Part shown: positions 1-64,000 of the stretch, in pieces | Layout of the letters: each line of letters begins with the position of its first letter | Position numbering within the stretch: the first letter of the stretch is position 1 | NCBI GenBank assembly: GCA_947627005.1 | Contig: CANQUJ010000001.1 | Coordinates: 62,001-126,000, forward strand | Direction: 5' to 3' | Length of the DNA: 64,000 nt | Source: an uncultured Clostridia bacterium | GTDB lineage: Bacteria > Bacillota > Clostridia > Oscillospirales > Ruminococcaceae | Translations under genes and position numbers: made by a program | Notes under the pieces: generated by a model | What the model was told of the DNA's origin: nothing | Databases searched by the model: none | Seen by the model: the letters and a program-made list of their open reading frames with translations, nothing else

Positions 1-2
1 TT

Positions 3-2174
3 GTGGCGATAAAGGAATATTTTCCGCTCGTCTGCAAAAGCGTAAGGCAGGGGCTCGGGGTAGCCCCGACCGTAAACCGCGAGGCATACGACCACGGCCT
101 TAAAAGCTTTTTGCGAGAGGCGAGTATGCTTCGCGCGGTGGTGAATATCCCCTCGATAGTCCATGTTTTGGACTGCTTCGAGACCGGGAACACCGCCTAT
201 ATGGTTATGGATTACCTGAACGGGACCACCCTTCGCGGGGTTACCGATTCTCGCGGGGCGATACCCTTTTACGAGCTTCTTCCCAAGCTTAGGGTGTTGA
301 TGAACGGCCTTGAAGAGCTTCACAACGCCGGGGTTTTGCACCGCGACATCGCGCCGGACAATATTATGCTCATGCCGGACGGAAATTTAAGGCTTTTGGA
401 CTTCGGCTGCGCGAGATCTATGGAAGACGGCAGGGCGATGACGGTTATTTTAAAGCCCGGGTTCGCCCCGATAGAGCAGTATCAGACCCGCGGGCAGGGC
501 CGGTATTCCGACATATACGCCCTTTGCGCGACGATTTATTATTGCATAACCGGCGGGAAAGTCCCCGCCGGCGCGCCGGAGAGAATTGCCGCCCAAAGCG
601 GCGGGACCGACCCGCTTATAAAGCCCTCAGCCCTCGGCGCGAAGATATCATACGAAAACGAGCAGGCGCTTTTGTGGGGGCTTGCGATAAGGCCGGAAAA
701 CCGCCCGCAGAGGATATCCGACCTCGCGGCGAGGTTTATCGACGAGCCCGACCCGAATTTCTACGCGAAGATCGAGCCCGCGCCCTATACCGCGCCGACT
801 TCTTGCGAGCCCGCCTCGGCGCAAAGCCCGATTTCTATGGAATCCCCCGCCGAAAAGCCGGCGGAGAGCGCCGCCAAGACGGAGGGATTCGCCAAAAAGC
901 TGTTTAAAAACAAGCCCGCGATGATAGCGGCCTCGGCCGCGGCGGTGTTTTTGATAGTCGCGGCTGTCGCGATATTCGCAAGGGGCGGAAAGGCCGAGAA
1001 AAAGCCGAGCGGCGGGGGATATGCCCCAAGTCCGCAGACCGCGGCAAGGCCGGCCGACCTTGACGAAGACCCGGAGCTTAACTCCGAGCCGAGAACGGTC
1101 GAATATCAGAACTACGTCTTCGAGATAGTCGGAAAAACCGCCTCGCTCGTCTCGTATACCGGCAGCGAGCAGACCGTTCGCATACCCGACAAATACAGCG
1201 GCGCGGTTATAATCAACATTCGGGCCGGCGCCTTTGACGACGTCGACGCCGTCGAAAAGGTGGTTTTGCCCGATGATTTGAAGACGATAGAAGACGGCGC
1301 GTTTACCGGCTGCGACGGCCTTTTTGAGATAGAGACTTCTTCCGGCGCGGCGGCGAATTCGCCCTTTAAAGACTGCCCGAATCTTCGGGTTATAACCTAT
1401 GACGGCGACAAGCCGGACTGGAAGTCCGAGAGCGATATCTCGGTCTTCCCGAAAGAGCACAAGGAAGAGGTGTTCTTCTACTCCGCCTCGGAAGAGCCGA
1501 GCCAAGTCATAATAGACCGCTATTACGTCGACGGAGACGACGTTTTATACGGCATAAACGACGTTTTAAGCTATGCGGTGGTTTTGGATATCCCCGCGGA
1601 AATCGAAAAGTGGGTCATTCCGGAGAGTATCGACGGGGCGAACGTCTCGTGGATATCGGACGGCGCGTTCGGAAGAGTCGGCGAAGACTTCGAGCTTGTA
1701 TATACCGGCGACGCGACGGCTTGTATGAGCGCGGACTCTTACGAGAATATAAAATATTCGATCGGGGATTTAAACGGCCTCGCGAAGTTTTACATTTCGG
1801 ACGGCATGCTCGTCGAGATCTGCGACAGGATCAACGACGCGCGCGGCGGCGACGGCCCGCATCTTTGGATGGACGAAGAGTATTCCACCCTGGCGATAAC
1901 CTGCTGCAACCACGTCGCGTTTAACCTTTACGAGAGCGAGGAGCAGCTTCAGCGGGAATTGATAGACCTTATCAACGAGGACTACTCGGACAGGGTCATA
2001 TACTTCAACTATTTCGCGAACGGCTCGCTTACCTCGGACTTTATCGACCAAGTGATCTCGGAGATCGTTGATCTTTATACCGACGCCAGAGAATACAGCG
2101 GCCCGATAACCTCGATACAGCTTGCGCTGACCGAATACGGCGGAAGCTTAGTTGGCTTTATGGTCGCGGAATAG
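3..2174 (+). CDS. Transmembrane Ser/Thr protein kinase with LRR-type ectodomain (5' end cut off)
   Basis: The first visible residues are the kinase VAIK lysine motif, so the GTG at position 3 is not the start and the ATP-binding glycine loop lies outside the window. The visible part has the catalytic HRD motif (H113, D115 counting from the first visible residue), the DFG motif at D133 followed by CAR, and an APIEQY segment also found in the next gene. A single membrane helix at about 305-327 separates the cytoplasmic kinase from an outside domain. That domain has BspA-type leucine-rich features around 375-450 (IPDKYSG, GAFDDV, VVLPDDLKTIEDGAF) and then unrecognised sequence. The family phosphorylates Ser/Thr on partner proteins; the ligand is unknown. 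The next gene is a related kinase 85 bp downstream. Confidence 0.85.
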   Translation: MAIKEYFPLVCKSVRQGLGVAPTVNREAYDHGLKSFLREASMLRAVVNIPSIVHVLDCFETGNTAYMVMDYLNGTTLRGVTDSRGAIPFYELLPKLRVLMNGLEELHNAGVLHRDIAPDNIMLMPDGNLRLLDFGCARSMEDGRAMTVILKPGFAPIEQYQTRGQGRYSDIYALCATIYYCITGGKVPAGAPERIAAQSGGTDPLIKPSALGAKISYENEQALLWGLAIRPENRPQRISDLAARFIDEPDPNFYAKIEPAPYTAPTSCEPASAQSPISMESPAEKPAESAAKTEGFAKKLFKNKPAMIAASAAAVFLIVAAVAIFARGGKAEKKPSGGGYAPSPQTAARPADLDEDPELNSEPRTVEYQNYVFEIVGKTASLVSYTGSEQTVRIPDKYSGAVIINIRAGAFDDVDAVEKVVLPDDLKTIEDGAFTGCDGLFEIETSSGAAANSPFKDCPNLRVITYDGDKPDWKSESDISVFPKEHKEEVFFYSASEEPSQVIIDRYYVDGDDVLYGINDVLSYAVVLDIPAEIEKWVIPESIDGANVSWISDGAFGRVGEDFELVYTGDATACMSADSYENIKYSIGDLNGLAKFYISDGMLVEICDRINDARGGDGPHLWMDEEYSTLAITCCNHVAFNLYESEEQLQRELIDLINEDYSDRVIYFNYFANGSLTSDFIDQVISEIVDLYTDAREYSGPITSIQLALTEYGGSLVGFMVAE

Positions 2175-2185
2175 CCGCAAAAAGC

Positions 2186-2216
2186 TTGAATTTTCCGCGA
2201 AAAATGTTATTATAAT
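2186..2216 (+). promoter_or_regulatory. Likely promoter of the second kinase gene
   Basis: TTGAAT at 2186-2191 and a consensus TATAAT at 2211-2216 are separated by 19 bp. That spacing is slightly long, so the -10 box is the stronger part of the call. It lies between the stop of the first kinase and the GTG start at 2260. Confidence 0.5.
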
Positions 2217-2259
2217 CTTGAAACGAGAGCGAATTTTAGTAAAAGGAGAGGGAAACGCT

Positions 2260-4149
2260 GTGAAAAAGTATTGCTCCTACTGTATGTCTAAGCTTACCGA
2301 CGGCGAAAAATGCCCCAACTGCGGGCTTTCGGACGGCAGCTATCAGCCCAACCCCTATCACATTCCGCCCGGAACGGTTCTTAAGGGAAGATACCTTGTC
2401 GGCCGGGTTTTGGGCGAGGGCGGCTTCGGGATAACCTATATCGGCTGCGACCTTCAGCTTGAAATGCGGGTCGCGATAAAGGAATACTACCCGCAGGACA
2501 GAGTTTCCCGAACTGCGGCGGCCTCGCTTAACGTCACCGCATACGTCGGCGAGCTCGGGCGGAGCTATGAAAAGGGCAAGAGCAAATTTCTGGAAGAAGC
2601 GAGGGTTATGGCCAAGCTTACCAAAGAGCCCTCGATAGTCAGAGTGCAGGATTTCTTTGAAGACAACAACACCGCCTATATCGTTATGGAATACATCGAG
2701 GGAACCAACCTCGGCGAACTTGTAGAGCAAAAGGGCGGAAAGATCCCGCCCGAAGAGCTCTTCCCGCTTGTAGAGCCGCTTTTTAAGGCGATGCAGACCA
2801 TGCACGAGATGGGGCTTTTGCACCGCGACATCTCGCCGGACAATATTATGATAGAGGGCGGAAAGGTAAGGCTTTTGGACTTCGGCTGCGCCCGCGAGGC
2901 GATAAGCAAGAACGAGACCCTTACTATCCAGCTTAAACACGGCTACGCCCCGATAGAGCAGTATCAGCAAAAGGGGCAGGGCCCCTGGACCGACGTTTAC
3001 GCATTCAGCGCGACGCTGTATTTCTGCCTTACCGGAAGAAAGCCGCCGAGCGCGCTCGACAGGATCGCGGCGGACAATTTATTGAGGCCGACGAAGCTTG
3101 GGGTAAATATAACCGAAAAGCAGGAAAAGGCGCTTTTGCGCGGACTAAGGGTTCAGCAGAACCGCCGGACCCAGAGCATGCAGGAGCTTCATTCCGACCT
3201 TTACAACGACGCCCCCGCCGAAGAGACCGGCTCGCTTTTGATAATCGCCGAGCCCTTTGACGAAGACGGCGGGCAGCTTAGCCTTAAAATAGAGCTTTCG
3301 GGCGAAAACCTCGATAAAAGCGGGGTATACGGCGATATCGAGCTCGAGGGCGGGGTCTGCGAGACCTCGCTTATATCCGGCGGAAGGATAGAGCTTTTAG
3401 GGCTTCCGGCCGGAACGGAATATAAGATAATCTGCGAAGAGGCGGAAAAAATCGGCCTTAAAGCCGACTGCGCCGAGGGAATCATCGAAAAGGGCATTGA
3501 AAAAACCGCTTCGTTCGGGGCTTCGGCTAAAATTCCCGAGCGGACGGAGGACGAGCCCGACCCCTTTGCCCCGGCGGAGAATATTCGGCCTGCTCACAAG
3601 AAAAAGCCGCCGAACAAGAAGGCGATCGCCGCGATAGCCGCGGCCTTGGCTTTGGTCTTGATAACAGCCTCCGCCGCGATAGCCGCGCCGGCCTTGAATC
3701 GGGGCAGCCTGCCGAGCGGCGCGATAGTATTATACGAGCTCGATTTCGAGTTTAGCGCCGCCGAGGCCGAGGACGGAAATCTTTACACCCTTGTTTCGAG
3801 AGGGGAGGACCTCGACCGATTCTTCGGCTTTATAAACGACCCGGGCAGGGACGTCTTCCTCGACTTTAAGGGAAGCTCCCCCGAAAGCGTAAACATCGGG
3901 TTTACCAGCAATTCGAGCAGCTACCCCGACCTCGTCGTCGCGGAGTGCGCCAAAAACGGCAAGAGCGGCTTTGCCGCCAGCGCGGATTCTCTTAAGCGCG
4001 CGCTTTCGGAGGCCGACCTCAGGGACTATGCGGTAGACCTGTACGTCTCCGGCGATTTCCCGCAGGAAACGGTCAAGGGAAAGCTGTATATCCTCGAAAG
4101 GGGCAGCGGGCTGACCCTCGCCCGAGCGGACGTAGTCAGACCGGAATAA
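2260..4149 (+). CDS. Transmembrane Ser/Thr protein kinase with N-terminal zinc ribbon
   Basis: A GTG start at 2260 is preferred over the longer open frame because AAAAGGAGAGGG lies 7 bp upstream and the protein then begins directly with a zinc ribbon (C5, C8, C18, C21). The kinase domain follows: GEGGFG loop at 52-57, VAIK lysine K74, HRD at H188/D190, DFG at D207 and an APIEQY segment. A membrane helix at about 455-478 follows a Lys/Pro-rich stretch. The C-terminal outside part (about 150 residues) is not recognised and differs from the LRR ectodomain of the preceding kinase. The 629-residue protein is expected to sit in the membrane with the kinase inside. The pair looks like a duplicated kinase core with swapped sensor domains. 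Substrates are unknown. Confidence 0.88.
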   Translation: MKKYCSYCMSKLTDGEKCPNCGLSDGSYQPNPYHIPPGTVLKGRYLVGRVLGEGGFGITYIGCDLQLEMRVAIKEYYPQDRVSRTAAASLNVTAYVGELGRSYEKGKSKFLEEARVMAKLTKEPSIVRVQDFFEDNNTAYIVMEYIEGTNLGELVEQKGGKIPPEELFPLVEPLFKAMQTMHEMGLLHRDISPDNIMIEGGKVRLLDFGCAREAISKNETLTIQLKHGYAPIEQYQQKGQGPWTDVYAFSATLYFCLTGRKPPSALDRIAADNLLRPTKLGVNITEKQEKALLRGLRVQQNRRTQSMQELHSDLYNDAPAEETGSLLIIAEPFDEDGGQLSLKIELSGENLDKSGVYGDIELEGGVCETSLISGGRIELLGLPAGTEYKIICEEAEKIGLKADCAEGIIEKGIEKTASFGASAKIPERTEDEPDPFAPAENIRPAHKKKPPNKKAIAAIAAALALVLITASAAIAAPALNRGSLPSGAIVLYELDFEFSAAEAEDGNLYTLVSRGEDLDRFFGFINDPGRDVFLDFKGSSPESVNIGFTSNSSSYPDLVVAECAKNGKSGFAASADSLKRALSEADLRDYAVDLYVSGDFPQETVKGKLYILERGSGLTLARADVVRPE

Positions 4150-4158
4150 AAAACAATT

Positions 4159-4188
4159 CCCCGCAAGAGCGATCTTGCGGGGATTTTT
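4159..4188. terminator. Bidirectional intrinsic terminator
   Basis: A perfect 10-bp stem (CCCCGCAAGA at 4159-4168 with its complement at 4173-4182) has a GCGA loop and is followed by ATTTTTGT. An A-rich stretch on the other side makes it usable from both directions, which fits the convergent kinase and hypothetical genes. Confidence 0.85.
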
Positions 4189-4192
4189 GTCT

Positions 4193-5317
4193 TTATATTT
4201 CCGGCGGGTCGGCGCGGTCTTCAAACATATAGGCTATCGTCTGTTCAAGCCGCTCGCTCATCGGCGTGTCTTCGTCGGCCGAGATGGCGTATAAAATCAG
4301 CCAGTCGAAGGCGTTGCGCGGGTCCAAGGGGACCATTCCGCAGTCGCCGAGCATGGCGTTTATAGTCCACCAATGGTCTTCTATCCGCTGTTCTAAAGAA
4401 AGGCTTTCGTCGTAATAGCTTTCAAAGTCGTCCTCGCCGATTCCCTCGTTTTCGGTCGCGATGTATAAAAGAAGCAAAAGCTTTCGCGAGACGTCTTCTT
4501 TTCTGTTTTTGATGTTTTTGACCGAAGTCGCGTTCGGCCAGTTTCTTTTTATAAGCTTTTGGATCAAGGAGTAGCTGTCTCTTCTGCGGCCGCTCGGGAT
4601 CCGCATCGAAAGATAGATCTCCATGACCCGCTCGACCGAATAGTTTTCCTCCTCGGCGTCCGAAAATCGGGGGCTCGGGCTTATGAGCTGGTTTAAAAAG
4701 CTGTCGAAGTAATAATACGCCCTGACGTGCGTTTTCCCGAAATACCCGGCGTTTTCAAGGTAAAACTCCCTAAGCTCCTCCGGGCTGCCGATTTTTACGA
4801 GGCCGTAGCGTATCTCGTGGGTTATGCGGGACATTCCCGCGCCGGATATGTCTTCGTTCGGGCCGTATTTCGGAAGGCTTTCGTAAAATTCCGTCGCCGC
4901 GCGATAGCTTCCGCCCATTCTTAAAAACCAGGCGAAGACGAGCTCTTTTCCGTCTCTGAACTGGATGCCGAAATCGTCCGCCACGCCGAGAAGAAGGTTG
5001 AGCGAGCTTTCGTCAAGCTTAAGCGCGAACGCGATTTTAAAGATATCCTCGCGGCTTTGGGGCGGGTGCTTTTCGCAGACCCAGTTGTTGATCTTTTTTC
5101 TCGTCGACTGCCCTGCCGGCTCGCCCGCTTCGTATACGAAGAAATTATAAAGCCTTTCGGCGATATCCGGCTTGTCGTAAATAGTTTTAAGGACCCCGCC
5201 GAAGGTCCGCAGAACTATTCTGCCCTGCCTAAGATACTCCGCGGCGACGGCCGGAGTCATATTTCCGTGAAGAATATTTTCGTATTCGGCGGCGGAGGCC
5301 TTTGTAAGCTCCGGCAT
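4193..5317 (-). CDS. Hypothetical protein facing the kinase pair
   Basis: This is an intact 374-residue gene whose function I do not recognise. The ATG at 5317 has a GAGGGGTGA ribosome binding site. The protein is soluble in appearance, with no signal peptide or membrane helix. An N-terminal segment around residues 75-115 (TRKKINNWVCEKHPP, then SREDIFKIAFALKLDESSL) has the spacing of a small helical regulatory domain and resembles helix-turn-helix proteins, but this is weak. The rest is helical and rich in Phe, Tyr and Leu. It is transcribed towards the Ser/Thr kinases and ends at the shared terminator, so a functional link with the kinases is possible but not shown. Confidence 0.7.
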   Translation of the reverse strand: MPELTKASAAEYENILHGNMTPAVAAEYLRQGRIVLRTFGGVLKTIYDKPDIAERLYNFFVYEAGEPAGQSTRKKINNWVCEKHPPQSREDIFKIAFALKLDESSLNLLLGVADDFGIQFRDGKELVFAWFLRMGGSYRAATEFYESLPKYGPNEDISGAGMSRITHEIRYGLVKIGSPEELREFYLENAGYFGKTHVRAYYYFDSFLNQLISPSPRFSDAEEENYSVERVMEIYLSMRIPSGRRRDSYSLIQKLIKRNWPNATSVKNIKNRKEDVSRKLLLLLYIATENEGIGEDDFESYYDESLSLEQRIEDHWWTINAMLGDCGMVPLDPRNAFDWLILYAISADEDTPMSERLEQTIAYMFEDRADPPEI

Positions 5318-5351
5318 AAAATCACCCCTCGAAACGCGGTCGTATATTGTA

Positions 5352-5380
5352 ATTATACCGCATTATATCGTCAAAATCAA
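5352..5380 (-). promoter_or_regulatory. Promoter of the hypothetical gene facing the kinases
   Basis: Read on the minus strand, TTGATT (5375-5380) and TATAAT (5352-5357) are 17 bp apart, ending 35 bp before the ATG at 5317. Confidence 0.65.
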
Positions 5381-5421
5381 CGCTTTTCGCCAAAAAAGGG
5401 GCTGTTTTGCGAATTTGACAT

Positions 5422-7788
5422 TCACCGAATGACTTTTTTGCCGGCAAAGGTATATCTTCTCTTCTTTTCTTCCTCGGGGATATCCCAAGAGGTCCGGCGG
5501 CTAAGCTTAAGCTCTTCGCCGTCAAAGAAAATGTCGGTAAGGATATATTCCCCGCGCTCGAAGCCGTAGCCGTCGAAAGAGTCTTCATAAAGGGTATAGG
5601 CGGCCTCGCCCCGGGAGTAGATATTAAGGTTAAGCTCGGGGCTTTGCTCGTCTGTAGAAAGCGCGAATTTCGCTGTCGGGATAATCGAGCCCTCTTTTAC
5701 GAACAGGGGGATCTTATCTATCGGCGCGTCGGCGGTTATAAACCGGCCGCCGGAATAGCGCTTTTCGGTGTAGAAGTCGTACCAGTCGCACCCCGAGGGA
5801 AGATAGACCTCGCGGGTCTTCGGCGATTCTGTCTCAACGCCGTTCGGAAGATAATACATCGGCGAAACTACCGGGCAGACCATAATCTCTCTTCCGAACA
5901 TATACTGGTCTTTGATTTTAAGCGCGGTCTCGTCGTATGAAAAGTCGAACGCGAGCGGCAGAATCATGCTGTCGTCGTTTATATAGCAATCCCCGGCGGA
6001 GGAATAGATATAGGGCATAAGCTCGTATCTCAATTTTTGGGTGAAGACCGCAGCTTCGCAGAATTTCTCCCCGCCGTTTTTAAGGTTCCAAAGCTCGCGG
6101 CGGCAGTCGGTCCCGTGGCCCCGGAAAATCGGCAGAAAAGTCTCCCACTGAAGCCATCTTACGAAGAGCTCGCAATAGGAAGGGTCGTCAAAACAGCCGT
6201 CGAAGTCGCCCCGCCAATACCAAGGCGACCCGCGCTTTACGAAGAACCCGCCGACGTCGGTCGTCCAATAGGGCAGGCCGCTCGCGCAGAAGTTAAGCCC
6301 CGCCGCGACCTGGTTTTTAAGGGTATCCCAAGTCGCCGCGACGTCGCCCGACCACATCGCCGCGCCGAATCGCTGCTGCCCCAACGAGGCGCTGCGGGTA
6401 AGGTTAAAGACCCGCTTTTCTTCGGAGCTCGCGCGTTGTCCCTCGTATACCCCCATCGCGTGGTAAAGCCCGAACGCGTTTGAATATTCGGGCGGAAGCC
6501 GGCCCTCGGTCTCTTTGAGATATTCCGAATACATAATCGCGGGGGCGGGCTTTTCTTGGTGGTTCCATTCGGGGGTAAAGGGCTCGCTGTTGTCGCACCA
6601 CCAGGCGTCTACCCCGCAGGAGAACAGCTCGCGCTCAAGCTGATTCCAATAGATTTTCCGCCCCTTTTCGCTTAGGGCGTTATATACCGCGCAGCCGGGA
6701 AGAAGCAGCCCGGCGGCCTTGAATTCGGCGTAGTTTTCGGTATTTTCCGAGGCGTTCGCCCAAACCGAGAGCATAAATTTAACGTGGTTTTTATGAAGCT
6801 CGTCGGTCATCTTTTTCGGCTCGGGGTAGCGGGCTTTGTCGAAGCTTTTTTGCCCCCACTTTCCGTCCTCCCACGAGCACCAATCCTGGACTATGCAGTC
6901 GAGCGCGAGCCCGCGCCGGCGATATTCTTTTGCGACCGAGAGGATCTCGTCCTGATCGTCGTATTTTTCCTGCGACTGAATATATCCGAACGCCCAGCGC
7001 GGAAGCAAAACCGCCTTGCCGGTCAAAAATCTGTATCCCGCTATCGCGCCGCGCATATCCGGGCCGAGGATAAAATAAAAATCAAGCTCTTTCGCGGCCT
7101 CGACCCTGAAATAGCTTTCCTCCGGCGAGTCGGAGAAGATACAAGGGCTGTAAGCGTTGAAAAGAAGCCCGCAGCCGAGGCTTGAGACTATAAAGGGTAT
7201 CGCTATCTTGCGGTTGGCCTGGTTTAAATAAACCGTCCTCCCCCTAAGCGAGCCGTATCCCTCTTCGTGCTGCCCGAGGCCGTAAAGCTCTTCCCCGTCG
7301 GCGAATCTAAGCCCGAGGCGGGCGTGATAGCTATATCCCGCTTCGGTTTTTTTCGCTTCGGCGATAATCTCTTTTTCGCCGTCGGCGGTCTGAATTTTTT
7401 CGGTGACCGCCTCGCCGAGCTCGTATACCTTGAATTTTTCGAGCGAGACCGAGTCCCTGCCCGAGTCTTTGAATAAAACCCCGCCGCTGCTGTCTTTAAC
7501 GCAAATCGAGGCGGTATCGCGGCAAATCTCTATGCAAAGCGAAGCGGTTTTAAGGGATATTTCGGCCTTTGTTTCGGAATACTCCCAATCCGAAAACCCG
7601 CCGTCAAAGACTATACCCGGGCCGCAAAAGGGCGAAAATCCGCCCTCTTTAGTGACTGTTATTCTTATAATCTTCTCGCTTTTCGGCGAAATTCGCATAA
7701 GGCCGAAGTCTGAACGCAGAATAAGGTCGCCGCCGACTCTTTCGGCGCTGTTGATCTTTTCGGAAGGCGGGCTTACCGCATAGAGCAT
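5422..7788 (-). CDS. GH31 family alpha-glycosidase, probably alpha-xylosidase-like
   Basis: The 788-residue protein has the glycoside hydrolase family 31 layout: an N-terminal beta domain, a catalytic barrel and C-terminal beta domains. The barrel contains DAWWCDNSEPF with the predicted nucleophile D399, and the sequence RFGAAMWSGD with the predicted acid/base D482. Both match the family pattern in which a DxxE-type strand and a WSGD loop supply the two aspartates. It has no signal peptide and is probably cytoplasmic, cutting terminal alpha-linked sugars from imported oligosaccharides. The alpha-xylosidase reading comes from the DNSEP/WWCD style of the nucleophile strand; alpha-glucosidase or glucosyltransferase activity is also possible. 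The start has a GCGGAG ribosome binding site and it is transcribed alone. Confidence 0.88.
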   Translation of the reverse strand: MLYAVSPPSEKINSAERVGGDLILRSDFGLMRISPKSEKIIRITVTKEGGFSPFCGPGIVFDGGFSDWEYSETKAEISLKTASLCIEICRDTASICVKDSSGGVLFKDSGRDSVSLEKFKVYELGEAVTEKIQTADGEKEIIAEAKKTEAGYSYHARLGLRFADGEELYGLGQHEEGYGSLRGRTVYLNQANRKIAIPFIVSSLGCGLLFNAYSPCIFSDSPEESYFRVEAAKELDFYFILGPDMRGAIAGYRFLTGKAVLLPRWAFGYIQSQEKYDDQDEILSVAKEYRRRGLALDCIVQDWCSWEDGKWGQKSFDKARYPEPKKMTDELHKNHVKFMLSVWANASENTENYAEFKAAGLLLPGCAVYNALSEKGRKIYWNQLERELFSCGVDAWWCDNSEPFTPEWNHQEKPAPAIMYSEYLKETEGRLPPEYSNAFGLYHAMGVYEGQRASSEEKRVFNLTRSASLGQQRFGAAMWSGDVAATWDTLKNQVAAGLNFCASGLPYWTTDVGGFFVKRGSPWYWRGDFDGCFDDPSYCELFVRWLQWETFLPIFRGHGTDCRRELWNLKNGGEKFCEAAVFTQKLRYELMPYIYSSAGDCYINDDSMILPLAFDFSYDETALKIKDQYMFGREIMVCPVVSPMYYLPNGVETESPKTREVYLPSGCDWYDFYTEKRYSGGRFITADAPIDKIPLFVKEGSIIPTAKFALSTDEQSPELNLNIYSRGEAAYTLYEDSFDGYGFERGEYILTDIFFDGEELKLSRRTSWDIPEEEKKRRYTFAGKKVIR

Positions 7789-7818
7789 AAAATCATCTCC
7801 GCAAAAATATTTTATAAA

Positions 7819-7847
7819 ATTATACCACGGCTTCGGGCGCTAATCAA
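7819..7847 (-). promoter_or_regulatory. Promoter of the GH31 gene
   Basis: On the minus strand TTGATT (7842-7847) and TATAAT (7819-7824) are 17 bp apart, about 30 bp before the ATG. It is divergent from the MerR-type promoter at 7927. Confidence 0.7.
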
Positions 7848-7926
7848 GCGCGATTCGAGTTATAGTTATATTCAACAAACAAAAAAGCCGCGATTTGTCG
7901 CTTTCTACGAAAATTTAAAAAGGCTA

Positions 7927-7957
7927 TTGACTCTTACCTCGGGGAAGAAGCTACAAT
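7927..7957 (+). promoter_or_regulatory. MerR-type promoter/operator with 19-bp spacer
   Basis: TTGACT (7927-7932) and TACAAT (7952-7957) are separated by 19 bp. The spacer begins CTTACCTCGGGGAAG, an imperfect dyad. Over-long spacers with a dyad are the hallmark of MerR-activated promoters, in which the bound regulator distorts the DNA so that RNA polymerase can engage. The next gene is a MerR regulator, so autoregulation is likely. Confidence 0.75.
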
Positions 7958-8000
7958 CGAATACGCAAGAGGCGGTTTGGGCCGCCGAACGGAGGAGCAT

Positions 8001-8819
8001 ATGAAGATAAAAGAGATTTGCAAAAAGACCGGTCTGACCGAAAAGGCGGTGAGGTATTATGTGGAAAACGGGCTGTGTTCACCGGTAGAGTTTGAGAGCA
8101 GGGACCGAAAGTATCTCGATTTTACCGAGGAAAATCTTTCGGAGCTTAAAGACGTCGCGGTTATGCGGCGGCTGGGGCTTTCGATAGACGACATCAGAAG
8201 AATGAAGACCGACGGCGGGGCGGTCGCGGGGGTGATGAAAGGCTATACCGAAGCGCTCGCCGAAGAGCTTGCGCTCAAAAACCGAATCTACGCCGCGCTC
8301 TCTTCAAAAGACTATTCCGGCGTTCGCTCTTTGGGCGAGCTTACGCCGATTTTGGCCGACGCTTTAAGGCCGGAGCCGGACGACCCCGACTTCTCGAAGT
8401 TCGACCGAGAGCCCTTTGACGACGGCGAGCCGGACGAGCTTGGGCTAAGGCTTGACCGAATCGCGAAGATAGAAGAGATATTCGTCACCGCCGCCTGCGT
8501 TATCGGGACGCTTGCCGCGCTTACAACCTTCCCGGGGATAATAATGTTCGTCGCGGCGGCGCTTATTTTGAGAAAGGCGCGGGCGGATTACACCGCGCTC
8601 TATGAAGTCGTCTCGGGGATAGGCTTTTTGGCGAATATGACCGCCTTTGTCAGAGGGCTTGTAAAAATGGGCGGGATATCGCGGATATCCGACATTTATT
8701 CCGGCATCGCGCCGAATTTCGCGGCGGCGCAGTGCAGATTCTATCTTTTGATAGCGGTAGGCGAGCTCGCGGCGCTGCTCTTGTTGATTTTCGGCAGAAA
8801 CATAAGAGAGCATTTTTAA
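8001..8819 (+). CDS. MerR-family regulator with C-terminal membrane domain
   Basis: The ATG at 8001 follows GGAGGA by 5 bp, so the longer frame upstream is not used. Residues 1-70 form a typical MerR winged helix (KIKEICKKTGLTEKAVRYYVENGL, shortened here to its recognisable start KIKEICKKTG). A helical linker follows. Unlike classical MerR proteins, the C-terminal third (about 155-272) contains three or four hydrophobic segments and would place the protein in the membrane. It probably binds the 19-bp-spacer promoter just upstream and responds to a membrane or envelope signal, but the signal is unknown. It heads a probable three-gene unit with a MutS-like ATPase and a small membrane protein. 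Confidence 0.85.
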   Translation: MKIKEICKKTGLTEKAVRYYVENGLCSPVEFESRDRKYLDFTEENLSELKDVAVMRRLGLSIDDIRRMKTDGGAVAGVMKGYTEALAEELALKNRIYAALSSKDYSGVRSLGELTPILADALRPEPDDPDFSKFDREPFDDGEPDELGLRLDRIAKIEEIFVTAACVIGTLAALTTFPGIIMFVAAALILRKARADYTALYEVVSGIGFLANMTAFVRGLVKMGGISRISDIYSGIAPNFAAAQCRFYLLIAVGELAALLLLIFGRNIREHF

Positions 8820-8870
8820 GCGGCTTTTAAAGAAAAAAGAAGAAGTTTTATACGATTGCGGAGAAAAGCT

Positions 8871-10523
8871 ATGAGAATAACCGATCATATCGACCTGTTT
8901 TATCCGAGCGCCGAGGCGAAGGCTTCGGCCGCGGAGAGAAGAAAAGAGATATCCGAAAGCGGCGCGATGTTCGCCGAAGACCTTAAGCTTGACGAAATAA
9001 AGCGGCTTATTTCGCTCGGCGGTTCCGAAAGGTTCGTCTCACTCGCCGAAGAGCTTTCGGAGGATATCTCGACCATCGAATACCGCCTCGACTGCCTTGA
9101 AGATTTTTTGAATATACCCGAGCTTTCGGAGGGGTTCAGGCGGATTGTCGCCGAGCTTGCGGGGAGCAGAAATTCATCCGGCGGCAAGGGAGCGGACTCG
9201 TTTTACGAGCTGAACCTTAAGATGGACGAGCTGACCTTTCTGCTCGGCTCGATAAAAGAGATCAACGATCTATACCGCCGAATCTCGGGCGGGGTGAAGT
9301 CGGCGGCGATGAGGGGGCTTTTCGGGTTCTTCGGCGGGCTGACCGAGAGCGAAGAGTTTATCTCGGCGGCGAAAGACCTCGCCGAGCTTAGGACGACATT
9401 TTCAAAGTCGGTCAAAAGCGTAAAGGTCGGGATAAACTTCGACGAGAGCCTTACCCCCGACTCGGCCGGGCTTTTGGAGATATCGAGCGAAAAAATCCGC
9501 CCGAGGGGGAACGCCATCGAAAGAATGGTCTTCAAATCGGACGGAAAGGACAGATTTTCGGGCGAGGAGCATTTCAATTCGATCACAAGAAGGGCCCCGC
9601 CGGATATCGACACCGCGCTTTTTAAAGAGCTCTCGGACTATACCAAGGAGTTCGCCGCGAAGATAGCCTCTGCCCTTGAAAGCTGCAAGGCGGGGTTTTT
9701 CGGCGATATATCCGTCCTCGAAAATCAGCTCGACTACTACATAGGCGCGGCGGCGTTCATCAAAAGCGCGAGGGCGAGGGGGATGCCGATGTGCCGGCCG
9801 AGGCTTTTGGAAAAAAGCGAGCGCAGGGCGAAGATAAAGGGGATTTTCGACCTTGTTTTTTACAGGCGGCTCGTCGCCGAAGACGCCCTTGCGAAGCTTG
9901 ACGGAAAGATTGTTTTAAACGATATAGAGCTCGGCGGCGGCGCGGGGTTTTATATGGTAACCGGGGCGAACAACGGCGGAAAGACCACCTTTGCGAGGGC
10001 GCTCGGCATCTGCCAAGTCTTGGCGCAGGCGGGGCTTTACGTCCCCGCAGAGAGCGCCGAGATTTCGGTCTGCGACAATATCTACACCCACTTCCCCCGG
10101 GACGAGCGGGCGGGAATCGACGCGAGCAGATTCACCGAGGAGATAAAAGATCTAAAAGGCATTGTCTGCCGAATGACCGAGCACAGCTTGGTCATCTTGA
10201 ACGAATCGCTTCAAAGCACCACCCCGGAGGAGTGCCTTAAAATCGCGGCGATACACCTTGAACTTTTCGCCGAGGCCGGGGTCCGCGGGGTATACGTCAC
10301 CCACCTTACCGGGCTTTATTCAAAGCTTTCGGAGCTTAACGCGCGGGGGCTTAAAACCAAGCTCGGAAGCCTTGTTGCGGCGGCGGACGAAGACGGCGAG
10401 AAGCGGCTTTATAAGATGGTCGAAAGGCAGCCCTCGGGCGAGAGCCTTGCGATGTCAATATACAGAAAATTCGGCGCGACCGAGGCCGATTTAAGGGCGG
10501 TGCGGCGGATTGGACAAGCTTAA
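8871..10523 (+). CDS. MutS-like DNA repair-type ATPase lacking mismatch-recognition domain
   Basis: The ATG at 8871 has GGAGA 6 bp upstream; a TTG 15 bp earlier is in frame but unlikely. The 550-residue protein has an alpha-helical core/lever-like region followed by a MutS-type ABC ATPase: Walker A GANNGGKTT at 366-373, and the Walker B strand LVILNES with N444-E445. Most MutS proteins have Asp-Glu there, so the Asn is notable, although some MutS-related subfamilies appear to share it. There is no N-terminal mismatch-binding domain and no Smr nuclease domain, so it belongs with the poorly known short MutS-related proteins rather than MutS1 or MutS2. The following gene overlaps it by 14 bp. 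Confidence 0.85.
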   Translation: MRITDHIDLFYPSAEAKASAAERRKEISESGAMFAEDLKLDEIKRLISLGGSERFVSLAEELSEDISTIEYRLDCLEDFLNIPELSEGFRRIVAELAGSRNSSGGKGADSFYELNLKMDELTFLLGSIKEINDLYRRISGGVKSAAMRGLFGFFGGLTESEEFISAAKDLAELRTTFSKSVKSVKVGINFDESLTPDSAGLLEISSEKIRPRGNAIERMVFKSDGKDRFSGEEHFNSITRRAPPDIDTALFKELSDYTKEFAAKIASALESCKAGFFGDISVLENQLDYYIGAAAFIKSARARGMPMCRPRLLEKSERRAKIKGIFDLVFYRRLVAEDALAKLDGKIVLNDIELGGGAGFYMVTGANNGGKTTFARALGICQVLAQAGLYVPAESAEISVCDNIYTHFPRDERAGIDASRFTEEIKDLKGIVCRMTEHSLVILNESLQSTTPEECLKIAAIHLELFAEAGVRGVYVTHLTGLYSKLSELNARGLKTKLGSLVAAADEDGEKRLYKMVERQPSGESLAMSIYRKFGATEADLRAVRRIGQA

Positions 10524-11007
10524 ACTTATAAAAGATTTTTTGGACTACGGCGGAGGCGAGCTTTTCTCGACCCTTATGAACGGCGCGGAGGGAAGGCTCG
10601 AGAGCTTGGAGCGGCTCTGCGAGCTTTTAAAAGACTATTCCGACCGCTGCCGGTTTATCGACGGCAGAAGCTCGGCTTACAGATTTATGATCAAAAGGGC
10701 GCAGAAAAACGGCTGGCTCGGCAAAGGCTCGCCCAACCTTAAAGAACACCGGCTAAGCGACGATGAGAGGGGATATATCGAAAAAGAGGTCGGGGAATAC
10801 ATCGCCGCGGGCGGAAAGGGCCGGATTATTTTAAAAAAGGCGCTTTTAGCCGTCGCGGCCGCCGCCGCGATAGGGCTTTTGATATTCGCATCGTTTAAAT
10901 ATTTTTCCTCGGAGAGGTATCAAAAGATGACCGACAGCGTTTTAGAGGAGTTTGCAGAGAGGGGAGAGGATAGCCGGGAGCCCCGAGTCGGCGGAGGCAA
11001 AGATTAG
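10510..11007 (+). CDS. Small single-pass membrane protein coupled to the MutS-like gene
   Basis: This 165-residue gene is not recognised. It most likely starts at the TTG at 10510, overlapping the end of the MutS-like gene, which suggests translational coupling; the ribosome binding site is weak and a later start cannot be excluded. Residues 1-105 are charged and helical and should be cytoplasmic. A clear membrane helix follows at about 108-130 (ALLAVAAAAAIGLLIF), with a short acidic tail. Its overlap with the MutS-like ATPase and the membrane-bound MerR regulator upstream suggests the three work in one envelope-linked process, but no function can be assigned. Confidence 0.65.
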   Translation: MDKLKLIKDFLDYGGGELFSTLMNGAEGRLESLERLCELLKDYSDRCRFIDGRSSAYRFMIKRAQKNGWLGKGSPNLKEHRLSDDERGYIEKEVGEYIAAGGKGRIILKKALLAVAAAAAIGLLIFASFKYFSSERYQKMTDSVLEEFAERGEDSREPRVGGGKD

Positions 11008-11081
11008 CAGAATTTACAATATATGTAAATATTCTTGTCAATAACTACGGCGGGTCGAAGAAAATCAAATTTGAAGTTGTG

Positions 11082-11112
11082 AAAAGTGCCTCAAACGCGG
11101 GGCGCTTTTTTG
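11082..11112 (+). terminator. Intrinsic terminator after the MerR/MutS-like unit
   Basis: AAAAGTGCC (11082-11090) pairs with GGCGCTTTT (11101-11109), with one G-T pair, and runs into TTT. It separates the upstream unit from the surface-protein promoter at 11135. Confidence 0.6.
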
Positions 11113-11134
11113 TCGCCCAAATCGCTTTAAGGCG

Positions 11135-11163
11135 TTGACATCTGCGGCATAATCGGCTATAAT
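11135..11163 (+). promoter_or_regulatory. Consensus promoter of the giant surface protein
   Basis: A perfect TTGACA (11135-11140) and a perfect TATAAT (11158-11163) are 17 bp apart. This is a full sigma-A consensus and one of the strongest-looking promoters in the window. An 80-base leader containing a run of seven G precedes the ATG at 11244. Confidence 0.9.
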
Positions 11164-11243
11164 ATACATGAGTATATGTATCCTCTCCGCAAAATCCATG
11201 CGGGGGGGTACTTTTTACATTTATACGAAACGGGGTTAAATGC

Positions 11244-14200
11244 ATGAAATCTGTATTTAAGAGGTTTGCAGCCTTGCTGCTTAGCGTTTCAACTGCGCTT
11301 TCCGTTATGACGGAATCTGTTTCCGCAATCGGGAATATATCCGGCCTGCTCGCCGGACTGAACCCGGACATAGCGACGATCGCCGACCTTTCTTCCGACG
11401 AACATATAAAGTCAGGCACTGTCTGGGATCACGAGGGTATGCACATACTTGTTTATGAGTGGCATGCTATGGATAGCACCGGAAGAGTAATTGAAGATGA
11501 AAGTAGCGATCCGTTGTTAGATTTTCGTGTTGCGAAAGCGGAAACAGAAGGCGATTATGTATACCAGTACTATAACAGCAGCGTAGATCCGGTTAAAGGC
11601 GGATATGTCGCCGTAGAGGGCGGCGTATTAAAGGTTACCATTACGCCCAGACAGAATTCTTATACGGATACCGAATCTCAAAAAGAGATAACGGAAGAAT
11701 TTGAGGGGTATTCCGTCTCTGCGGGACATTCTGCCGTCTCGACCGTTGGAAATACTCTGACAATCGCCTACAACGAAAACGTTCACCTTGTTAAAGTCCA
11801 CGTTTTCTATAAAAACTCCGGCGCGATGGTAGCCGGTATAAAACCGGACCAAACCGTTACCGGCGCAACCGACCAGTATATAGGATCAGACCCGGAAAAA
11901 GACACCGGCACAGTTTTCCTATATACCGAAAATGTGGGAGATAAAATTGAAGGAGACCCGGTTGTTGACGAAGACGATCATCTTATTCGCAATGCAAAAG
12001 ATTTGCCGGACGATATAAAAGACAAAGTCGAAGAAATTAAATACTATGACAACACCGGCGGGCTTCACACCGACAAGACCGCGACCGCCGTCGGCACCGA
12101 CGGCCGAACCTTTAACCTTAGCCTCGAATCTTGGTTCGTCGGCAAAAATATCGCAGACGTCGGCCTCGTGCTCGACGCCTCGGGCAGTATGGCCTTTACG
12201 TCGGATACGATGGACAAGATAAACCTTGATGATAAAGCGCGTGAATCTAAAGGCATATCGACTTTTGGCGAAGTTTTAAAGGCAGATTCCCCCGAGCCGG
12301 TTAAAGGCCACGACAACGTATACGATTTCCCGGAGAAAGCGTTTTTAAGCGAAGATAAGGTCGAAGAGATTCTTTACCCGACAAACACCGATAACTCTAA
12401 ACTTAGTTATTCTGATTATACATATTATATCTTCGATTCGCGCTCGGACACCAACGAGTACGTTCCGATAGGGTATTATGACGGGGAATACGATTTTAGC
12501 TCTTTCCCTCATCTTAAAGATCTTATAGGATATTATCCGTTCAATAAAGAGGACTATTTTGCTAAAGATACAGCAGAAATAAATGATCGAGATTGGCTGC
12601 TCAATGTTGTTACCGCCAGCAACGACAAGCCTTCCTATGCCTCCGTTTATGAGGGTAAAGTAGACTTTAGTTCTGAAAGCTTTTCATTCAGCCCTACAAC
12701 CAGTAATGATGCAATAACTGCACATACTTGGAGCGGTTATCCTCAAGTCAGTATGAAATCCCCTGACTATTGTTATAATGCCGCTGCTTCTACAGGCGGT
12801 ATTGTGCTGGACGCCGTTCCCGATAGCGGAACTTTTACCATAGCTTTTAGGACTAAAACTCAAACAATCAATCATACTGGCAATAAAGAGTTGTTGTATA
12901 TTGGATCCATAGATAAAAATTCAACGAGTAAGTATTTTCGCGTTTACAAAGCCGATGGAAGCTCAAGTAATCGCGTTAAAATTGAAGGGTATAAAAATGG
13001 TGAAAGCAAAAAGACCGTATCTAATGTTAATATATATAAAAAAGACGAAGATTGGGAATATGTTACCTATGTTTACGATGGAGAAAAATTATATACTTAT
13101 TACAAGGGTGAGCCTGTTACCGATGATACTACGGCGATTTCTGAGGCAGATGCGCCGGATGAGTGCCATATTGTATTAAATGCGATAAAAGATGAATATG
13201 GCAATAGCCCTTATTTATACTTAGACGACATATATGTCTTCGACGCGGCTTTGACAGCAGACGAAGTAAAAACGCTTTATGGGTATCAAGAAGAATCCGA
13301 GCTTTATCCTTGGGAAGCGGCGGCCGATATAGATGTGAACGGGCTTTACTATACCGACAACGCTATGCTCGACGGCAATCTTGTTAAAAGTCAGATGGAC
13401 AGTAACCCAATGGCCGGTTGGTATTATGTCAACTCGCAGTCCGACTGGGAAAATGCAGTATTAGTTGCAAACACGTCTAAAAAATATTACGGTTTGACGG
13501 ATACTGCAAAATATAAGAAGCCCAAAGATGATGGAAGCGGAACCACAGATGAAAAGACAACGTATTTTTATACCGTTTATAAAGATGGCACTACGCCGCT
13601 GCTTGCAAAAAGCGTTCAGTCCGTTATGGACGAGGGCTATAAAGATGATATAAATTATTATCAGTACGACCCCGCTACATATGAGCCTATGCGCTTCTTC
13701 TTGGACGATGCCGGCAACCTTTGCTGCTTCTACAGCAGCGGCGCTACAAACTGCGGCTGGTCGTATGTCTACCAAAAGAAAGACGACGCGAGAATCAAGG
13801 CCGAAAACCTGCAGCACGCGCTCGGAATGTTTATCTCGCGCCTCGACGAATCCTCGCCGAACTCGAAAATATCGGCGGTCAGGTTCTCTTCGGATAAGAT
13901 TCCGAAAAGCGAATACGACAAGCTTGTTATGCTCGACTGGACGAGCAGCCACGATGTTTCTATACCGATGTTCAACCTCACCCGCGGCGGCGGAGAGGAC
14001 GTCGACGGGGGAGACAAGTCCGAAAACGGTGTGGAACAGTACAACTATATCTTAACCGGCGGAACGTCTACTCAATCGGGTTTGAAAGAGTTTTTGAATA
14101 AGCTTAGCGAGAGCGAAGTCGTTAAAGACGACGATGCAAAGAAATATTTAATCATCTTTACCGATGGCAAGGACACCGACGATCTTAAGTCGGTAACAGA

Positions 14201-17200
14201 AGATACCGCAAATGATGTAATAAAAGGCAGTAAGGCGCTTGAATATGCAAACAAGCTCCGCAACAATTACGGCTACACCATATTCTCGGTAATGCTCGCC
14301 GGCGGTAGCGTTAAAATGGGCAACGCAGACTATAATTTGGCGCTTAAGTTTTTGGCAGCATTAGCCGGCGAGGAAGACTGGGAATCCGGCACAAAGAGCG
14401 CCATCGTGCCGGCCGATGAAGCCGATGAAGAAGAAGGCGACGGCACTGCTATTGTGCGTTACGACCGCGTTTACGCGAGCCATGACTCTGCCGGCCTGGC
14501 GAAGATATTCTCGGAAGAGATAGTCGGAAGGATCGCCGACAGCCTTAACGACTATACCGTTCAGGACTATATCGACCCGAGGTTTAATCTTGTCGACGCG
14601 GACGGAAAAGTATGGCACCTTAACAACAACGGCGCGGTTGTCATTAAAGATAAGGACGATAAAGAAACTGTTGAAACGGCTACGCTTACCGTCGGCGACG
14701 GAAAGTCGATCACCCTTTCCCACTCTATGCTCTTGCAGGAAGAGGGATATCGGGCCGACCTCCATTACGACTCGGCCAAGAATATGTATTATCTGGTTTG
14801 GAAAGACCAGGTAATTCCCGGCTGCAACGAAAACGCCGATCAGCTTCCCGTCTGGAACGCGGAGATAAAAATTCGAGCTAAAGACGACTTTATCGGCGGC
14901 AACGCGGTAATGTCTAACGGCAACGCCGGCGCGGAAAACTATGTTTATCAAGAGGACGATAAAGATGACAAAAGCTCCGGAACAGACGACGCGCAGGACG
15001 ACAGAGAAAACAAGGACAGTCCGGATCCGTATCCTTCAAAGGGATTCCCGAGAACTACCGTAAACGTAGCGGTTCCGGAGCTTGAAATCAAGGGCGGAAA
15101 TCAGCTTATATTCCTGGGCGAGGGTCTCACCCCGGACGGAGTCGCCGAAAAGCTCGGAGATACCATATACGACTACTTTGTGGCCACTAAGGACGACGAG
15201 TCTCATTGGTATTGGGAGTATCTTAAGAGATATGCGGAATATCTAACTCGAAACGGAACATCTAAAACGCTGAACGACTTTCTTGATGAAATCGTAGAGG
15301 CAGCGGGGAAAGATACAAAATTTGTGGACTTCCCGTACTTCTATATACCCGACGAAACGAACAGCAACCAGACCGGCAGCACAGAAAAGCACGAGAAAGA
15401 CCGCCTTGGAACGCTTAGGTTTGAATGGACGGAAGTATCTGCGCCGAAGGGCGGCGAATCGTTTACAAAATATCCCGAGGGCGGAATTGCGAAAGATTTA
15501 GATAAGCGCAGCTCTACCCTTAAGGTTACATACTATCCGATAACCGCAGGCGGCACCGGTCTGCCCGATGGCGCCGAAAATGACGGCAGCGGCGTAGCGG
15601 TTAATAACCGCAAAACCTCTAACGGCAGCATTTATGAAACCGGCGAAGAGGTTTACGGCTGGGATCCTTCTTATAAGCCCGCGGCCGGAACGGAGCAAAC
15701 TTACAATGAAGATAAGCTTTCCGACAGCGGCGACTATGTTACCGAGATCACCGGCGGAGATATAATTTTCAAAATGATCGTTCCCGCCAAGGTTGTAGAA
15801 TATATGGCGGAGCACTACGCCGGCGAAAATCTTACCTACACCGCCGAGCTTAAGCATAATGAGGAAACGGTCGGTACATTTACGACGACCCTGCCCGCGC
15901 AGGAAAAGGACGGAGCATACGACGAAGAAACCATAAGGGCGTACTTGAACGTTTCAACATCGTCGGCTTATAACTACGTCACAGAATACGGCTTGCCTTT
16001 GGGAACTTATACAATTGTAGAGTCGTCGAAATCGGAGCTTAAGGGAATCAAGTTCGGCAGCATTGAAATCAAAGACCCTGCGGCCGGAGATTATGGCACA
16101 TATACCCATAGTCCTTACACGCCGGACCTTAAGACTGCGGCTGAATACATCGACGATACGGCGGCAGCTATCGCAGTTCATACAATCGGCGATTTCCTTG
16201 CGAATATATCCTACGGAACGATCGAAATCGGCGTTTCTCGCGAGGGCGGAGACTATCGCGACGCGAGATACGGCCTCGGCCAAATCTCCGTAGATTTAGA
16301 CGTCGGCAGCCTAAGCATTGAAAAGGCTCTTTCTGCGGACAGCCCCGCAAGCGTCGACGAGACTTATGAGTTCACCATAACTCAGACCGGCGGAGACTAT
16401 GTCAACGGCAAGTATTCCGGCACTATTTCAAAGGCCGACGGAACCGATTCCGAGCCCACTACCGTTACTTTTGACGCCGCCAACCATTCGGCGACGGTGT
16501 CTCTCAAAAAAGGCGAGAAGCTCACTATAAATGGGCTCCCCGCGGGCGCTGCGTTTAAAGTCACAGAGTCGCAAAACGGCCTTGATTACAAATATACGAC
16601 TACTTACAGCCCGGATTCCGGCGACGGCAGCGGCGCTGCTGAAACTATTACCAAAGACGACACGGCCGCAGTCAAAGTTACTAATACGGTCAAGACCGGC
16701 GAGCTTTCGATATCCAAGACCGTCGAGGGCGAAGACCCGCGCGACCCCGATAAGGAAAAGAGCTTTAACTTTGAAATCACCTTGACCCCCAAAGACGGAA
16801 TGACCCTTGGAAATAGCTATAACTACACCAATGGCGAGTCTGCGGGCACAGTGGAGTTTACTGCCGATGGCGGCAAATACACCGGCACGGTAACTCTTAA
16901 GGGCGGCGAAACCGTTACGATCACCGGCCTGCCGGAGGGCGTTACCTGCGAGGTTGAGGAGACCGACGCAGATACCGACGCATATATCACCACGAGCACA
17001 CCGCCGGATTCCAAAGAAATCGCCGAGGGCAAGCCGGTTGAATTCAGATTTACGAACACCTATCAATCCGTTCCGGCGACAATCGTGGGATCGAAGGCGT
17101 TCTCCGGCTGCGATTATGAAGGCGACGAAGAATTTACATTCACCCTCGCCGCCAAGTCCGGCGACTTCACGCCTATGCCTAAAAGCGGGAATACTGCAAC

Positions 17201-20200
17201 AGTAAACGGCAAGGGCGAATTCAGCTTCGGCCCGATAGAATTCCCCGCGACAGAGGGAACTTATGAGTACACCGTCACAGAGACTGCGGGCACTAAAACC
17301 GGCCTGTTCGACTATGACGAAACGTCCTACGATGTTACTGTCACCGTAGCAAAGAACTCGGAAGGAGAATATGCCGCGGGCGTTACATATCACGACAAGA
17401 GCGGCGAAGAGGCAAAAGAACTGGTTATCACCAACACATATCACCCCGCGGAGGTAAAAGTCCAATTCAGCGGAACAAAGACCCTCACCGGCCGCGATAT
17501 GCAGGAAGGCGAGACGTTCAGCTTTACGCTTAAAAGGGGCGAAGACAGCGACACGGAGGGCGACAATCTTCCGGCAGACGGCTTGACCGCAGTGTTTAAT
17601 GCCGGAGATAAATCGTTCACCTTCCCGGAAATCACTTTCAGCAAAACCGGCACATATATTTACACGATTTCCGAAGCTCCGTCTTCGTCGCCCAATGTCA
17701 CCTGCAAAACTCCGGATTATACCGTAACGGTCGAAGTAATCGACAATAACGGCGCTCTTGAGGCAGAGGTCACAGGTATAGGAACAGGCGCCGAGGGCAC
17801 CGACACCGTTACAGTCGACGGAATCGACTTTACGAACGAATACAACCCCGATGAAGTTTCCGACAGATTCACGATTGAAAAGATTCTTAAAGGCGGAAGC
17901 ATGGAACAAAACCGCACCTTTACGTTCGGGATTGCGCTTAAATCCGCAGTCGACGGCGGAACAGACAGAACAGACGTTGCGCCGCATAAATCGGGAACTT
18001 CTGTCACGATTGCGCTCGATAAGGCCGCCGAAAAAGGCACCGGCGATGCGGTTGAGTTTACATTCACCAAGCCCGGAGTGTATATATACACGGTCACAGA
18101 AACGAGCTATTCTCCCGCCGTTTCTGTTGATGGCGCAAGCTTGACAAAGTCTACGGAAGAATACGAGGTTACATTTACTGTTACGGATAACCCGAAGACG
18201 GGCGCGCTTGAGGTTAAAAAGACCGTTACGAAGGGCACATCTGTATATACTGACGACAATCTTGCATTTACCAACACCTATACGCCCGCCCCGGCTGAAT
18301 GGAGCCTGCCGGTTAAAAAGAGCATTACCGGCAGCGCCACCGCGAAAGATTACACATTCAGCTTCACTCTTAGCGGCAGCGACACTGTTCCTGCTACATC
18401 TAAGAATTTGAATATAGAATTTTCCGCCGGCGAGACCGAAAAAGAGGCAAAGTTTGACCCTGTCACGTTTGACAAGCCGGGGACTTACAACTTCACCGTT
18501 TCCGAAACTCCGGGGACTGACAAAGGCTTCACCTACGATCCAAATGATGTTACGGTCACGGTCGTTGTTGAAAATGTCGACGGCAAGCTGGTTGCAAACG
18601 CAACCTATACAAAGGCCGGAATGTCCGCTTCTGCCGTTGAGTTTATCAACGACTATAAGACAACGCCGGTAAAGGTCAAATTCACCGGAACAAAGACCCT
18701 CATCGGCCGCGATATGACTTCTGCGGACAGCTTCACGTTCAAGCTGGTAAAAACCGGTTCGCAGGAGGGCGACAGCCTTACCGACGGCGAGCTGACGGCA
18801 CAGTATAACAGCCTCACCGGAGCAATCACCTTCCCGGAAATCACTTTCAGCAAAGCCGGCAAATATACTTACACGATTTCCGAGGTCGAGCCGACCGAAG
18901 GAAAGCTCCCGGGCGTTACTTATGATTCTAAAAAATATACCGTAACGGTCAATGTAACCGACAATGACGGCGTTCTTGAGGCGGAAGTCACCGGAGACGT
19001 AACTAAGCCCAAGAGCAGCGGCACCGTTACAGTCAGCGGGTTTGCGTTTGAAAACGAGTATGAGCCCGAATCCGCGAGCGTTTCGATATCCGCCAAAAAG
19101 ATTTTTGAAAAAGCCGATAGATTCTTAAATGACCACCCCGGCGGCATAACCTTTAAGTTTAAGATCGAAGCCTGCGACGGAAGCGGCGACCCGCTTACCG
19201 GCGACGGCAAGTTTAGCGACGAGAAATCGCTTGAGGTTAAATCTTCGGAAGACTTAAACAAAGCGGTCGAGCTTTTAAGCGAAACCTTTGACGAAGCGGG
19301 AACGCACTGCTATCTGATCTCCGAAACGGCGGGCGATAACGAGTATATCGACTATGACGAAACTGCCCATTTGGTAAAAGTCGAGGTCACCGATAACAGC
19401 ACCTTGGGCGCTTACACTGCCGAGATAGAGATAGATGGGGCAAAGACCGGTGAAGCCGTGGTGGAGTTTAGAAACACCTACAACCCGCCCGCAAAGGCTT
19501 CTATCGCCATCGAAAAGGACTTCACGAACGCCGGCGCGACTAAGGACAGCGCTCTGACCTTCGGCTTTACCGTTGAATGTACGAGCGCAGCCAAAGATGG
19601 AGAACCTATCGACTTTGCCGACAAGCGAGAAGACGTCGAAGTCACCGTTGCCAAGGGCGAAAATACCGGCAAGAGCGATTCGATCGAGTTTACGTTCACT
19701 CAAGAGGGAGCCTATACCTACACGATAACCGAAAACGCAGGGCACGAAGGAACTATCCCGCAAGGGTCGACTCTTAATTACGCCGGGCCGAAAACGGTCA
19801 CATTTACGGTTACAAAGGATTCGCAAGGAAACCTTATTGTCTCTTCGAGCGCCGACAGCGTAAGCTTTACCAACCCCTACGCTCCGCCGCCAACGCCCGC
19901 AAAGGCTTCTATCGCCATTGAAAAGGGCTTCACTAACACCGGCGCGACTAAGGACAGCGCTCTGACCTTCAGCTTTACCGTTGAATGTACGAGCGCGACT
20001 AAAGACGGCGAACCTATCGACTTTACCGACAAGCGAGAAGACGTCGAAGTCACCGTCGACCAAAATGCCGAGACCGGCAAGAGCGATTCGATCGAGTTTA
20101 CGTTCACCCAAGAGGGAACCTATACCTACACGATAACCGAAATCAAAGAGCACGACGGAACTATCCCGCAAGGGTCGAGCCTTGAAAACACCAACGAGCC

Positions 20201-23200
20201 GAAGACGGTCAAATTTGAGGTCAAAAAGTCGGGCAACGCCCTTGTCGCACACGAGATAGAGGGCGCAAGCAAGGTTTCGTTTAAGAATACATACGACCCG
20301 CCCAAGCCGGAGATTCATATCACTAAATCTCAGAAGGTAGAGGGCGCCCCGGTGGGCACTGTGACCGTAATTCCGGGCGACAAGGTCACCTATACTTTGG
20401 TCGTATCTAATACCGGCTTTGCCGATGCGACGGACGTTGCCGTTTCGGACAACGTTCAGTCCGGCCTTGTCATCGACCCCGAAAGCATTAGGGCTACCGG
20501 CGGAACTATAACCGAGAAGAGCGTAAACGGCCAGGCGATTTCGCTGACTATTGACCGTGTGCCCGCGCAAGCAGGAAGCGTTGAGATTTCGTTTACGGTG
20601 ACCGTTCCGAAGGTATCTTCCAAGACAGTATGGGAGAACTTCGCGACCGCCGGAGGCGATACTTCAGAAAAGGTCACGCTCACCCAAGACGTCGGTTCGC
20701 TGACCGTTTCAAAGACTGTCACCGGCTCGGCCTCGAACACAAACGACGAGTTCGGCTTTGTTCTCGAAATCTTCAATAGAGACGGCATTACGGTAAACGA
20801 GACGAGAGAATTTACTTTAAAAGACGGCGAGTCGATAACCTTTAACGACCTTCCCGCCGGCGCGAAGTATAGAGTTGCCGAACAGGACAACGGCCTCGGA
20901 TATACCGCGAAGGTGGGCGGAAATGAGACAAACTTTGCCGAGGGAATTATAAGCGCGGAGACGAGCGCTTCGGTCGCGTTTACAAACGTTAAAGACGTCT
21001 TCGTTCCTAAGGGCAGCCTTTCAATAAGAAAGACTGTCGCGGGCCCCGAAAGCATGATTTTGCCCGATGTGTTCGGCTTTGAATACAGCTTGACCCTTCC
21101 TGCGGGGAGCAATCTGACCGAATTTAACTACGTTATCACCAACATTTACGGCAACGCGGAGTTTGACAGCAACAAAACTCTTCCCGCGAGCGGAACCGTT
21201 TACTTAAGCCATGGGCAGACCTTGACATTCCTCGGCCTGCCGGTGGGAACCGGATATACCGTAAAAGAGCTTCCGACTGCAGCAAACGACTATATCGTCG
21301 CGGTTGCAAACCCCTTAGGCAATGTTGTTGCGGAAAACGGCGAGCTTATAGCGACAGGCGAGATTACCGCAGACCCGACCGGCGCGGTTATAAGCCCGAC
21401 GGCGGCGTTCACCAACACCTTGAAGGTCGGCGACCTTACAGTCTCAAAGACCACCATAGGAAACAAGGCCCTTTCGTCCGATATGTTCTCGTTTGTAGTC
21501 ACGCTTTATGCAGACGAGCAGCACACCGCTATTTCGGAAGACATCAACGGCATGTACGGCGAAATGTACTTTGAAAACGGCGTTGCAAACAGCAATATTT
21601 CCCTTTCTGACGGAATGAGCATGACAGCGGAGGATATTCCCGCAGGGCTTTACTACACCGTTGAAGAAACCGGATATGCCGAAGCCGGCTATGAATGTTA
21701 TCTTGCGAAAGACTGGGAGTCTGCGCAGAATGTCTTCGCGGCGGGCGGAATAATCGCCTCGGGTCAGATCAAAGACGGCGAAACCGCGAGCGCGGCGTTC
21801 GTAAACCTTAAGCAAGAGGAAAAAGTAAACGGCAAGCTTTCGATCTCGAAGATTGTAACCGGCGCCGGAAACAAGGACGAGGAGTTCGGTTTTGAGCTTA
21901 AGCTTTATTATCACAACTCGTTCGGAAACCCCGCCGAACCGGCGACAGATATCAACCTTGTCGGCAAAAAGAGCAAAAACGGCGTTCCGAGCGGAAACGT
22001 AGATATACGCGGCAGCGTGACGAACTTTACGCTTACTAACGGCGAAAGCCTTGTGATCGAGGGCCTTCCCGAAAACGTTCACTTTGCAGTCACCGAGACA
22101 AACTCGAAGGGCTACACGGTTTCCGTTCCCAACAATACCGGCGCGGTTGCTCCGGCAGGGGCGTTTGAGCCGTTCGGGTTCGCGCAGATAGGCTATAACC
22201 CGTTCGGGTTCGCGCTTATTGACAATGACCCCTTGGCCACCAACACCACCTCGGGCGACGTTAAGGCGGGCGCTTCGGTCTTCGTGACCTTTGAAAACCA
22301 CATCGACCCGCCGAAGAAGCCCGACTCGATCAACATCCCCGTGACGATTGCAAAGAAGTTCGCCCAAGACGGCGCGACCGAAAATAATTCGCTTACATTC
22401 AGCTTCAGCGTCAAACTCGACGGAACGCCGACAAGGCCGGACGGAACGCCTATTGAAAACGCGCCCACGATTCCGAGCGTAGACGTTGTGGTCGGTCAAG
22501 GCAAAACCGGCAACAGCAGCAAGGCAACGCTGACCTTTGCCGAGGCGGGGACTTATACATATACCGTCTCCGAGATTACCGAGGGCAAAGATTACAGCGG
22601 CAAGATTCCCGAAGGTTCGAGCCTTGCGCTTGACGCCGCGCCGCAGACTGTAACGTTTATCGTCACCGAAGAAGTGGTCGATGGCAAGCGCGTGCTCGTC
22701 TGCAGCTCTGCGACGGCTTCGCTCGAGTTTACCAACACCTTTACCCCCAAGCCGGAAGAGCCCGAACATTCGTACATCAACCTTACAAAATTGGTTGAAG
22801 ACAGCAGCGGCGAAGAGGTTAATGGCGGAATATTTACGTTCACGGTAACTCTCACCGGTCTCGTAAACTATAACGGCCTCGGATTTGTAAACGGAGTCAG
22901 AGAGGTCACGGTCGAGGGCGGCTCGTCGGTCAAGATCGAGGTCCCTGCGGGAGCGGAGTATGTCATCACCGAAAAAGACCTGCCGACCGGATATACCGAT
23001 ATCAGCCGGGAGCTGACCGGCACGGTAGCGGAGGGCGAGACGAAAGATGTTACATATAAAAACCGCAAAAACGACGAACAGCAGCCCGAGCCTAAGACCG
23101 GAAGCCTTAGACTTAGCAAGACGCTGACATCCGGCAGCCCGAGCGCGGCCGGCGGCAGAACGTTTGTATTCGACATTAAGCTTGACGTCGAATTTACCGG

Positions 23201-23651
23201 CAAAGCGGGCGACGTAAGCTTTGTCGACGGCAGCGCCGTAGTCGAGCTTAAGGCCGGGGAAGAGGTCTTGATGACCGGACTGCCGAGCGGCGCGAACTAT
23301 ACCGTTACCGAGCGGGCCGCAGCGGGGTATGTATTAGACGTTGCGCGCTCCTCCGGCCTTAGCGGAACGATCGAGGCGGAGAAAGAGGCGACTGCGGAAG
23401 CGGTCAACGCCGCGATTACACCGCCGCCGAATATCCCGAATATCCCGAATATTCCTCCGTATATCCCGAACACGCCGACCACCCCGCCGGACGACGACGC
23501 GACGGTAGAGATCGAGCGGCCGACCGAAGCGAAGGCTTCGGCGGAGGAACCTGCGGGCGCCGAAAGCCCCAAAACAGGGCTCGGCTTCTGCGGTGCCGTC
23601 GGCCTTGCCGGCGCGATCGCAGCTGCGCTAAGCCGCAAAAAGCGCAAATAA
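11244..23651 (+). CDS. Giant cell-wall-anchored adhesin: split VWA, LamG-like insert, repeated isopeptide-type modules
   Basis: The 4135-residue protein begins with a signal peptide (cleavage near VSA at 26-28) and ends with SPKTG at 4108-4112, a hydrophobic stretch and RKKRK, a sortase-type anchor. A VWA domain carries a metal-ion site: DASGS at 311-315, T941 in GGTST and D974 in FTDGKD. The first and second parts are about 626 residues apart because a LamG/concanavalin-like domain is inserted (about 429-680, ending with the typical FDAALTADEVKTLYG). From about 1680 on there are roughly 18 beta modules of Cna-B, DUF5979-like and Spy0128-like type, many with a Lys early, YTYTISE in the middle and FTNTY at the end, the layout of intramolecular isopeptide bonds. 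A DUF11-like module lies at about 3022-3142. A Pro-rich stalk with NIP repeats precedes the anchor. It probably binds host or plant matrix. No sortase gene lies in the window. Confidence 0.9.
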   Translation: MKSVFKRFAALLLSVSTALSVMTESVSAIGNISGLLAGLNPDIATIADLSSDEHIKSGTVWDHEGMHILVYEWHAMDSTGRVIEDESSDPLLDFRVAKAETEGDYVYQYYNSSVDPVKGGYVAVEGGVLKVTITPRQNSYTDTESQKEITEEFEGYSVSAGHSAVSTVGNTLTIAYNENVHLVKVHVFYKNSGAMVAGIKPDQTVTGATDQYIGSDPEKDTGTVFLYTENVGDKIEGDPVVDEDDHLIRNAKDLPDDIKDKVEEIKYYDNTGGLHTDKTATAVGTDGRTFNLSLESWFVGKNIADVGLVLDASGSMAFTSDTMDKINLDDKARESKGISTFGEVLKADSPEPVKGHDNVYDFPEKAFLSEDKVEEILYPTNTDNSKLSYSDYTYYIFDSRSDTNEYVPIGYYDGEYDFSSFPHLKDLIGYYPFNKEDYFAKDTAEINDRDWLLNVVTASNDKPSYASVYEGKVDFSSESFSFSPTTSNDAITAHTWSGYPQVSMKSPDYCYNAAASTGGIVLDAVPDSGTFTIAFRTKTQTINHTGNKELLYIGSIDKNSTSKYFRVYKADGSSSNRVKIEGYKNGESKKTVSNVNIYKKDEDWEYVTYVYDGEKLYTYYKGEPVTDDTTAISEADAPDECHIVLNAIKDEYGNSPYLYLDDIYVFDAALTADEVKTLYGYQEESELYPWEAAADIDVNGLYYTDNAMLDGNLVKSQMDSNPMAGWYYVNSQSDWENAVLVANTSKKYYGLTDTAKYKKPKDDGSGTTDEKTTYFYTVYKDGTTPLLAKSVQSVMDEGYKDDINYYQYDPATYEPMRFFLDDAGNLCCFYSSGATNCGWSYVYQKKDDARIKAENLQHALGMFISRLDESSPNSKISAVRFSSDKIPKSEYDKLVMLDWTSSHDVSIPMFNLTRGGGEDVDGGDKSENGVEQYNYILTGGTSTQSGLKEFLNKLSESEVVKDDDAKKYLIIFTDGKDTDDLKSVTEDTANDVIKGSKALEYANKLRNNYGYTIFSVMLAGGSVKMGNADYNLALKFLAALAGEEDWESGTKSAIVPADEADEEEGDGTAIVRYDRVYASHDSAGLAKIFSEEIVGRIADSLNDYTVQDYIDPRFNLVDADGKVWHLNNNGAVVIKDKDDKETVETATLTVGDGKSITLSHSMLLQEEGYRADLHYDSAKNMYYLVWKDQVIPGCNENADQLPVWNAEIKIRAKDDFIGGNAVMSNGNAGAENYVYQEDDKDDKSSGTDDAQDDRENKDSPDPYPSKGFPRTTVNVAVPELEIKGGNQLIFLGEGLTPDGVAEKLGDTIYDYFVATKDDESHWYWEYLKRYAEYLTRNGTSKTLNDFLDEIVEAAGKDTKFVDFPYFYIPDETNSNQTGSTEKHEKDRLGTLRFEWTEVSAPKGGESFTKYPEGGIAKDLDKRSSTLKVTYYPITAGGTGLPDGAENDGSGVAVNNRKTSNGSIYETGEEVYGWDPSYKPAAGTEQTYNEDKLSDSGDYVTEITGGDIIFKMIVPAKVVEYMAEHYAGENLTYTAELKHNEETVGTFTTTLPAQEKDGAYDEETIRAYLNVSTSSAYNYVTEYGLPLGTYTIVESSKSELKGIKFGSIEIKDPAAGDYGTYTHSPYTPDLKTAAEYIDDTAAAIAVHTIGDFLANISYGTIEIGVSREGGDYRDARYGLGQISVDLDVGSLSIEKALSADSPASVDETYEFTITQTGGDYVNGKYSGTISKADGTDSEPTTVTFDAANHSATVSLKKGEKLTINGLPAGAAFKVTESQNGLDYKYTTTYSPDSGDGSGAAETITKDDTAAVKVTNTVKTGELSISKTVEGEDPRDPDKEKSFNFEITLTPKDGMTLGNSYNYTNGESAGTVEFTADGGKYTGTVTLKGGETVTITGLPEGVTCEVEETDADTDAYITTSTPPDSKEIAEGKPVEFRFTNTYQSVPATIVGSKAFSGCDYEGDEEFTFTLAAKSGDFTPMPKSGNTATVNGKGEFSFGPIEFPATEGTYEYTVTETAGTKTGLFDYDETSYDVTVTVAKNSEGEYAAGVTYHDKSGEEAKELVITNTYHPAEVKVQFSGTKTLTGRDMQEGETFSFTLKRGEDSDTEGDNLPADGLTAVFNAGDKSFTFPEITFSKTGTYIYTISEAPSSSPNVTCKTPDYTVTVEVIDNNGALEAEVTGIGTGAEGTDTVTVDGIDFTNEYNPDEVSDRFTIEKILKGGSMEQNRTFTFGIALKSAVDGGTDRTDVAPHKSGTSVTIALDKAAEKGTGDAVEFTFTKPGVYIYTVTETSYSPAVSVDGASLTKSTEEYEVTFTVTDNPKTGALEVKKTVTKGTSVYTDDNLAFTNTYTPAPAEWSLPVKKSITGSATAKDYTFSFTLSGSDTVPATSKNLNIEFSAGETEKEAKFDPVTFDKPGTYNFTVSETPGTDKGFTYDPNDVTVTVVVENVDGKLVANATYTKAGMSASAVEFINDYKTTPVKVKFTGTKTLIGRDMTSADSFTFKLVKTGSQEGDSLTDGELTAQYNSLTGAITFPEITFSKAGKYTYTISEVEPTEGKLPGVTYDSKKYTVTVNVTDNDGVLEAEVTGDVTKPKSSGTVTVSGFAFENEYEPESASVSISAKKIFEKADRFLNDHPGGITFKFKIEACDGSGDPLTGDGKFSDEKSLEVKSSEDLNKAVELLSETFDEAGTHCYLISETAGDNEYIDYDETAHLVKVEVTDNSTLGAYTAEIEIDGAKTGEAVVEFRNTYNPPAKASIAIEKDFTNAGATKDSALTFGFTVECTSAAKDGEPIDFADKREDVEVTVAKGENTGKSDSIEFTFTQEGAYTYTITENAGHEGTIPQGSTLNYAGPKTVTFTVTKDSQGNLIVSSSADSVSFTNPYAPPPTPAKASIAIEKGFTNTGATKDSALTFSFTVECTSATKDGEPIDFTDKREDVEVTVDQNAETGKSDSIEFTFTQEGTYTYTITEIKEHDGTIPQGSSLENTNEPKTVKFEVKKSGNALVAHEIEGASKVSFKNTYDPPKPEIHITKSQKVEGAPVGTVTVIPGDKVTYTLVVSNTGFADATDVAVSDNVQSGLVIDPESIRATGGTITEKSVNGQAISLTIDRVPAQAGSVEISFTVTVPKVSSKTVWENFATAGGDTSEKVTLTQDVGSLTVSKTVTGSASNTNDEFGFVLEIFNRDGITVNETREFTLKDGESITFNDLPAGAKYRVAEQDNGLGYTAKVGGNETNFAEGIISAETSASVAFTNVKDVFVPKGSLSIRKTVAGPESMILPDVFGFEYSLTLPAGSNLTEFNYVITNIYGNAEFDSNKTLPASGTVYLSHGQTLTFLGLPVGTGYTVKELPTAANDYIVAVANPLGNVVAENGELIATGEITADPTGAVISPTAAFTNTLKVGDLTVSKTTIGNKALSSDMFSFVVTLYADEQHTAISEDINGMYGEMYFENGVANSNISLSDGMSMTAEDIPAGLYYTVEETGYAEAGYECYLAKDWESAQNVFAAGGIIASGQIKDGETASAAFVNLKQEEKVNGKLSISKIVTGAGNKDEEFGFELKLYYHNSFGNPAEPATDINLVGKKSKNGVPSGNVDIRGSVTNFTLTNGESLVIEGLPENVHFAVTETNSKGYTVSVPNNTGAVAPAGAFEPFGFAQIGYNPFGFALIDNDPLATNTTSGDVKAGASVFVTFENHIDPPKKPDSINIPVTIAKKFAQDGATENNSLTFSFSVKLDGTPTRPDGTPIENAPTIPSVDVVVGQGKTGNSSKATLTFAEAGTYTYTVSEITEGKDYSGKIPEGSSLALDAAPQTVTFIVTEEVVDGKRVLVCSSATASLEFTNTFTPKPEEPEHSYINLTKLVEDSSGEEVNGGIFTFTVTLTGLVNYNGLGFVNGVREVTVEGGSSVKIEVPAGAEYVITEKDLPTGYTDISRELTGTVAEGETKDVTYKNRKNDEQQPEPKTGSLRLSKTLTSGSPSAAGGRTFVFDIKLDVEFTGKAGDVSFVDGSAVVELKAGEEVLMTGLPSGANYTVTERAAAGYVLDVARSSGLSGTIEAEKEATAEAVNAAITPPPNIPNIPNIPPYIPNTPTTPPDDDATVEIERPTEAKASAEEPAGAESPKTGLGFCGAVGLAGAIAAALSRKKRK
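19491..20178 (+). repeat. Two near-identical adjacent modules in the surface gene, period 408 bp
   Basis: The 280 bp at 19491-19770 align with 19899-20178 at a constant offset of 408 bp (136 codons), with about 29 mismatches counted by hand, or about 90% identity. The match covers the start KASIAIEK through the YTYTITE strand. A more diverged relative begins near 22349. This is a recent module duplication. Confidence 0.85.
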
Positions 23652-23897
23652 AAACACACCGGCCGGGTCCCGCTAAGGGGTCCGGCCGCGGCATATTCGG
23701 CGAGATATTCGAGTCTGCGGGGCGAAAATGATATTTCGCGAGGCCGCAAGGTCAGTCTCCCTTCGGGAGTGTCCATTCCGCACGCATTATTTGCAGCATT
23801 TAAAAACGTCGCCATAGGCGACGCCTCTAAGTTCTGACATCTGACTTCTCGCTTCTGTCTTCTGTGTGGCCGCTTCGGCCACATCTGATCCGCCCCC
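23652..23897. repeat. Hairpin cluster with a heptad-like repeat segment
   Basis: This 246-bp stretch holds no convincing gene. It has a long hairpin at 23660-23688 (CGGCCGG with its complement; no T-run, but a plausible end for the surface gene transcript), and perfect hairpins at 23757-23769, 23807-23823 and 23865-23883. Between the last two, 23831-23864 read on the minus strand starts CAGAAGACAGAA and continues as degenerate CAGAAGT/CAGATGT units. The same 12 bases open the left part of the repeat at 48642, so it seems to be a partial third copy of that family. Confidence 0.55.
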
Positions 23898-23926
23898 TTG
23901 AAATTTCCAAAAAAGCATGCTATAAT
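23898..23926 (+). promoter_or_regulatory. Promoter of the corrinoid/methionine operon
   Basis: TTGAAA (23898-23903) and TATAAT (23921-23926) are 17 bp apart, 35 bp before the ATG at 23962. I saw no cobalamin-riboswitch B12 box or S-box in the short leader, so regulation by such RNA elements is not supported here. Confidence 0.8.
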
Positions 23927-23961
23927 CGTCCTTACAATTTTTGAAAGAGAGGTTTTTCGGT

Positions 23962-24405
23962 ATGAGATGCAAAAAATTTGTTACAGTCCTTTTGGCGGCG
24001 GTTTTGTCGGCGCTGATTCTGTCTTCCTGCGGCGGGGCTTCCTCCGGCGCAAAGATTTTGGAGAGCGGCGAGAAGCTTTTGGTCATCGAAGCGACCGCGA
24101 CCGGCGGAAGCCTTGAAGACGCGATGAACGCCCTTAAAGAGGCCGGCGAGCTCGATTTCGGCGGAAGCGAGAGCGAATACGGCTTCTATCTGACCTCGGT
24201 AAACGGCTATGAGGCCGACTCTTCGGCGAACGAATATTGGGCGGTATACACCTCGCTCGGCGAATACGACGGCGTTGAATATTCAAACCCCGAATACGGA
24301 ACCTTCGACTATAACGGAACTTCCTGCGCAAGCGCCTCATACGGTATTTCCGGCCTTGTCGCAGTCGAGGGAGAGATCTACGTCTTGACCGTCGAAAGCT
24401 ACTGA
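23962..24405 (+). CDS. DUF4430 (transcobalamin-like C-terminal fold) lipoprotein
   Basis: The ATG at 23962 follows GAGAGG by 9 bp. The 147-residue protein has a lipoprotein signal (LILSSC) and one beta-rich domain with the pattern YGFYLTSVNGY, NEYWAVYTS and ASYGISGLVAVEGEIYVLTV, which matches the DUF4430 family. That family includes the C-terminal beta domain of the vertebrate cobalamin carriers intrinsic factor and transcobalamin. It overlaps the start of the ECF S component by one base, and metF and metH lie downstream. I infer that it is a surface-held corrinoid-binding protein handing cargo to the S component. Other DUF4430 proteins have unknown ligands, so the ligand here is not certain. 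Confidence 0.8.
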   Translation: MRCKKFVTVLLAAVLSALILSSCGGASSGAKILESGEKLLVIEATATGGSLEDAMNALKEAGELDFGGSESEYGFYLTSVNGYEADSSANEYWAVYTSLGEYDGVEYSNPEYGTFDYNGTSCASASYGISGLVAVEGEIYVLTVESY

Positions 24406-25133
24406 TGAAGCCCCGCGAGCTTGCCTTTTGCGCGGTCATGACCGCCCTTTTGATCGCGGCGCAGTATGTCTTGGGCTTCGTCGCCGGGGTCGAGCTTGTG
24501 ACCGTCATGCTTCTAAGCTTTTCCCGGGTCTTCGGGCCCAAATGCGGCGCGCTGACGGCCGCGGCGTTTTCGATTTTAAGGTGCGCGATATACGGCTTTT
24601 TTCCGAACGTTTTGGTTTTATATTTGTTGTATTACTGCCCATTCGCGGCGGTCTGCGGCGCGGTCGGAAGATTCCGCCTGCCCGACTTTGTCTGCCCCGC
24701 CCTTCTTTTCTGCCTCTGCGGGGGTTCGGCGTGGCTCGCCGTCGTCGGACTGCCGGTTAGCGCGCTTTACAAAGCAAAACTGCGGGTTCTTTTTGCGGCG
24801 ATATTTTTGATTTCCGCCGCGCTGGCGGTTTTATATATTGTATCTGCAAAGAAAAAAAGCGATTCGAAGCGCGAGCTTGCGCAGATGTGCGCGATAGCGG
24901 CAGTCGGAACGGTTTTGTTCACGCTAATCGACGATATAGTCACCCCACTTTTTATGGGGTATTCAAAAGAGGCCGCCGCCGGATATTTCTACGGCGGAAT
25001 GATAACAATGGCGACCCAGACGGTCTGCGCGGCGGCAAGCGTTTTTCTTCTCTATCCGCCGCTTAAGCGGGCTTTCGGGGCGGTATCGAAAAAATGCGGA
25101 GAAAATATTGACAAACGGAGCGACGACATATGA
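24405..25133 (+). CDS. ECF transporter S component, probably for a corrinoid or related vitamin
   Basis: The 242-residue protein is almost wholly hydrophobic, with about six membrane helices, an N-terminal ELAFCAVMTALLIAAQ typical of ECF S components, and a short cytoplasmic C-terminus. S components are the substrate-binding membrane subunits of energy-coupling-factor vitamin importers and share the ATPase and T subunits, which are not in this window. The start overlaps the DUF4430 lipoprotein and the end overlaps metF by 4 bp (ATGA), so the genes are co-translated. Its position between a transcobalamin-like lipoprotein and B12-dependent methionine genes points to cobalamin or a precursor. 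Folate is the main alternative. Confidence 0.78.
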   Translation: MKPRELAFCAVMTALLIAAQYVLGFVAGVELVTVMLLSFSRVFGPKCGALTAAAFSILRCAIYGFFPNVLVLYLLYYCPFAAVCGAVGRFRLPDFVCPALLFCLCGGSAWLAVVGLPVSALYKAKLRVLFAAIFLISAALAVLYIVSAKKKSDSKRELAQMCAIAAVGTVLFTLIDDIVTPLFMGYSKEAAAGYFYGGMITMATQTVCAAASVFLLYPPLKRAFGAVSKKCGENIDKRSDDI

Positions 25134-26002
25134 GGATCGACGAAATTCTTAAACAAAAGCGAACCCTTTCATTTGAGGTCTTCCCGCCGAAAAAAGACGG
25201 CGCCGAAAAGGACGAGCTTTATAAAACCATCGACGAACTGAAGGCTTTTAGCCCCGATTTTATAAGCGTTACATACGGCGCGGGCGGAACCAACGCCCGC
25301 GGGGCGGCAGAGATCGCGGGGCATATAAAATCCGTCGGGATAGAGCCGCTCGCCCATATAACCGGCGGGCCGTCGACCTTTGAAGACGCCGACCTTGCGG
25401 CAGAAGAGCTTAAGCGCCTCGGAGTAGAGAATATCCTTGCACTGAGAGGGGACAGGCCGGCGGATTTCGCCAAGGAATACTGCAAATACTTTCCCCACGC
25501 GACCGACCTTATCGAGCGGATAGGCGGCGGATTCTGCGTCGGCGCGGCATGCTACCCCGAGGGACATTCCGAGTGTGCGACCCTTAAGGAAGACATTTTA
25601 AACCTTAAAAAGAAGCAGGAAGCCGGCGCAAGCTTTTTCATAACCCAGGTTTTTTATGACAATTCATACTACTACCGCCTTGTTCATGAGGCCGAAAAGC
25701 TCGGCATAACCGTTCCGATAATCCCGGGGGTGATGCCGCTTGTAAGCGCGAAAAACATCGGCAGGATAAAGTCGATGTGCGGCAGCACGATACCCCTTGA
25801 TTTTCGCAATATGATAGAGACCTATTCCGAAAACCCGGCGGTTATGAAGGAGATAGGGATAAACTACGCGGTGTATCAGATAATCGACCTTATCGCCAAG
25901 GGCGCGCCGGGCGTGCATTTATACATCATGAACCGCGCCGAAACCGCAAAGGGCGTATATGCGCGGCTGGGGAGTGTTTTCGGTGAACTTTTCAAAGCTT
26001 AA
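25130..26002 (+). CDS. metF: Methylenetetrahydrofolate reductase
   Basis: The 290-residue protein reduces 5,10-methylene-tetrahydrofolate to 5-methyl-tetrahydrofolate, the methyl donor for MetH. It has the FAD-barrel signatures of MetF: LSFEVFPPK near the N-terminus, FISVTYGAGG, the segment ILALRGDRP, and FITQVFYDN. The length is normal. It overlaps the S component by 4 bp upstream and the activation-domain gene by 20 bp downstream, so it is inside one operon. It probably works with an electron source other than plain NADH, as in many clostridia lacking a separate reductase subunit, but that cannot be seen here. Confidence 0.95.
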   Translation: MRIDEILKQKRTLSFEVFPPKKDGAEKDELYKTIDELKAFSPDFISVTYGAGGTNARGAAEIAGHIKSVGIEPLAHITGGPSTFEDADLAAEELKRLGVENILALRGDRPADFAKEYCKYFPHATDLIERIGGGFCVGAACYPEGHSECATLKEDILNLKKKQEAGASFFITQVFYDNSYYYRLVHEAEKLGITVPIIPGVMPLVSAKNIGRIKSMCGSTIPLDFRNMIETYSENPAVMKEIGINYAVYQIIDLIAKGAPGVHLYIMNRAETAKGVYARLGSVFGELFKA

Positions 26003-26603
26003 AAGGCTTATATACGGATACCTCGGGTACCACGGTATGGGCGAGTCGGCCGAGACGGACAGGCTTATAGAATCCTGCCTTGAAGAGCTTAAAGGCGCGG
26101 CGCAGTTCAACTTTTTATACCGCGCTTTTAAAGACCCGCCGGAATTTTTGTCAAAACAGCCCTACGCCGATTTTTTAAGCGGCTGCGGCGGGGTTATTCT
26201 TTCGGTGACTACCCTCGGCGCGGGGGTGGATATGAGAATAAAGCGCCTTTCAAGAACCGATATGGCGCGCTCGGCGGTCTTCGATTCCTGCGCGAGCGCC
26301 TATCTCGAGTTTAAATCCGACGAATTCGAGTCTACGCTCGGGGATAATCTTACTTCGCGGTTCTGCCCGGGCTACGGCGGAAGCGGAGTCGAGGACCTTA
26401 AATATATTTTCGAGCTTTTAAATCCCGAAAAGATAGGCGTGACCCTTAACGAAAGCTTCTTTATGCTGCCCTCAAAGACTATGGCGGGGGTTATAGGAAT
26501 CGGAAAGAAAAAGGCCAAAGACTGCGGAGACTGCGTTATGCTTGGGCATTGCGGATATCGCGAGGAGGGAATAAGATGCTTCGGCTCGGAGAGAGAGTTA
26601 TAG
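25983..26603 (+). CDS. Vitamin B12-dependent methionine synthase activation-domain protein
   Basis: A GTG start at 25983 is chosen because GGGGAG lies 8 bp upstream; the ATG at 25959 lacks a site. The 206-residue protein resembles the free-standing form of the MetH C-terminal activation domain, which in the fused enzyme binds S-adenosylmethionine for reductive remethylation of oxidised cobalamin. Features include GVILSVTTLGAGVD, SRFCPGYGG and a C-terminal cluster of cysteines (CGDCVMLGHC, then a further Cys) that may bind a metal or iron-sulfur cluster. It overlaps both metF and metH, and metH here lacks its own activation domain, so the two proteins are expected to form one split enzyme. Confidence 0.88.
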   Translation: MNFSKLKRLIYGYLGYHGMGESAETDRLIESCLEELKGAAQFNFLYRAFKDPPEFLSKQPYADFLSGCGGVILSVTTLGAGVDMRIKRLSRTDMARSAVFDSCASAYLEFKSDEFESTLGDNLTSRFCPGYGGSGVEDLKYIFELLNPEKIGVTLNESFFMLPSKTMAGVIGIGKKKAKDCGDCVMLGHCGYREEGIRCFGSEREL

Positions 26604-28912
26604 TTTTCGACGGCGGCTTCGGCAGCGAGCTTGAGCGGCGCGGCCTTTCGGGGATACCCGAAGACCTTAACGTTACGAATCCGGAGGAGATAAAGGCGAT
26701 ACACCGCGACTATTCCTGCGCAGACGTTATCACCGCAAACAGCTTCGGCCTTAACCGAATAAAATATCATGGGGCTTTTTCGCTCGAAGAAGTCGCGTTT
26801 GCGGCGATAGAAAACGCCCGCGCGGCGAATAAGCCGGTGTTCTTCGACATAGGCCCAACCGGCGCTATGCTCGAACCTCTCGGAACGCTTAGCTTTGAAG
26901 AGGCTTATTCGGCTTTTAAAGAGATCGCCGAGATCACAAAAGACAAGGTCGACGGCTATATAGTCGAGACTTTTTCGGATTTATACGAGCTTAAAGCCTG
27001 CATAGTCGCACTTAGAGAGTGCACCGACAAGCCTGTCTTCGCGACCGCGACCTTTGACCGCACCGGCCGAACCCTTACCGGCTCTACGCCGGAGATAGTA
27101 GTAAATACCCTTGAGGGCTTGGGCGCGAGCGCGGTCGGAGTGAACTGCTCGCTCGGCCCGAAAGAGCTTTTGCCGGTCGTCGAGCGGATATTGAACTGCG
27201 CGGCCCTGCCGGTGATCGTTCAGCCGAACCGCGGGCTCCCGGTTTTAGAGGGCGGAAGGACCGTCTATAAGCTCGGGATAGACGAATTTGACGAATATAT
27301 CGAAAAGATGATAGATATGGGCGTAAGCGCGGTCGGCGGCTGCTGCGGAACGACGCCCGAATTTATTAGGCGGATATCCCGCTTTTCGGGAAGAGAGGTT
27401 AGGCGGCCGAAGGTCTCGCCGAAGACGGTTATAAACTCCGCAACCTCGCTTTGCGAGATCGAAAACGTAAAAATCTGCGGCGAAAGGCTTAACCCGACCG
27501 GCAAAAAAGCCCTTAAAGAGGCCCTTTTGGCCGAAAACTACGACTATCTCGTCGACGAAGCGATCAAGCAGCAGGACGCCGGGGCCGACCTTTTGGACGT
27601 AAACGCCGGGCTGCCGCAGCTTGACGAGCCGGCGGTTATGCCGAAAATAATAAAAAAGATACAGGAATACTGCGACCTTCCGCTTCAGATCGACTCTTCC
27701 GACCCGAGGGCGATCGAGGCCGGGGTCAGGGCCTATAACGGCATACCGCTTATCAACAGCGTAAACGGCGAAGACCGCGTTATGGAGAAAATCTTCCCGA
27801 TAGCCAAAAAATACGGCGCGGTCGTGCTCGGCCTCGCGATGGACGAAAACGGCGTTCCGAAGACCGCCGGTGAGAGAGTTGCGATCGCGAAAAAAATAAT
27901 CGCCAAGGCCGAGGAATACGGAATCCCCCGCAGAAAAATCATGATAGATACCCTCGTCGTAACCGCCTCGGCCGAGCAAAAGCTGGTCGGCGAAACGCTT
28001 AAAGCGCTCGAAGAGGTTAGCTCGCTGGGGGTAAAAACCGCGCTCGGGGTGTCAAACGTCTCGTTCGGGCTGCCGAATCGCCCGCTTTTAAACCGAACAT
28101 TTTTGTCTATGGCGATGACCCGCGGGCTGAATATGCCGATCTTAAACCCCTTAGACGGCGAGATGACCGGCGCGGTCAAGGCATTCGGGGTCCTATCCGG
28201 CTATGACGAAAACTCCGAGGACTATATCGAGAGCTATAAAGACTATACCCCCGCGGCGGCGGTATCTTCGGTCAAAAGGGCGGAGGAGAAATCCGCCGAA
28301 AGCCTTTACGACTGCGTTAAACTTGGGCTTAAAGGCCGAGCGGGCGAGCTTACCGAGCGCGAGCTTGTCGACAAGCCGCCGATGAAGGTGGTCGACGAAA
28401 TACTAATAAGGGCGCTCGGCGAAGTCGGCGAGCTTTACGAGAGCGGAAAAATGTTCCTGCCGCAGCTTATCTCTTCGGCAGAGGCCGCAAAGGCGGCTTT
28501 CGAGGTCATCGGCAGACATATGCCGAAAGACGCCCCGAAGAAGGGCAGGGTAGTCCTTGCGACTGTCAAGGGCGACGTTCACGACATCGGCAAGAATATC
28601 GTCAAGGTGGTGCTCGAATCCTACGGATACGAGGTCACAGACCTTGGGAAGGACGTCGCGCCCGAAAGAGTAGTCGAGGCTTATGAGAGGGTCCGCCCGG
28701 TCGCGGTCGGGCTTTCGGCGCTTATGACGACCACCGTTAAGAGCATGGAGGAGACCATAAAGGCCCTTAAAGAGGCCGGCTGCGAGGCGAAAATCTTCGT
28801 CGGCGGGGCGGTTTTGAACGCCGAGACCGCCGAAAAAATCGGCGCGGACTGCTATACCCGCGACGCCCTCGAAATGGCGAAAAAACTCGACGAGCTTTTT
28901 GCGAAACAGTAA
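26576..28912 (+). CDS. metH: Cobalamin-dependent methionine synthase without activation domain
   Basis: The ATG at 26576 follows GAGGAGGG. The 778-residue enzyme transfers a methyl group from methyl-tetrahydrofolate through cobalamin to homocysteine. Residues 1-290 are the homocysteine S-methyltransferase barrel with the zinc ligands C191 and C256-C257. The pterin-binding barrel follows at about 300-570, with CGERLNPTGK at its start. The cap and B12-binding domains come last, with the DxHxxG motif at D667-H669. The family's usual C-terminal activation domain of about 300 residues is absent and is supplied by the gene just upstream. It closes the operon that begins with the presumed corrinoid-capture lipoprotein. 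Confidence 0.95.
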   Translation: MLRLGERVIVFDGGFGSELERRGLSGIPEDLNVTNPEEIKAIHRDYSCADVITANSFGLNRIKYHGAFSLEEVAFAAIENARAANKPVFFDIGPTGAMLEPLGTLSFEEAYSAFKEIAEITKDKVDGYIVETFSDLYELKACIVALRECTDKPVFATATFDRTGRTLTGSTPEIVVNTLEGLGASAVGVNCSLGPKELLPVVERILNCAALPVIVQPNRGLPVLEGGRTVYKLGIDEFDEYIEKMIDMGVSAVGGCCGTTPEFIRRISRFSGREVRRPKVSPKTVINSATSLCEIENVKICGERLNPTGKKALKEALLAENYDYLVDEAIKQQDAGADLLDVNAGLPQLDEPAVMPKIIKKIQEYCDLPLQIDSSDPRAIEAGVRAYNGIPLINSVNGEDRVMEKIFPIAKKYGAVVLGLAMDENGVPKTAGERVAIAKKIIAKAEEYGIPRRKIMIDTLVVTASAEQKLVGETLKALEEVSSLGVKTALGVSNVSFGLPNRPLLNRTFLSMAMTRGLNMPILNPLDGEMTGAVKAFGVLSGYDENSEDYIESYKDYTPAAAVSSVKRAEEKSAESLYDCVKLGLKGRAGELTERELVDKPPMKVVDEILIRALGEVGELYESGKMFLPQLISSAEAAKAAFEVIGRHMPKDAPKKGRVVLATVKGDVHDIGKNIVKVVLESYGYEVTDLGKDVAPERVVEAYERVRPVAVGLSALMTTTVKSMEETIKALKEAGCEAKIFVGGAVLNAETAEKIGADCYTRDALEMAKKLDELFAKQ

Positions 28913-29079
28913 AATATTCGGTATTTTATCAAAGCCGGGGCACAAGATGTTGCGCTTTTGCATAAAAAATTCGTCGGAAAAAAGGAAGTTTTTTACGGCA
29001 TATTCTATACACAATATTGATTTATCGCGAGGTAAATAATGACCAAATATAAAAAATTACAAAAACCCGCGATTTGGTG

Positions 29080-29107
29080 TTGACATTTTTTGTAGATAGT
29101 ATATAAT
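29080..29107 (+). promoter_or_regulatory. Promoter of the response-regulator HD-GYP gene
   Basis: A perfect TTGACA (29080-29085) and TATAAT (29102-29107) are 16 bp apart, 53 bp before the ATG. The rest of the 248-bp gap from 28913 holds only a doubtful 14-codon frame at 29039-29083. Confidence 0.85.
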
Positions 29108-29160
29108 GGTATAAGAAAAGATTTCGCAAGAAATCGCAGTTTCGGAACGGAGGGGTAAAA

Positions 29161-30231
29161 ATGAGCTATATTCTTGACGACAGAAGCGTCAAGAGCGAGC
29201 TGCTCGACAGAAGTATGTTGGTTCTCGTGGCCGACGACGACCCTTTCAGCCTTGAAATTATGGAAGCCATACTGGAAGACGAATTTAGGGTCATCTCCGC
29301 TTCATCGGGAAAAGAAATTTTAAGTCTGCTTGAAAAAGAAAAGCCGAGTCTTATTCTTTTGGACCTTCACATGCCCGAGATGGACGGCCGCGACACCCTT
29401 AAAATCATAAAAGAAAACGAAAATTGGGCCTCGATCCCGATTGTATTTATGACCTCGGATTCCGACCCGGAGACTAAGCGCGAATGTATCGAAATGGGCG
29501 CGACCGACTTTATTTTAAAGCCCTTCGTCCCCGAAGTCGCAAGAAGCCGAGTCAGGCACGCGATAGAGCTTAAAAGCCTTAGGGAAGCCCTCGAGCGCGA
29601 AATGGAAGAAAAAACCAAGCTTTTGGAACAGACCGCGCTCAACACCATATTGACGATAGCCGCGATCATCGACGCGCGCGACGAATACACCTCGGGTCAC
29701 TCCGAAAGGGTCGCCCTTTGCGCGACAGACATCGCAAGAAAGCTCGGATGGAGCGAAGACGAGATCAGAAACCTTTATTGCGTGGCCCTTTTGCATGATA
29801 TCGGCAAGATCGGCATCCCCGACGCGATATTGAACAAGCCCTCTAAGCTTACCGACGAAGAATTTGCCGTCATCAAAAAACACCCGGTCATCGGCGACGC
29901 GATTCTAAAAGAGCTTTATATGCTCAAAAAGGTCGAAGAAGGCGCCCTTTACCACCACGAGCGCTACGACGGCAAGGGCTATCCCACCGGCCTTAAGGGC
30001 GAGGACATTCCCCTTACCGCGCGAATCATCGGCATCGCGGACTCTTACGACGCCATGTCTTCGGACAGAGTTTACCGCAGCAAGCTTTCGCACGAAAAGA
30101 TCATCTCCGAGTTTGAGCGCTGCAGCGGAACGCAGTTCGACCCGAAGCTTGGAAGCCTGTTCGTCTCGATGTTAAAAGACGGCTACGACCCGGGCGCTAA
30201 GCTTGAAGAAAGAATCAAGCCGGTAAAATAA
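29161..30231 (+). CDS. Response regulator with HD-GYP cyclic-di-GMP phosphodiesterase domain
   Basis: Residues 15-140 form a receiver domain with the phospho-acceptor D68 (LLDLHMPEMDG), acidic residues D25-D27 and the conserved K120. After a coiled linker, the HD-GYP domain has H180, H212-D213 (LLHDIGKIG), HHE at 265-267 and the intact GYP at 273-275. This family hydrolyses cyclic-di-GMP or the linear form in the cytoplasm, lowering signalling towards sessile life. No sensor kinase is adjacent, so the phospho-donor is elsewhere. It runs tail-to-tail into a second HD-GYP gene, sharing a terminator. Confidence 0.93.
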   Translation: MSYILDDRSVKSELLDRSMLVLVADDDPFSLEIMEAILEDEFRVISASSGKEILSLLEKEKPSLILLDLHMPEMDGRDTLKIIKENENWASIPIVFMTSDSDPETKRECIEMGATDFILKPFVPEVARSRVRHAIELKSLREALEREMEEKTKLLEQTALNTILTIAAIIDARDEYTSGHSERVALCATDIARKLGWSEDEIRNLYCVALLHDIGKIGIPDAILNKPSKLTDEEFAVIKKHPVIGDAILKELYMLKKVEEGALYHHERYDGKGYPTGLKGEDIPLTARIIGIADSYDAMSSDRVYRSKLSHEKIISEFERCSGTQFDPKLGSLFVSMLKDGYDPGAKLEERIKPVK

Positions 30232-30246
30232 CCGCAAACTACATAA

Positions 30247-30283
30247 AAACCCCTCTTCTTTGTCGAAGAGGGGTTTGTTTTTT
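30247..30283. terminator. Bidirectional terminator between the two HD-GYP genes
   Basis: AAACCCCTCTTC at 30247-30258 pairs with its complement at 30265-30276 (12-bp stem, 6-base loop), followed by GTTTTTT. It sits between convergent genes. Confidence 0.9.
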
Positions 30284-30288
30284 GTTTT

Positions 30289-33261
30289 TCACATATGGTA
30301 GTGGGTCGCGATATCCGAGGCGGATTTAAACGCGTCGTCGGCGATGGGGGCTGCGCCCTCGTCTATCATATCGAGCATAAGCGGAACTATCGAAGAGTCG
30401 AGCTGGGTTCCGCTGACCCTTTTAAGCTCGGCCTCGATGACTTCGTTTGAAAGCGCCTTGCGATATGGCCTATCCGAAGACATGGCGTCGTAAGTGTCCG
30501 CCACTCCGATTATCCTTGCGATAAGCGGTATCTCGTCGCCCTTAAGGCCGGAATTATACCCCTGCCCGTCTATGCGCTCGTGGTGATATTTCGCGCCGTC
30601 GGCGATCCCCTCTATCGCGGTGAATTCTTTTAAGATCTCGCCGCCTATCATCGGGTGGGTGCGGATAATTTCAAGCTCCTCGGGGGTAAGCTTTCCGGGC
30701 TTGTTCAATACGCTGTCGGGTATCCCGATCTTGCCGATATCGTGCAAAAGCGCGATGTAGTAGATACGCTCCTGCTCGGCCGCGCTAAGCCCGAGTCGCT
30801 TCGCAAGCTCGCGGGAATATACCGCGACCCTCATCGAGTGGCCGTTGGTATAGCGGTCCTTCGCGTCGATAGACCGGGCGAAGGTTTGAAGCGACTGCTC
30901 GACGATGCTTCTGTATTCGCGCTGGCGCTTTCTTGCGGCCGAGATCTTCGCCCTCGCGCTTAAAACGACTATCCCGACAATCGCCGCCAAGCCGAGGAAA
31001 ATCATTCCGACTATAAAGCCGACGTGTTCGTAGGGCTTTTTTTCTTTGATGATTTTAAGCGAAACGGTCGCGCAGTTTTCCGGGTTGCCGACTTCGTAGA
31101 CCGAAGCGACGAAGCTGTATTCCCCGCCGGGGAGGTTGGTATAGCTTACCGAGGCGTTTGCCGTTCCGCCGACTTCGGAGGCAGACGGGTCGAACCCCTC
31201 TAAAATATAGCGAATGGCGATGTTCGCGGTCTCGGTATAAGTCAGCGCCGAAAAGTCGAGCGAAATCCTTCTTGCGTCGCTCGAAAGCCTAATCTCGCCG
31301 GAGGGGTTCTGAATCTCTTCGCCGTCGATATTGACGCTGTTGAAGATGATTCTGCGAAGCGGGTTGTCTACTCCCTTGAAGCCGAAAACGCTGACTCCGC
31401 TTCGGGTCGCGATATAAAGCTCGCCGCTCTCGGGGTCGACAAGATTCCAGGTGTTGGCGTTAAGCGAGCCGGAAAGCCCATGCTCGAGCCCGAAGCTTTC
31501 CGATACCGCGTCTTCTTCGCCGAACAGATCGCCGCGGTCAAAGGCCATAATGCCGTTGTTTTGAAGTATCCACAGCTTGCCGTCTTTAAGATAGAAGTCG
31601 AAGATGCTTCCCGCGCCTTTTTTAAGGTCGATTTTAACGAAATTCTCGCGGTCCCAGTAGTAAAGCGAAGACCCGGCGCTTATAAAGAACCCGCCCTCGC
31701 CGTCGTCGAGGATCCTTAAAACAACGCCGTCCGCAAGGCCCTCGTCGAAGCCGTGGTTTATAACCTTGCCGTCTTTTATCTCATAAATCCCGCCGCCGTC
31801 CGAGCCGACCAAAATCGTTCCCTCGGCGGTCTCGATCGTGCACAATACCGAGGCGGTAGAAACCCCTTCGGCGACGCCGTAGCTTTCGGCAATCTCGCCG
31901 TCTCTGATTATATTAAGCCCCTCCTGCGTTCCGACTGCTATCCCGCCGTCCGAAAGCTCGTAAAGCGTCCTCGCGTTGGAGCTTAAAAGGCCGTCCTCCG
32001 TCCCGAAAATCTTGATTTCGCCGGTTTGAAGGTTATACCTCGCGACCGGGTTTTTCGCGGAATAGGAGGCCGCCCAGACGTTTCCGCCCGAGTCGGAGAT
32101 GAGGCATCTTACTCTGACCTCTTTGAAGAGGTCGGTGAAATCGTTTTCTATCGGCCGGGAATTTTCGTCGAAGCACAAAAGCCCGCTGTCTGTCGCCGCG
32201 TAAAGATATCCGCCGCTTTTCGCCACCGCGTTGACGGATATTCCGCCGAGATATTCCCCGCAGACGGTTCTGAAGCAGCCCTTGGTGTATTTTATAACTC
32301 CACGCGCGGTCGAGGCGAGCCAGACGTTCCCCTCATAGTCGAGGCAGCCGCTGTTAAGCGATACGGCGTTGTCCGACCCGCTGTATGAGGTCTGCTCGCC
32401 GCTCGGCGAGATAACGCATGCGCCGATGTTTCCGCAGACTATTATCTTTCCGTCCGGCGCGGTTCTAATCGAGTTGTGGGTCATAACTTCGCGGGTGGTT
32501 ATGTATTCGATGTCGAAGTCGGCGGGGTCGAGGCTTTCGCCCGAAAAGCTTATCTTCGCCAAAACGTCGCCGGAAGAGCCGACGTAGATGTTCCCGAAGC
32601 TGTCTTCGCCGGTGCAATAGGCGCTCTCGCCGTTTTTAAAGAAGTCTTCCGAATTGTAGACCCGCTTTTCCTCGCCGTTTTCGGCGACGGCGCAGACCCC
32701 GGCGTTAAGCGCCCCCCAAACCCGGCCGAGAGAGTCGACGCTTACCGAATAAACCGTTCCGCCGACTACATGTTCGCCGCTCATCGGGGTAAGAACTCCG
32801 TCCCGGATATAGGCCATGCCCGAGTTTGAGGCGACGTATACCGTTCCGTCCTTGCCCTCCGCAAAGTCGCGAATACACAAAAATGCGTTTTCTTCGCTGC
32901 AATCCACCGGCGTGACCTCGTTGTTTTCCATAACGAAGACCCCGGCGTCGTTGGTTCCTATCCAAAGCTTGCCGTCGGCGCCTTGGTGTAGGGCGCGGAT
33001 AGAGGACGAGGGGATAGCCCCCTCGAGGCTGAAGTTGCGGAAAGAGGTTCCGTCGTATCTTATAAGCCCGCCGTAGCTGCCTATCCAGATGTAGCCGTCA
33101 GAGGTCTGAATAACCTCGTTGGCCTCGCCGGTCGGAAGCCCGTTGCTTTCGTTGTAAAGGGTCACGACGAAGGAATCCTCGGCCGCCGAAACCGGCGCCG
33201 CAAGAATAAGGGAAAAGATTGCGCAGACCGCAGCGATTATAAACGCGCGCTTTAAAGTCAT
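30289..33261 (-). CDS. Membrane sensor with beta-propeller ectodomain and variant HD-GYP domain
   Basis: The ATG at 33261 gives a 990-residue protein with an N-terminal signal/anchor (AFIIAAVCAIFSLILAAPVSA). Outside lie two-component-regulator-type propeller repeats (many IWIGSYGGLIRYDG-like and DGKLWIGTNDAGV-like blades) and a Y_Y_Y-type beta domain near 650-735. A membrane helix at about 750-770 leads into an HD-GYP phosphodiesterase domain with H840-D841 (LLHDIGKIG) and HHERIDGQ. The signature triplet is GYN at 901-903 instead of GYP. The layout copies hybrid sensor kinases of gut polysaccharide users, but with an HD-GYP output instead of a kinase. It may sense an extracellular glycan and change cyclic-di-GMP. 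The DtxR-type regulator lies 41 bp upstream. Confidence 0.9.
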   Translation of the reverse strand: MTLKRAFIIAAVCAIFSLILAAPVSAAEDSFVVTLYNESNGLPTGEANEVIQTSDGYIWIGSYGGLIRYDGTSFRNFSLEGAIPSSSIRALHQGADGKLWIGTNDAGVFVMENNEVTPVDCSEENAFLCIRDFAEGKDGTVYVASNSGMAYIRDGVLTPMSGEHVVGGTVYSVSVDSLGRVWGALNAGVCAVAENGEEKRVYNSEDFFKNGESAYCTGEDSFGNIYVGSSGDVLAKISFSGESLDPADFDIEYITTREVMTHNSIRTAPDGKIIVCGNIGACVISPSGEQTSYSGSDNAVSLNSGCLDYEGNVWLASTARGVIKYTKGCFRTVCGEYLGGISVNAVAKSGGYLYAATDSGLLCFDENSRPIENDFTDLFKEVRVRCLISDSGGNVWAASYSAKNPVARYNLQTGEIKIFGTEDGLLSSNARTLYELSDGGIAVGTQEGLNIIRDGEIAESYGVAEGVSTASVLCTIETAEGTILVGSDGGGIYEIKDGKVINHGFDEGLADGVVLRILDDGEGGFFISAGSSLYYWDRENFVKIDLKKGAGSIFDFYLKDGKLWILQNNGIMAFDRGDLFGEEDAVSESFGLEHGLSGSLNANTWNLVDPESGELYIATRSGVSVFGFKGVDNPLRRIIFNSVNIDGEEIQNPSGEIRLSSDARRISLDFSALTYTETANIAIRYILEGFDPSASEVGGTANASVSYTNLPGGEYSFVASVYEVGNPENCATVSLKIIKEKKPYEHVGFIVGMIFLGLAAIVGIVVLSARAKISAARKRQREYRSIVEQSLQTFARSIDAKDRYTNGHSMRVAVYSRELAKRLGLSAAEQERIYYIALLHDIGKIGIPDSVLNKPGKLTPEELEIIRTHPMIGGEILKEFTAIEGIADGAKYHHERIDGQGYNSGLKGDEIPLIARIIGVADTYDAMSSDRPYRKALSNEVIEAELKRVSGTQLDSSIVPLMLDMIDEGAAPIADDAFKSASDIATHYHM

Positions 33262-33302
33262 TGCCGCCAAACGTCCTTTCTCGGTTGATATATCGGGAAA
33301 AA

Positions 33303-33674
33303 TCAAGTCTTGCTTTCTTTGATAAAGCGCTTTAGGGCCTCAAAGGTCTCGTCCGAAATGTCATGCTCTATCTTGCAGGCGTCTTCAGACGCGCGGTCTT
33401 TACCTACCCCTATCGACTCGAAAAACGCGGTCAATACGCGGTGCCGCTCGTATGTCTTCTCGGCGACGTACCGCCCCTCGTCGGTAAGGGTTATATATCC
33501 GTCGCGGTCGACCGAAATGTACCCCCCGCTTTTAAGGATACCCACCGCCCGCGAAACGCTCGGCTTAGAGTAGCCCATCTGTTCGCAAACGTCGATCGAG
33601 CGGACCCCCGAAAGCTTTTCCGAAAGTATCAGTATTGTTTCGAGATACATCTCTCCCGATTCCTGCAAAGCCAT
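33303..33674 (-). CDS. DtxR/MntR-family metal-dependent regulator
   Basis: The 123-residue protein has the winged-helix start of the DtxR family (MYLETILILSE, then DVCEQMGYSKPSVSRAVGIL) and a dimerisation helix region with the metal-binding residues E/H/E in AEKTYERHRVLTAFF, plus CKIEHDIS. There is no C-terminal SH3-like domain, as in short MntR-type members. It should bind Mn2+ or Fe2+ and repress metal uptake genes, none of which are adjacent. GGAGG precedes the ATG. The HD-GYP sensor follows on the same strand after 41 bp, so they may share a transcript. Confidence 0.88.
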   Translation of the reverse strand: MALQESGEMYLETILILSEKLSGVRSIDVCEQMGYSKPSVSRAVGILKSGGYISVDRDGYITLTDEGRYVAEKTYERHRVLTAFFESIGVGKDRASEDACKIEHDISDETFEALKRFIKESKT

Positions 33675-33704
33675 TTTCCGGACCTCCTACATAATATCTG
33701 TTCT

Positions 33705-33733
33705 ATTTTAGCACACTTTATCCCCGATTTCAA
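33705..33733 (-). promoter_or_regulatory. Promoter of the DtxR-type gene
   Basis: On the minus strand TTGAAA (33728-33733) and TAAAAT (33705-33710) are 17 bp apart, 30 bp before the start codon. Confidence 0.7.
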
Positions 33734-33827
33734 GCTTTTTATAAAAAAGGTTTTTTTCGGCCGAAAATTTCAGTATATTTATATAGCGCAAGCCCGCCGG
33801 AGGGTATATTTTACATCCTCCGCGAAG

Positions 33828-33856
33828 TTGACATTTTCGTCGCGGAATGTTATACT
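33828..33856 (+). promoter_or_regulatory. Promoter of the ABC-type IV-like membrane protein gene
   Basis: TTGACA (33828-33833) and TATACT (33851-33856) are 17 bp apart, 39 bp before the TTG start at 33896. It probably drives the following activase-like gene as well. Confidence 0.75.
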
Positions 33857-33895
33857 TAAATACGAATATTGTCGTTTTATAAGAGGTGCTTTGTT

Positions 33896-34627
33896 TTGAA
33901 TCTTCCGCTTGCTTTGGCGTTTCTGTTCTTTATAGGCTCGGTCTTCGGCTGGGTGCTCGAACTTTTTTACCGAAGGTTTTTCTCCGCCGCTAACCCCGAG
34001 CGAAAATGGATAAACCCCGGCTTCTGCGTCGGGCCCTATCTTCCGCTCTACGGCTCGGGGCTTTGCATACTCTTTCTCCTCGCGCTTTTAGAGGACAAGA
34101 TCGGCATCGAAAACGCCGCGATAAGAAAGCTTATTCTTTTTTTGGCGATGGCGGTAATGATGATGGTAATCGAATATATCGCCGGAATAGTAAGCCTTAA
34201 GTTTTTCCACCTTCGGCTTTGGGATTATCGAAACCAGTGGGGGAACATTCAGGGCATTATCTGCCCGAAGTTTTCGGCGGCTTGGGCGATTATGGGCGCG
34301 GCGTATTATTTTTTGATACACCCCCATATCCTCGCCGCGCTCGAATGGCTTTCAAAAAACCTCGCGTTTTCGTTCTTCATCGGGCTTTTCTTCGGCGTGT
34401 TTATAATCGACGTCGCATATTCTTCGCAGATCGTCGTTAAAATTCGCAAATTCGCCGAAGAAAACGAAGTCGTCGTCAAATACGAAAGCCTTAAGCAGCA
34501 TATCCGAAGCTTCCACGACAATAACGCCAAAAAAGCGAGCTTCTTCCTCGCGCTGCGCTCCGAAAGAAGCCTATACGACCACCTTCGCGATATTCGCGAC
34601 AGACTTGAAAAACTTGAAAAAAGATGA
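33896..34627 (+). CDS. Putative ABC-transporter type IV family membrane protein
   Basis: A TTG start at 33896 after AGAGGTG is the best fit. The 243-residue protein has four to five membrane helices and the motif set GWVLELFYRRFF, NPGFCVGPYLPLYG and WDYRNQWGNIQGIICPKFS, which is typical of the clostridial putative ABC-transporter type IV (CmpB-like) family of unknown function. The C-terminal 60 residues are charged and coiled. Its mechanism is not known. It lies 32 bp before the large activase-like gene and probably shares its transcript. Confidence 0.82.
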   Translation: MNLPLALAFLFFIGSVFGWVLELFYRRFFSAANPERKWINPGFCVGPYLPLYGSGLCILFLLALLEDKIGIENAAIRKLILFLAMAVMMMVIEYIAGIVSLKFFHLRLWDYRNQWGNIQGIICPKFSAAWAIMGAAYYFLIHPHILAALEWLSKNLAFSFFIGLFFGVFIIDVAYSSQIVVKIRKFAEENEVVVKYESLKQHIRSFHDNNAKKASFFLALRSERSLYDHLRDIRDRLEKLEKR

Positions 34628-34659
34628 TCACCCGAACATTTTTACGGAAGGAATATTAA

Positions 34660-37600
34660 ATGAGTTTATATAAATGCGGAATTGACATAGGTTCCACCAC
34701 CGTCAAGCTTGTTTTGCTGGACGAAAGCGGGAAGACCGTCTTCGGAATGTATAAGCGCCACTGCGCCCACATTCAAGAGGCTTTGACCGAGCTTTTGCGC
34801 GAGGCGAAAAAGGCGGTCGGCGACTGCGAAATTACCGCCGGGATAACCGGCTCGGGCTCGATAAACCTCGGCAAAGCGCTTAAAATCGCCTTTGTACAAG
34901 AGGTCGCGGCGGTCGCAGCTGCAATAGAAAAGGTCGCGCCCCAAACCGACGTTGCAATAGAGCTCGGCGGAGAGGACGCAAAGATAATCTATTTTCGCGG
35001 CGGGCTCGACGAGCGGATGAACGGCGTTTGCGCCGGCGGAACCGGCTCGTTTATCGACCAGATGGCCGCGCTTTTACAGACCGACGCCGAGGGCCTCAAC
35101 AACGAGGCGAAAAATTATCGCGAGATATACCCGATCGCGGCGCGCTGCGGGGTCTTCGCGAAGACCGACATTCAGCCGCTTATCAACGAGGGCGCCACAA
35201 AGGCCGACCTTGCCGCCTCGATTTTTCAGGCGGTAGTCAACCAGACCATCTCCGGCCTTGCCTGCGGAAAGCCGATTCGCGGCTGCGTGGCCTTTTTGGG
35301 CGGGCCGCTGCACTTTTTGACCGAGCTTAAAAAGGCGTTCATAAGAACCCTTAAGCTTACCCCCGAGAATGTCGTCGACCCGCAGGACAGCCACCTTTTC
35401 GCCGCGATGGGCGCGGCTCTCGAATCGACCGAAGCCTCGCCGATAAACCTTAACGAGCTTATCGAAAGGCTCTCTAAGGGAGTAGAGATGAGCTTCGAGA
35501 TCAAAAGGCTGCCGCCGCTTTTCGCGAGCGAGGCGGAATATAAAGCTTTCTGCGCAAGGCACGACTGCGCGGTCGTCGAAAAGGGCGAGCTTTCGGAGTA
35601 TTCCGGCGACTGTTTTTTGGGCATCGACGCCGGCTCGACCACGACCAAGCTCGCGCTGATAGATTCGGACGGGCGGCTTTTGTTCTCTCATTACGCCAAC
35701 AACAAGGGCAACCCGGTCGAGGCCGCGAAATTCGCGATATACGAGCTTAAAAACCGCCTGCCCGAGGGGGCGAGAATAGTTCGCTCCTGCTCGACCGGCT
35801 ACGGCGAGGCTCTTTTAAAGTCGGCCTTTTCGCTCGACGATTCCGAGGTAGAAACTGTCGCCCACACCACCGCCGCCAAGTTCTTCGACCCGGAGGTAGA
35901 CTGCGTTTTGGATATCGGCGGGCAGGATATGAAGTGCATCAAGCTTAAAAACGGCTCGGTAGACAATGTTCTTTTAAACGAGGCCTGCTCTTCGGGCTGC
36001 GGAAGCTTTATCGAAAGCTTTGCAAATTCTTTGGGCTATTCCGCCGAAGACTTTGCAAAAGAGGCCCTTTTTGCGAAAAATCCGGTCGATTTGGGAACAA
36101 GATGCACCGTTTTTATGAATTCAAACGTAAAACAGGCGCAAAAAGAGGGCGCCCCGGTTTCCGACATTTCGGCGGGGCTGGCATATTCGGTCATCAAAAA
36201 CGCGCTCTATAAGGTCATCAAGCTTGCCGACGCCAAGGATTTGGGCAGGCATATCGTAGTTCAGGGCGGGACCTTCTATAACAAGGCGGTTCTTCGCGCA
36301 TTTGAGCGAATCGCCGACGTAAACGCCACCTGCCCCGACATTTCGGGGATTATGGGCGCATTCGGCGCGGCGCTTATCGCGAGGGAGAGATTTAAGGGGC
36401 AGCAGAGCATTATGCTCCCGCTCGATGAGATAGTCGACCTTAAGTATACCAACGCCACCGCTCGGTGCGGAAGGTGCTCGAACAACTGTATGCTCACCGT
36501 CTCGACCTTCTCGGGCGGAAGAAGGCATATAACCGGCAACCGCTGCGAGCGCGGCCTCGGCGGAACGCAGACCGGCCCGAAAGGCGAGAATCTTATTGAA
36601 TTTAAGCGCAGAAGGATATTCGATTACGAACCTCTTTCAAAAGACGACGCCGAGAGGGGAGAGATCGGGATTCCCCGCGTTCTGAACATATACGAAAACT
36701 ATCCTTTTTGGGCGACATTTTTCAAAAAGCTCAAATTCCGGGTGGTCCTTTCACCGCAGAGCGACAGAAAGCTTTACGAGCTCGGAATGGAATCTATCCC
36801 CTCGGAATCCGAATGTTACCCCGCGAAGCTTTCGCACGGCCATGTTCAGTGGCTTATAAACAGCGGGATAAAGACGATTTTCCACCCCTGCGTTTTTTAC
36901 GAGCACCAAGAGACCCCGGGAGCGCAGAACCACTATAACTGCCCGATAGTCGTATCGTACCCCGAAAACCTTAAGAACAACGTCGAGGCTATCGCCGACG
37001 GCGACGTTAAATACATTCGTCCGTTTATCGCCTTTACAGACGAAAAAACGGCCGCGGATCGCCTTATTCGGCTTTGCAAAAAGGAATGGAATATCCCCAA
37101 GAAAGAGGTCGAGGCGGCGGTTAAAGCCGCTTGGGAGGAGCAGCTTAGCGCCAAAGAGGACATCAGAAAAGAGGGCGCGCGGGTTTTAAAAGCGATGGAA
37201 GAGCGCGGCGGCAGGGGGATAGTTCTTGCCGGGCGGCCCTATCATATCGACCCGGAGATCAACCACGGCATACCCGAGCTTATCGCGAGCTGCGGTCTCG
37301 ACGTTTTCAGCGAGGACAGCCTTCCGATAGATTTCTGCCCCGAAAGGCCGCTTAGGGTAGTCGACCAATGGGTTTATCATTCGCGGCTCTATTCGGCGGC
37401 GGAATTTGTCAGAAGCCGGGACGACTTGGAGCTTGTTCAGCTTAATTCCTTCGGCTGCGGGCTCGACGCGGTCACGACCGACCAGGTTTCGGAGATTTTG
37501 GAGGGCTCGAATAAGCTCTATACCGTCCTGAAGATCGACGAGGTAAACAACCTCGGCGCGGTAAGGATCAGAATCAGAAGCCTTATCGCCGCGATGAATA

Positions 37601-38940
37601 TGAGGCGCGAGCGGGGGATAAAGGCCGAGCCCGCCCCGATAGCTTATCAAAGCACGCCCTTCACCCGCGAGATGTTCGAGGAAAAATATACCATTCTCGC
37701 CCCGCAGATGAGCCCGATTCACTTCGAGGTCCTCGAACCTGTTTTCAAGCACTACGGCTACAATATCGAGGTTCTTACCAACGACAACCGCAGCGCGATC
37801 GACACCGGGCTTAAATACGTCAACAACGACGCCTGCTTCCCCTCGATAACCGCGGTGGGGCAGGTTATGGAGGCCGTTTTGTCCGGCAGATACGACGTAA
37901 ACCGCCTCGCGGTCATAATGACCCAGACGGGCGGCTGCTGCCGCGCCTCGAACTACGTCGGGTTTATACGCCGCGCGCTCGATAAAGCGGGAATGTCGCA
38001 GATCCCGGTAATATCGCTAAACGCCAACGGAATGGAGAAGTCCGAGGGATTTAAGATGACCCCGAAGCTTCTTATCGCCGCCGGAAAGGGAGTAGTCTAC
38101 GGCGACCTGTTTATGCGCTGCCTTTATCGGACGAGGCCGTATGAAAAGCTTAAAGGCTCGGCCGACGCTTTACATAAAAAGTGGCTGAAAATTTGCACAG
38201 ACGAGCTTACCGGCGTTAAATCGGGGTATAACTACAAAAAAATTTGCAGGGGGATAGTCGAAGAATTCGACTCGCTGCCGCTTGTCGAGGGGCTTAAAAA
38301 GCCGCGCGTCGGCGTAGTCGGCGAAATTCTCGTAAAATATATGCCCCTTGCGAACAACCGCCTCGTCGACCTTTTGGAGAGCGAGGGGGCCGAGGCGGTG
38401 GTCCCGGACCTTATGGACTTTATGAACTATTCGCTTTACAACAGCGAATATAAGCACGAATTTTTGGGAACGAGCCTTAGATCCGCGCTGTTCGCGAGAA
38501 TAGGCATAGCCGCGATAGCCGGGCTTAGAAGGCCGGCCGTAAAAGCCCTTGAAAAGAGCGAAAGATTCGAGGCGCCGATGCCGATAAAAAAGGTCGCGGG
38601 GCTTGCAAAACAGTTTCTCTCGATAGGAAATCAATACGGCGAGGGCTGGTTCCTGACCGGCGAGATGGCCGAGCTTTTAGAGAGCGGCGTGCCGAATATA
38701 GTTTGTATCCAGCCGTTCGCCTGTTTGCCGAACCACGTCGTCGGCAAGGGAATGATAAAGCACCTCAAAAAGGTCTATCCCTTCGCGAATATCGCCGCCG
38801 TCGACTATGACCCCGGCGCCTCCGAGGTAAACCAGCTTAACCGAATCAAGCTGATGCTTTCAAGCGCGAAAAAGGCGCTCTCCGCAGAAAAGGAGAACGA
38901 GTCAGAAAACAGAAAACAGAGGGCAGAAATCAGAGGTTAA
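34660..38940 (+). CDS. Double BcrAD/BadFG-type activase fused to CoA-dehydratase-like domain
   Basis: The ATG at 34660 follows GGAAGGAAT. The 1426-residue protein has two sugar-kinase/Hsp70-fold ATPase modules, starting GIDIGSTTVKL (residue 3) and GIDAGSTTTKL (about 323). Each has the second signature: AGGTGSFIDQM and ACSSGCGSFIES, the latter with cysteines suited to a bridging iron-sulfur cluster. A DUF2229-like region follows with CGRCSNNC, then a dehydratase-like segment. Related short activases use ATP to drive low-potential electrons into 2-hydroxyacyl-CoA dehydratases. The substrate of the large fused form is not established. The last 14 or so residues, ending RAEIRG, are encoded by a dispersed repeat and look unlike the conserved domains. 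Confidence 0.9.
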   Translation: MSLYKCGIDIGSTTVKLVLLDESGKTVFGMYKRHCAHIQEALTELLREAKKAVGDCEITAGITGSGSINLGKALKIAFVQEVAAVAAAIEKVAPQTDVAIELGGEDAKIIYFRGGLDERMNGVCAGGTGSFIDQMAALLQTDAEGLNNEAKNYREIYPIAARCGVFAKTDIQPLINEGATKADLAASIFQAVVNQTISGLACGKPIRGCVAFLGGPLHFLTELKKAFIRTLKLTPENVVDPQDSHLFAAMGAALESTEASPINLNELIERLSKGVEMSFEIKRLPPLFASEAEYKAFCARHDCAVVEKGELSEYSGDCFLGIDAGSTTTKLALIDSDGRLLFSHYANNKGNPVEAAKFAIYELKNRLPEGARIVRSCSTGYGEALLKSAFSLDDSEVETVAHTTAAKFFDPEVDCVLDIGGQDMKCIKLKNGSVDNVLLNEACSSGCGSFIESFANSLGYSAEDFAKEALFAKNPVDLGTRCTVFMNSNVKQAQKEGAPVSDISAGLAYSVIKNALYKVIKLADAKDLGRHIVVQGGTFYNKAVLRAFERIADVNATCPDISGIMGAFGAALIARERFKGQQSIMLPLDEIVDLKYTNATARCGRCSNNCMLTVSTFSGGRRHITGNRCERGLGGTQTGPKGENLIEFKRRRIFDYEPLSKDDAERGEIGIPRVLNIYENYPFWATFFKKLKFRVVLSPQSDRKLYELGMESIPSESECYPAKLSHGHVQWLINSGIKTIFHPCVFYEHQETPGAQNHYNCPIVVSYPENLKNNVEAIADGDVKYIRPFIAFTDEKTAADRLIRLCKKEWNIPKKEVEAAVKAAWEEQLSAKEDIRKEGARVLKAMEERGGRGIVLAGRPYHIDPEINHGIPELIASCGLDVFSEDSLPIDFCPERPLRVVDQWVYHSRLYSAAEFVRSRDDLELVQLNSFGCGLDAVTTDQVSEILEGSNKLYTVLKIDEVNNLGAVRIRIRSLIAAMNMRRERGIKAEPAPIAYQSTPFTREMFEEKYTILAPQMSPIHFEVLEPVFKHYGYNIEVLTNDNRSAIDTGLKYVNNDACFPSITAVGQVMEAVLSGRYDVNRLAVIMTQTGGCCRASNYVGFIRRALDKAGMSQIPVISLNANGMEKSEGFKMTPKLLIAAGKGVVYGDLFMRCLYRTRPYEKLKGSADALHKKWLKICTDELTGVKSGYNYKKICRGIVEEFDSLPLVEGLKKPRVGVVGEILVKYMPLANNRLVDLLESEGAEAVVPDLMDFMNYSLYNSEYKHEFLGTSLRSALFARIGIAAIAGLRRPAVKALEKSERFEAPMPIKKVAGLAKQFLSIGNQYGEGWFLTGEMAELLESGVPNIVCIQPFACLPNHVVGKGMIKHLKKVYPFANIAAVDYDPGASEVNQLNRIKLMLSSAKKALSAEKENESENRKQRAEIRG

Positions 38941-39018
38941 GAGGATAAAAAGTGTGAAATCGCACAAATTTCCGAAAACAATTTCTGTTCGCTGACAATC
39001 CGATATCTGACAATCTGA
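38901..39018. repeat. Dispersed repeat, copy A
   Basis: The right-hand 63 bp (38956-39018) match 48688-48750 at 55 of 63 positions, including a perfect 26-bp core at 38956-38981. The left part is CAGA-rich and carries a perfect 14-bp match (38924-38937 with 48650-48663). This copy encodes the final residues and stop of the activase-like gene and runs up to the terminator before argS. Confidence 0.8.
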
Positions 39019-39047
39019 AAAAAGCAGCCCTTCGGGCTGCTTTTTTT
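39018..39047. terminator. Bidirectional terminator between activase-like gene and argS
   Basis: A GCAGCCC stem (39024-39030) pairs with 39034-39040 around a TTC loop, with A6 on the left and T7 on the right. It fits the convergent genes on both sides. Confidence 0.9.
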
Positions 39048-40803
39048 ACATGTTTTCCACGGTTTCGATGGCGAGGCAGTCGAGAAGCTTGACCATAACC
39101 CGCCTCGTCAGCGAGCTTAGCGCGAGCCAGCTTTCGCGCTTGGCGGGGTCTTCTTCCGAAAGGATACGGTTGTCGTGGTAGAACTTTGAAAACGCCGAGG
39201 CGAGGCCGTATGCGCAGTCGCAGAGGGCGGAGGGGGCCATATCGCTCATCGCCTTTTCATAGCTTTCGCCGCTAAGGGCGATCAACAGCGCAAGCTCGCG
39301 TTCGCCCTCGCCGAAAATTCCGCCTATCTTCGGCTTTTCGTCGTAGTCTATCCCCGCTTTTTTGAGGATCGAGTTTATCCTCGTAACGGTGTAGAGAAGA
39401 TAGGTCCCGGTCTTGCCGTCGAACGAGAGGAATTTGTCGATATCGAAGACGTAATCCTTTGTCGGCTGGTTTGAAAGGTCGCCGAATTTAAGGGCCGCCA
39501 CGCCGATTTTATGCGCGGCCTCGGTTTTGTCGCCGACTATATACTCCGAGTCCTTCAATTTTTCAAAAGCGGCCTCTTCTACCATCGAGATCAGCGAAGA
39601 AAGGGTCATAACCCCGCCGTCGCGGGTTTTAAAGGGCTTGCCGTCCGGGCCGGTCATCGCGCCGAAGCCGAGGTGACGAAGCTCTGTCGATTCGGGGACG
39701 AGCCCCGCCTTTTTCGCGCAGCGGAAGACCTGGGTGAAATGAAGGCTCTGCCGCTTGTCGGTAAGATACCAGATTCCGTTCGGCTTAAAATCGCGCTCGC
39801 GCTGGATTATCGTCGCAAGGTCCCAAGTCGCGTATATAGACGAGCCGTCAGACTTTTTGACGATTATCGGCGGGACGGTTATTTTGTCGCCCTCCTCCGA
39901 AACGTCGACGACCTGCGCGCCGTCGCTTTCGTATAAAAGCCCTTTTTTATTGAGAATTTCGACGAGCTCGGGGGTATAGACGTCGGCGTCGCTTTCGCCG
40001 TACCAGTAGTCGAAGTCGACCGAGAGGCGGGAATAGATTTTTTTGACGCTCGAGACCGAGACGTCTTTTATTTTTTTCCAAAGGTCGTAGATCCCGGGCT
40101 TGCGGGCCTGAAGATCGACGACAATCTGCCGCGAGGCGGCCTTAAATTCCGGGTCTTCCTTGCTTTTTGAAGAGGCGAAGGGGTAGATCTCGTTCATCTC
40201 GTCCTCGTCGATATCGGGGATAACGTCGCGGGAGGGGTCGTAATCGGGTTTAAAGCAGGGCCAATCGGGGTGACGGACCTTGTATTCCGCGATGGTGAGG
40301 CCGTATGGGGTTCCCCAGTCGCCGAAATGAACGTCGCCGATCACCTTTCGGCCGGTCGCGCGGGCGGTTCTTTTTAGTGCCTCGCCGATTATAGCGGAGC
40401 GCAGATGGCCGATGTGGAGCGGCTTTGCGACGTTAGGGCCGCCGTAGTCGATCACCAAAGTTTGGGGCTTATCGCACTGCGGAACGCCGAGGTATTGGTC
40501 GTTTAAGATATCGTTTATAACGCCGAGCAGGAAGTCGTCCGAGAGGGTAAGGTTGATGAATCCCGGGGGGACGGCCTCGGCCTTTATGAATTCCGGGCGG
40601 CCGCAAAGGCGCGATACTACGTCGTTTGCGATCATGATCGGGGCTTTGCGATAGATTTTCGCGCCGGAGAGAGCGCCGTTGCACTGGAACTGGCAGAGAT
40701 CCATTCTGTCCGAAACCGAGACGGAGCCGAGCGCCGGGTCATAGCCCGCGGCGGCAAAAGCGTTTGAGACGATTTCGGTCAATAACGAAGTTAATTTTTT
40801 CAT
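39046..40803 (-). CDS. argS: Arginyl-tRNA synthetase
   Basis: The ATG at 40803 has AAGGGAAG just upstream; the open frame continues to 40977 but that part is not coding. The 585-residue class I synthetase charges tRNA-Arg with arginine. The HIGH motif is at 130-133 (LHIGHLRSA), preceded by DYGGPNVAKP. The family-specific segment GPDGKPFKTRDGG stands in for KMSKS, as in many ArgS proteins. The N-terminal additional domain and C-terminal anticodon-binding helices are present. It is the only informational housekeeping gene here, and its promoter lies beside the inverted-repeat element. Confidence 0.96.
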   Translation of the reverse strand: MKKLTSLLTEIVSNAFAAAGYDPALGSVSVSDRMDLCQFQCNGALSGAKIYRKAPIMIANDVVSRLCGRPEFIKAEAVPPGFINLTLSDDFLLGVINDILNDQYLGVPQCDKPQTLVIDYGGPNVAKPLHIGHLRSAIIGEALKRTARATGRKVIGDVHFGDWGTPYGLTIAEYKVRHPDWPCFKPDYDPSRDVIPDIDEDEMNEIYPFASSKSKEDPEFKAASRQIVVDLQARKPGIYDLWKKIKDVSVSSVKKIYSRLSVDFDYWYGESDADVYTPELVEILNKKGLLYESDGAQVVDVSEEGDKITVPPIIVKKSDGSSIYATWDLATIIQRERDFKPNGIWYLTDKRQSLHFTQVFRCAKKAGLVPESTELRHLGFGAMTGPDGKPFKTRDGGVMTLSSLISMVEEAAFEKLKDSEYIVGDKTEAAHKIGVAALKFGDLSNQPTKDYVFDIDKFLSFDGKTGTYLLYTVTRINSILKKAGIDYDEKPKIGGIFGEGERELALLIALSGESYEKAMSDMAPSALCDCAYGLASAFSKFYHDNRILSEEDPAKRESWLALSSLTRRVMVKLLDCLAIETVENM

Positions 40804-40834
40804 AAAATCTTCCCTTGTTTTAGAATTTAGAAAC

Positions 40835-40863
40835 ATTTTAGCACGATTCCCGCGGATTTGCAA
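40835..40863 (-). promoter_or_regulatory. argS promoter
   Basis: On the minus strand TTGCAA (40858-40863) and TAAAAT (40835-40840) are 17 bp apart, 31 bp before the ATG. The inverted-repeat element starts 24 bp further upstream. Confidence 0.75.
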
Positions 40864-40887
40864 GAGCGGATTCAAGTAAAGCAAGCG

Positions 40888-41433
40888 AAAGTTTTCGGTC
40901 AAGCCTTTTCCAAAAGGCTTGCAGGGGTCGAGGGGGCAGCGCCCCTCGGCGCAGCCCGCAGGCTGCGAAAGCCCCAAACGAAGGCGCCCTGCAAGGGGTG
41001 AATTTCAAAAACAGTCCAGCGGACTGTTTTTGGAAGAGGGGACGCTCTGAAAGAGAGAGCGTCCCCTTTTGATTCGCGGCTGCGAGAGCAGTCGCGCACC
41101 TAAACGTCGGGCTTTCGCCTCTTTAATCCGCAGCTCTGACAAGAGCTGCGAGCCTAATATTTTTCGCTCTGCGAAAAATCGGGGAGACCCCCGACGAGGG
41201 TAAGCGGCGCCTCGAATTTGGGGAAACCCCCGGCGAGGGTAAGCGACGCCTCGAATTTGGGGGAACCCCCGGCGAGGGTTCCCCCACGCGAAAACTGTCC
41301 GCCGGACAGATTTTCGCTCCCCCTCCTGCGCTTTTTTTAGTCAAGGGTATTTCGCGCTCTGCGGAGCGCGACCAAAGGCTTCTCGCCTTTGGAATCTCGC
41401 AAGCCTTTTGAAAAAGGCTTGAGCGAAAACTTT
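40888..41433. mobile_element. Hairpin-packed element with 35-bp terminal inverted repeats (MITE-like)
   Basis: The left end 40888-40922 matches the reverse complement of 41399-41433 at 33 of 35 positions. Each end holds its own 9-bp hairpin (AAGCCTTTT and its complement), so part of the match could come from that palindrome, but the outer 13 bp also match. Inside are nine more stems, for example 40930-40947, 40951-40966, 41007-41031 (11-bp stem), 41038-41066 (11-bp stem plus T4), 41130-41149, 41159-41179, 41288-41317, 41353-41370 and 41372-41392. No credible gene lies within. No target duplication is visible. It fits a non-autonomous element or a structured non-coding array; similar GGGGCAGCGCCCC-type hairpins recur in clostridial genomes as far as I recall. 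Confidence 0.65.
41181..41290. repeat. 40-bp tandem repeat, about 2.5 copies
   Basis: Units run 41181-41220 (40 bp), 41221-41259 (39 bp) and a partial third from 41260. Shared parts include ACCCCCGGCGAGGGTAAGCG and CCTCGAATTTG. It lies inside the inverted-repeat element. Confidence 0.8.
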
Positions 41434-41550
41434 TAGTTTGGCGCGGCGGAGTTCGGCGCTGTTTTTCGGTCCGAAAAAACCTCAAAAACTATCGCCGGAG
41501 TACGGACAAACGGACTCGAAAGGGGGTTCCGGAAAGAATTTTTAAAAAAG

Positions 41551-41568
41551 TTGCACCGAACAGTGCAA
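41551..41568. promoter_or_regulatory. Perfect inverted repeat upstream of the terminase genes
   Basis: TTGCAC and GTGCAA are separated by 6 bp, 70 bp before the small terminase start. It could be a repressor operator or a small RNA hairpin. The 41434-41637 interval otherwise shows a short TTTTTCGG hairpin near 41462-41478 and no clear sigma-A promoter. Confidence 0.4.
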
Positions 41569-41637
41569 TTTTCGGCGTTTTCGGCGGTATAGGTGAAGGG
41601 CCTTTCCGCGGGCGGCCTTTCAAGAAGGGAGTTTTAG

Positions 41638-42117
41638 ATGGAAAGAGAAATTACGGAAGAGAAAAAAACTGCCGAGCTTTTTGCGGCTAACCTGTTTTCG
41701 CTCGGCAACCCCGAGGAGGCCGCTTTAAGAATCGGGGCGAGGCCGGAAGAGGCGATTTTTCTCGGCTGCGGGTTGATGAAAAACCCCGAGGTCAGAAGAA
41801 TTTTGAAAAGGCTCGGAAAATGCCGCTCTTCGGAAATTGAAGCTTCGGCGGGACTTAGGCGGCTGGCCTTCGGAAGAATCAACGACGCGCTCGAGCTTTT
41901 GAAAGACGATCAGAGCGGCGTCTCGGCGGAAAGGCTCGATCTGTTCAACGTCGCCGAGATCAAAAAGGTCAAGGGCGGGGGAGTCGAGATCAAATTCTTC
42001 GACCGGCTCGAGGCGCTTGAACGGCTTGCGGAAATAGAAAGCAGGGCGAGCGAAACCTCGGCGGCGGACAGCTTCTTTAACGCCCTCGGCCGAGGAGATG
42101 GGAAGCGTTCGGAATGA
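41638..42117 (+). CDS. Phage-type terminase small subunit
   Basis: The ATG at 41638 has AAGGGAG 6 bp upstream. The 159-residue protein has an N-terminal helical DNA-binding-like part (AANLFSLGNPEEAALRIGA), and a C-terminal segment EIKKVKGGGVEIKFFDRLEALERLAEI of which the KVKGGGVEIKFFDRLEAL pattern is typical of Terminase_2-type small subunits. Small terminases recognise packaging sites and load the large subunit. It overlaps the large terminase by 4 bp (ATGA). There is no operator-binding regulator or integrase upstream. Confidence 0.8.
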   Translation: MEREITEEKKTAELFAANLFSLGNPEEAALRIGARPEEAIFLGCGLMKNPEVRRILKRLGKCRSSEIEASAGLRRLAFGRINDALELLKDDQSGVSAERLDLFNVAEIKKVKGGGVEIKFFDRLEALERLAEIESRASETSAADSFFNALGRGDGKRSE

Positions 42118-43370
42118 GCGGGATTAGAATCGAGATCTTTTCGGAAAAGCAGAAAAGGGTTTTGAACTGGTGGCTTGACGAAAAGAACCGCGACAACCTT
42201 GCGATAATCTGCGACGGCGCAGTCAGAAGCGGGAAGACCCTTTCGATGGGGATATCCTTTGTCTTGTGGGCGACGGCGAACTTTTGCGAGACGGATTTCG
42301 CAATATGCGGAAAGACGATAACCTCGGCGAGGAGAAACCTTGCCGACGGACTTGCGGCGTTTTTGTCGCGGGGAGGGTTCGAGGTTTGCTTCAAACAGTC
42401 GCAGAATATGTTCACGGTTTGCCACAGGGGAAGAAAAAACCGCTTCTTTTTGTTCGGCGGGAAGGACGAGGGCTCGGCGGCACTTATTCAGGGAATGACG
42501 CTGGGCGGGGTCTTGTTCGACGAGGTCGCGCTTATGCCGAGGTCTTTCGTCGAGCAGGCGATCGCGAGATGTTCGCTTGAAAAATCGAAGCTGTGGTTCA
42601 ACTGCAACCCGGACAACCCCTCACACTGGTTTTACAGGGAATGGATAAAAAAGGCGGAGGAAAAGCGCGCGCTTTACGTTCACTTTACGATGCGCGACAA
42701 CCCCTCTCTGACCGAAGAAGTCAGACAGCGCTACGAAAGGCTTTACAGCGGCGCTTTTTACCGCAGATTCGTCCTCGGGCAGTGGGTCTCGTTCAGCGGG
42801 ACGGTTTACCCTTTCTTCGATTTGCAGAAAAACGTCGTCGAAAACCCGCCGGAATGTTCGAGATTCGCCGTCAGCTGCGACTATGGGACCGTCAACCCGT
42901 CGTCATTCGGGCTTTGGGGAGAAGCGGACGGAATCTGGTATCGGATATCGGAATATTATTACAACTCGAAGACCGACGGCGGAATGAGGACCGACGAGGA
43001 GCATTACAGGGCGCTTGAAGAGCTTTGCGGCGGAAGAAGGATAGAGGCGGTAATAGTCGACCCTTCTGCGGCGAGCTTTATCGAATGTATCAGGCGGCAC
43101 AGAAAATACTCTGTCGTTAAGGCCGACAACGACGTTATGAACGGAATCAGAAGAGTCGGCGACGCTTTGAAGAGCGGCAGGATAGTCATCTGTTCGCGCT
43201 GCAAAGACTGTATCCGGGAGTTCGGGCAGTACAGGTGGGACGAAAAGAGCGGGAAGGACGGAGTCGTTAAAGAAAACGACCACGCGATGGACGACCTTAG
43301 ATATTTCGTCAACAGGTATTTAAAAAGCGGCGGCGGCGGGGAATGGTTCTTCGCCTCGGTTGAAAGATAG
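42114..43370 (+). CDS. terL: Phage terminase large subunit, PBSX-like
   Basis: The 418-residue packaging motor has an intact ATPase (Walker A GAVRSGKT at 35-42, Walker B VLFDE at 133-137) and an intact RNase H-like nuclease with the acidic residues D256 (SCDYGT), D316 (VDPSA) and D393-D394 (HAMDDLRY). Family members translocate DNA into preformed heads and cut concatemers. Nothing suggests decay: no frameshift or premature stop and all catalytic residues are present. A 111-bp gap without a convincing gene separates it from the portal gene. Confidence 0.93.
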   Translation: MSGIRIEIFSEKQKRVLNWWLDEKNRDNLAIICDGAVRSGKTLSMGISFVLWATANFCETDFAICGKTITSARRNLADGLAAFLSRGGFEVCFKQSQNMFTVCHRGRKNRFFLFGGKDEGSAALIQGMTLGGVLFDEVALMPRSFVEQAIARCSLEKSKLWFNCNPDNPSHWFYREWIKKAEEKRALYVHFTMRDNPSLTEEVRQRYERLYSGAFYRRFVLGQWVSFSGTVYPFFDLQKNVVENPPECSRFAVSCDYGTVNPSSFGLWGEADGIWYRISEYYYNSKTDGGMRTDEEHYRALEELCGGRRIEAVIVDPSAASFIECIRRHRKYSVVKADNDVMNGIRRVGDALKSGRIVICSRCKDCIREFGQYRWDEKSGKDGVVKENDHAMDDLRYFVNRYLKSGGGGEWFFASVER

Positions 43371-43481
43371 CGCGAAAGCGCGGGCGGGAGGCGGGGTTTT
43401 ATATAATCGCGCCGCAGATTCGACGGCCGCGGCAAAACGAAACTGCGGGGCAAAAAATTTATCTGAAACGGAAGTGAAAAT

Positions 43482-44666
43482 TTGGCGTTATTTTCAAAGA
43501 AAAGGGCGGAAACCGAGAGGTATTTCGCCGCGCAAACCGATTCGAGGGCGGAGAGCGGGTTTTTTAAGATCAGCCCGAGGAGCGCCCTCTGCGAAAAAGA
43601 GCTTTACGCCGACCTTAGAGAAAAGGTGCCGATAATCGACGCCTGCATAGGAAAGATAATAAGGCTTACGGGCGGGTTTAGGGCGATAGCGGACGACCCG
43701 GAGCTTCAGGGCGCTTTGGACGATTTTGTCGGGAGCGTCAGAGTAGGGGCCTCGGGGATAAGCCTTCACACCTTTTTGGACTGCTATCTCGATTCGCTTC
43801 TTACATACGGCAGCGCCCTTGCGGAGATGATATTCGACCGCGAGAGGGGAAAGCTTTCGGGCGTATACGTCGCACCGATGAGAAGGATCGAGATCAGAGA
43901 GGGAAAGGACCCGCTTTCGAGGCGGTATTTGGTCGGCGGAAAGCAGATCAGGGCCGGAAGGCCGGAAAATCTTATATTCACCGCCCTTGCGCCGACTGCG
44001 GAATCGCCCTTCGGAGTGTCGGTTTTAAAGGGGCTGCCGGCGATTTCGGCGATTCTTTTAAGAATCTACGACTGCATAGGGCAGAACTTCGACAGAGTCG
44101 GGAACGTTAGGTACGCGGTTACTTATAAACCCGCGGAGGACAGCGGCGACAGGGCTTTTGCGGCCGAAAGGGCCAAGCAGATCGCGAAAGAGTGGTCGAG
44201 CGGAATGGCGGCGATGAAAAACGGCGACGTAAGGGATTTTGTCGCGGTCGGGGACGTTTCGATCAAGGCGATCGGGGCGGACAACCAGATATTGGACACC
44301 GAAGTTCCGGTCAGGCAGCTTTTGGAGCAGCTTATTTCAAAGCTCGGGATACCGCCGTTTTTGCTCGGGCTTAACTGGAGCACCTCGGAGAGGATGTCTG
44401 CGCAGCAGACCGACATTCTGACCAGCGAGCTTGAATATTACAGGCGGCTTTTAGAGCCCGCGCTGAAAGAGATCTGCGGGGCGTTTTTAAGGCTTGAGGG
44501 CGGCGACGGCGGCCTTAGGATCGAATGGGAGAACATAAATCTTCAGGACGAATCGGAGCTTGCCCTTGCAAGACTGAGAAGGGCGCAGGCGAGGCAGATA
44601 GAAATTTTAAACCAAGAAAGAGAGGAGAAGGACAATGCCCGAATCGGCGATGGAGAAAATCAATAA
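43482..44666 (+). CDS. Phage portal protein
   Basis: A TTG start at 43482 follows GGAAGTG and gives 394 residues of the HK97/SPP1-like portal type. Recognisable parts are VPIIDACIGKIIRLTGGF near 50-67, ENLIFTALAPTAESPFGVS (about 161-179), and the C-terminal helix region with LGIPPFLLGLNWSTSERMSA. Portals form the dodecameric gate through which DNA enters the capsid. The end overlaps the protease gene by 32 bp, as is usual in phage head operons. The protein is shorter than many portals but within the family range. Confidence 0.88.
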   Translation: MALFSKKRAETERYFAAQTDSRAESGFFKISPRSALCEKELYADLREKVPIIDACIGKIIRLTGGFRAIADDPELQGALDDFVGSVRVGASGISLHTFLDCYLDSLLTYGSALAEMIFDRERGKLSGVYVAPMRRIEIREGKDPLSRRYLVGGKQIRAGRPENLIFTALAPTAESPFGVSVLKGLPAISAILLRIYDCIGQNFDRVGNVRYAVTYKPAEDSGDRAFAAERAKQIAKEWSSGMAAMKNGDVRDFVAVGDVSIKAIGADNQILDTEVPVRQLLEQLISKLGIPPFLLGLNWSTSERMSAQQTDILTSELEYYRRLLEPALKEICGAFLRLEGGDGGLRIEWENINLQDESELALARLRRAQARQIEILNQEREEKDNARIGDGENQ

Positions 44667-45477
44667 ATTTACCCGCCGCGAGCTTAAAGAGGACGAGGTT
44701 TACAGATTTTCGGTTATTTTATGCGACAACGAGATAGACCGCGACGGCGAGAAATTTACGAAGGAATCGCTTGAAAAGCTTTCTGAGCTTTATATCGGCA
44801 AGACGGGGATCTGGAGCCACGACCCGAAAGGGGAGAACCAGACCGCGAGAATATACGACGCGAGGGTGATCAGCGACCCGACGAGAAAAACCGCCGACGG
44901 CGAGGAATACAGATATCTTAAGGCCGAGGCTTATATGGTCAGGACCGAATCGAACGCCGATCTTATCAAAGAGATAGACGGCGGGATCAAAAAAGAGGTT
45001 TCGGTCGGGTGTTCGGTATCGAGGCAGATATGCTCGATCTGCGGGGCGGACCGCCGAAAAGGCGGGTGTATGCACCGAAAAGGGGCGACCTATTCGGGGA
45101 GAAAATGCTTCGACAAGCTTATCGACCCGACCGACGCCTATGAATGGAGCTTTGTGGCGGTCCCGGCGCAGCCCGCGGCGGGGGTCACGAAGAGATATTC
45201 GGAGGAAATTTCGGAAAAGGGCCCGGCGGCGAACGACATCGCGGAGGAACTTTGCGAAGACCTTAAAAAGGACATTTTGAGGCTTTCGTATTTGAGCGGA
45301 GACGGAATCCCGGCGGAGCTTACGAAGGCCGCCATCGAGAGAATGGAGCCCTTTGAGCTTTTAAAGCTTAAGCGGGCGCTGTATAAGTCGGCGGTTTCAT
45401 ATGAGAGAGGCGAGCTTGAAAAGGCGCTCGCCGGAAACGGCAGAGACGCGGAAGCAAATTCGAGTTTTCGCGTTTGA
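44635..45477 (+). CDS. Prohead-protease-like protein with zinc-binding cluster
   Basis: The ATG at 44635 has AGGAGAAGG upstream. Residues 1-180 resemble a caudoviral prohead protease: H62 in GIWSHDP and S123 in KKEVSVGCS sit where the S78-type His-Ser pair is expected. An unusual Cys/His cluster follows (C133, C136, C145, H147, plus C158), likely a zinc knuckle inserted after the catalytic strand. The C-terminal 90 residues are charged and helical and may be a scaffold. Position between portal and capsid fits maturation protease. The exact family is inferred from motif spacing and gene order. Confidence 0.72.
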   Translation: MPESAMEKINKFTRRELKEDEVYRFSVILCDNEIDRDGEKFTKESLEKLSELYIGKTGIWSHDPKGENQTARIYDARVISDPTRKTADGEEYRYLKAEAYMVRTESNADLIKEIDGGIKKEVSVGCSVSRQICSICGADRRKGGCMHRKGATYSGRKCFDKLIDPTDAYEWSFVAVPAQPAAGVTKRYSEEISEKGPAANDIAEELCEDLKKDILRLSYLSGDGIPAELTKAAIERMEPFELLKLKRALYKSAVSYERGELEKALAGNGRDAEANSSFRV

Positions 45478-45515
45478 ATAAAAAATTTTTTAAAAAAGAA
45501 AGGAAAAAAACAACT

Positions 45516-46499
45516 ATGTACGACAACATCATTCTTGAAAAAGGACTTTACAACATTTGCGGCAAGACCTTTACCGAGGCCTTGAGAGAGCTTGACGCCG
45601 ACGAAAACTACGCCGGCACCGAGCTTGAGGGGCTCGACCCTTTTGAGCGCCAGCTTAAGCGCTTCGACATAAAGGTAAGCGGCGCCGACTCGGACAGAGT
45701 CGAGAAATTCTTCAGCACCACCCAGTCTGCGATACTCTTCCCCGAGTTCGTCCGCAGGTGCATCAAGGCGGGAATGGACCGCGCTTCGGTTCTTCCGCAC
45801 ATTGTGGCCGCGACGACCTATACCGACGGCGCGGACTATCGCGGGATATCGGTTACGGACAGCGATTCTTTGCTTCCCGTCGCGACGGTGGAGGCCGGAA
45901 AGGAATTCCCGAAGACGACCGTCGGCAGCGCCGAGAGCACCGTATCTGTCGCAAAATACGGCAGACAGATTCAGGCGGTATACGAGGTCATCAGAAAGCA
46001 GAGGCTCGACCTGTTCGGGGTCATTCTTAAGGCGGTAGGCGCGCAGGTTTCGGAGAACATCAACAAGGCCGCAGCGGCGGTTTTGATGAACGGAGTTTCG
46101 CCGACCGAGACCGCGGCGAACGCGATCTCCTATTCCGACCTCGCTTCATTCTGGGGCTCGATGACCGACAGAAGCATGACCGCTATGCTCGTCGCGCCCG
46201 ACCTTATGGCCGATATTCTGGCGCTTGAAGAGATGAAAAACTGCGGCGGAGACATCGGCAGCGGCGCGGTCGACACGCCCTTCGGCGTTAAGCTCGTCAA
46301 ATGCGCCGGGCTTGACGCGGGCACCGCGATAGGAGTAGACTCGGGCAGCGCGCTTGAAGCTGTTCTCGGGACCGACGTGGTAGTCGACAGCGACAAGCTT
46401 ATTTCGGCGCAGATCGACTGCATCACCTTCAGCGTGAACATAGGATTTTCCAAGATCTACCCCTCTGCGGTAAAGGTCTTGAAGCTTAAGGCCGAATAA
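45516..46499 (+). CDS. Major capsid protein
   Basis: The ATG at 45516 is preferred over an in-frame TTG at 45474; AGAAAGGA lies 11 bp upstream. The 327-residue protein has the order expected of HK97-fold capsid proteins: an N-terminal arm, an E-loop-like region near 85-130, and a C-terminal segment DCITFSVNIGFSKIYPSAVKVLKL (recognisable in its middle, SVNIGFSKIYPSAVKV). It would assemble the shell. It directly follows the protease gene, and a hairpin closes it off from the connector gene downstream, as is usual where capsid is needed in excess. Confidence 0.85.
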   Translation: MYDNIILEKGLYNICGKTFTEALRELDADENYAGTELEGLDPFERQLKRFDIKVSGADSDRVEKFFSTTQSAILFPEFVRRCIKAGMDRASVLPHIVAATTYTDGADYRGISVTDSDSLLPVATVEAGKEFPKTTVGSAESTVSVAKYGRQIQAVYEVIRKQRLDLFGVILKAVGAQVSENINKAAAAVLMNGVSPTETAANAISYSDLASFWGSMTDRSMTAMLVAPDLMADILALEEMKNCGGDIGSGAVDTPFGVKLVKCAGLDAGTAIGVDSGSALEAVLGTDVVVDSDKLISAQIDCITFSVNIGFSKIYPSAVKVLKLKAE

Positions 46500-46519
46500 G
46501 AGCGGCTTTTTGAAAAAAT

Positions 46520-46546
46520 CGCCCGCAGGGGAGGACCTTGCGGGCG
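46520..46546 (+). terminator. Hairpin after the capsid gene (possible attenuator or mRNA stabiliser)
   Basis: CGCCCGCA at 46520-46527 pairs perfectly with 46539-46546 around an 11-base loop. There is no T-run, so partial termination or 3'-end protection of the capsid message is more likely than full termination. Confidence 0.5.
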
Positions 46547-46575
46547 GGAAATTTATCTTTGAAAGGAAGAAGAGA

Positions 46576-46956
46576 ATGGACAGACTTGACTTAGAGGCGG
46601 TTTTTAAGGGGTTTGCGGCCCTTGCGAAGCTTACCGACGAGGAGGCCGAGGCGTATCGGCCGACGGTTAAATCGGCGAAGGCATATTTCGAGAGGCTTAT
46701 ACTTAGGGATTTCGAGCCGGAGGGCGAAAAGGACCTTTGCGAATACGCCTGCGCCTGCAAGGCGTTTTTCGACTACACCGTTTTTTGCGCGGCTTCGATC
46801 AAAAGCTTTTCTTCGCAGACCGGCGGGATATATACGAGGGTTTTGGGGAGCGAGACGGTCAAAAACGCCGAGCGGCTTATGAGAAATTCCTTTGCGGCGC
46901 TTCCGCCCGGGCTTATCAGAGACGACGGGTTTGTTTTTGAAGGAGCGGAGGGATAG
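46576..46956 (+). CDS. Putative head-tail connector protein
   Basis: The ATG at 46576 follows AAAGGAAGAAG; a longer frame from 46510 would read through the hairpin and is rejected. The 126-residue protein is mostly helical with several cysteines (CEYACACKAFFDY), and resembles small connector/adaptor proteins in position and size rather than by a strong motif. It sits directly after the capsid gene, where gp6-like adaptors are encoded in HK97-type phages. Confidence 0.6.
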   Translation: MDRLDLEAVFKGFAALAKLTDEEAEAYRPTVKSAKAYFERLILRDFEPEGEKDLCEYACACKAFFDYTVFCAASIKSFSSQTGGIYTRVLGSETVKNAERLMRNSFAALPPGLIRDDGFVFEGAEG

Positions 46957-46958
46957 AG

Positions 46959-47705
46959 ATGTTTGAAGCGCAGCTTGGGCTTATAAATTCGGCGCTTGAG
47001 GGGATATTCGACAGAGTTTTGAATATCTTCGAGGAAATCAATATGCAGGAGCACCGAAACGAGCTTATCTGCTTTACCGGAGTCGACGGCTATAGATTAG
47101 GAGAAACGGAGGCCGGGGGCGAAGGGTCGATAAGGCGGGCGGAGGCAGTGTTTGTCATTAAAGCGCTCGGAAAAAGGGCGATGAGCGCGGCGGAGCTTTG
47201 CGAGATATTCGACGAAAAGGCCGCGCCCGCAGCAAGGGCGGCGATACCCACGGCGAAGGAGCTTAAAAGGCTGCCCTGCGTTTTTCTTAAAGATTCGGGG
47301 AGATACTGCGTTTCGGCGGAGATTTCGGCGGAAATATCTGAGAGCGCCGCGGAAATACCGGAAAATATCGGGTTTTCGGTCGGCGGGGAGTTTTACCCCT
47401 GTATGAAGAGCTTTGAGATAAAGAGAGAGGTCAAAACCGGCGAGACCCCGACGATAGGAAGCGGGATAAGGACGAGAGTGGTCGGAACGAGGCCGCTTAG
47501 AATTAAGGCCTTCGGGAAGACAGCCGGCGGCGCGGGCCCGGCGGTTTATACGAAGCTTTCTTTGAATCTTGGGGCGGCGGCGCAGACGGTTACGGTCGGC
47601 GGATTGAGCTTTGGGCTTATGGTTATGACCGGGCTTGAGCTTAGCGCCGAAAGCGACGGCAGCGGGAAGATCGAGGCGGAGTTTACGGAGGTGAACGAGA
47701 GTTGA
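46959..47705 (+). CDS. Phage-like structural protein of unknown role
   Basis: The 248-residue gene is not recognised. It starts 2 bp after the connector gene with GGAGGG-like sequence upstream. The N-terminal half is helical and charged; the C-terminal half is beta-rich (GFSVGGEFYPCMKSFEI, then GSGIRTRVVGTRPLRIKAFGK), like small tail or closure proteins with a beta-barrel. It overlaps the next gene by 4 bp, so they are co-translated. A tail-terminator or completion role is possible from position only. Confidence 0.55.
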   Translation: MFEAQLGLINSALEGIFDRVLNIFEEINMQEHRNELICFTGVDGYRLGETEAGGEGSIRRAEAVFVIKALGKRAMSAAELCEIFDEKAAPAARAAIPTAKELKRLPCVFLKDSGRYCVSAEISAEISESAAEIPENIGFSVGGEFYPCMKSFEIKREVKTGETPTIGSGIRTRVVGTRPLRIKAFGKTAGGAGPAVYTKLSLNLGAAAQTVTVGGLSFGLMVMTGLELSAESDGSGKIEAEFTEVNES

Positions 47706-48640
47706 GCCGAAGCGTTGTTTTAACGGTAAGGTTTTTGAGAACTCTCGGGACCCTTGCGAACTGCTGCATAAACTTCAGATTTGAAAAAGAGCGCTACACG
47801 CCCTATACGAAGCTTTCGGGGGAGTGGTATTGCCCGAAGAACTTCAACATCGCGGAGGTGGTCGCGGTTATGCTGAATATTGACGGCGTTATGATCCACT
47901 ACGGCTACCCGACCGGCATCGAGATTATAAAGCGGGACGGAAGAACAGTCCTTAAGGTTTCGAGCGTGGGATATACCGCGGCGTTGGCCTCTAATCAATG
48001 CAAGGACGGGCTTTTGACGGACGTCGACCTTAGCGGGCTTGCGGCGGCCGGAACGGCGATACCGATTGTCGCCTATCAGCAGAACACGCCGACGGTAAAC
48101 TACGTCAACTATTACGACGGAACCAGCTCGTGGGACGCGATAGTTTGTTATTCGCTTCGCGCGAGCGGAAAATACCCCTATATTTACGGCTACAACACCG
48201 TCAGGATCGAGCCGCACGACAACCCGAAGGTTTATTCGATCTCGGAGAGCGAGCTTGTTTCAAGGGGGAGCGGGACGGATTATTCCAAGATGATATCATA
48301 TATCAGCGAAAAGGACGTAGACGGTACGCCGGCGGCCTTTACCGCGACCAACGGCCTTGCGGCGCAGAGAACGATAGTCCGCGCGAGGGAAATCAACTTC
48401 GACCGCGAGTGGATAATGGATTCGGAAGCGGGGCTTAGGCACAGGATAAACTATTCGATGAGGGCGATAAACTACGATTCCTTCGGATTTTGCGGCTATG
48501 CGGGCCTCGACCTTTTGGACAGATTCAGGCTTGAGGGCGCGGGCTTTGAGGGAGAAGTCGACAGAGTTGTCGTCACCGCCTCGGCGGAAAAGGGATTTGT
48601 GACGACGGTAGAATGTTATCACGACGGATACTGCGCCTAA
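47702..48640 (+). CDS. Putative baseplate-hub-like phage protein
   Basis: A TTG start at 47702 overlaps the previous stop. The 312-residue protein looks like one domain family: YTPYTKLSGEWYCPKNFN, then IHYGYPTGIEIIKRDGR, SSWDAIVCYSLRASGKYPYI and VRIEPHDNPKVYSISESELV. The pattern of a short membrane-free beta barrel followed by a W-D-I-C-L helix and a V-x-x-D-x-x-x-I strand recalls Mu gp44 / late-control hub proteins. It is the last phage-like gene; the next sequence is the dispersed repeat. No tape-measure or tail-tube gene accompanies it, which is odd for a hub. Confidence 0.5.
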   Translation: MSRSVVLTVRFLRTLGTLANCCINFRFEKERYTPYTKLSGEWYCPKNFNIAEVVAVMLNIDGVMIHYGYPTGIEIIKRDGRTVLKVSSVGYTAALASNQCKDGLLTDVDLSGLAAAGTAIPIVAYQQNTPTVNYVNYYDGTSSWDAIVCYSLRASGKYPYIYGYNTVRIEPHDNPKVYSISESELVSRGSGTDYSKMISYISEKDVDGTPAAFTATNGLAAQRTIVRAREINFDREWIMDSEAGLRHRINYSMRAINYDSFGFCGYAGLDLLDRFRLEGAGFEGEVDRVVVTASAEKGFVTTVECYHDGYCA

Positions 48641-48641
48641 A

Positions 48642-48750
48642 GCAGAAGACAGAAATCAGAGGTCGGAGGTCAGAAGATAGAAAGGCCGAAATCGCACAAA
48701 TTTCCGAAAACAACTTCCGATTTCCGACTATCCGATATCTGCCAATCTGA
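48642..48750. repeat. Dispersed repeat, copy B
   Basis: Matches copy A at 38901-39018: the 63 bp at 48688-48750 are 55/63 identical, with the same 18-bp gap between the perfect 26-bp core (48688-48713) and a 19-bp block with one mismatch (48732-48750). It starts two bases after the hub-like stop and encodes the final residues (about RLADIG) of the convergent ABC ATPase. Confidence 0.8.
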
Positions 48751-49312
48751 ACAGCGCGCAGCCGAGGGCGGCGGCCTCTTCTTTTGAGTGGGTCACGAGG
48801 ATAAGGGTTTTGTCTTTTGTGCGAAGCTTTATCTCTTCGATCACCGAGGGGAGAGTCTCGGAGTCGATGCCCTTAAATGGCTCGTCCAAGATCAAGAGGT
48901 CGAAGTCGCCGACGAGGGCGCGGGCGATCGCGACCCTGCGGCGCTCCCCCCCGGAAAGAGAGGAGACCGGCTTTTTTAAAAGCTCGCCGGAAATTCCGAG
49001 CGCGGCAAGGGTATTCGGGACTATCGAGGGATCGGCGCCCTTTTTTAATACGAGGCGGCAGTTTTTGATCGCGCCGAGGGGTTCGATAAGGCGGTCTTCT
49101 TGGAAAACCTCGGAGATTTTAAGCCCTTCGGGGCGGGAGATTTCGCCGGAATCGGGCTTTATAAGGCCGGTTATGAGGTTTAGAAGAGTGGTTTTTCCGG
49201 CGCCGGAGCGGCCGGTTATCGCGAGCTTCGCGCAGTCCCCGATATCGAGGGAAAAATCTTTTAAAACGGTTTGGCCGCCGAAGGATTTTGAGACGTTTTT
49301 AAGAGAGATCAT
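48728..49312 (-). CDS. ABC transporter ATPase, nitrate/sulfonate/taurine importer type
   Basis: The 194-residue ATPase has Walker A GRSGAGKTT, Q-loop region, signature LSGGERRRVAIARAL, Walker B LLILDEP and the switch His in LVTHSKEEA. It is shorter than the usual 240-260 residues and stops soon after the switch region; the last residues come from dispersed-repeat DNA, so the C-terminal tail may have been replaced. It overlaps the permease gene by 4 bp and powers the importer encoded with it. Confidence 0.92.
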   Translation of the reverse strand: MISLKNVSKSFGGQTVLKDFSLDIGDCAKLAITGRSGAGKTTLLNLITGLIKPDSGEISRPEGLKISEVFQEDRLIEPLGAIKNCRLVLKKGADPSIVPNTLAALGISGELLKKPVSSLSGGERRRVAIARALVGDFDLLILDEPFKGIDSETLPSVIEEIKLRTKDKTLILVTHSKEEAAALGCALFRLADIG

Positions 49313-50091
49313 CTTTCAAGGCCCTCCGTCTTTTTCTTTATAAGCCCGAGCAGCGCCATAAAGAGCTTCTCGAAAATCGCGCTGACGGCGATTATCACGG
49401 CGGTCCAGGCCAAAAGGTCGCCGGTCTCGAAATAGAGCTTGGCCTTATAAAGCTTTTCGCCGATCGAGCCGCCGCTTATTCCGATGACCTCGGCCGCGAC
49501 GCCGCTCTTCCAGCAAAGGCCGAGCGCAACCGAGCAGCCGGAACTTAGGAACGGAAGAATTTGGGGGAAATAGATGTAGACAAGGCGCTTGGGGCGGCTT
49601 ATCCGGAAGACCTCGGCCATTTCGGAAAGGCTTTTGTCGGCGCTCTCTATGCCCTTTAAAACGTTGAGATAGATGACCGGGAAGACCATCAAAAACGAGA
49701 TGAACATTGAAAGGTTGCGGCTTCCGAACCAGATTATCGCGAGGATTATGAAGGAGGCGACCGGGGTCGCTTTTATCACAGAGGTTATGGGCTCTAAAAG
49801 AATCTTTACGGCGCTTATTCTGCTTGAAACCGCCGCGAGAATAATCCCGAGGGCGAGCGCCGCGAAGAAGCCGGTTAAAATTCTTATCGAGGAAAAGGCG
49901 ACGGCGGAGCGAAATTCGGCGGTCTGAATTAAAGCGACAAGGCGCTTTAGGGCAGTCGGCGGGGAGCAGATTATGAGCTCGCTGTTTACAACATGGGCCA
50001 AAGCCCCCCAGACCGCGATCCAGAAGGCTATGGCCGAAGCTTTTAATATTGTTTTTTTGAGTTTACTCTGCCGAGTAGTAGAATCCTTCAT
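49309..50091 (-). CDS. ABC transporter permease, SsuC/TauC type
   Basis: The 260-residue integral membrane protein has about six helices and a binding-protein-dependent-permease EAA-type loop (EVFRISRPKRLVYIYFPQILP). A GGAGGAGAG site precedes the ATG at 50091, inside the 3' end of the binding-protein gene, so the overlap of 29 bp is real. The family imports sulfonates, nitrate, pyrimidine precursors or aromatic compounds; the substrate is not fixed by sequence. Confidence 0.93.
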   Translation of the reverse strand: MKDSTTRQSKLKKTILKASAIAFWIAVWGALAHVVNSELIICSPPTALKRLVALIQTAEFRSAVAFSSIRILTGFFAALALGIILAAVSSRISAVKILLEPITSVIKATPVASFIILAIIWFGSRNLSMFISFLMVFPVIYLNVLKGIESADKSLSEMAEVFRISRPKRLVYIYFPQILPFLSSGCSVALGLCWKSGVAAEVIGISGGSIGEKLYKAKLYFETGDLLAWTAVIIAVSAIFEKLFMALLGLIKKKTEGLER

Positions 50092-51154
50092 CGGGAAGCT
50101 CTCCTCCGACCGAGGTCGGGTCGCTGTTGAACAGGACGGTCAGATAGTTTTCGACGTCGGTTTTCATATCCGCGCCGGTTTTAAAGACGATGTTGCAATA
50201 GGGCAGGGCCTTTTTGGCGACCCCTTCGGCGACGATATCGTATTTTCCGACGAGCGCGGCCGCGGCTTCGGTATCGGAGTTGACGAATTCCGCCGAAGCG
50301 GCGTAGTCGGCCATAAAGGCGGCGACAGCGTCGGGGTTTTGCTCGATAAATTCGCTGCGGGCTATCGTCACGCCGGTGACGAGCTGGGTGCCGTCGATCT
50401 TGTTCCACTCTTCGGTGAGGTCGAAGACGATCCGAAGGTTTTCGTTTTGGTTCATCGCGACGGTGACGTAGGGCTGGGGCAGAACGGCTATCGCGTCGAC
50501 GGATTCGGACATTTTAGCGGCGACTTCGGTAGCCTCGGAGAGGTATTCGATGTTGACGTCGGAGGCCGGGTCAATGCCGTTTTGGGTCAGAATATAGTTC
50601 AGAACATATTCGGGGGTGGTGCCCTTGCCGGTCGAGTAGACCGTCTTGCCCTTGAGGTCGGCTATCGACTGAAGGGGCTCTTCGGTATCGGGGGCGGATT
50701 CGGGATCCGAAGCGGCGAGGACGTAGAGCACGCCGAGGGTGTTAATTCCGAGGGTTTTGATACCCTTTTCGGTCTTTTTATAGAGCACCGAGGCGAGGTT
50801 GCAGGGGACGTTTGCGACGTCGATCTCGCCGTTCACCAAAAGGCCGACTATTTCGTCGGCGGTGCCGAAGATTTGAACGTCGTAGGAATTAGAAGTAAGG
50901 CCGTTGTCCGAGTCGTCCATAAGCTTGACCATTCCCATGGTGGTCGGGCCCTTTAACGAGGCTATGCGGACGGTAACGGGTTCGGCGGCTTCCGGCTCGG
51001 AATCGTCTTCGGGGGAAGCCGGTTCGGGGGTGATATCGCCGGAGACGACGTTATTTTCGCCCTCGGGCGAGGGGGACTTTTCGGCGCAGGCGGACATCAG
51101 CCCGGCGACCGTTACTACTGCAATCAGCAGCGCGATGATTTTTTTGAGTTTCAT
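50063..51154 (-). CDS. ABC importer substrate-binding lipoprotein
   Basis: The 363-residue protein has a lipoprotein signal (LMSAC), a Glu/Ser-rich spacer and an NMT1/SsuA-like periplasmic-binding fold (KGPTTMGMVKLMDDSD, DLKGKTVYSTGKGTTPEYVL). It captures the ligand at the membrane surface and delivers it to the permease. The preceding gene, 12 bp upstream, is a Crp/Fnr regulator, so the whole importer belongs to one operon with its control gene. Confidence 0.92.
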   Translation of the reverse strand: MKLKKIIALLIAVVTVAGLMSACAEKSPSPEGENNVVSGDITPEPASPEDDSEPEAAEPVTVRIASLKGPTTMGMVKLMDDSDNGLTSNSYDVQIFGTADEIVGLLVNGEIDVANVPCNLASVLYKKTEKGIKTLGINTLGVLYVLAASDPESAPDTEEPLQSIADLKGKTVYSTGKGTTPEYVLNYILTQNGIDPASDVNIEYLSEATEVAAKMSESVDAIAVLPQPYVTVAMNQNENLRIVFDLTEEWNKIDGTQLVTGVTIARSEFIEQNPDAVAAFMADYAASAEFVNSDTEAAAALVGKYDIVAEGVAKKALPYCNIVFKTGADMKTDVENYLTVLFNSDPTSVGGELPDEGFYYSAE

Positions 51155-51166
51155 TTCAATACTCCC

Positions 51167-51802
51167 TTATACAGATTTATTTTCGGCGAGGATTATCGCC
51201 GCTCCGCTCGGGTCGACGGAAATTCGGCCTTCGGCCTCGAGCTTTTTAAACGCGCGAAACAGAGACGAGCGCGAAATGCCGAGCCTTCGCGCAAGCTCGT
51301 CTTTAGAGAACGAAAGGTGCGCCCTTCCGCCCTCTGCCCTTGAGACAAGGTATTTCATAAGCCTCTCGGTGCAGTCGGAGACCGAAAAAAGGCTCAGTCT
51401 TTCGGCGAGATAGAGCATTTTTTCGTTGCATAGCCTTACATAGCGATACATAAGGCCGGCGTCTTCGCCCAAAACGCGGGCAAACTCTTCTTTAGGAATA
51501 AAGAAGATCTTGGTCTTGACCCTTGCGCGAAGCTTTGTCGGCATACTTTCGCTTACGAAGATGTTGCAGATGCCGAACTCTCCTCCTTTTTTAAGAATCG
51601 AGACGGAGCTTTCTTCGCTTGCGGCGACCGTCAAACTTCCGGATACGACGAGGCCGAGACATTCTACGCCGTTTTGAGACTCTTTGATCTCATCCCCGCG
51701 GGAAAATTTTATGCAGAATCCGCCGCGGAAAACGGCGGGCGAAACCCCGCGAAATAGCGACGAGCTTTCAAATGCGGCGCGGACCGCCGAGAAGTCTTCC
51801 AT
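51167..51802 (-). CDS. Crp/Fnr-family transcription regulator
   Basis: The ATG at 51802 follows GGGGGGAT; the longer frame to 51871 is not used. The 211-residue protein has an N-terminal cyclic-nucleotide-type beta roll (about 10-125; EFGICNIF) and a C-terminal winged helix (LSFSKDELARRLGISRSSLFRAFKKL). No Cys cluster for an Fnr-type iron-sulfur centre is seen. It is the first gene of the importer operon and probably regulates it, perhaps in response to the imported compound or redox state. Confidence 0.9.
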   Translation of the reverse strand: MEDFSAVRAAFESSSLFRGVSPAVFRGGFCIKFSRGDEIKESQNGVECLGLVVSGSLTVAASEESSVSILKKGGEFGICNIFVSESMPTKLRARVKTKIFFIPKEEFARVLGEDAGLMYRYVRLCNEKMLYLAERLSLFSVSDCTERLMKYLVSRAEGGRAHLSFSKDELARRLGISRSSLFRAFKKLEAEGRISVDPSGAAIILAENKSV

Positions 51803-51829
51803 AAAATAATATCCCCCCGATATTTTCAA

Positions 51830-51859
51830 ATTATAACATATCTGAAAACAAATTGTTAA
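51830..51859 (-). promoter_or_regulatory. Promoter of the Crp/ABC importer operon
   Basis: On the minus strand TTAACA (51854-51859) and TATAAT (51830-51835) are 18 bp apart, 27 bp before the start codon. Confidence 0.65.
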
Positions 51860-51921
51860 ATACCGTCTCAAATGATACTATTTCGGCGTGAAAAAGTCAA
51901 GCAAAAAAATGCGGAAAGGTA

Positions 51922-51950
51922 TTGAAAATTGGAAAAGTTTGTGTTATAAT
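51922..51950 (+). promoter_or_regulatory. Promoter of the M29 aminopeptidase
   Basis: TTGAAA (51922-51927) and TATAAT (51945-51950) are 17 bp apart, 90 bp before the ATG at 52041. Confidence 0.85.
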
Positions 51951-51971
51951 AACTCCGTTGTTTTTTGAATC

Positions 51972-52001
51972 GCCCTTTATCAATACACAGCGGTAAAGGG
52001 C
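51972..52001 (+). promoter_or_regulatory. Leader hairpin of the aminopeptidase message
   Basis: GCCCTTTA at 51972-51979 pairs perfectly with 51994-52001 around a 14-base loop, between the promoter and the ribosome binding site. No terminator-type T-run. Function unknown. Confidence 0.35.
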
Positions 52002-52040
52002 ATAAATATGCAAAAATGCAAATTTACGGAGGACAAACAG

Positions 52041-53270
52041 ATGAAGAAAAGCACTATAAAGAAGTATGCAAGGCTTATCGTCAGAATAGGCGCGAACGTT
52101 CAAAAGGGGCAATCGGTGGTTATAAGCTGCTCGGTCGACCAAGCGGATTTTTGCGCTTTGGTAGTAGACGAATGTTATAAAGCGGGCGCGAAATACGTCA
52201 ACGTTCAATGGAGCGACGACAGAGTTACGCGGCTGAAATTCCGCAACGAGAGCGTTAAGACCCTTTCCACCGTTCTAAAATGGCAGGAGGAGAGAATGAA
52301 GTGGACCGCCGAAGAGCTTCCTTGCAGAATACATATAGTTTCGGAGGACCCGGACGGCCTTAAAGGCGTCAACCCGACTAAGATGCAGAAGGTTGCGGTC
52401 AACACATATAAAATCAGCAAAAAATACAACGATATGATGGAATCGAGGCACCAGTGGACGATAGCGGCCGTACCCGGAGAGGCTTGGGCTAAGAAGGTAT
52501 TCCCGGGGCTTAGAAAGAACCAGGCGATAGAAAAGCTTTGGCGGGCGATACTCGAGACGGTTTACGTCACCGACGACAACGACCCGATCGCGGTTTGGAA
52601 CAAAGTCAACGCAGACTTCAAGGCGAGATGCGAAAAGCTTAACCGCGACAGGTTTGAATATTTGCACTACACCTCATCAAACGGCACAGATTTCAAATGC
52701 TGGCTGATGCCGCAGTCGAAGTGGTGCGGCGGCGGGGAATACGACCTTAACGGCCATTTCTTCAACCCGAATATGCCGACGATAGAGGTATTCACCACCC
52801 CGATGAAGGGCAAGGCGGAGGGAAAGGTTGTATCGACCAAGCCGCTTTCGTATCGCGGGCAGCTTGTCGAGAATTTCTCCTTCACCTTTAAGGACGGCAA
52901 GGTGGTATCATGCGAGGCGGAAAAGGGGCAGAAGGTTTTGGAGGAAATGCTGGAATCGGACGAGGGCTCGAAGATGATCGGCGAGCTTGCGCTCGTTCAG
53001 CAGGATTCGCCGATATCGAACCAGAACATTCTTTATTACGAGACGCTCTTCGACGAAAACGCAAGCTGCCACATCGCGCTCGGCAGGGGGTATCGCGAGT
53101 GCGTCGAGGGATATGACAAGATGACCGCCGACGAGCTTTCGGAGCTTGGGGTGAACCGGTCGATGATACACGTCGACTTTATGATCGGCGCGCCGGATAT
53201 GAACATTGTCGGTCACACCTTCGACGGCAAGGATATTCGGATATTCAAAAACGGCAGCTTTGTCATATAA
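52041..53270 (+). CDS. M29-family aminopeptidase
   Basis: The ATG at 52041 has GGAGG 8 bp upstream and is preferred over the one at 52008. The 409-residue cytoplasmic metalloprotease removes N-terminal amino acids from peptides. Family features are the N-terminal YARLIVRIGANVQKGQ block, LHYTSSNGTDFKCWL, EVFTTPMKGKAEG and the metal-binding C-terminal stretch with NILYYETLFDENASCHIALGRGY and HVDFMIG. Metal ligands Glu, His and Asp fall in those blocks. It stands alone between a strong promoter and a terminator, just before an oligopeptide importer operon, so it may process imported peptides. Confidence 0.93.
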   Translation: MKKSTIKKYARLIVRIGANVQKGQSVVISCSVDQADFCALVVDECYKAGAKYVNVQWSDDRVTRLKFRNESVKTLSTVLKWQEERMKWTAEELPCRIHIVSEDPDGLKGVNPTKMQKVAVNTYKISKKYNDMMESRHQWTIAAVPGEAWAKKVFPGLRKNQAIEKLWRAILETVYVTDDNDPIAVWNKVNADFKARCEKLNRDRFEYLHYTSSNGTDFKCWLMPQSKWCGGGEYDLNGHFFNPNMPTIEVFTTPMKGKAEGKVVSTKPLSYRGQLVENFSFTFKDGKVVSCEAEKGQKVLEEMLESDEGSKMIGELALVQQDSPISNQNILYYETLFDENASCHIALGRGYRECVEGYDKMTADELSELGVNRSMIHVDFMIGAPDMNIVGHTFDGKDIRIFKNGSFVI

Positions 53271-53279
53271 GCAACAATC

Positions 53280-53311
53280 ACGGCGGGGTAGAGATATCCC
53301 GCCGTTTTTTC
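53280..53311 (+). terminator. Intrinsic terminator after the aminopeptidase
   Basis: ACGGCGGG (53280-53287) pairs with 53298-53305 around a 10-base loop and is followed by TTTTTT. Confidence 0.9.
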
Positions 53312-53385
53312 TTATCGGATTGACCTTTTGTGCGAAAATAACCAAAAAGGGCGGGGGCGCGGCGCTCTTTTCGTTAGCCTCGGGG

Positions 53386-53414
53386 TTGCAATTCCGCGGA
53401 AATTGCGGTATAAT
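53386..53414 (+). promoter_or_regulatory. Promoter of the oligopeptide ABC operon
   Basis: TTGCAA (53386-53391) and TATAAT (53409-53414) are 17 bp apart, 36 bp before the ATG at 53451. Confidence 0.8.
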
Positions 53415-53450
53415 ACGAGATTGATATGAAATCTTAAAGGGGGCGCGGGA

Positions 53451-54419
53451 ATGAAAAAGAAAAGCGGTTTGCTTTTATATGTCGTTAAAAAGCTTTTAGC
53501 CTTTGCGGCGACCTTATTCGCCGCCTCTCTTCTTATATTCTTTCTCGAGCGCCTCTCGAACGTTGACCCTATCGCGGTGATCCTCGGCGGAAAGAGGGCG
53601 AACGAGGCGACGATAGCCTCTTTGCGGGAAAAATTCGGGCTGGATCTTCCGCTTTGGAGGCAGTATTTTAACTGGCTCTTCGGGCTTATTAAAGGCGACT
53701 TCGGGGCGGATTTTAGATATCAGCAGCCGGTGTGGTCGCTTATAGCGCCGAGGCTCGGGGTAACGCTGCCGCTTATAACGATGGCCTCGCTTATAACTAT
53801 CGCGATATCCGTCCCGATAGGGGTGGTCTGCGCGATAAAACAGGGCTCGGCGATAGACGGCGGGCTTTCGGCGGTATGCCTTGCGGCGGTAAGCTGCCCG
53901 GGGTTTTTCGTCTCGATGATAGCGATAGCGGTCCTTTCGCGGGTGGCGCCGCAGATAAGGTTTACCGGCTCGTTTTCCGGCTTTTCGGGAATGATGGAAA
54001 GGCTGCTGCTTCCGGCTTTGTGCATAGCCCTCGGAATGATAGCCCTCGGCGCGAGGGTGATAAGGTCTAAGATGATAACCGAGCTCGACTCGGACTATGT
54101 TCTTTTTGCGCGAGCGGGAGGGATATCGGAAAGAAAGATAGTCTGGAAAAAGGCGCTTAAAAGCTGCGTTATACCCTATTCTTCGGTTATGTCGATACAG
54201 ATAGGCTCGCTTTTGGTCGGCGCGGTGACGGTCGAAGAGGTGTTTTCGCTTCAGGGCTTGGGCTCGCTTTTGATAGATTCGATTCAGGGCTCTAACTACC
54301 CGGTGACCCAGGCGATAACGATGATAACCGTGTTCTTCTTCCTTCTTTTGACCACCGCGACGGATATAATCATCGCGGCGGCCGACCCGAGGACGATAAA
54401 AGGGGGCGGAAGAGAATGA
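53451..54419 (+). CDS. Oligopeptide/nickel-type ABC permease, DppB-like
   Basis: The 322-residue protein has the DppB/OppB layout: an N-terminal helix, a long outer loop with KFGLDLPLWRQYFNWLFGLI, then five helices and the cytoplasmic loop RAGGISERKIVWKKALKSCVIP that contacts the ATPase. It forms the channel with the DppC-like protein encoded next with a 4-bp overlap. Confidence 0.93.
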   Translation: MKKKSGLLLYVVKKLLAFAATLFAASLLIFFLERLSNVDPIAVILGGKRANEATIASLREKFGLDLPLWRQYFNWLFGLIKGDFGADFRYQQPVWSLIAPRLGVTLPLITMASLITIAISVPIGVVCAIKQGSAIDGGLSAVCLAAVSCPGFFVSMIAIAVLSRVAPQIRFTGSFSGFSGMMERLLLPALCIALGMIALGARVIRSKMITELDSDYVLFARAGGISERKIVWKKALKSCVIPYSSVMSIQIGSLLVGAVTVEEVFSLQGLGSLLIDSIQGSNYPVTQAITMITVFFFLLLTTATDIIIAAADPRTIKGGGRE

Positions 54420-55276
54420 TCGCAAAAAACGGCGCTTCCAAATTCTTCACCCCTTCGGTGGCGATATCATGTTTTGTTCTTGCGGCGATAGTTTTGATCT
54501 CTCTCGCCGCGCCGATAATCGCGCCCTACGACCCGCTGGAGACCGACCTTTCTTCCACGCTTGAGGCCCCCTCGGCGGAGCATTTATTCGGGACGGACCA
54601 GAACGGCAGGGATATTTTTTCGCGAATTCTCTTCGGCGGAAGGACCACCATTTTAGGCGCGCTGGCGATAGTTTTGTTCTCTATGGCGATAGGGATACCC
54701 ATGGGGCTTTTCGCGGGGTATTTCGGCGGTATGGCCGACCGGCTTATGATGCGTATAACCGACGTTGCGGTGAGCTTTCCGACCTTGCTTCTCGCCTTTG
54801 TTTTCGCGGGGATATTCGGCAGGGGGCTTAGGGGGGCGATACTCGCGATCGGGATAGTTTACGTTCCGATGACCGCGCGGCTTACAAGGTCGCTAACTCT
54901 TTCGGAGAAGAACAGGGGATACGTCGAGGCGCTTAGGGCGGCGGGCTGCCCCACGGCGAGGATACTCTTTTTGCAGATACTTCCCAACTGCGTGCCTACC
55001 TTGTCTTCACAGCTTACCCTCGATATAGGCTACGCCATTATAGATCTCGCCTCGATGAGTTTTATCGGCCTCGGGGTAAGGCTGCCCGAATGTGACTGGG
55101 GGGCTATGCTCGAAGAATCGAGAAATCTTATATTCACCCGACCGCTTTCGGCGCTCGCCCCCGGGATAGCGATAGCTGTTACGGTTATTTCGATAAACAT
55201 TCTCTCCGACGGCGTTCAAAGATATATCGACCCGACCAAGAGAAAGCTTAAAAGGAGAGCGCTTAGGCATGGATAG
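54416..55276 (+). CDS. Oligopeptide/nickel-type ABC permease, DppC-like
   Basis: The 286-residue second permease has an N-terminal helix, the hallmark HLFGTDQNGRDIFSR, and the ATPase-contacting loop with EALRAAGCPTARILFLQILPN. Both ends overlap neighbours (4 bp and 8 bp), so the set is translated as a unit. Confidence 0.93.
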   Translation: MIAKNGASKFFTPSVAISCFVLAAIVLISLAAPIIAPYDPLETDLSSTLEAPSAEHLFGTDQNGRDIFSRILFGGRTTILGALAIVLFSMAIGIPMGLFAGYFGGMADRLMMRITDVAVSFPTLLLAFVFAGIFGRGLRGAILAIGIVYVPMTARLTRSLTLSEKNRGYVEALRAAGCPTARILFLQILPNCVPTLSSQLTLDIGYAIIDLASMSFIGLGVRLPECDWGAMLEESRNLIFTRPLSALAPGIAIAVTVISINILSDGVQRYIDPTKRKLKRRALRHG

Positions 55277-56243
55277 GCTTTTGGACATAAAAGACCTAAA
55301 GGTAAATTTATTTACCGCCTACGGCGAAGTCCGCGGAGTCAGAGGGGTTTCGGCGGAGGTCGGAGAGGGCGAAATCGTCGGGATAGTCGGAGAATCGGGC
55401 TGCGGAAAGACATTGACCGCGAAATCAATCCTCGGGCTTCACAACCCGGAGAGGACGGAACTTTCCGGAAAAATAGAATTTTGCAGGAAAAACGGCGGGA
55501 TAATCGACCTTATTTCGGCCCAAAAGGGCGAGATGAAAAAGATTCGCGGAAGCGAGATCTCGATGGTTTTGCAGGATTCCTCCGCGGCGCTAAGCCCAAT
55601 CATAACTATCGGGAAGCAGATGGGGGAGGTTATTTCGGCGCACAAAAAGGTCTCTAAGTCCGAGGCCGCGAAGATAGCCGAAAAGCTTCTTTACGACGTA
55701 GGGATATCCGAGCCGGGGACGAGGCTTAAATGCCTTCCGGGCGAGCTTTCGGGCGGGCAGCTTCAGCGGATTTGCATAGCTATGGCGATAAGCTCGGAGC
55801 CGAGGCTTTTGATCGCGGACGAACCGACGACCGCGCTCGACGCCGTCACGCAGGCGCAGATTCTCGAACTTTTGAAAAATCTCTCGGCAGAGAGAAATAT
55901 GGCGATACTTATAGTCACACACAATTTTTCGGTGGTAAAAAGGCTTTGCGACAGGGTATACGTTATGTACGCGGGGCTTATCGCCGAGAGCGGGAGCGTC
56001 AAAGAGGTCATCGAAGACCCGCGCCACCGCTATACCCGCGACCTTTTGCAGAGCGTTCCGGACGGCACGAAAAAGCGGCTTAAGGCCGCCTCGGGCCCCC
56101 TGCCGGACATTTATTCCGACATTTGCGGCTGTCCGTATTTCGAGAGATGCGCGGAGCGCGGCGAGGGCTGCGAAAAAGAAGTCCCGCTAAAAAGCTTGAG
56201 CGGGTCGCATTTCGCGGCGTGTATTAAAGCCGGAGGGGAATGA
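55269..56243 (+). CDS. Oligopeptide ABC ATPase, DppD-like
   Basis: The 324-residue ATPase has Walker A GESGCGKT, signature LSGGQLQRICIAMA, Walker B LLIADEPTTALD and the C-terminal oligopeptide-transporter extension with clustered cysteines (CPYFERCAERGEGC), which in related DppD proteins binds an iron-sulfur cluster. It pairs with the DppF-like subunit. Confidence 0.93.
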   Translation: MDRLLDIKDLKVNLFTAYGEVRGVRGVSAEVGEGEIVGIVGESGCGKTLTAKSILGLHNPERTELSGKIEFCRKNGGIIDLISAQKGEMKKIRGSEISMVLQDSSAALSPIITIGKQMGEVISAHKKVSKSEAAKIAEKLLYDVGISEPGTRLKCLPGELSGGQLQRICIAMAISSEPRLLIADEPTTALDAVTQAQILELLKNLSAERNMAILIVTHNFSVVKRLCDRVYVMYAGLIAESGSVKEVIEDPRHRYTRDLLQSVPDGTKKRLKAASGPLPDIYSDICGCPYFERCAERGEGCEKEVPLKSLSGSHFAACIKAGGE

Positions 56244-56995
56244 AGATGCCCGAAAGAGTTCTTGAAGTCAAAAATCTTTCAAAGACCTTTACGGTCGACG
56301 GAACGAAGATAGAAGCGGTCAAAAACATAAGCTTTTCGCTCGATAAGGGCGAGATTCTCGGGATAGCCGGGGAATCGGGCAGCGGGAAATCCACCCTTTC
56401 GCGGCTTTGTATGAGGCTTATAAGGCCGGATTCGGGCGAGATATTTATTGAAGGCGAGATGTTTGAAAAATCCTCCGAAAAGCGGCTCAGGCCGAAGATA
56501 CAGATGGTCTTTCAGAACCCGGCGGACAGCTTTAACCCATCTTATTCGGTGGGCTCGGGGCTTAAAGAGGCCGCAAGAAGCCTTGGGGTAGAAAAGGCCG
56601 CCGCGCAGCAAAGGATCGCCGAGCTTTTAAAAACGGCGGGGCTTCCGCAGAGCGTTTTGTCGCGAAGGCCGAAAGAGCTTTCGGGCGGGCAGCTTCAGCG
56701 GCTTGCGATAGTCAGGGCGCTGTTATGCAGTCCGAGGGTTCTTATAGCCGACGAGGCGGTGTCTTCGCTCGACGTTTCGGTCTCGGCGAATATAATCAAC
56801 CTTCTTTCCGACCTTAGAGACGAACTCGGGATAGCCGTTCTTTTTATCTCTCACGATCTTGACGTTATCGCGCATATAAGCGACAGGATAGCGGTTATGT
56901 ATAAAGGGGAGATAATCGAGACCGGCCCGCCGGAGAAGATTCTCGTTTCGCCGGAAAAGGAATACACAAAGCGCTTATGCGGCGCGCGGCTCTAA
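56240..56995 (+). CDS. Oligopeptide ABC ATPase, DppF-like
   Basis: The 251-residue ATPase has GESGSGKST, LSGGQLQRLAIVRAL, VLIADEAVSSLD and QMVFQNPADSFNP. Its C-terminus is shorter than in classical DppF and lacks the Cys-rich extension, so the partner DppD-like protein supplies it. It follows DppD with a 4-bp overlap. Confidence 0.92.
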   Translation: MKMPERVLEVKNLSKTFTVDGTKIEAVKNISFSLDKGEILGIAGESGSGKSTLSRLCMRLIRPDSGEIFIEGEMFEKSSEKRLRPKIQMVFQNPADSFNPSYSVGSGLKEAARSLGVEKAAAQQRIAELLKTAGLPQSVLSRRPKELSGGQLQRLAIVRALLCSPRVLIADEAVSSLDVSVSANIINLLSDLRDELGIAVLFISHDLDVIAHISDRIAVMYKGEIIETGPPEKILVSPEKEYTKRLCGARL

Positions 56996-57042
56996 AATTG
57001 CGCGCTTGTATATATTTACTTGTTCTCTTGGGAGGAGATAGC

Positions 57043-58653
57043 ATGAAAAAATTCATTTCAATCGCACTGGCCGTTGTTTTGGCGGCCGTAGCCCTTTGCT
57101 CCTGCGGAGCGCAGAGCGAGACCGAGGGCAAAACCCTTACCGTTTCGCTTATTTCGGACATCACCGCGCTCGACCCGGCCTTTGCATACGACGGTCCGAC
57201 GATAAGCGTTATGCTTCAGATAACCGAGGGTATTCTTAGATTGAACGCCGACGGAAGCGTATCGCCGCAGCTTGCGAAGGACTGGGAAGCGGTCGACCCG
57301 ACGACATATGTTTATAATATCCGCGACGACGTTTGTTTTTCGGACGGCACGCCGATGACTATGGAGGACGTTTTGTTCTCGCTGAACAGATACCGCGACG
57401 AAAACGTAGCCTCGTATCTCGCATGGATGTATGACAACGTTGAATCCATCGAGCAGACCGGCGACTGGCAGTTTACCGTTAAGCTTTACGAGCCGGACGC
57501 CACATGGCAGTACGTCTTTTCGACGGCGGCGGGGCATGTAGTCAAAAAAGAAGCCTGCGAGCAGGCCGGGGAGAATTTCGGAAAGCCGGCCGCGCTTTCG
57601 GCGGGGCTGCCGACTATCGGCACCGGGCCTTATAAGATCGAAAACTGGAGCGTCGGCTCGGAGATAAACCTTGTTAAGAACGAAAACTACTGGGATAAGG
57701 CTTACGCTGAGACCGACGTAGACAATATCGACTTTGTGGTCATCAGCGACGACACCACAAGGATTCAGGCGCTTACGAACGGGCAGATTCAGCTTGACAC
57801 CATGCTTCCGGCAGAGCTTGTTCAGACGGTCAGAGACGGCGAGAACACCGACGTTTTGCTGAAAGACTCGACAAACTTCATCATGCTCGCCTTTAACTGC
57901 GAGGTCGCGCCCTTTAACGACGCAAACGTTAGGCGCGCGATAGCGAGCGTTATCGACAAAAAGGCAATCGCCGAGGGGATAGTCGGCGAAGTCGGCGAGG
58001 CGGCGACCGCCCTGCCGATGGGCAAGCTTTTATACACCGCCGAACGCGAGAGCTGGGAGAGCTATGCCGAAAGCCAAAAGGGGATAGAATACAGCGTTGA
58101 GAACGCGAAGAACTATCTTGCGCAGTCTGCGTATCCCGAAGGGTTCGACTGCAACCTTATGGTCGACGAGCAGAGCATGAACGTCTCGATCGCGCTTGAA
58201 ATTCAAAGCGCTTTAAAAGAGATCGGGATAAACGTAAATATAGACAAGGTCTCGCAGGATGAGCTTATAAACTGCGAGTTCGGCGGGGATATCTTGGAAG
58301 ACGGCACCCGCAACTTCGAGATGGGGATCTTCGAGTGGGAGGCGGACTATTCGGATATGTCCGGCAACATTATGGGGATCTTCTACTCCGGCTTTATGGG
58401 CGAGGGCGGAACCAACGTCCCCTCGTATTCAAACCCGGAAGTCGACGCGCTTTTGGAGAGTCAGCAGGCGAGCATCGACCAGGCGGAGCGCACAAAGCTT
58501 TTGCAGCAGGCCCTTGATATAGTAACCGACGAAGTCCCGATAGTGCCGATAGCTTATACCTATTATAAGATCGGCTATAACACCGAGATCGAATCGGGGG
58601 TAGACATTTTGACCTGGGCGTTTTACATCAAAGACATCAAGCTTGCGGACTGA
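57043..58653 (+). CDS. Oligopeptide/solute-binding lipoprotein, SBP family 5
   Basis: The ATG at 57043 has GGGAGGAGA upstream; the in-frame ATG at 56977 is rejected. The 536-residue protein has a lipobox (LCSC) and the SBP_bac_5 fold: DITALDPAFAYDG, the CFSDGTPMTMEDV block, YKIENWSVGSEINLVKNENYWD and the C-terminal DEVPIVPIAYTYYKIGYN. It binds peptides or, less likely, nickel or sugars outside the membrane and feeds the DppBCDF-like importer encoded just upstream. Confidence 0.94.
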   Translation: MKKFISIALAVVLAAVALCSCGAQSETEGKTLTVSLISDITALDPAFAYDGPTISVMLQITEGILRLNADGSVSPQLAKDWEAVDPTTYVYNIRDDVCFSDGTPMTMEDVLFSLNRYRDENVASYLAWMYDNVESIEQTGDWQFTVKLYEPDATWQYVFSTAAGHVVKKEACEQAGENFGKPAALSAGLPTIGTGPYKIENWSVGSEINLVKNENYWDKAYAETDVDNIDFVVISDDTTRIQALTNGQIQLDTMLPAELVQTVRDGENTDVLLKDSTNFIMLAFNCEVAPFNDANVRRAIASVIDKKAIAEGIVGEVGEAATALPMGKLLYTAERESWESYAESQKGIEYSVENAKNYLAQSAYPEGFDCNLMVDEQSMNVSIALEIQSALKEIGINVNIDKVSQDELINCEFGGDILEDGTRNFEMGIFEWEADYSDMSGNIMGIFYSGFMGEGGTNVPSYSNPEVDALLESQQASIDQAERTKLLQQALDIVTDEVPIVPIAYTYYKIGYNTEIESGVDILTWAFYIKDIKLAD

Positions 58654-58736
58654 TTGAGAGATTTCAACCCGCTTTCACATATCTTTCATATAAGCGGGGT
58701 AGAATGATAAACATATTTTAATTAGGAGAGTTGAAA

Positions 58737-59873
58737 ATGACTTTTAAAAAGCTTTTGGCGCTTGTTTCGGCGCTCGCGGTCGCTTCGGCGGCGCTTTGCT
58801 CGTGTTCGGGCGAAAAGAAAGAAAGCCCGGCGTCTTCGGGCGACGTTACCCTTGATTCGCCGAGCGATATAGGCGCGGCTGAAAGCGAAGCCGGCGGCGA
58901 AAGCGGCGAAGGGCTTTTGTATATCGACGGAGAAGAGATAGATACCGACGGCCTTATTATGATGACCGCGAACGGAGTAGAGGTTCCGTTCGACGAATAC
59001 AGATATATGTATAATTCGGTAGATACCTCGTATTTCTCGGGCGGGGACCCGACTTTTTGGGACGCCCACCCCGACGCTTTGGCCGAACTGAAGGAATACA
59101 CCGAATATTTTATCCTTCAGAACATCTGGGGGAAGATGCTCGCCCCGCAGTACGGCATCGAGCTTGACGAAGAGGACGAGGCGGAAGTCGACGGATATGT
59201 TGAAGAACAGCGGGAGGCTTTCGGCTCGGAGGAGGCTTTTCAAGAGGCGCTCGAGGCTTCGAAGATCGACGAAGACCTTTTGAGAAGAATGTATGAAGAG
59301 CAGGTGCTCGACCAGAAGGTATATGACGAGCTTTACGGCAACGAGGGCGCGCCCCTTGCCCCGCCGGACGAAGAGATCAAGGACGCCCTTGAAAACGACT
59401 ATGTAAGAGTCTACCACGTTTTGGTGAGCAACGACCACTTTGCGGATCAAGAGGGGTATGAAGACGCCACCGACGAAGAGCTTAAGGCCGCCGCGCTCGA
59501 CTATGCGAAGGAGCTTTTGGAGCAGATCAAAAACGGCGCGGATATATACGAGCTTGCGCAGTCGGCCGACGACCCGGGAATGATAGACAACCCGACAGGA
59601 TATTTCTTTACCGACGGAACGATGGTCGACGAATTTCAAGAGGCTTCTTATGCGCTCGAAGTCGGCGAACTCAGCGATATAGTAGAGACGAGCTACGGAT
59701 ACCATATCATTCAGAGGCTTGAGCAAGAAGATTTTATAGAGGAAAACTGGGAGTCTTTGCGCGGGGAATACGTTACCATAGCCTTCACCGAAGACATTCA
59801 GGAGCTTGTGGACAACGCGGAGATAGAATACTGCGAATACTATGACAAGCTTACGCCGGACAGTATAAGATAA
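58737..59873 (+). CDS. Parvulin-type peptidyl-prolyl isomerase lipoprotein (PrsA/SurA-like)
   Basis: The ATG at 58737 follows TAGGAGAG by 6 bp. The 378-residue protein has a lipobox (LCSC), an acidic Ser-rich spacer, a helical chaperone-like region (100-205) and a rotamase domain at about 230-345 with RVYHVLVS and GYHIIQRLE. Such lipoproteins assist folding of exported proteins at the outer face of the membrane. It is followed after 22 bp by a beta-lactamase-like lipoprotein, a possible client or partner. Confidence 0.9.
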   Translation: MTFKKLLALVSALAVASAALCSCSGEKKESPASSGDVTLDSPSDIGAAESEAGGESGEGLLYIDGEEIDTDGLIMMTANGVEVPFDEYRYMYNSVDTSYFSGGDPTFWDAHPDALAELKEYTEYFILQNIWGKMLAPQYGIELDEEDEAEVDGYVEEQREAFGSEEAFQEALEASKIDEDLLRRMYEEQVLDQKVYDELYGNEGAPLAPPDEEIKDALENDYVRVYHVLVSNDHFADQEGYEDATDEELKAAALDYAKELLEQIKNGADIYELAQSADDPGMIDNPTGYFFTDGTMVDEFQEASYALEVGELSDIVETSYGYHIIQRLEQEDFIEENWESLRGEYVTIAFTEDIQELVDNAEIEYCEYYDKLTPDSIR

Positions 59874-59895
59874 CCGACCCGAAAGGAAAGAAACT

Positions 59896-60972
59896 ATGAA
59901 ACGCTTTATAGGCCTTGCGGCTGCCGCGATCTGCATTATCATGCTCGCCTCATGCCGCGGGGCCGATATTGCCGTAAGCGGCGGCGAACCCCCGGCGAGA
60001 GAGGTCACTATCGAGACCTTCGGGACGGTATCTTCATCGGAGGAGACCGAAGAGGAGAAGCTCGAGACCTCTTCGCAAAGTCAAATTTCGCCGAGCGAGG
60101 CGGAGTCGGCGGAGGAACCGGCGGAAGAATTTTCGCTGCCCGAAGAGTTTTACGCCGAGATGGACAGGATAGTCGAGGAATACGGGCTTAACCCGGGCTG
60201 CGACGGCAGCGAGGAATGTTTATGCAACCCGGAATACGAGACCTACGACGAAGAGGGGAACGTTATCGAGGCGCGGAGCAAAACGGTCTCGGTTTATTAT
60301 AAAGACCTTAAGAGCGGGTTTGAATATAAGCTGAACCCCGGGGCGCACTACCCCATCGCGAGCACCGTAAAGATACCTTTTTGCACGCTTATCTGGCGGG
60401 AGATCGACGAGGGGATAATCGACCCGGAGAAGGTTCTTACATACGAGCAGAGGCACTATTTCGGCGGGACCGGGGTTATTATCGAGGGCGACTTCGGGCA
60501 GCAGTTTACGGTCAGAGAGCTTTTGGGGCTCGCGATCACCCGAAGCGACAATATCGCCTACGAGATGCTTAAAGACCTTGTTTCGTGGAGCGATTTTTCG
60601 GCGTTTTTGACCAACTACGGCTGCTCGCATGAGCAGGACGTAAGGCAATCGAAGCAAAAAATCTGCGTTGAATCTGCGGCAGCCTACGCGCAGATCCTTG
60701 CGGAATATCTTACGAGGGGGACTGCCGGCGCGGAGCAGTTTAAAGAAGACCTTTCAAACACGCGGCTTAAGATGATAACGTCATCATACCCGATGTACCG
60801 AAAATACGGCTGGGCGGGGTTTTCTTTCCATGATATAGCCTTTATCGACGCGCCGAGGCCATATGTTTTGGCGATACTTTCAAACTTAGAGGGCGAATCG
60901 CAGAGCGACTATAAGCTGTTTCGAGAGATATCGGAGCTGGTGGAGAAATATACGCAGCCCGAAGAAGAATAA
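59896..60972 (+). CDS. Class A beta-lactamase-like serine hydrolase lipoprotein
   Basis: The 358-residue protein has a lipobox (LASC, C20), a Ser/Glu-rich spacer and a penicillin-recognising domain. The S156-x-x-K159 motif lies in ASTVK, the SDN motif at 217-219, and the third box is KYG (303-305) where KTG is usual. The Thr is therefore missing and no clear Glu166 equivalent is seen, so true beta-lactam hydrolysis is doubtful. A peptidoglycan or peptide hydrolase role is as likely. It is co-transcribed with the parvulin lipoprotein and ends at a bidirectional terminator. Confidence 0.85.
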   Translation: MKRFIGLAAAAICIIMLASCRGADIAVSGGEPPAREVTIETFGTVSSSEETEEEKLETSSQSQISPSEAESAEEPAEEFSLPEEFYAEMDRIVEEYGLNPGCDGSEECLCNPEYETYDEEGNVIEARSKTVSVYYKDLKSGFEYKLNPGAHYPIASTVKIPFCTLIWREIDEGIIDPEKVLTYEQRHYFGGTGVIIEGDFGQQFTVRELLGLAITRSDNIAYEMLKDLVSWSDFSAFLTNYGCSHEQDVRQSKQKICVESAAAYAQILAEYLTRGTAGAEQFKEDLSNTRLKMITSSYPMYRKYGWAGFSFHDIAFIDAPRPYVLAILSNLEGESQSDYKLFREISELVEKYTQPEEE

Positions 60973-60983
60973 AACAAACAAAA

Positions 60984-61010
60984 AAAGAGCGGAAAAACCG
61001 CTCTTTCTTT
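60984..61010. terminator. Bidirectional terminator between serine hydrolase and xylanase genes
   Basis: AAAGAGCGG (60984-60992) pairs with CCGCTCTTT (60998-61006) around five A, with A-runs and T-runs on both sides. Confidence 0.85.
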
Positions 61011-61021
61011 ATGGTTTGAAA

Positions 61022-62146
61022 TTATTTCACCAGCGCGATGACGTCGTAGTAGGCGTCTTTAAGTTTAAGGTCGCTGTCGATAAGCATAGGGTAGTTTTTG
61101 TGCCCGTTGTTAAGCCAGCTTACGCCGTCGTGAAGCCCCCACATAACCACGCTGTCTAAAATCCCTTCGTCCGAAAGCTCCATCAAAAGCTTATAGACGT
61201 CGGTGTAGGTCGTTGAAAACTGCTTCAAAAAGTCTTTGGTAAGCTCTACGTCGGCGGGCGCTTCGTTCCAGCCGTAGCAGTTTACGTCGAGCTCGGTGAC
61301 TTCGATGATAAGGTCGGGGTTGACCTCTCTCAATCTTGAGATGATCTTGAAGTTTTCCTTCATCGCCTCATAGTCGATGCCGTTGCCGATGTGCATCTGG
61401 AAGCCCACGCCGTCGATCGGGGTGCCGTCTTCGAGCATCTTTTTCACGGCGTTATACATTCTTATCGCCTTTGAGGACGAGCTTTCGAGGCTGTAATCGT
61501 TTATGATCAGACGCGCGTCCGGGTCGGCCTCTCTCGCGGCTTTAAATGCGGCTTCGATAAAGTCGAAATTGTCGCCGTCGCCGTCATAGTCGCCGACAAG
61601 GCGCGACCACTCGGAGAACCTTAGCTGGCCGTCGTCGCCGATGACCTCGTTTACTACGTCCCAGGTCTTGACTCTTCCTTTATAGCGGCTTACGATGGTG
61701 GTGACGTGGTCTTTTATTCTTTCAAGAACAAGTTCGGCCGAGGCGTCGCCCCCGCCGTCGCGGAAGAACCAGTCGGGGCACTGAGAATGCCAGATAAGGG
61801 TATGCCCCCTCGGGGTGATGTCGTTCTCTTCACAGAAGTCTACAAATTCGTCGAACTTGTCGAAGTAATACTTATTTTCTTCGGGGTGAAGATTTTCCGG
61901 CTTCGACTCGTTCTCTAAAGTAAGGGTGTTGAACTGTTTGAGTATGGTCTTGCACTGGGGGCTTTCGGGGTCTTCTATATCCCAGCTGTTCACCGCCGCG
62001 CCGACCCGGAAATAATCCTTAAATGCCTCGCATATCGAGGGCGCCTCTTCGTCGTAGGCGAACTGGCCCCTCGTCTGCCCCCCGCATGAGCAGAGCAGCA
62101 CCGCGCAAGCGGCCGCCGCAAGGATGATTCTTGAAAAATTCTTCAT
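61022..62146 (-). CDS. GH10 endo-1,4-beta-xylanase lipoprotein
   Basis: The 374-residue enzyme has a lipobox (LCSC) and one GH10 catalytic barrel. The acid/base E167 lies in WDVVNEV and the nucleophile E285 in VTELDVN, both in the expected family contexts; RGHTLIWHSQCPDWF is the third signature. It cuts internal beta-1,4 links in xylan at the cell surface. No carbohydrate-binding module or dockerin is present. It follows an AraC regulator by 16 bp and probably forms an operon with it. The cohesin-like gene at the right edge is divergent from the regulator. Confidence 0.95.
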   Translation of the reverse strand: MKNFSRIILAAAACAVLLCSCGGQTRGQFAYDEEAPSICEAFKDYFRVGAAVNSWDIEDPESPQCKTILKQFNTLTLENESKPENLHPEENKYYFDKFDEFVDFCEENDITPRGHTLIWHSQCPDWFFRDGGGDASAELVLERIKDHVTTIVSRYKGRVKTWDVVNEVIGDDGQLRFSEWSRLVGDYDGDGDNFDFIEAAFKAAREADPDARLIINDYSLESSSSKAIRMYNAVKKMLEDGTPIDGVGFQMHIGNGIDYEAMKENFKIISRLREVNPDLIIEVTELDVNCYGWNEAPADVELTKDFLKQFSTTYTDVYKLLMELSDEGILDSVVMWGLHDGVSWLNNGHKNYPMLIDSDLKLKDAYYDVIALVK

Positions 62147-62162
62147 GAGTATTCGCCTTTCT

Positions 62163-62957
62163 TTATTCTTCCGAACCTTCCGGCTTTTTCATCTTAAGCT
62201 GGTTGATCTTGCGGTATTGAAGCGGGCTCATGCCGGTTATGATCTTAAACTGGCGGCAGAAGTGCTCGATACTCTGATATCCGCATAGTTGAGCGATTTT
62301 TTGAGAAGAATAAGCAGAGCTCTGCAAATATTCCTTGGCAAGGTCGACCCTGCGGTTTAAAACGTCCTGCATGCATGAAACGCCGAACTGCTTTTTATAT
62401 ATGCTTTGAAGGTATCCGGTGCTGACGTGGACCCTTTGGGCCATTTCGTTGACGGTCCACTGATAATCCGGCCTCGTCTGAATGTCGTATCTAAGGTTGA
62501 TGAGAGCGCGCTGCTGCTCGGTCATGCTGCTGTCTTCGATTGATTCGGCTATCTTCATAACCATAAGCCGCATTATCATTCCCATAGACTGCTGACCGTA
62601 GGCGAAATCCGAGAAGTATTCTTTTACGAGGACTTGGAACAAATTGTCCATACTCTCGGGCGAGCGAAGGGCTATCGGCCTTCCGAAGGGGATATTTAGC
62701 TTTTCGATAAAGTCTTCGTCGGTGTAAAATCTTACGTAGTAGTTGGCGTAGGGGCCGTCGTATGCCTCGTAGCTCGCCGACATATGCGGCGGATATAATA
62801 AAACGGTGTCGGGCGGAACTATAACGTCGCCGTCCTCGGCGTGCACCTTTGCGTAGGATTTGGTCTGCACCAGAAGCCACCAATCGTGGCTGTTGTCGAA
62901 ATAAACAAAATCGGGCTCGTGAACGGAATTGAGCCAAACAAAGTTTATATCAACCAT
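62163..62957 (-). CDS. AraC-family transcription regulator
   Basis: The ATG at 62957 is used because GGAGG lies 8 bp upstream. The 264-residue protein has an N-terminal cupin-type ligand domain (HDWWLLVQTKSYAKV and VIVPPDTVLLYPPHM) and two C-terminal helix-turn-helix motifs (WTVNEMAQRVHVSTGYLQSIY, recognisable in VHVSTGYLQSIYKKQFGVS, and SSQKIAQLCGYQSIEHFCRQF). It likely senses a xylan breakdown product and controls the xylanase gene just downstream. Confidence 0.93.
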   Translation of the reverse strand: MVDINFVWLNSVHEPDFVYFDNSHDWWLLVQTKSYAKVHAEDGDVIVPPDTVLLYPPHMSASYEAYDGPYANYYVRFYTDEDFIEKLNIPFGRPIALRSPESMDNLFQVLVKEYFSDFAYGQQSMGMIMRLMVMKIAESIEDSSMTEQQRALINLRYDIQTRPDYQWTVNEMAQRVHVSTGYLQSIYKKQFGVSCMQDVLNRRVDLAKEYLQSSAYSSQKIAQLCGYQSIEHFCRQFKIITGMSPLQYRKINQLKMKKPEGSEE

Positions 62958-63025
62958 CAATATTACCTCCAGTCAAAAATTTTAGTCTGCGCAAATCCGC
63001 AATATGCGCTTATTCGTACAATTAT

Positions 63026-63054
63026 ATAATGCACCGCTGCTCTCGATTTGTCAA
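63026..63054 (-). promoter_or_regulatory. Probable promoter of the AraC/xylanase operon
   Basis: On the minus strand TTGACA (63049-63054) and CATTAT (63026-63031) are 17 bp apart; an overlapping TATAAT 4-5 bp further on is an alternative -10. The region is AT-rich and divergent from the cohesin promoter. Confidence 0.55.
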
Positions 63055-63113
63055 GACCTTTTTTAAAGATTTATCACTTTTTGTCAAATTTGCATAATCT
63101 AATAAAATTACTG

Positions 63114-63142
63114 TTGCTTTTCTTGAAAAACGGTGTTATAAT
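63114..63142 (+). promoter_or_regulatory. Promoter of the cohesin-domain gene
   Basis: TTGCTT (63114-63119) and TATAAT (63137-63142) are 17 bp apart, 78 bp before the ATG at 63221. Confidence 0.75.
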
Positions 63143-63158
63143 TAAAGTGTATTTCTTT

Positions 63159-63180
63159 GCCCGCACTGCGGCGGGCTTTT
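63159..63180 (+). terminator. Leader terminator-like hairpin before the cohesin gene
   Basis: GCCCGC (63159-63164) pairs with 63171-63176 around ACTGCG, followed by TTTT. It lies 16 bp after the -10 box, so many transcripts could stop here. It could be an attenuator; no leader peptide or riboswitch is recognised. Confidence 0.5.
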
Positions 63181-63220
63181 ACGAAAAGTTAGAATACAGC
63201 TTGGAAGGAAAGATAAAACT

Positions 63221-64000
63221 ATGTCTAAAAGAATTGCGGCGCTTTTTGCCGCGCTTATCGCCGCCGCCGCGATGACCCTTGGCGCCTTTGCGGCCGCGGG
63301 GTCATGCACCCTTGTCCAGACCTCTTACGCCAAAAAAGGGGAGAATTTTACAGTCGACGTCGTATTAAGGGGCAACCCGGGGATCAAGAGCCTCGACTGC
63401 GTCATCAGATACGACTATGAAGATCTTCAATTCGTAAGCGTAAGCGACGCCGGGATAATCAGCGGATTTTCACACACCGAGATAGGCTCGACCGTTCAGC
63501 TTACATGGATAGGCGGAAGAAGCAACACCGACCAAAACGGCGTTGTGGCGACCATAACCTTTAAAGCCCTTACCGACAGCGAGGAGGGCAGCGTTATCAC
63601 CAACGGCGTAAACGCCTATGACACGAGCGGTATCCGCGCGCAGGTTGACGGCGCCACCGCGATGGTATACTTTGGGGAAGACCCTAACGCCGCCGTTACC
63701 CCGCCCGAGCCCGAGCAGCCCGAAGTCACCGAACCCCCGGTCACCGAGCCGCCGGTAAGCTCTTCGGAGGAGACCGAGCAGCCCACTGCCTCGGAGGAAG
63801 AGACGGAATACGTCCCGGACGAGACGGAGGCCACCGAGCCCACCACCGGCGAGACCGAGCCGACAGAGCCCCCGACTGAGCCCACCGAGCCTCCCACGCA
63901 GCCGACCGAACCCCCGACCGAGGCGACAGAGCCCCCGACGGAGCCCACCACCGAGCCGACAGAGCCCCCGACCGAGCCGACCGAGCCGCCCACGCAGCCG
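63221..64000 (+). CDS. Cohesin-domain surface protein with Thr/Pro/Glu linker (3' end cut off)
   Basis: The ATG at 63221 follows GGAAGGA. The visible 260 codons are open to the window end. A signal peptide (ending near AFA, residue 24) is followed by a cohesin-type beta domain at about 27-150: GENFTVDVVLRG, LDCVIRYDYEDLQF, VQLTWIGGRSNTDQNGVVATITFKAL. From about residue 165 the chain is a TEPPT/PTEP repeat linker, typical of cell-wall-spanning or cellulosomal proteins. Cohesins bind dockerin-bearing enzymes, but cohesin-like domains also occur in other adhesins. No dockerin is visible in the window, so a true cellulosomal role is unproven. Confidence 0.85.
   Translation, partial: MSKRIAALFAALIAAAAMTLGAFAAAGSCTLVQTSYAKKGENFTVDVVLRGNPGIKSLDCVIRYDYEDLQFVSVSDAGIISGFSHTEIGSTVQLTWIGGRSNTDQNGVVATITFKALTDSEEGSVITNGVNAYDTSGIRAQVDGATAMVYFGEDPNAAVTPPEPEQPEVTEPPVTEPPVSSSEETEQPTASEEETEYVPDETEATEPTTGETEPTEPPTEPTEPPTQPTEPPTEATEPPTEPTTEPTEPPTEPTEPPTQP

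Follow-up and report, generated by a model that had tools for sequence, protein, structure and literature searches.

An eight-gene capsid and packaging locus of Ruminococcaceae is probably a reduced, short-tailed gene-transfer-agent-like system

Introduction

What do eight intact phage-head-type genes do in a bacterial chromosome when no phage life-cycle genes accompany them? The question is raised by a block in a 64,000-nt stretch of DNA (the window) from an uncultured Clostridia bacterium of the Ruminococcaceae (assembly GCA_947627005.1, contig CANQUJ010000001.1, positions 62,001 to 126,000 of the forward strand). An earlier note offered four options: a domesticated capsid locus, a capsid-only satellite, one part of a gene transfer agent (GTA)-like system with its other genes elsewhere, or a trimmed prophage. 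According to the excerpted text of PMC12946183 (Nat Commun 2026), few GTAs are known outside Alphaproteobacteria, short host-DNA packaging is common in gut Ruminococcaceae, and a gene cluster is named for Faecalibacterium only. This was the only directly relevant paper in open-access literature (a scope without bioRxiv preprints and most subscription papers) searched for GTAs in Ruminococcus, Clostridia, Bacillota/Firmicutes and Oscillospirales, and a search of the same scope for R. flavefaciens capsid, terminase and prophage returned nothing relevant.

Results

Eight genes encode a packaging motor, a head and a predicted minimal tail

The earlier note had described intact head genes that run in one direction with the usual overlaps between ordinary chromosome genes, and this description is correct. 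Positions 41638-48640 of the window hold eight co-directional ORFs over 7.0 kb, each a single open frame. Neighbouring ORFs overlap by 4 or 32 bases or lie 2-10 bases apart, with the exception of a 111-base gap between g2 and g3, and the block is flanked by argS on one side and an ABC importer on the other. The features are as follows:

40888..41439, no strand assigned: dispersed repeat with 35-bp inverted ends between argS and terS; a neighbour, outside the system
41638..42117, + strand: g1, terminase small subunit (TerS); PF03592 1.7e-9, phrog_51 1e-7
42114..43370, + strand: g2, terminase large subunit (TerL), PBSX family; TIGR01547 4.4e-57, phrog_2 1.1e-53
43482..44666, + strand: g3, portal, TTG start; phrog_30703 3.3e-134
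44635..45477, + strand: g4, probable prohead protease/scaffold; phrog_16951 5.9e-100 (unannotated family)
45474..46499, + strand: g5, major capsid protein; PF25209 3.4e-16, phrog_3922 4.3e-77
46510..46956, + strand: g6, head-tail connector-like protein; profile matches only, no family match
46959..47705, + strand: g7, tail terminator domain (residues ~1-130) fused to a tail-tube domain (~137-248); predicted structure
47702..48640, + strand: g8, baseplate hub, Mu gp44/T4 gp27 fold; predicted structure

The portal g3 scored 37.1 bits against Pfam Phage_portal, slightly below the cut-off of 39.1. The position of g4 and a weak match (E 0.029) to a model of a fused prohead protease and MCP suggest that it is probably a prohead protease/scaffold. 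The profile of g6 matched the gene at the same place in Ruminococcus (hhalign probability 97.6) and the gene that follows the capsid in a longer block of clostridial origin (probability 100, in an alignment that includes rows from g6's own genus); its connector-like role is suggested by its position. No convincing match for g6, g7 or g8 was found among the Pfam, phrog and TIGR profiles. The note had counted no major-tail gene, and this needs correction: in the predicted structures, g7 holds a domain with the tail-tube fold and g8 has the baseplate-hub fold. Because g7 appears to be a terminator-tube fusion and g8 a hub, the block would encode a head and a very short tail.

Pfam, phrog and TIGR profile matches revealed no integrase, repressor, replication or tape-measure gene among the eight, as had been claimed; in addition, neither a receptor-binding gene nor a baseplate wedge or fibre was identified with the block. 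Head and packaging genes stand here, as in a GTA, without genes for autonomous replication or integration, and the integrase, regulation, replication, lysis and full tail that a prophage combines in one element were not found together at the block. PADLOC returned no match for the seven proteins searched (g2-g8), and the numbers of promoter- and terminator-like sites were close to those expected from shuffled sequence (4 vs 3.3 and 18 vs 14.4, respectively). The repeat upstream of terS was rejected as a marker of the system, since it is dispersed genome-wide with 114 matching pieces.

The block is kept in the genus and is under purifying selection

The note had proposed looking for the same block in related genomes, and the block was indeed present in 15 of the 31 genomes of the genus (type A), while the remaining 16 carry a different block (type B). 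All eight genes were found in 14 of the type A genomes; in the other, G028, the block is split over contig ends and g1 was not seen. The same ABC importer adjoins the block in 10/15 type A genomes (with the neighbourhood inverted in G027) and argS in 6/15, and in the stretches seen from five genomes the importer is not beside the block. In the family, the hub was matched in 102 of 297 sampled genomes (in 64 with E <=1e-60, and with one match per row in 100 of the 102 rows), and 195 genomes gave no match. In a sister genus, ten of ten genomes had the hub. Among 20 relatives chosen from the family hub matches, the block is compact in 14 and ends there at the hub; longer relatives with baseplate genes also exist, one with sheath-like genes. 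The block is also present in cultured Ruminococcus flavefaciens strains (FD-1, ATCC 19208 and Y1), and with the hub this common in the family, gene transfer by such particles should be directly testable.

The ratio dN/dS on terL and capsid, another check that the note had named, was well below 1: approximately 0.05 for TerL and 0.03 for the capsid in the two closest pairs listed per gene, with values of ~0.03-0.2 across g1-g6 in the closest pairs listed. Over all pairs with dS < 3, the median ranged from 0.12 (TerL) to 0.34 (g7), compared to 0.10 for the host marker MetG, and the highest pairwise value for g7 was 0.76. Distances of all eight genes correlated with those of MetG (r 0.39-0.73; permutation p 0.018 for g3 and <=0.0015 for the other seven), and subclades common to block genes and MetG recur. 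Exceptions to strict descent are G000, which groups with other genomes in the block tree (81/98), and the type A genome G005, which falls on the type B side of a midpoint-rooted 30-row MetG tree. Host-like codon use, noted earlier by eye, was borne out by measurement (r = 0.88 to seven flanking genes vs 0.19 for one prophage ORF of the same genome). Sequence comparison thus suggests that the block has been largely inherited along host lines, much like ordinary chromosome genes. Vertical inheritance together with purifying selection in the host lineage, as in a GTA, was found with the exceptions of G000, G005 and the five type A genomes without an adjoining importer.

These data bear on whether the block is a prophage remnant trimmed to its head module in which decay has not yet begun. 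All its parts derive from tailed phages, the longer relatives with baseplate or sheath-like genes would fit such an origin, and a few capsid and hub copies elsewhere were flagged with stops: within the capsid match in six genomes (G019, where the stop is the first codon of the match, G028, G035, G043, G053 and G057) and within two hub matches (G564 and G525). However, the spread of the block through half of the genus beside a shared importer, the low dN/dS of g1-g6 and the compact layout in most relatives read argue against a remnant. Furthermore, the genus's integrated prophages look different (see G023 and G026 below), and the stretches read from 14 other carriers, some of which end at contig edges, showed no complete prophage at this position. 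We therefore consider a trimmed prophage very unlikely.

A satellite that forms its own capsid and borrows helper tails is even harder to credit. Capsid-forming PICIs have their own capsid and packaging genes and no full tail, and in this the block is like them. Unlike them, it has no integrase, which such an element carries, and no regulator among its eight genes, and its position is common to 10/15 type A genomes. Its distances follow a host marker and it encodes its own terminator, tube and hub folds, which makes this origin very unlikely.

The packaging genes are conserved

A TerL match was found in 31/31 genus genomes. In an alignment of 100 TerLs (the window, 13 type A, 16 type B and 70 named loci), six catalytic residues (Walker A K, Walker B D/E and three nuclease D) were identical in all 100, and a seventh, the Walker A T, in 98, in agreement with the claim that the terminase has all catalytic residues. 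TerS was present in all 14 type A loci read (13 fetched and the window). It aligns to positions 7 to 127 of 141 of the Terminase_2 profile, and because this match covers most of its length, g1 is not obviously a TerS of the FpGTA kind, which the excerpted text of PMC12946183 describes as lacking a DNA-binding domain.

A domesticated capsid could also have a cellular role other than transfer, for example as a killing particle of the PBSX kind or as a non-injecting DNA container. The stub tail and the lack of a receptor-binding gene among those found are consistent with such a role, and the excerpted text of PMC12946183 leaves open whether FpGTA delivers its DNA. However, with TerL ATPase and nuclease residues conserved and the portal kept, DNA packaging still seems to be selected, and the fold predicted for the hub corresponds to the part of delivering tails at the membrane end. 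A non-transfer role is accordingly unlikely.

A candidate lysis cassette lies elsewhere in the genome

In the window's genome, a holin-GH25 lysozyme cassette is located on another contig. The 16 kb read around it contained no recognised head or tail genes, and the cassette has the same neighbours in G024. Using three queries, a stand-alone cassette was seen in 4/15 type A genomes (G000, G018, G024 and G025). A GH25 lysozyme gene follows the capsid block in 14 of the 16 type B genomes, and 14/16 hold a holin related to that of the window's genome. The cassette perhaps serves as the lysis module of the block, a candidate link. The type B proteins F2 and F4 were also considered as homologues of g7 and g8 but gave no convincing match (hhalign probability 0.5 and 7.2, respectively).

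LLH-type holins of G022, G023, G026 and G027 were rejected as stand-alone cassettes, since they lie within apparent integrated prophages. In G023 and G026, most prophage ORFs are 95-100% identical and an integrase-like ORF is present (names assigned by eye). Weaker GH25 matches (~24-38%), which most genomes of the genus have, were regarded as unrelated to the block system.

The block differs from known particles

The closest known system is FpGTA of Faecalibacterium, which was compared by gene layout only. In the excerpted text of PMC12946183, FpGTA has TerS, TerL, portal, head scaffolding and major capsid genes and no replication genes; FpGTA I comprises ten ORFs over 10.5 kb, FpGTA II includes baseplate, fibre, receptor-binding, holin and endolysin genes, and the lysis genes are in a second operon, ~125 kb away in APC918/95b. 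The particles are ~40 nm with ~9-kb DNA, have no identifiable tails and are thought to be podovirus-like (PMC12946183, same text). The block likewise has TerS, TerL, portal, probable scaffold and capsid genes without replication genes, and its head locus is separate from the candidate lysis locus in the window's genome. Unlike FpGTA, it has eight genes over 7.0 kb and a predicted terminator-tube fusion, with no baseplate wedge or fibre found. RcGTA of Rhodobacter capsulatus has a longer cluster of siphovirus type that includes a tape measure and host-specificity genes, whereas the block would have a stub tail with a Mu/T4-type hub. PBSX of Bacillus subtilis combines a full contractile tail with regulators and lysis genes in a single cluster; the TerL of the block falls in the PBSX-family model (TIGR01547), but no contractile tail, regulator or lysis genes adjoin it.

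Discussion

The eight intact genes are a packaging motor, a portal, a capsid and, by predicted folds, a minimal tail, and they are old, selected and without phage life-cycle genes. We consider it probable that they form a domesticated, largely vertically inherited, reduced short-tailed GTA-like locus with packaging and transfer as its putative functions, the particle packing pieces of host DNA, and that the locus is not a dying prophage. Of the four options offered earlier, part of a GTA-like system with genes elsewhere and a domesticated capsid locus fit best, and the satellite and the trimmed prophage are disfavoured. The GTA-like part-system fits best because half of the genus retains the block, mostly following host descent, purifying selection acts on it, and the window's genome has a separate candidate lysis cassette.

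In the GTA-like reading, TerS and TerL would drive host DNA via the portal into a small HK97-type capsid, which g4 perhaps matures. The tail would be docked by g6, the terminator-tube fusion g7 would build one ring or very few, and the hub g8 would close the tail tip. We propose that no tape measure is needed because the terminator half of g7 caps tube growth. Particles would be released by the holin-GH25 lysozyme cassette. The cargo may be smaller than the 7-kb block, so that a particle could not carry its own genes, and the likely benefit would be gene exchange with siblings.

The block offers a defined eight- or nine-gene GTA candidate. It is about evenly balanced whether it represents a widespread, so far unnamed minimal GTA family of gut Clostridia around Ruminococcus. 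Members of such a family would have a single capsid and motor and a tail of one ring, its length set by the terminator-tube fusion in place of a tape measure, and would carry only a few kb of host DNA; the packaging of 4.6-kb host DNA that has been reported for Ruminococcus callidus may be due to such a cluster.

Such loci are filed as phages in virus catalogues: the capsid was also found in 59 and the hub in 6 of 80 IMG/VR loci retrieved with TerL, many of which may nevertheless be true phages. In 50,697 phage records, the hub had no match at E 0.01 or better, and the capsid matched 7 and TerL 900. Five of the seven capsid-matching records, those at >40% identity, were examined. MT835508 has ordinary chromosomal genes beside its head genes (ribosomal-protein and rpoA names by eye) and was therefore rejected as a phage genome. 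A chromosome-like 46.7-kb contig with related head genes was found among human faecal 'Bacteriophage sp.' records.

Descent of the type A and type B blocks within the genus

All 31 genus genomes gave a TerL match. The block as it stands in the window (type A) was found in 15 of them (the source genome G000, G005 and G017–G029). In 16/31 genomes, a type B block with an SPP1-type portal, another capsid and a GH25 lysozyme stands in for it (loci L234–L249). The type B portal and capsid differ from the window's, and the sole type B match to the window's proteins is TerL, at 48–53% identity. A GH25 gene follows the type B block in 14 of the 16 genomes; in the other two, G002 and G010, a contig edge cuts off the stretch read near TerL. 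In G003, a type B genome, argS and the ABC importer are separated by two main ORFs (157 and 342 aa), without a block between them.

In type A genomes, the distances of all eight block genes correlated with those of the host marker protein MetG. TerL and MetG distances correlated with r = 0.93 over both types (29 genomes) and r = 0.99 in type B alone (15 genomes), and because of the latter the type B block may be a second GTA-like element. Four subclades (G024/G026/G029, G017/G023, G022/G027 and G018/G021) appeared both in the tree of the block and in that of MetG, which has 30 rows, is midpoint-rooted and includes several forks without strong support. Two placements count against strict vertical descent: G000 takes different positions in the two trees, and midpoint rooting of the MetG tree puts G005, which carries type A, on the side of the type B genomes.

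argS was seen upstream of the block in 6/15 type A genomes, and its relative orientation in G000 and G005 is unlike that in the other four. Within the stretches read, no ABC importer was seen beside the block in 5/15 type A genomes. A direct repeat of ~110 bp (80% identical; window 38913–39019 and 48639–48751) brackets argS and the block, one copy lying between the gene at 34660–38940 and argS and the other directly after g8. The window also contains, at 40888–41439, an intergenic MITE-like dispersed repeat of ~550 bp with 35-bp inverted ends, which has 114 matching pieces in G000.

Selection on the block genes

We estimated dN/dS by the Nei-Gojobori method in 14 type A genomes (G028, where the block is split, was excluded); synonymous sites are close to saturation in most type A pairs. 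For each gene, the two closest pairs printed (all drawn from G024, G026 and G029) gave dN/dS values of ~0.05 for TerL, 0.03 for the capsid, 0.08–0.09 for the portal, 0.19–0.25 for g7, 0.11–0.16 for the hub g8 and 0.06 for MetG. Medians over pairs with dS < 3 were higher (TerL 0.12, capsid 0.20, g7 0.34, g8 0.26, MetG 0.10), and the top single value was 0.76 (g7). Capsid matches with internal stops were flagged in six genomes, and the stop flagged in G019 is the first codon of the match. Codon use of the block is host-like.

Compact and longer forms in the family

The hub profile matched 12 of 295 genomes in the order sample (8 in the block's own family and 4, weakly, in another) and 102 of 297 in the family sample, covering 46/126 genera. 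Family matches comprised 64 at E 1e-60 or better and 38 at 5e-22 to 2e-5; they included four genomes of genus g20. In the sister genus all 10 genomes had the hub, one of them partial.

Among 20 relatives picked from the 102 hub-positive genomes to compare layouts, 14 carried TerS, TerL, portal, g4 and capsid in a compact block whose last gene is the hub. Four (G342, G538, G376 and G390) had a longer block with LysM, three of them with baseplate genes, and two were incomplete (G408 lacked a TerL match; G510 had the hub alone). The longer form of G538 contains a weak tail-sheath domain (PF17482, 2.6e-4, under the Pfam cut-off). Locus L139, from a Clostridia MAG, has a longer block with Baseplate_J, Mu Gp48-like and hub proteins, in which no integrase was recognised by eye. 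In the light of these longer relatives, the compact block resembles a cut-down version of an element with a contractile-type baseplate, with the direction of change inferred. G390 and G408 are very small genomes (0.7–0.9 Mb; loci L426 and L427) that retain a longer version of the block with hub, LysM and baseplate-J genes, to which G390 adds TerS and TerL.

We also compared g7 with 34 of the 80 named loci, the subset in which exactly three ORFs separate the head genes from g8 and the capsid is < 50% identical. The second ORF resembled the N-terminal half of g7 (hhalign probability 97.7, E 2e-12) and the third its C-terminal half (87.2, E 4e-6); thus, g7 is a single gene in the window and two genes in these Ruminococcus-type loci. 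The protease-like g4 lies 3′ of the capsid gene in most of the 34 and 5′ of it in the window.

Lysis cassettes and proposed mechanism

A lysis cassette was found elsewhere in G000:

Contig C14, 41490–42844, minus strand: holin-like ORF, LLH holin, GH25 lysozyme

The holin-like ORF is homologous to the ORF in the same place of type B clusters (42–55% identity), and the other two genes matched PF09682 (1.8e-9) and PF01183 (6.4e-28), respectively. No head or tail genes were recognised near the cassette in a 16-kb stretch. One copy of the ~550-bp dispersed repeat lies ~2 kb away. G024 has the same cassette with the same neighbours. Other holin-GH25 cassettes that stand alone occur in G025 and G018, their holins identified by eye. 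For the other 11 type A genomes, three queries returned no lysis cassette or one inside a prophage. G000 also has a prophage-like region elsewhere, on contig C30, where a long ORF resembles a tape measure (by eye). Closely similar prophages occur across different species of the genus (loci L409–L412), with an integrase-like ORF and a reverse-transcriptase-like ORF, a possible diversity-generating retroelement (ORFs named by eye).

The gene content, conservation and catalytic residues of the block are observed, and the folds of its proteins are predicted. Such a block would package host DNA and could build a one-ring tail through the fused terminator; a distant cassette would lyse the cell, and the benefit would be gene exchange. 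General annotation, run without a dedicated query, recognised no receptor-binding protein or regulator for the system.

Comparison with FpGTA and virome records

Passages of PMC12946183 describe the Faecalibacterium gene transfer agent FpGTA as two operons, which lie ~125 kb apart in one strain: operon I has ten ORFs, and operon II encodes baseplate, fibre and receptor-binding proteins as well as holin and endolysin. FpGTA particles have 40-nm capsids and ~9-kb DNA. The comparison with the block covers gene layout: the protein numbers given there (RCH50851 and RCH50849) are compatible with its portal–one gene–capsid order. The same passages note 4.6-kb packaged fragments in Ruminococcus callidus, name a gene cluster for Faecalibacterium only and list Onthomonas, Gemmiger and F. 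prausnitzii as the MAGs searched.

Five records of human faecal origin from Mexico, deposited as 'Bacteriophage sp.' without annotation, contain related head genes. Their sample and country make the DNase-treated VLP study PMC8361208 a possible source, but the passages of it covered here did not contain their accession numbers, and they may reflect contamination. One of these five, MT835508.1 (L387), a 46.7-kb contig deposited as 'Bacteriophage sp.', looks like a piece of bacterial chromosome and carries ribosomal-protein-like genes together with related head genes.
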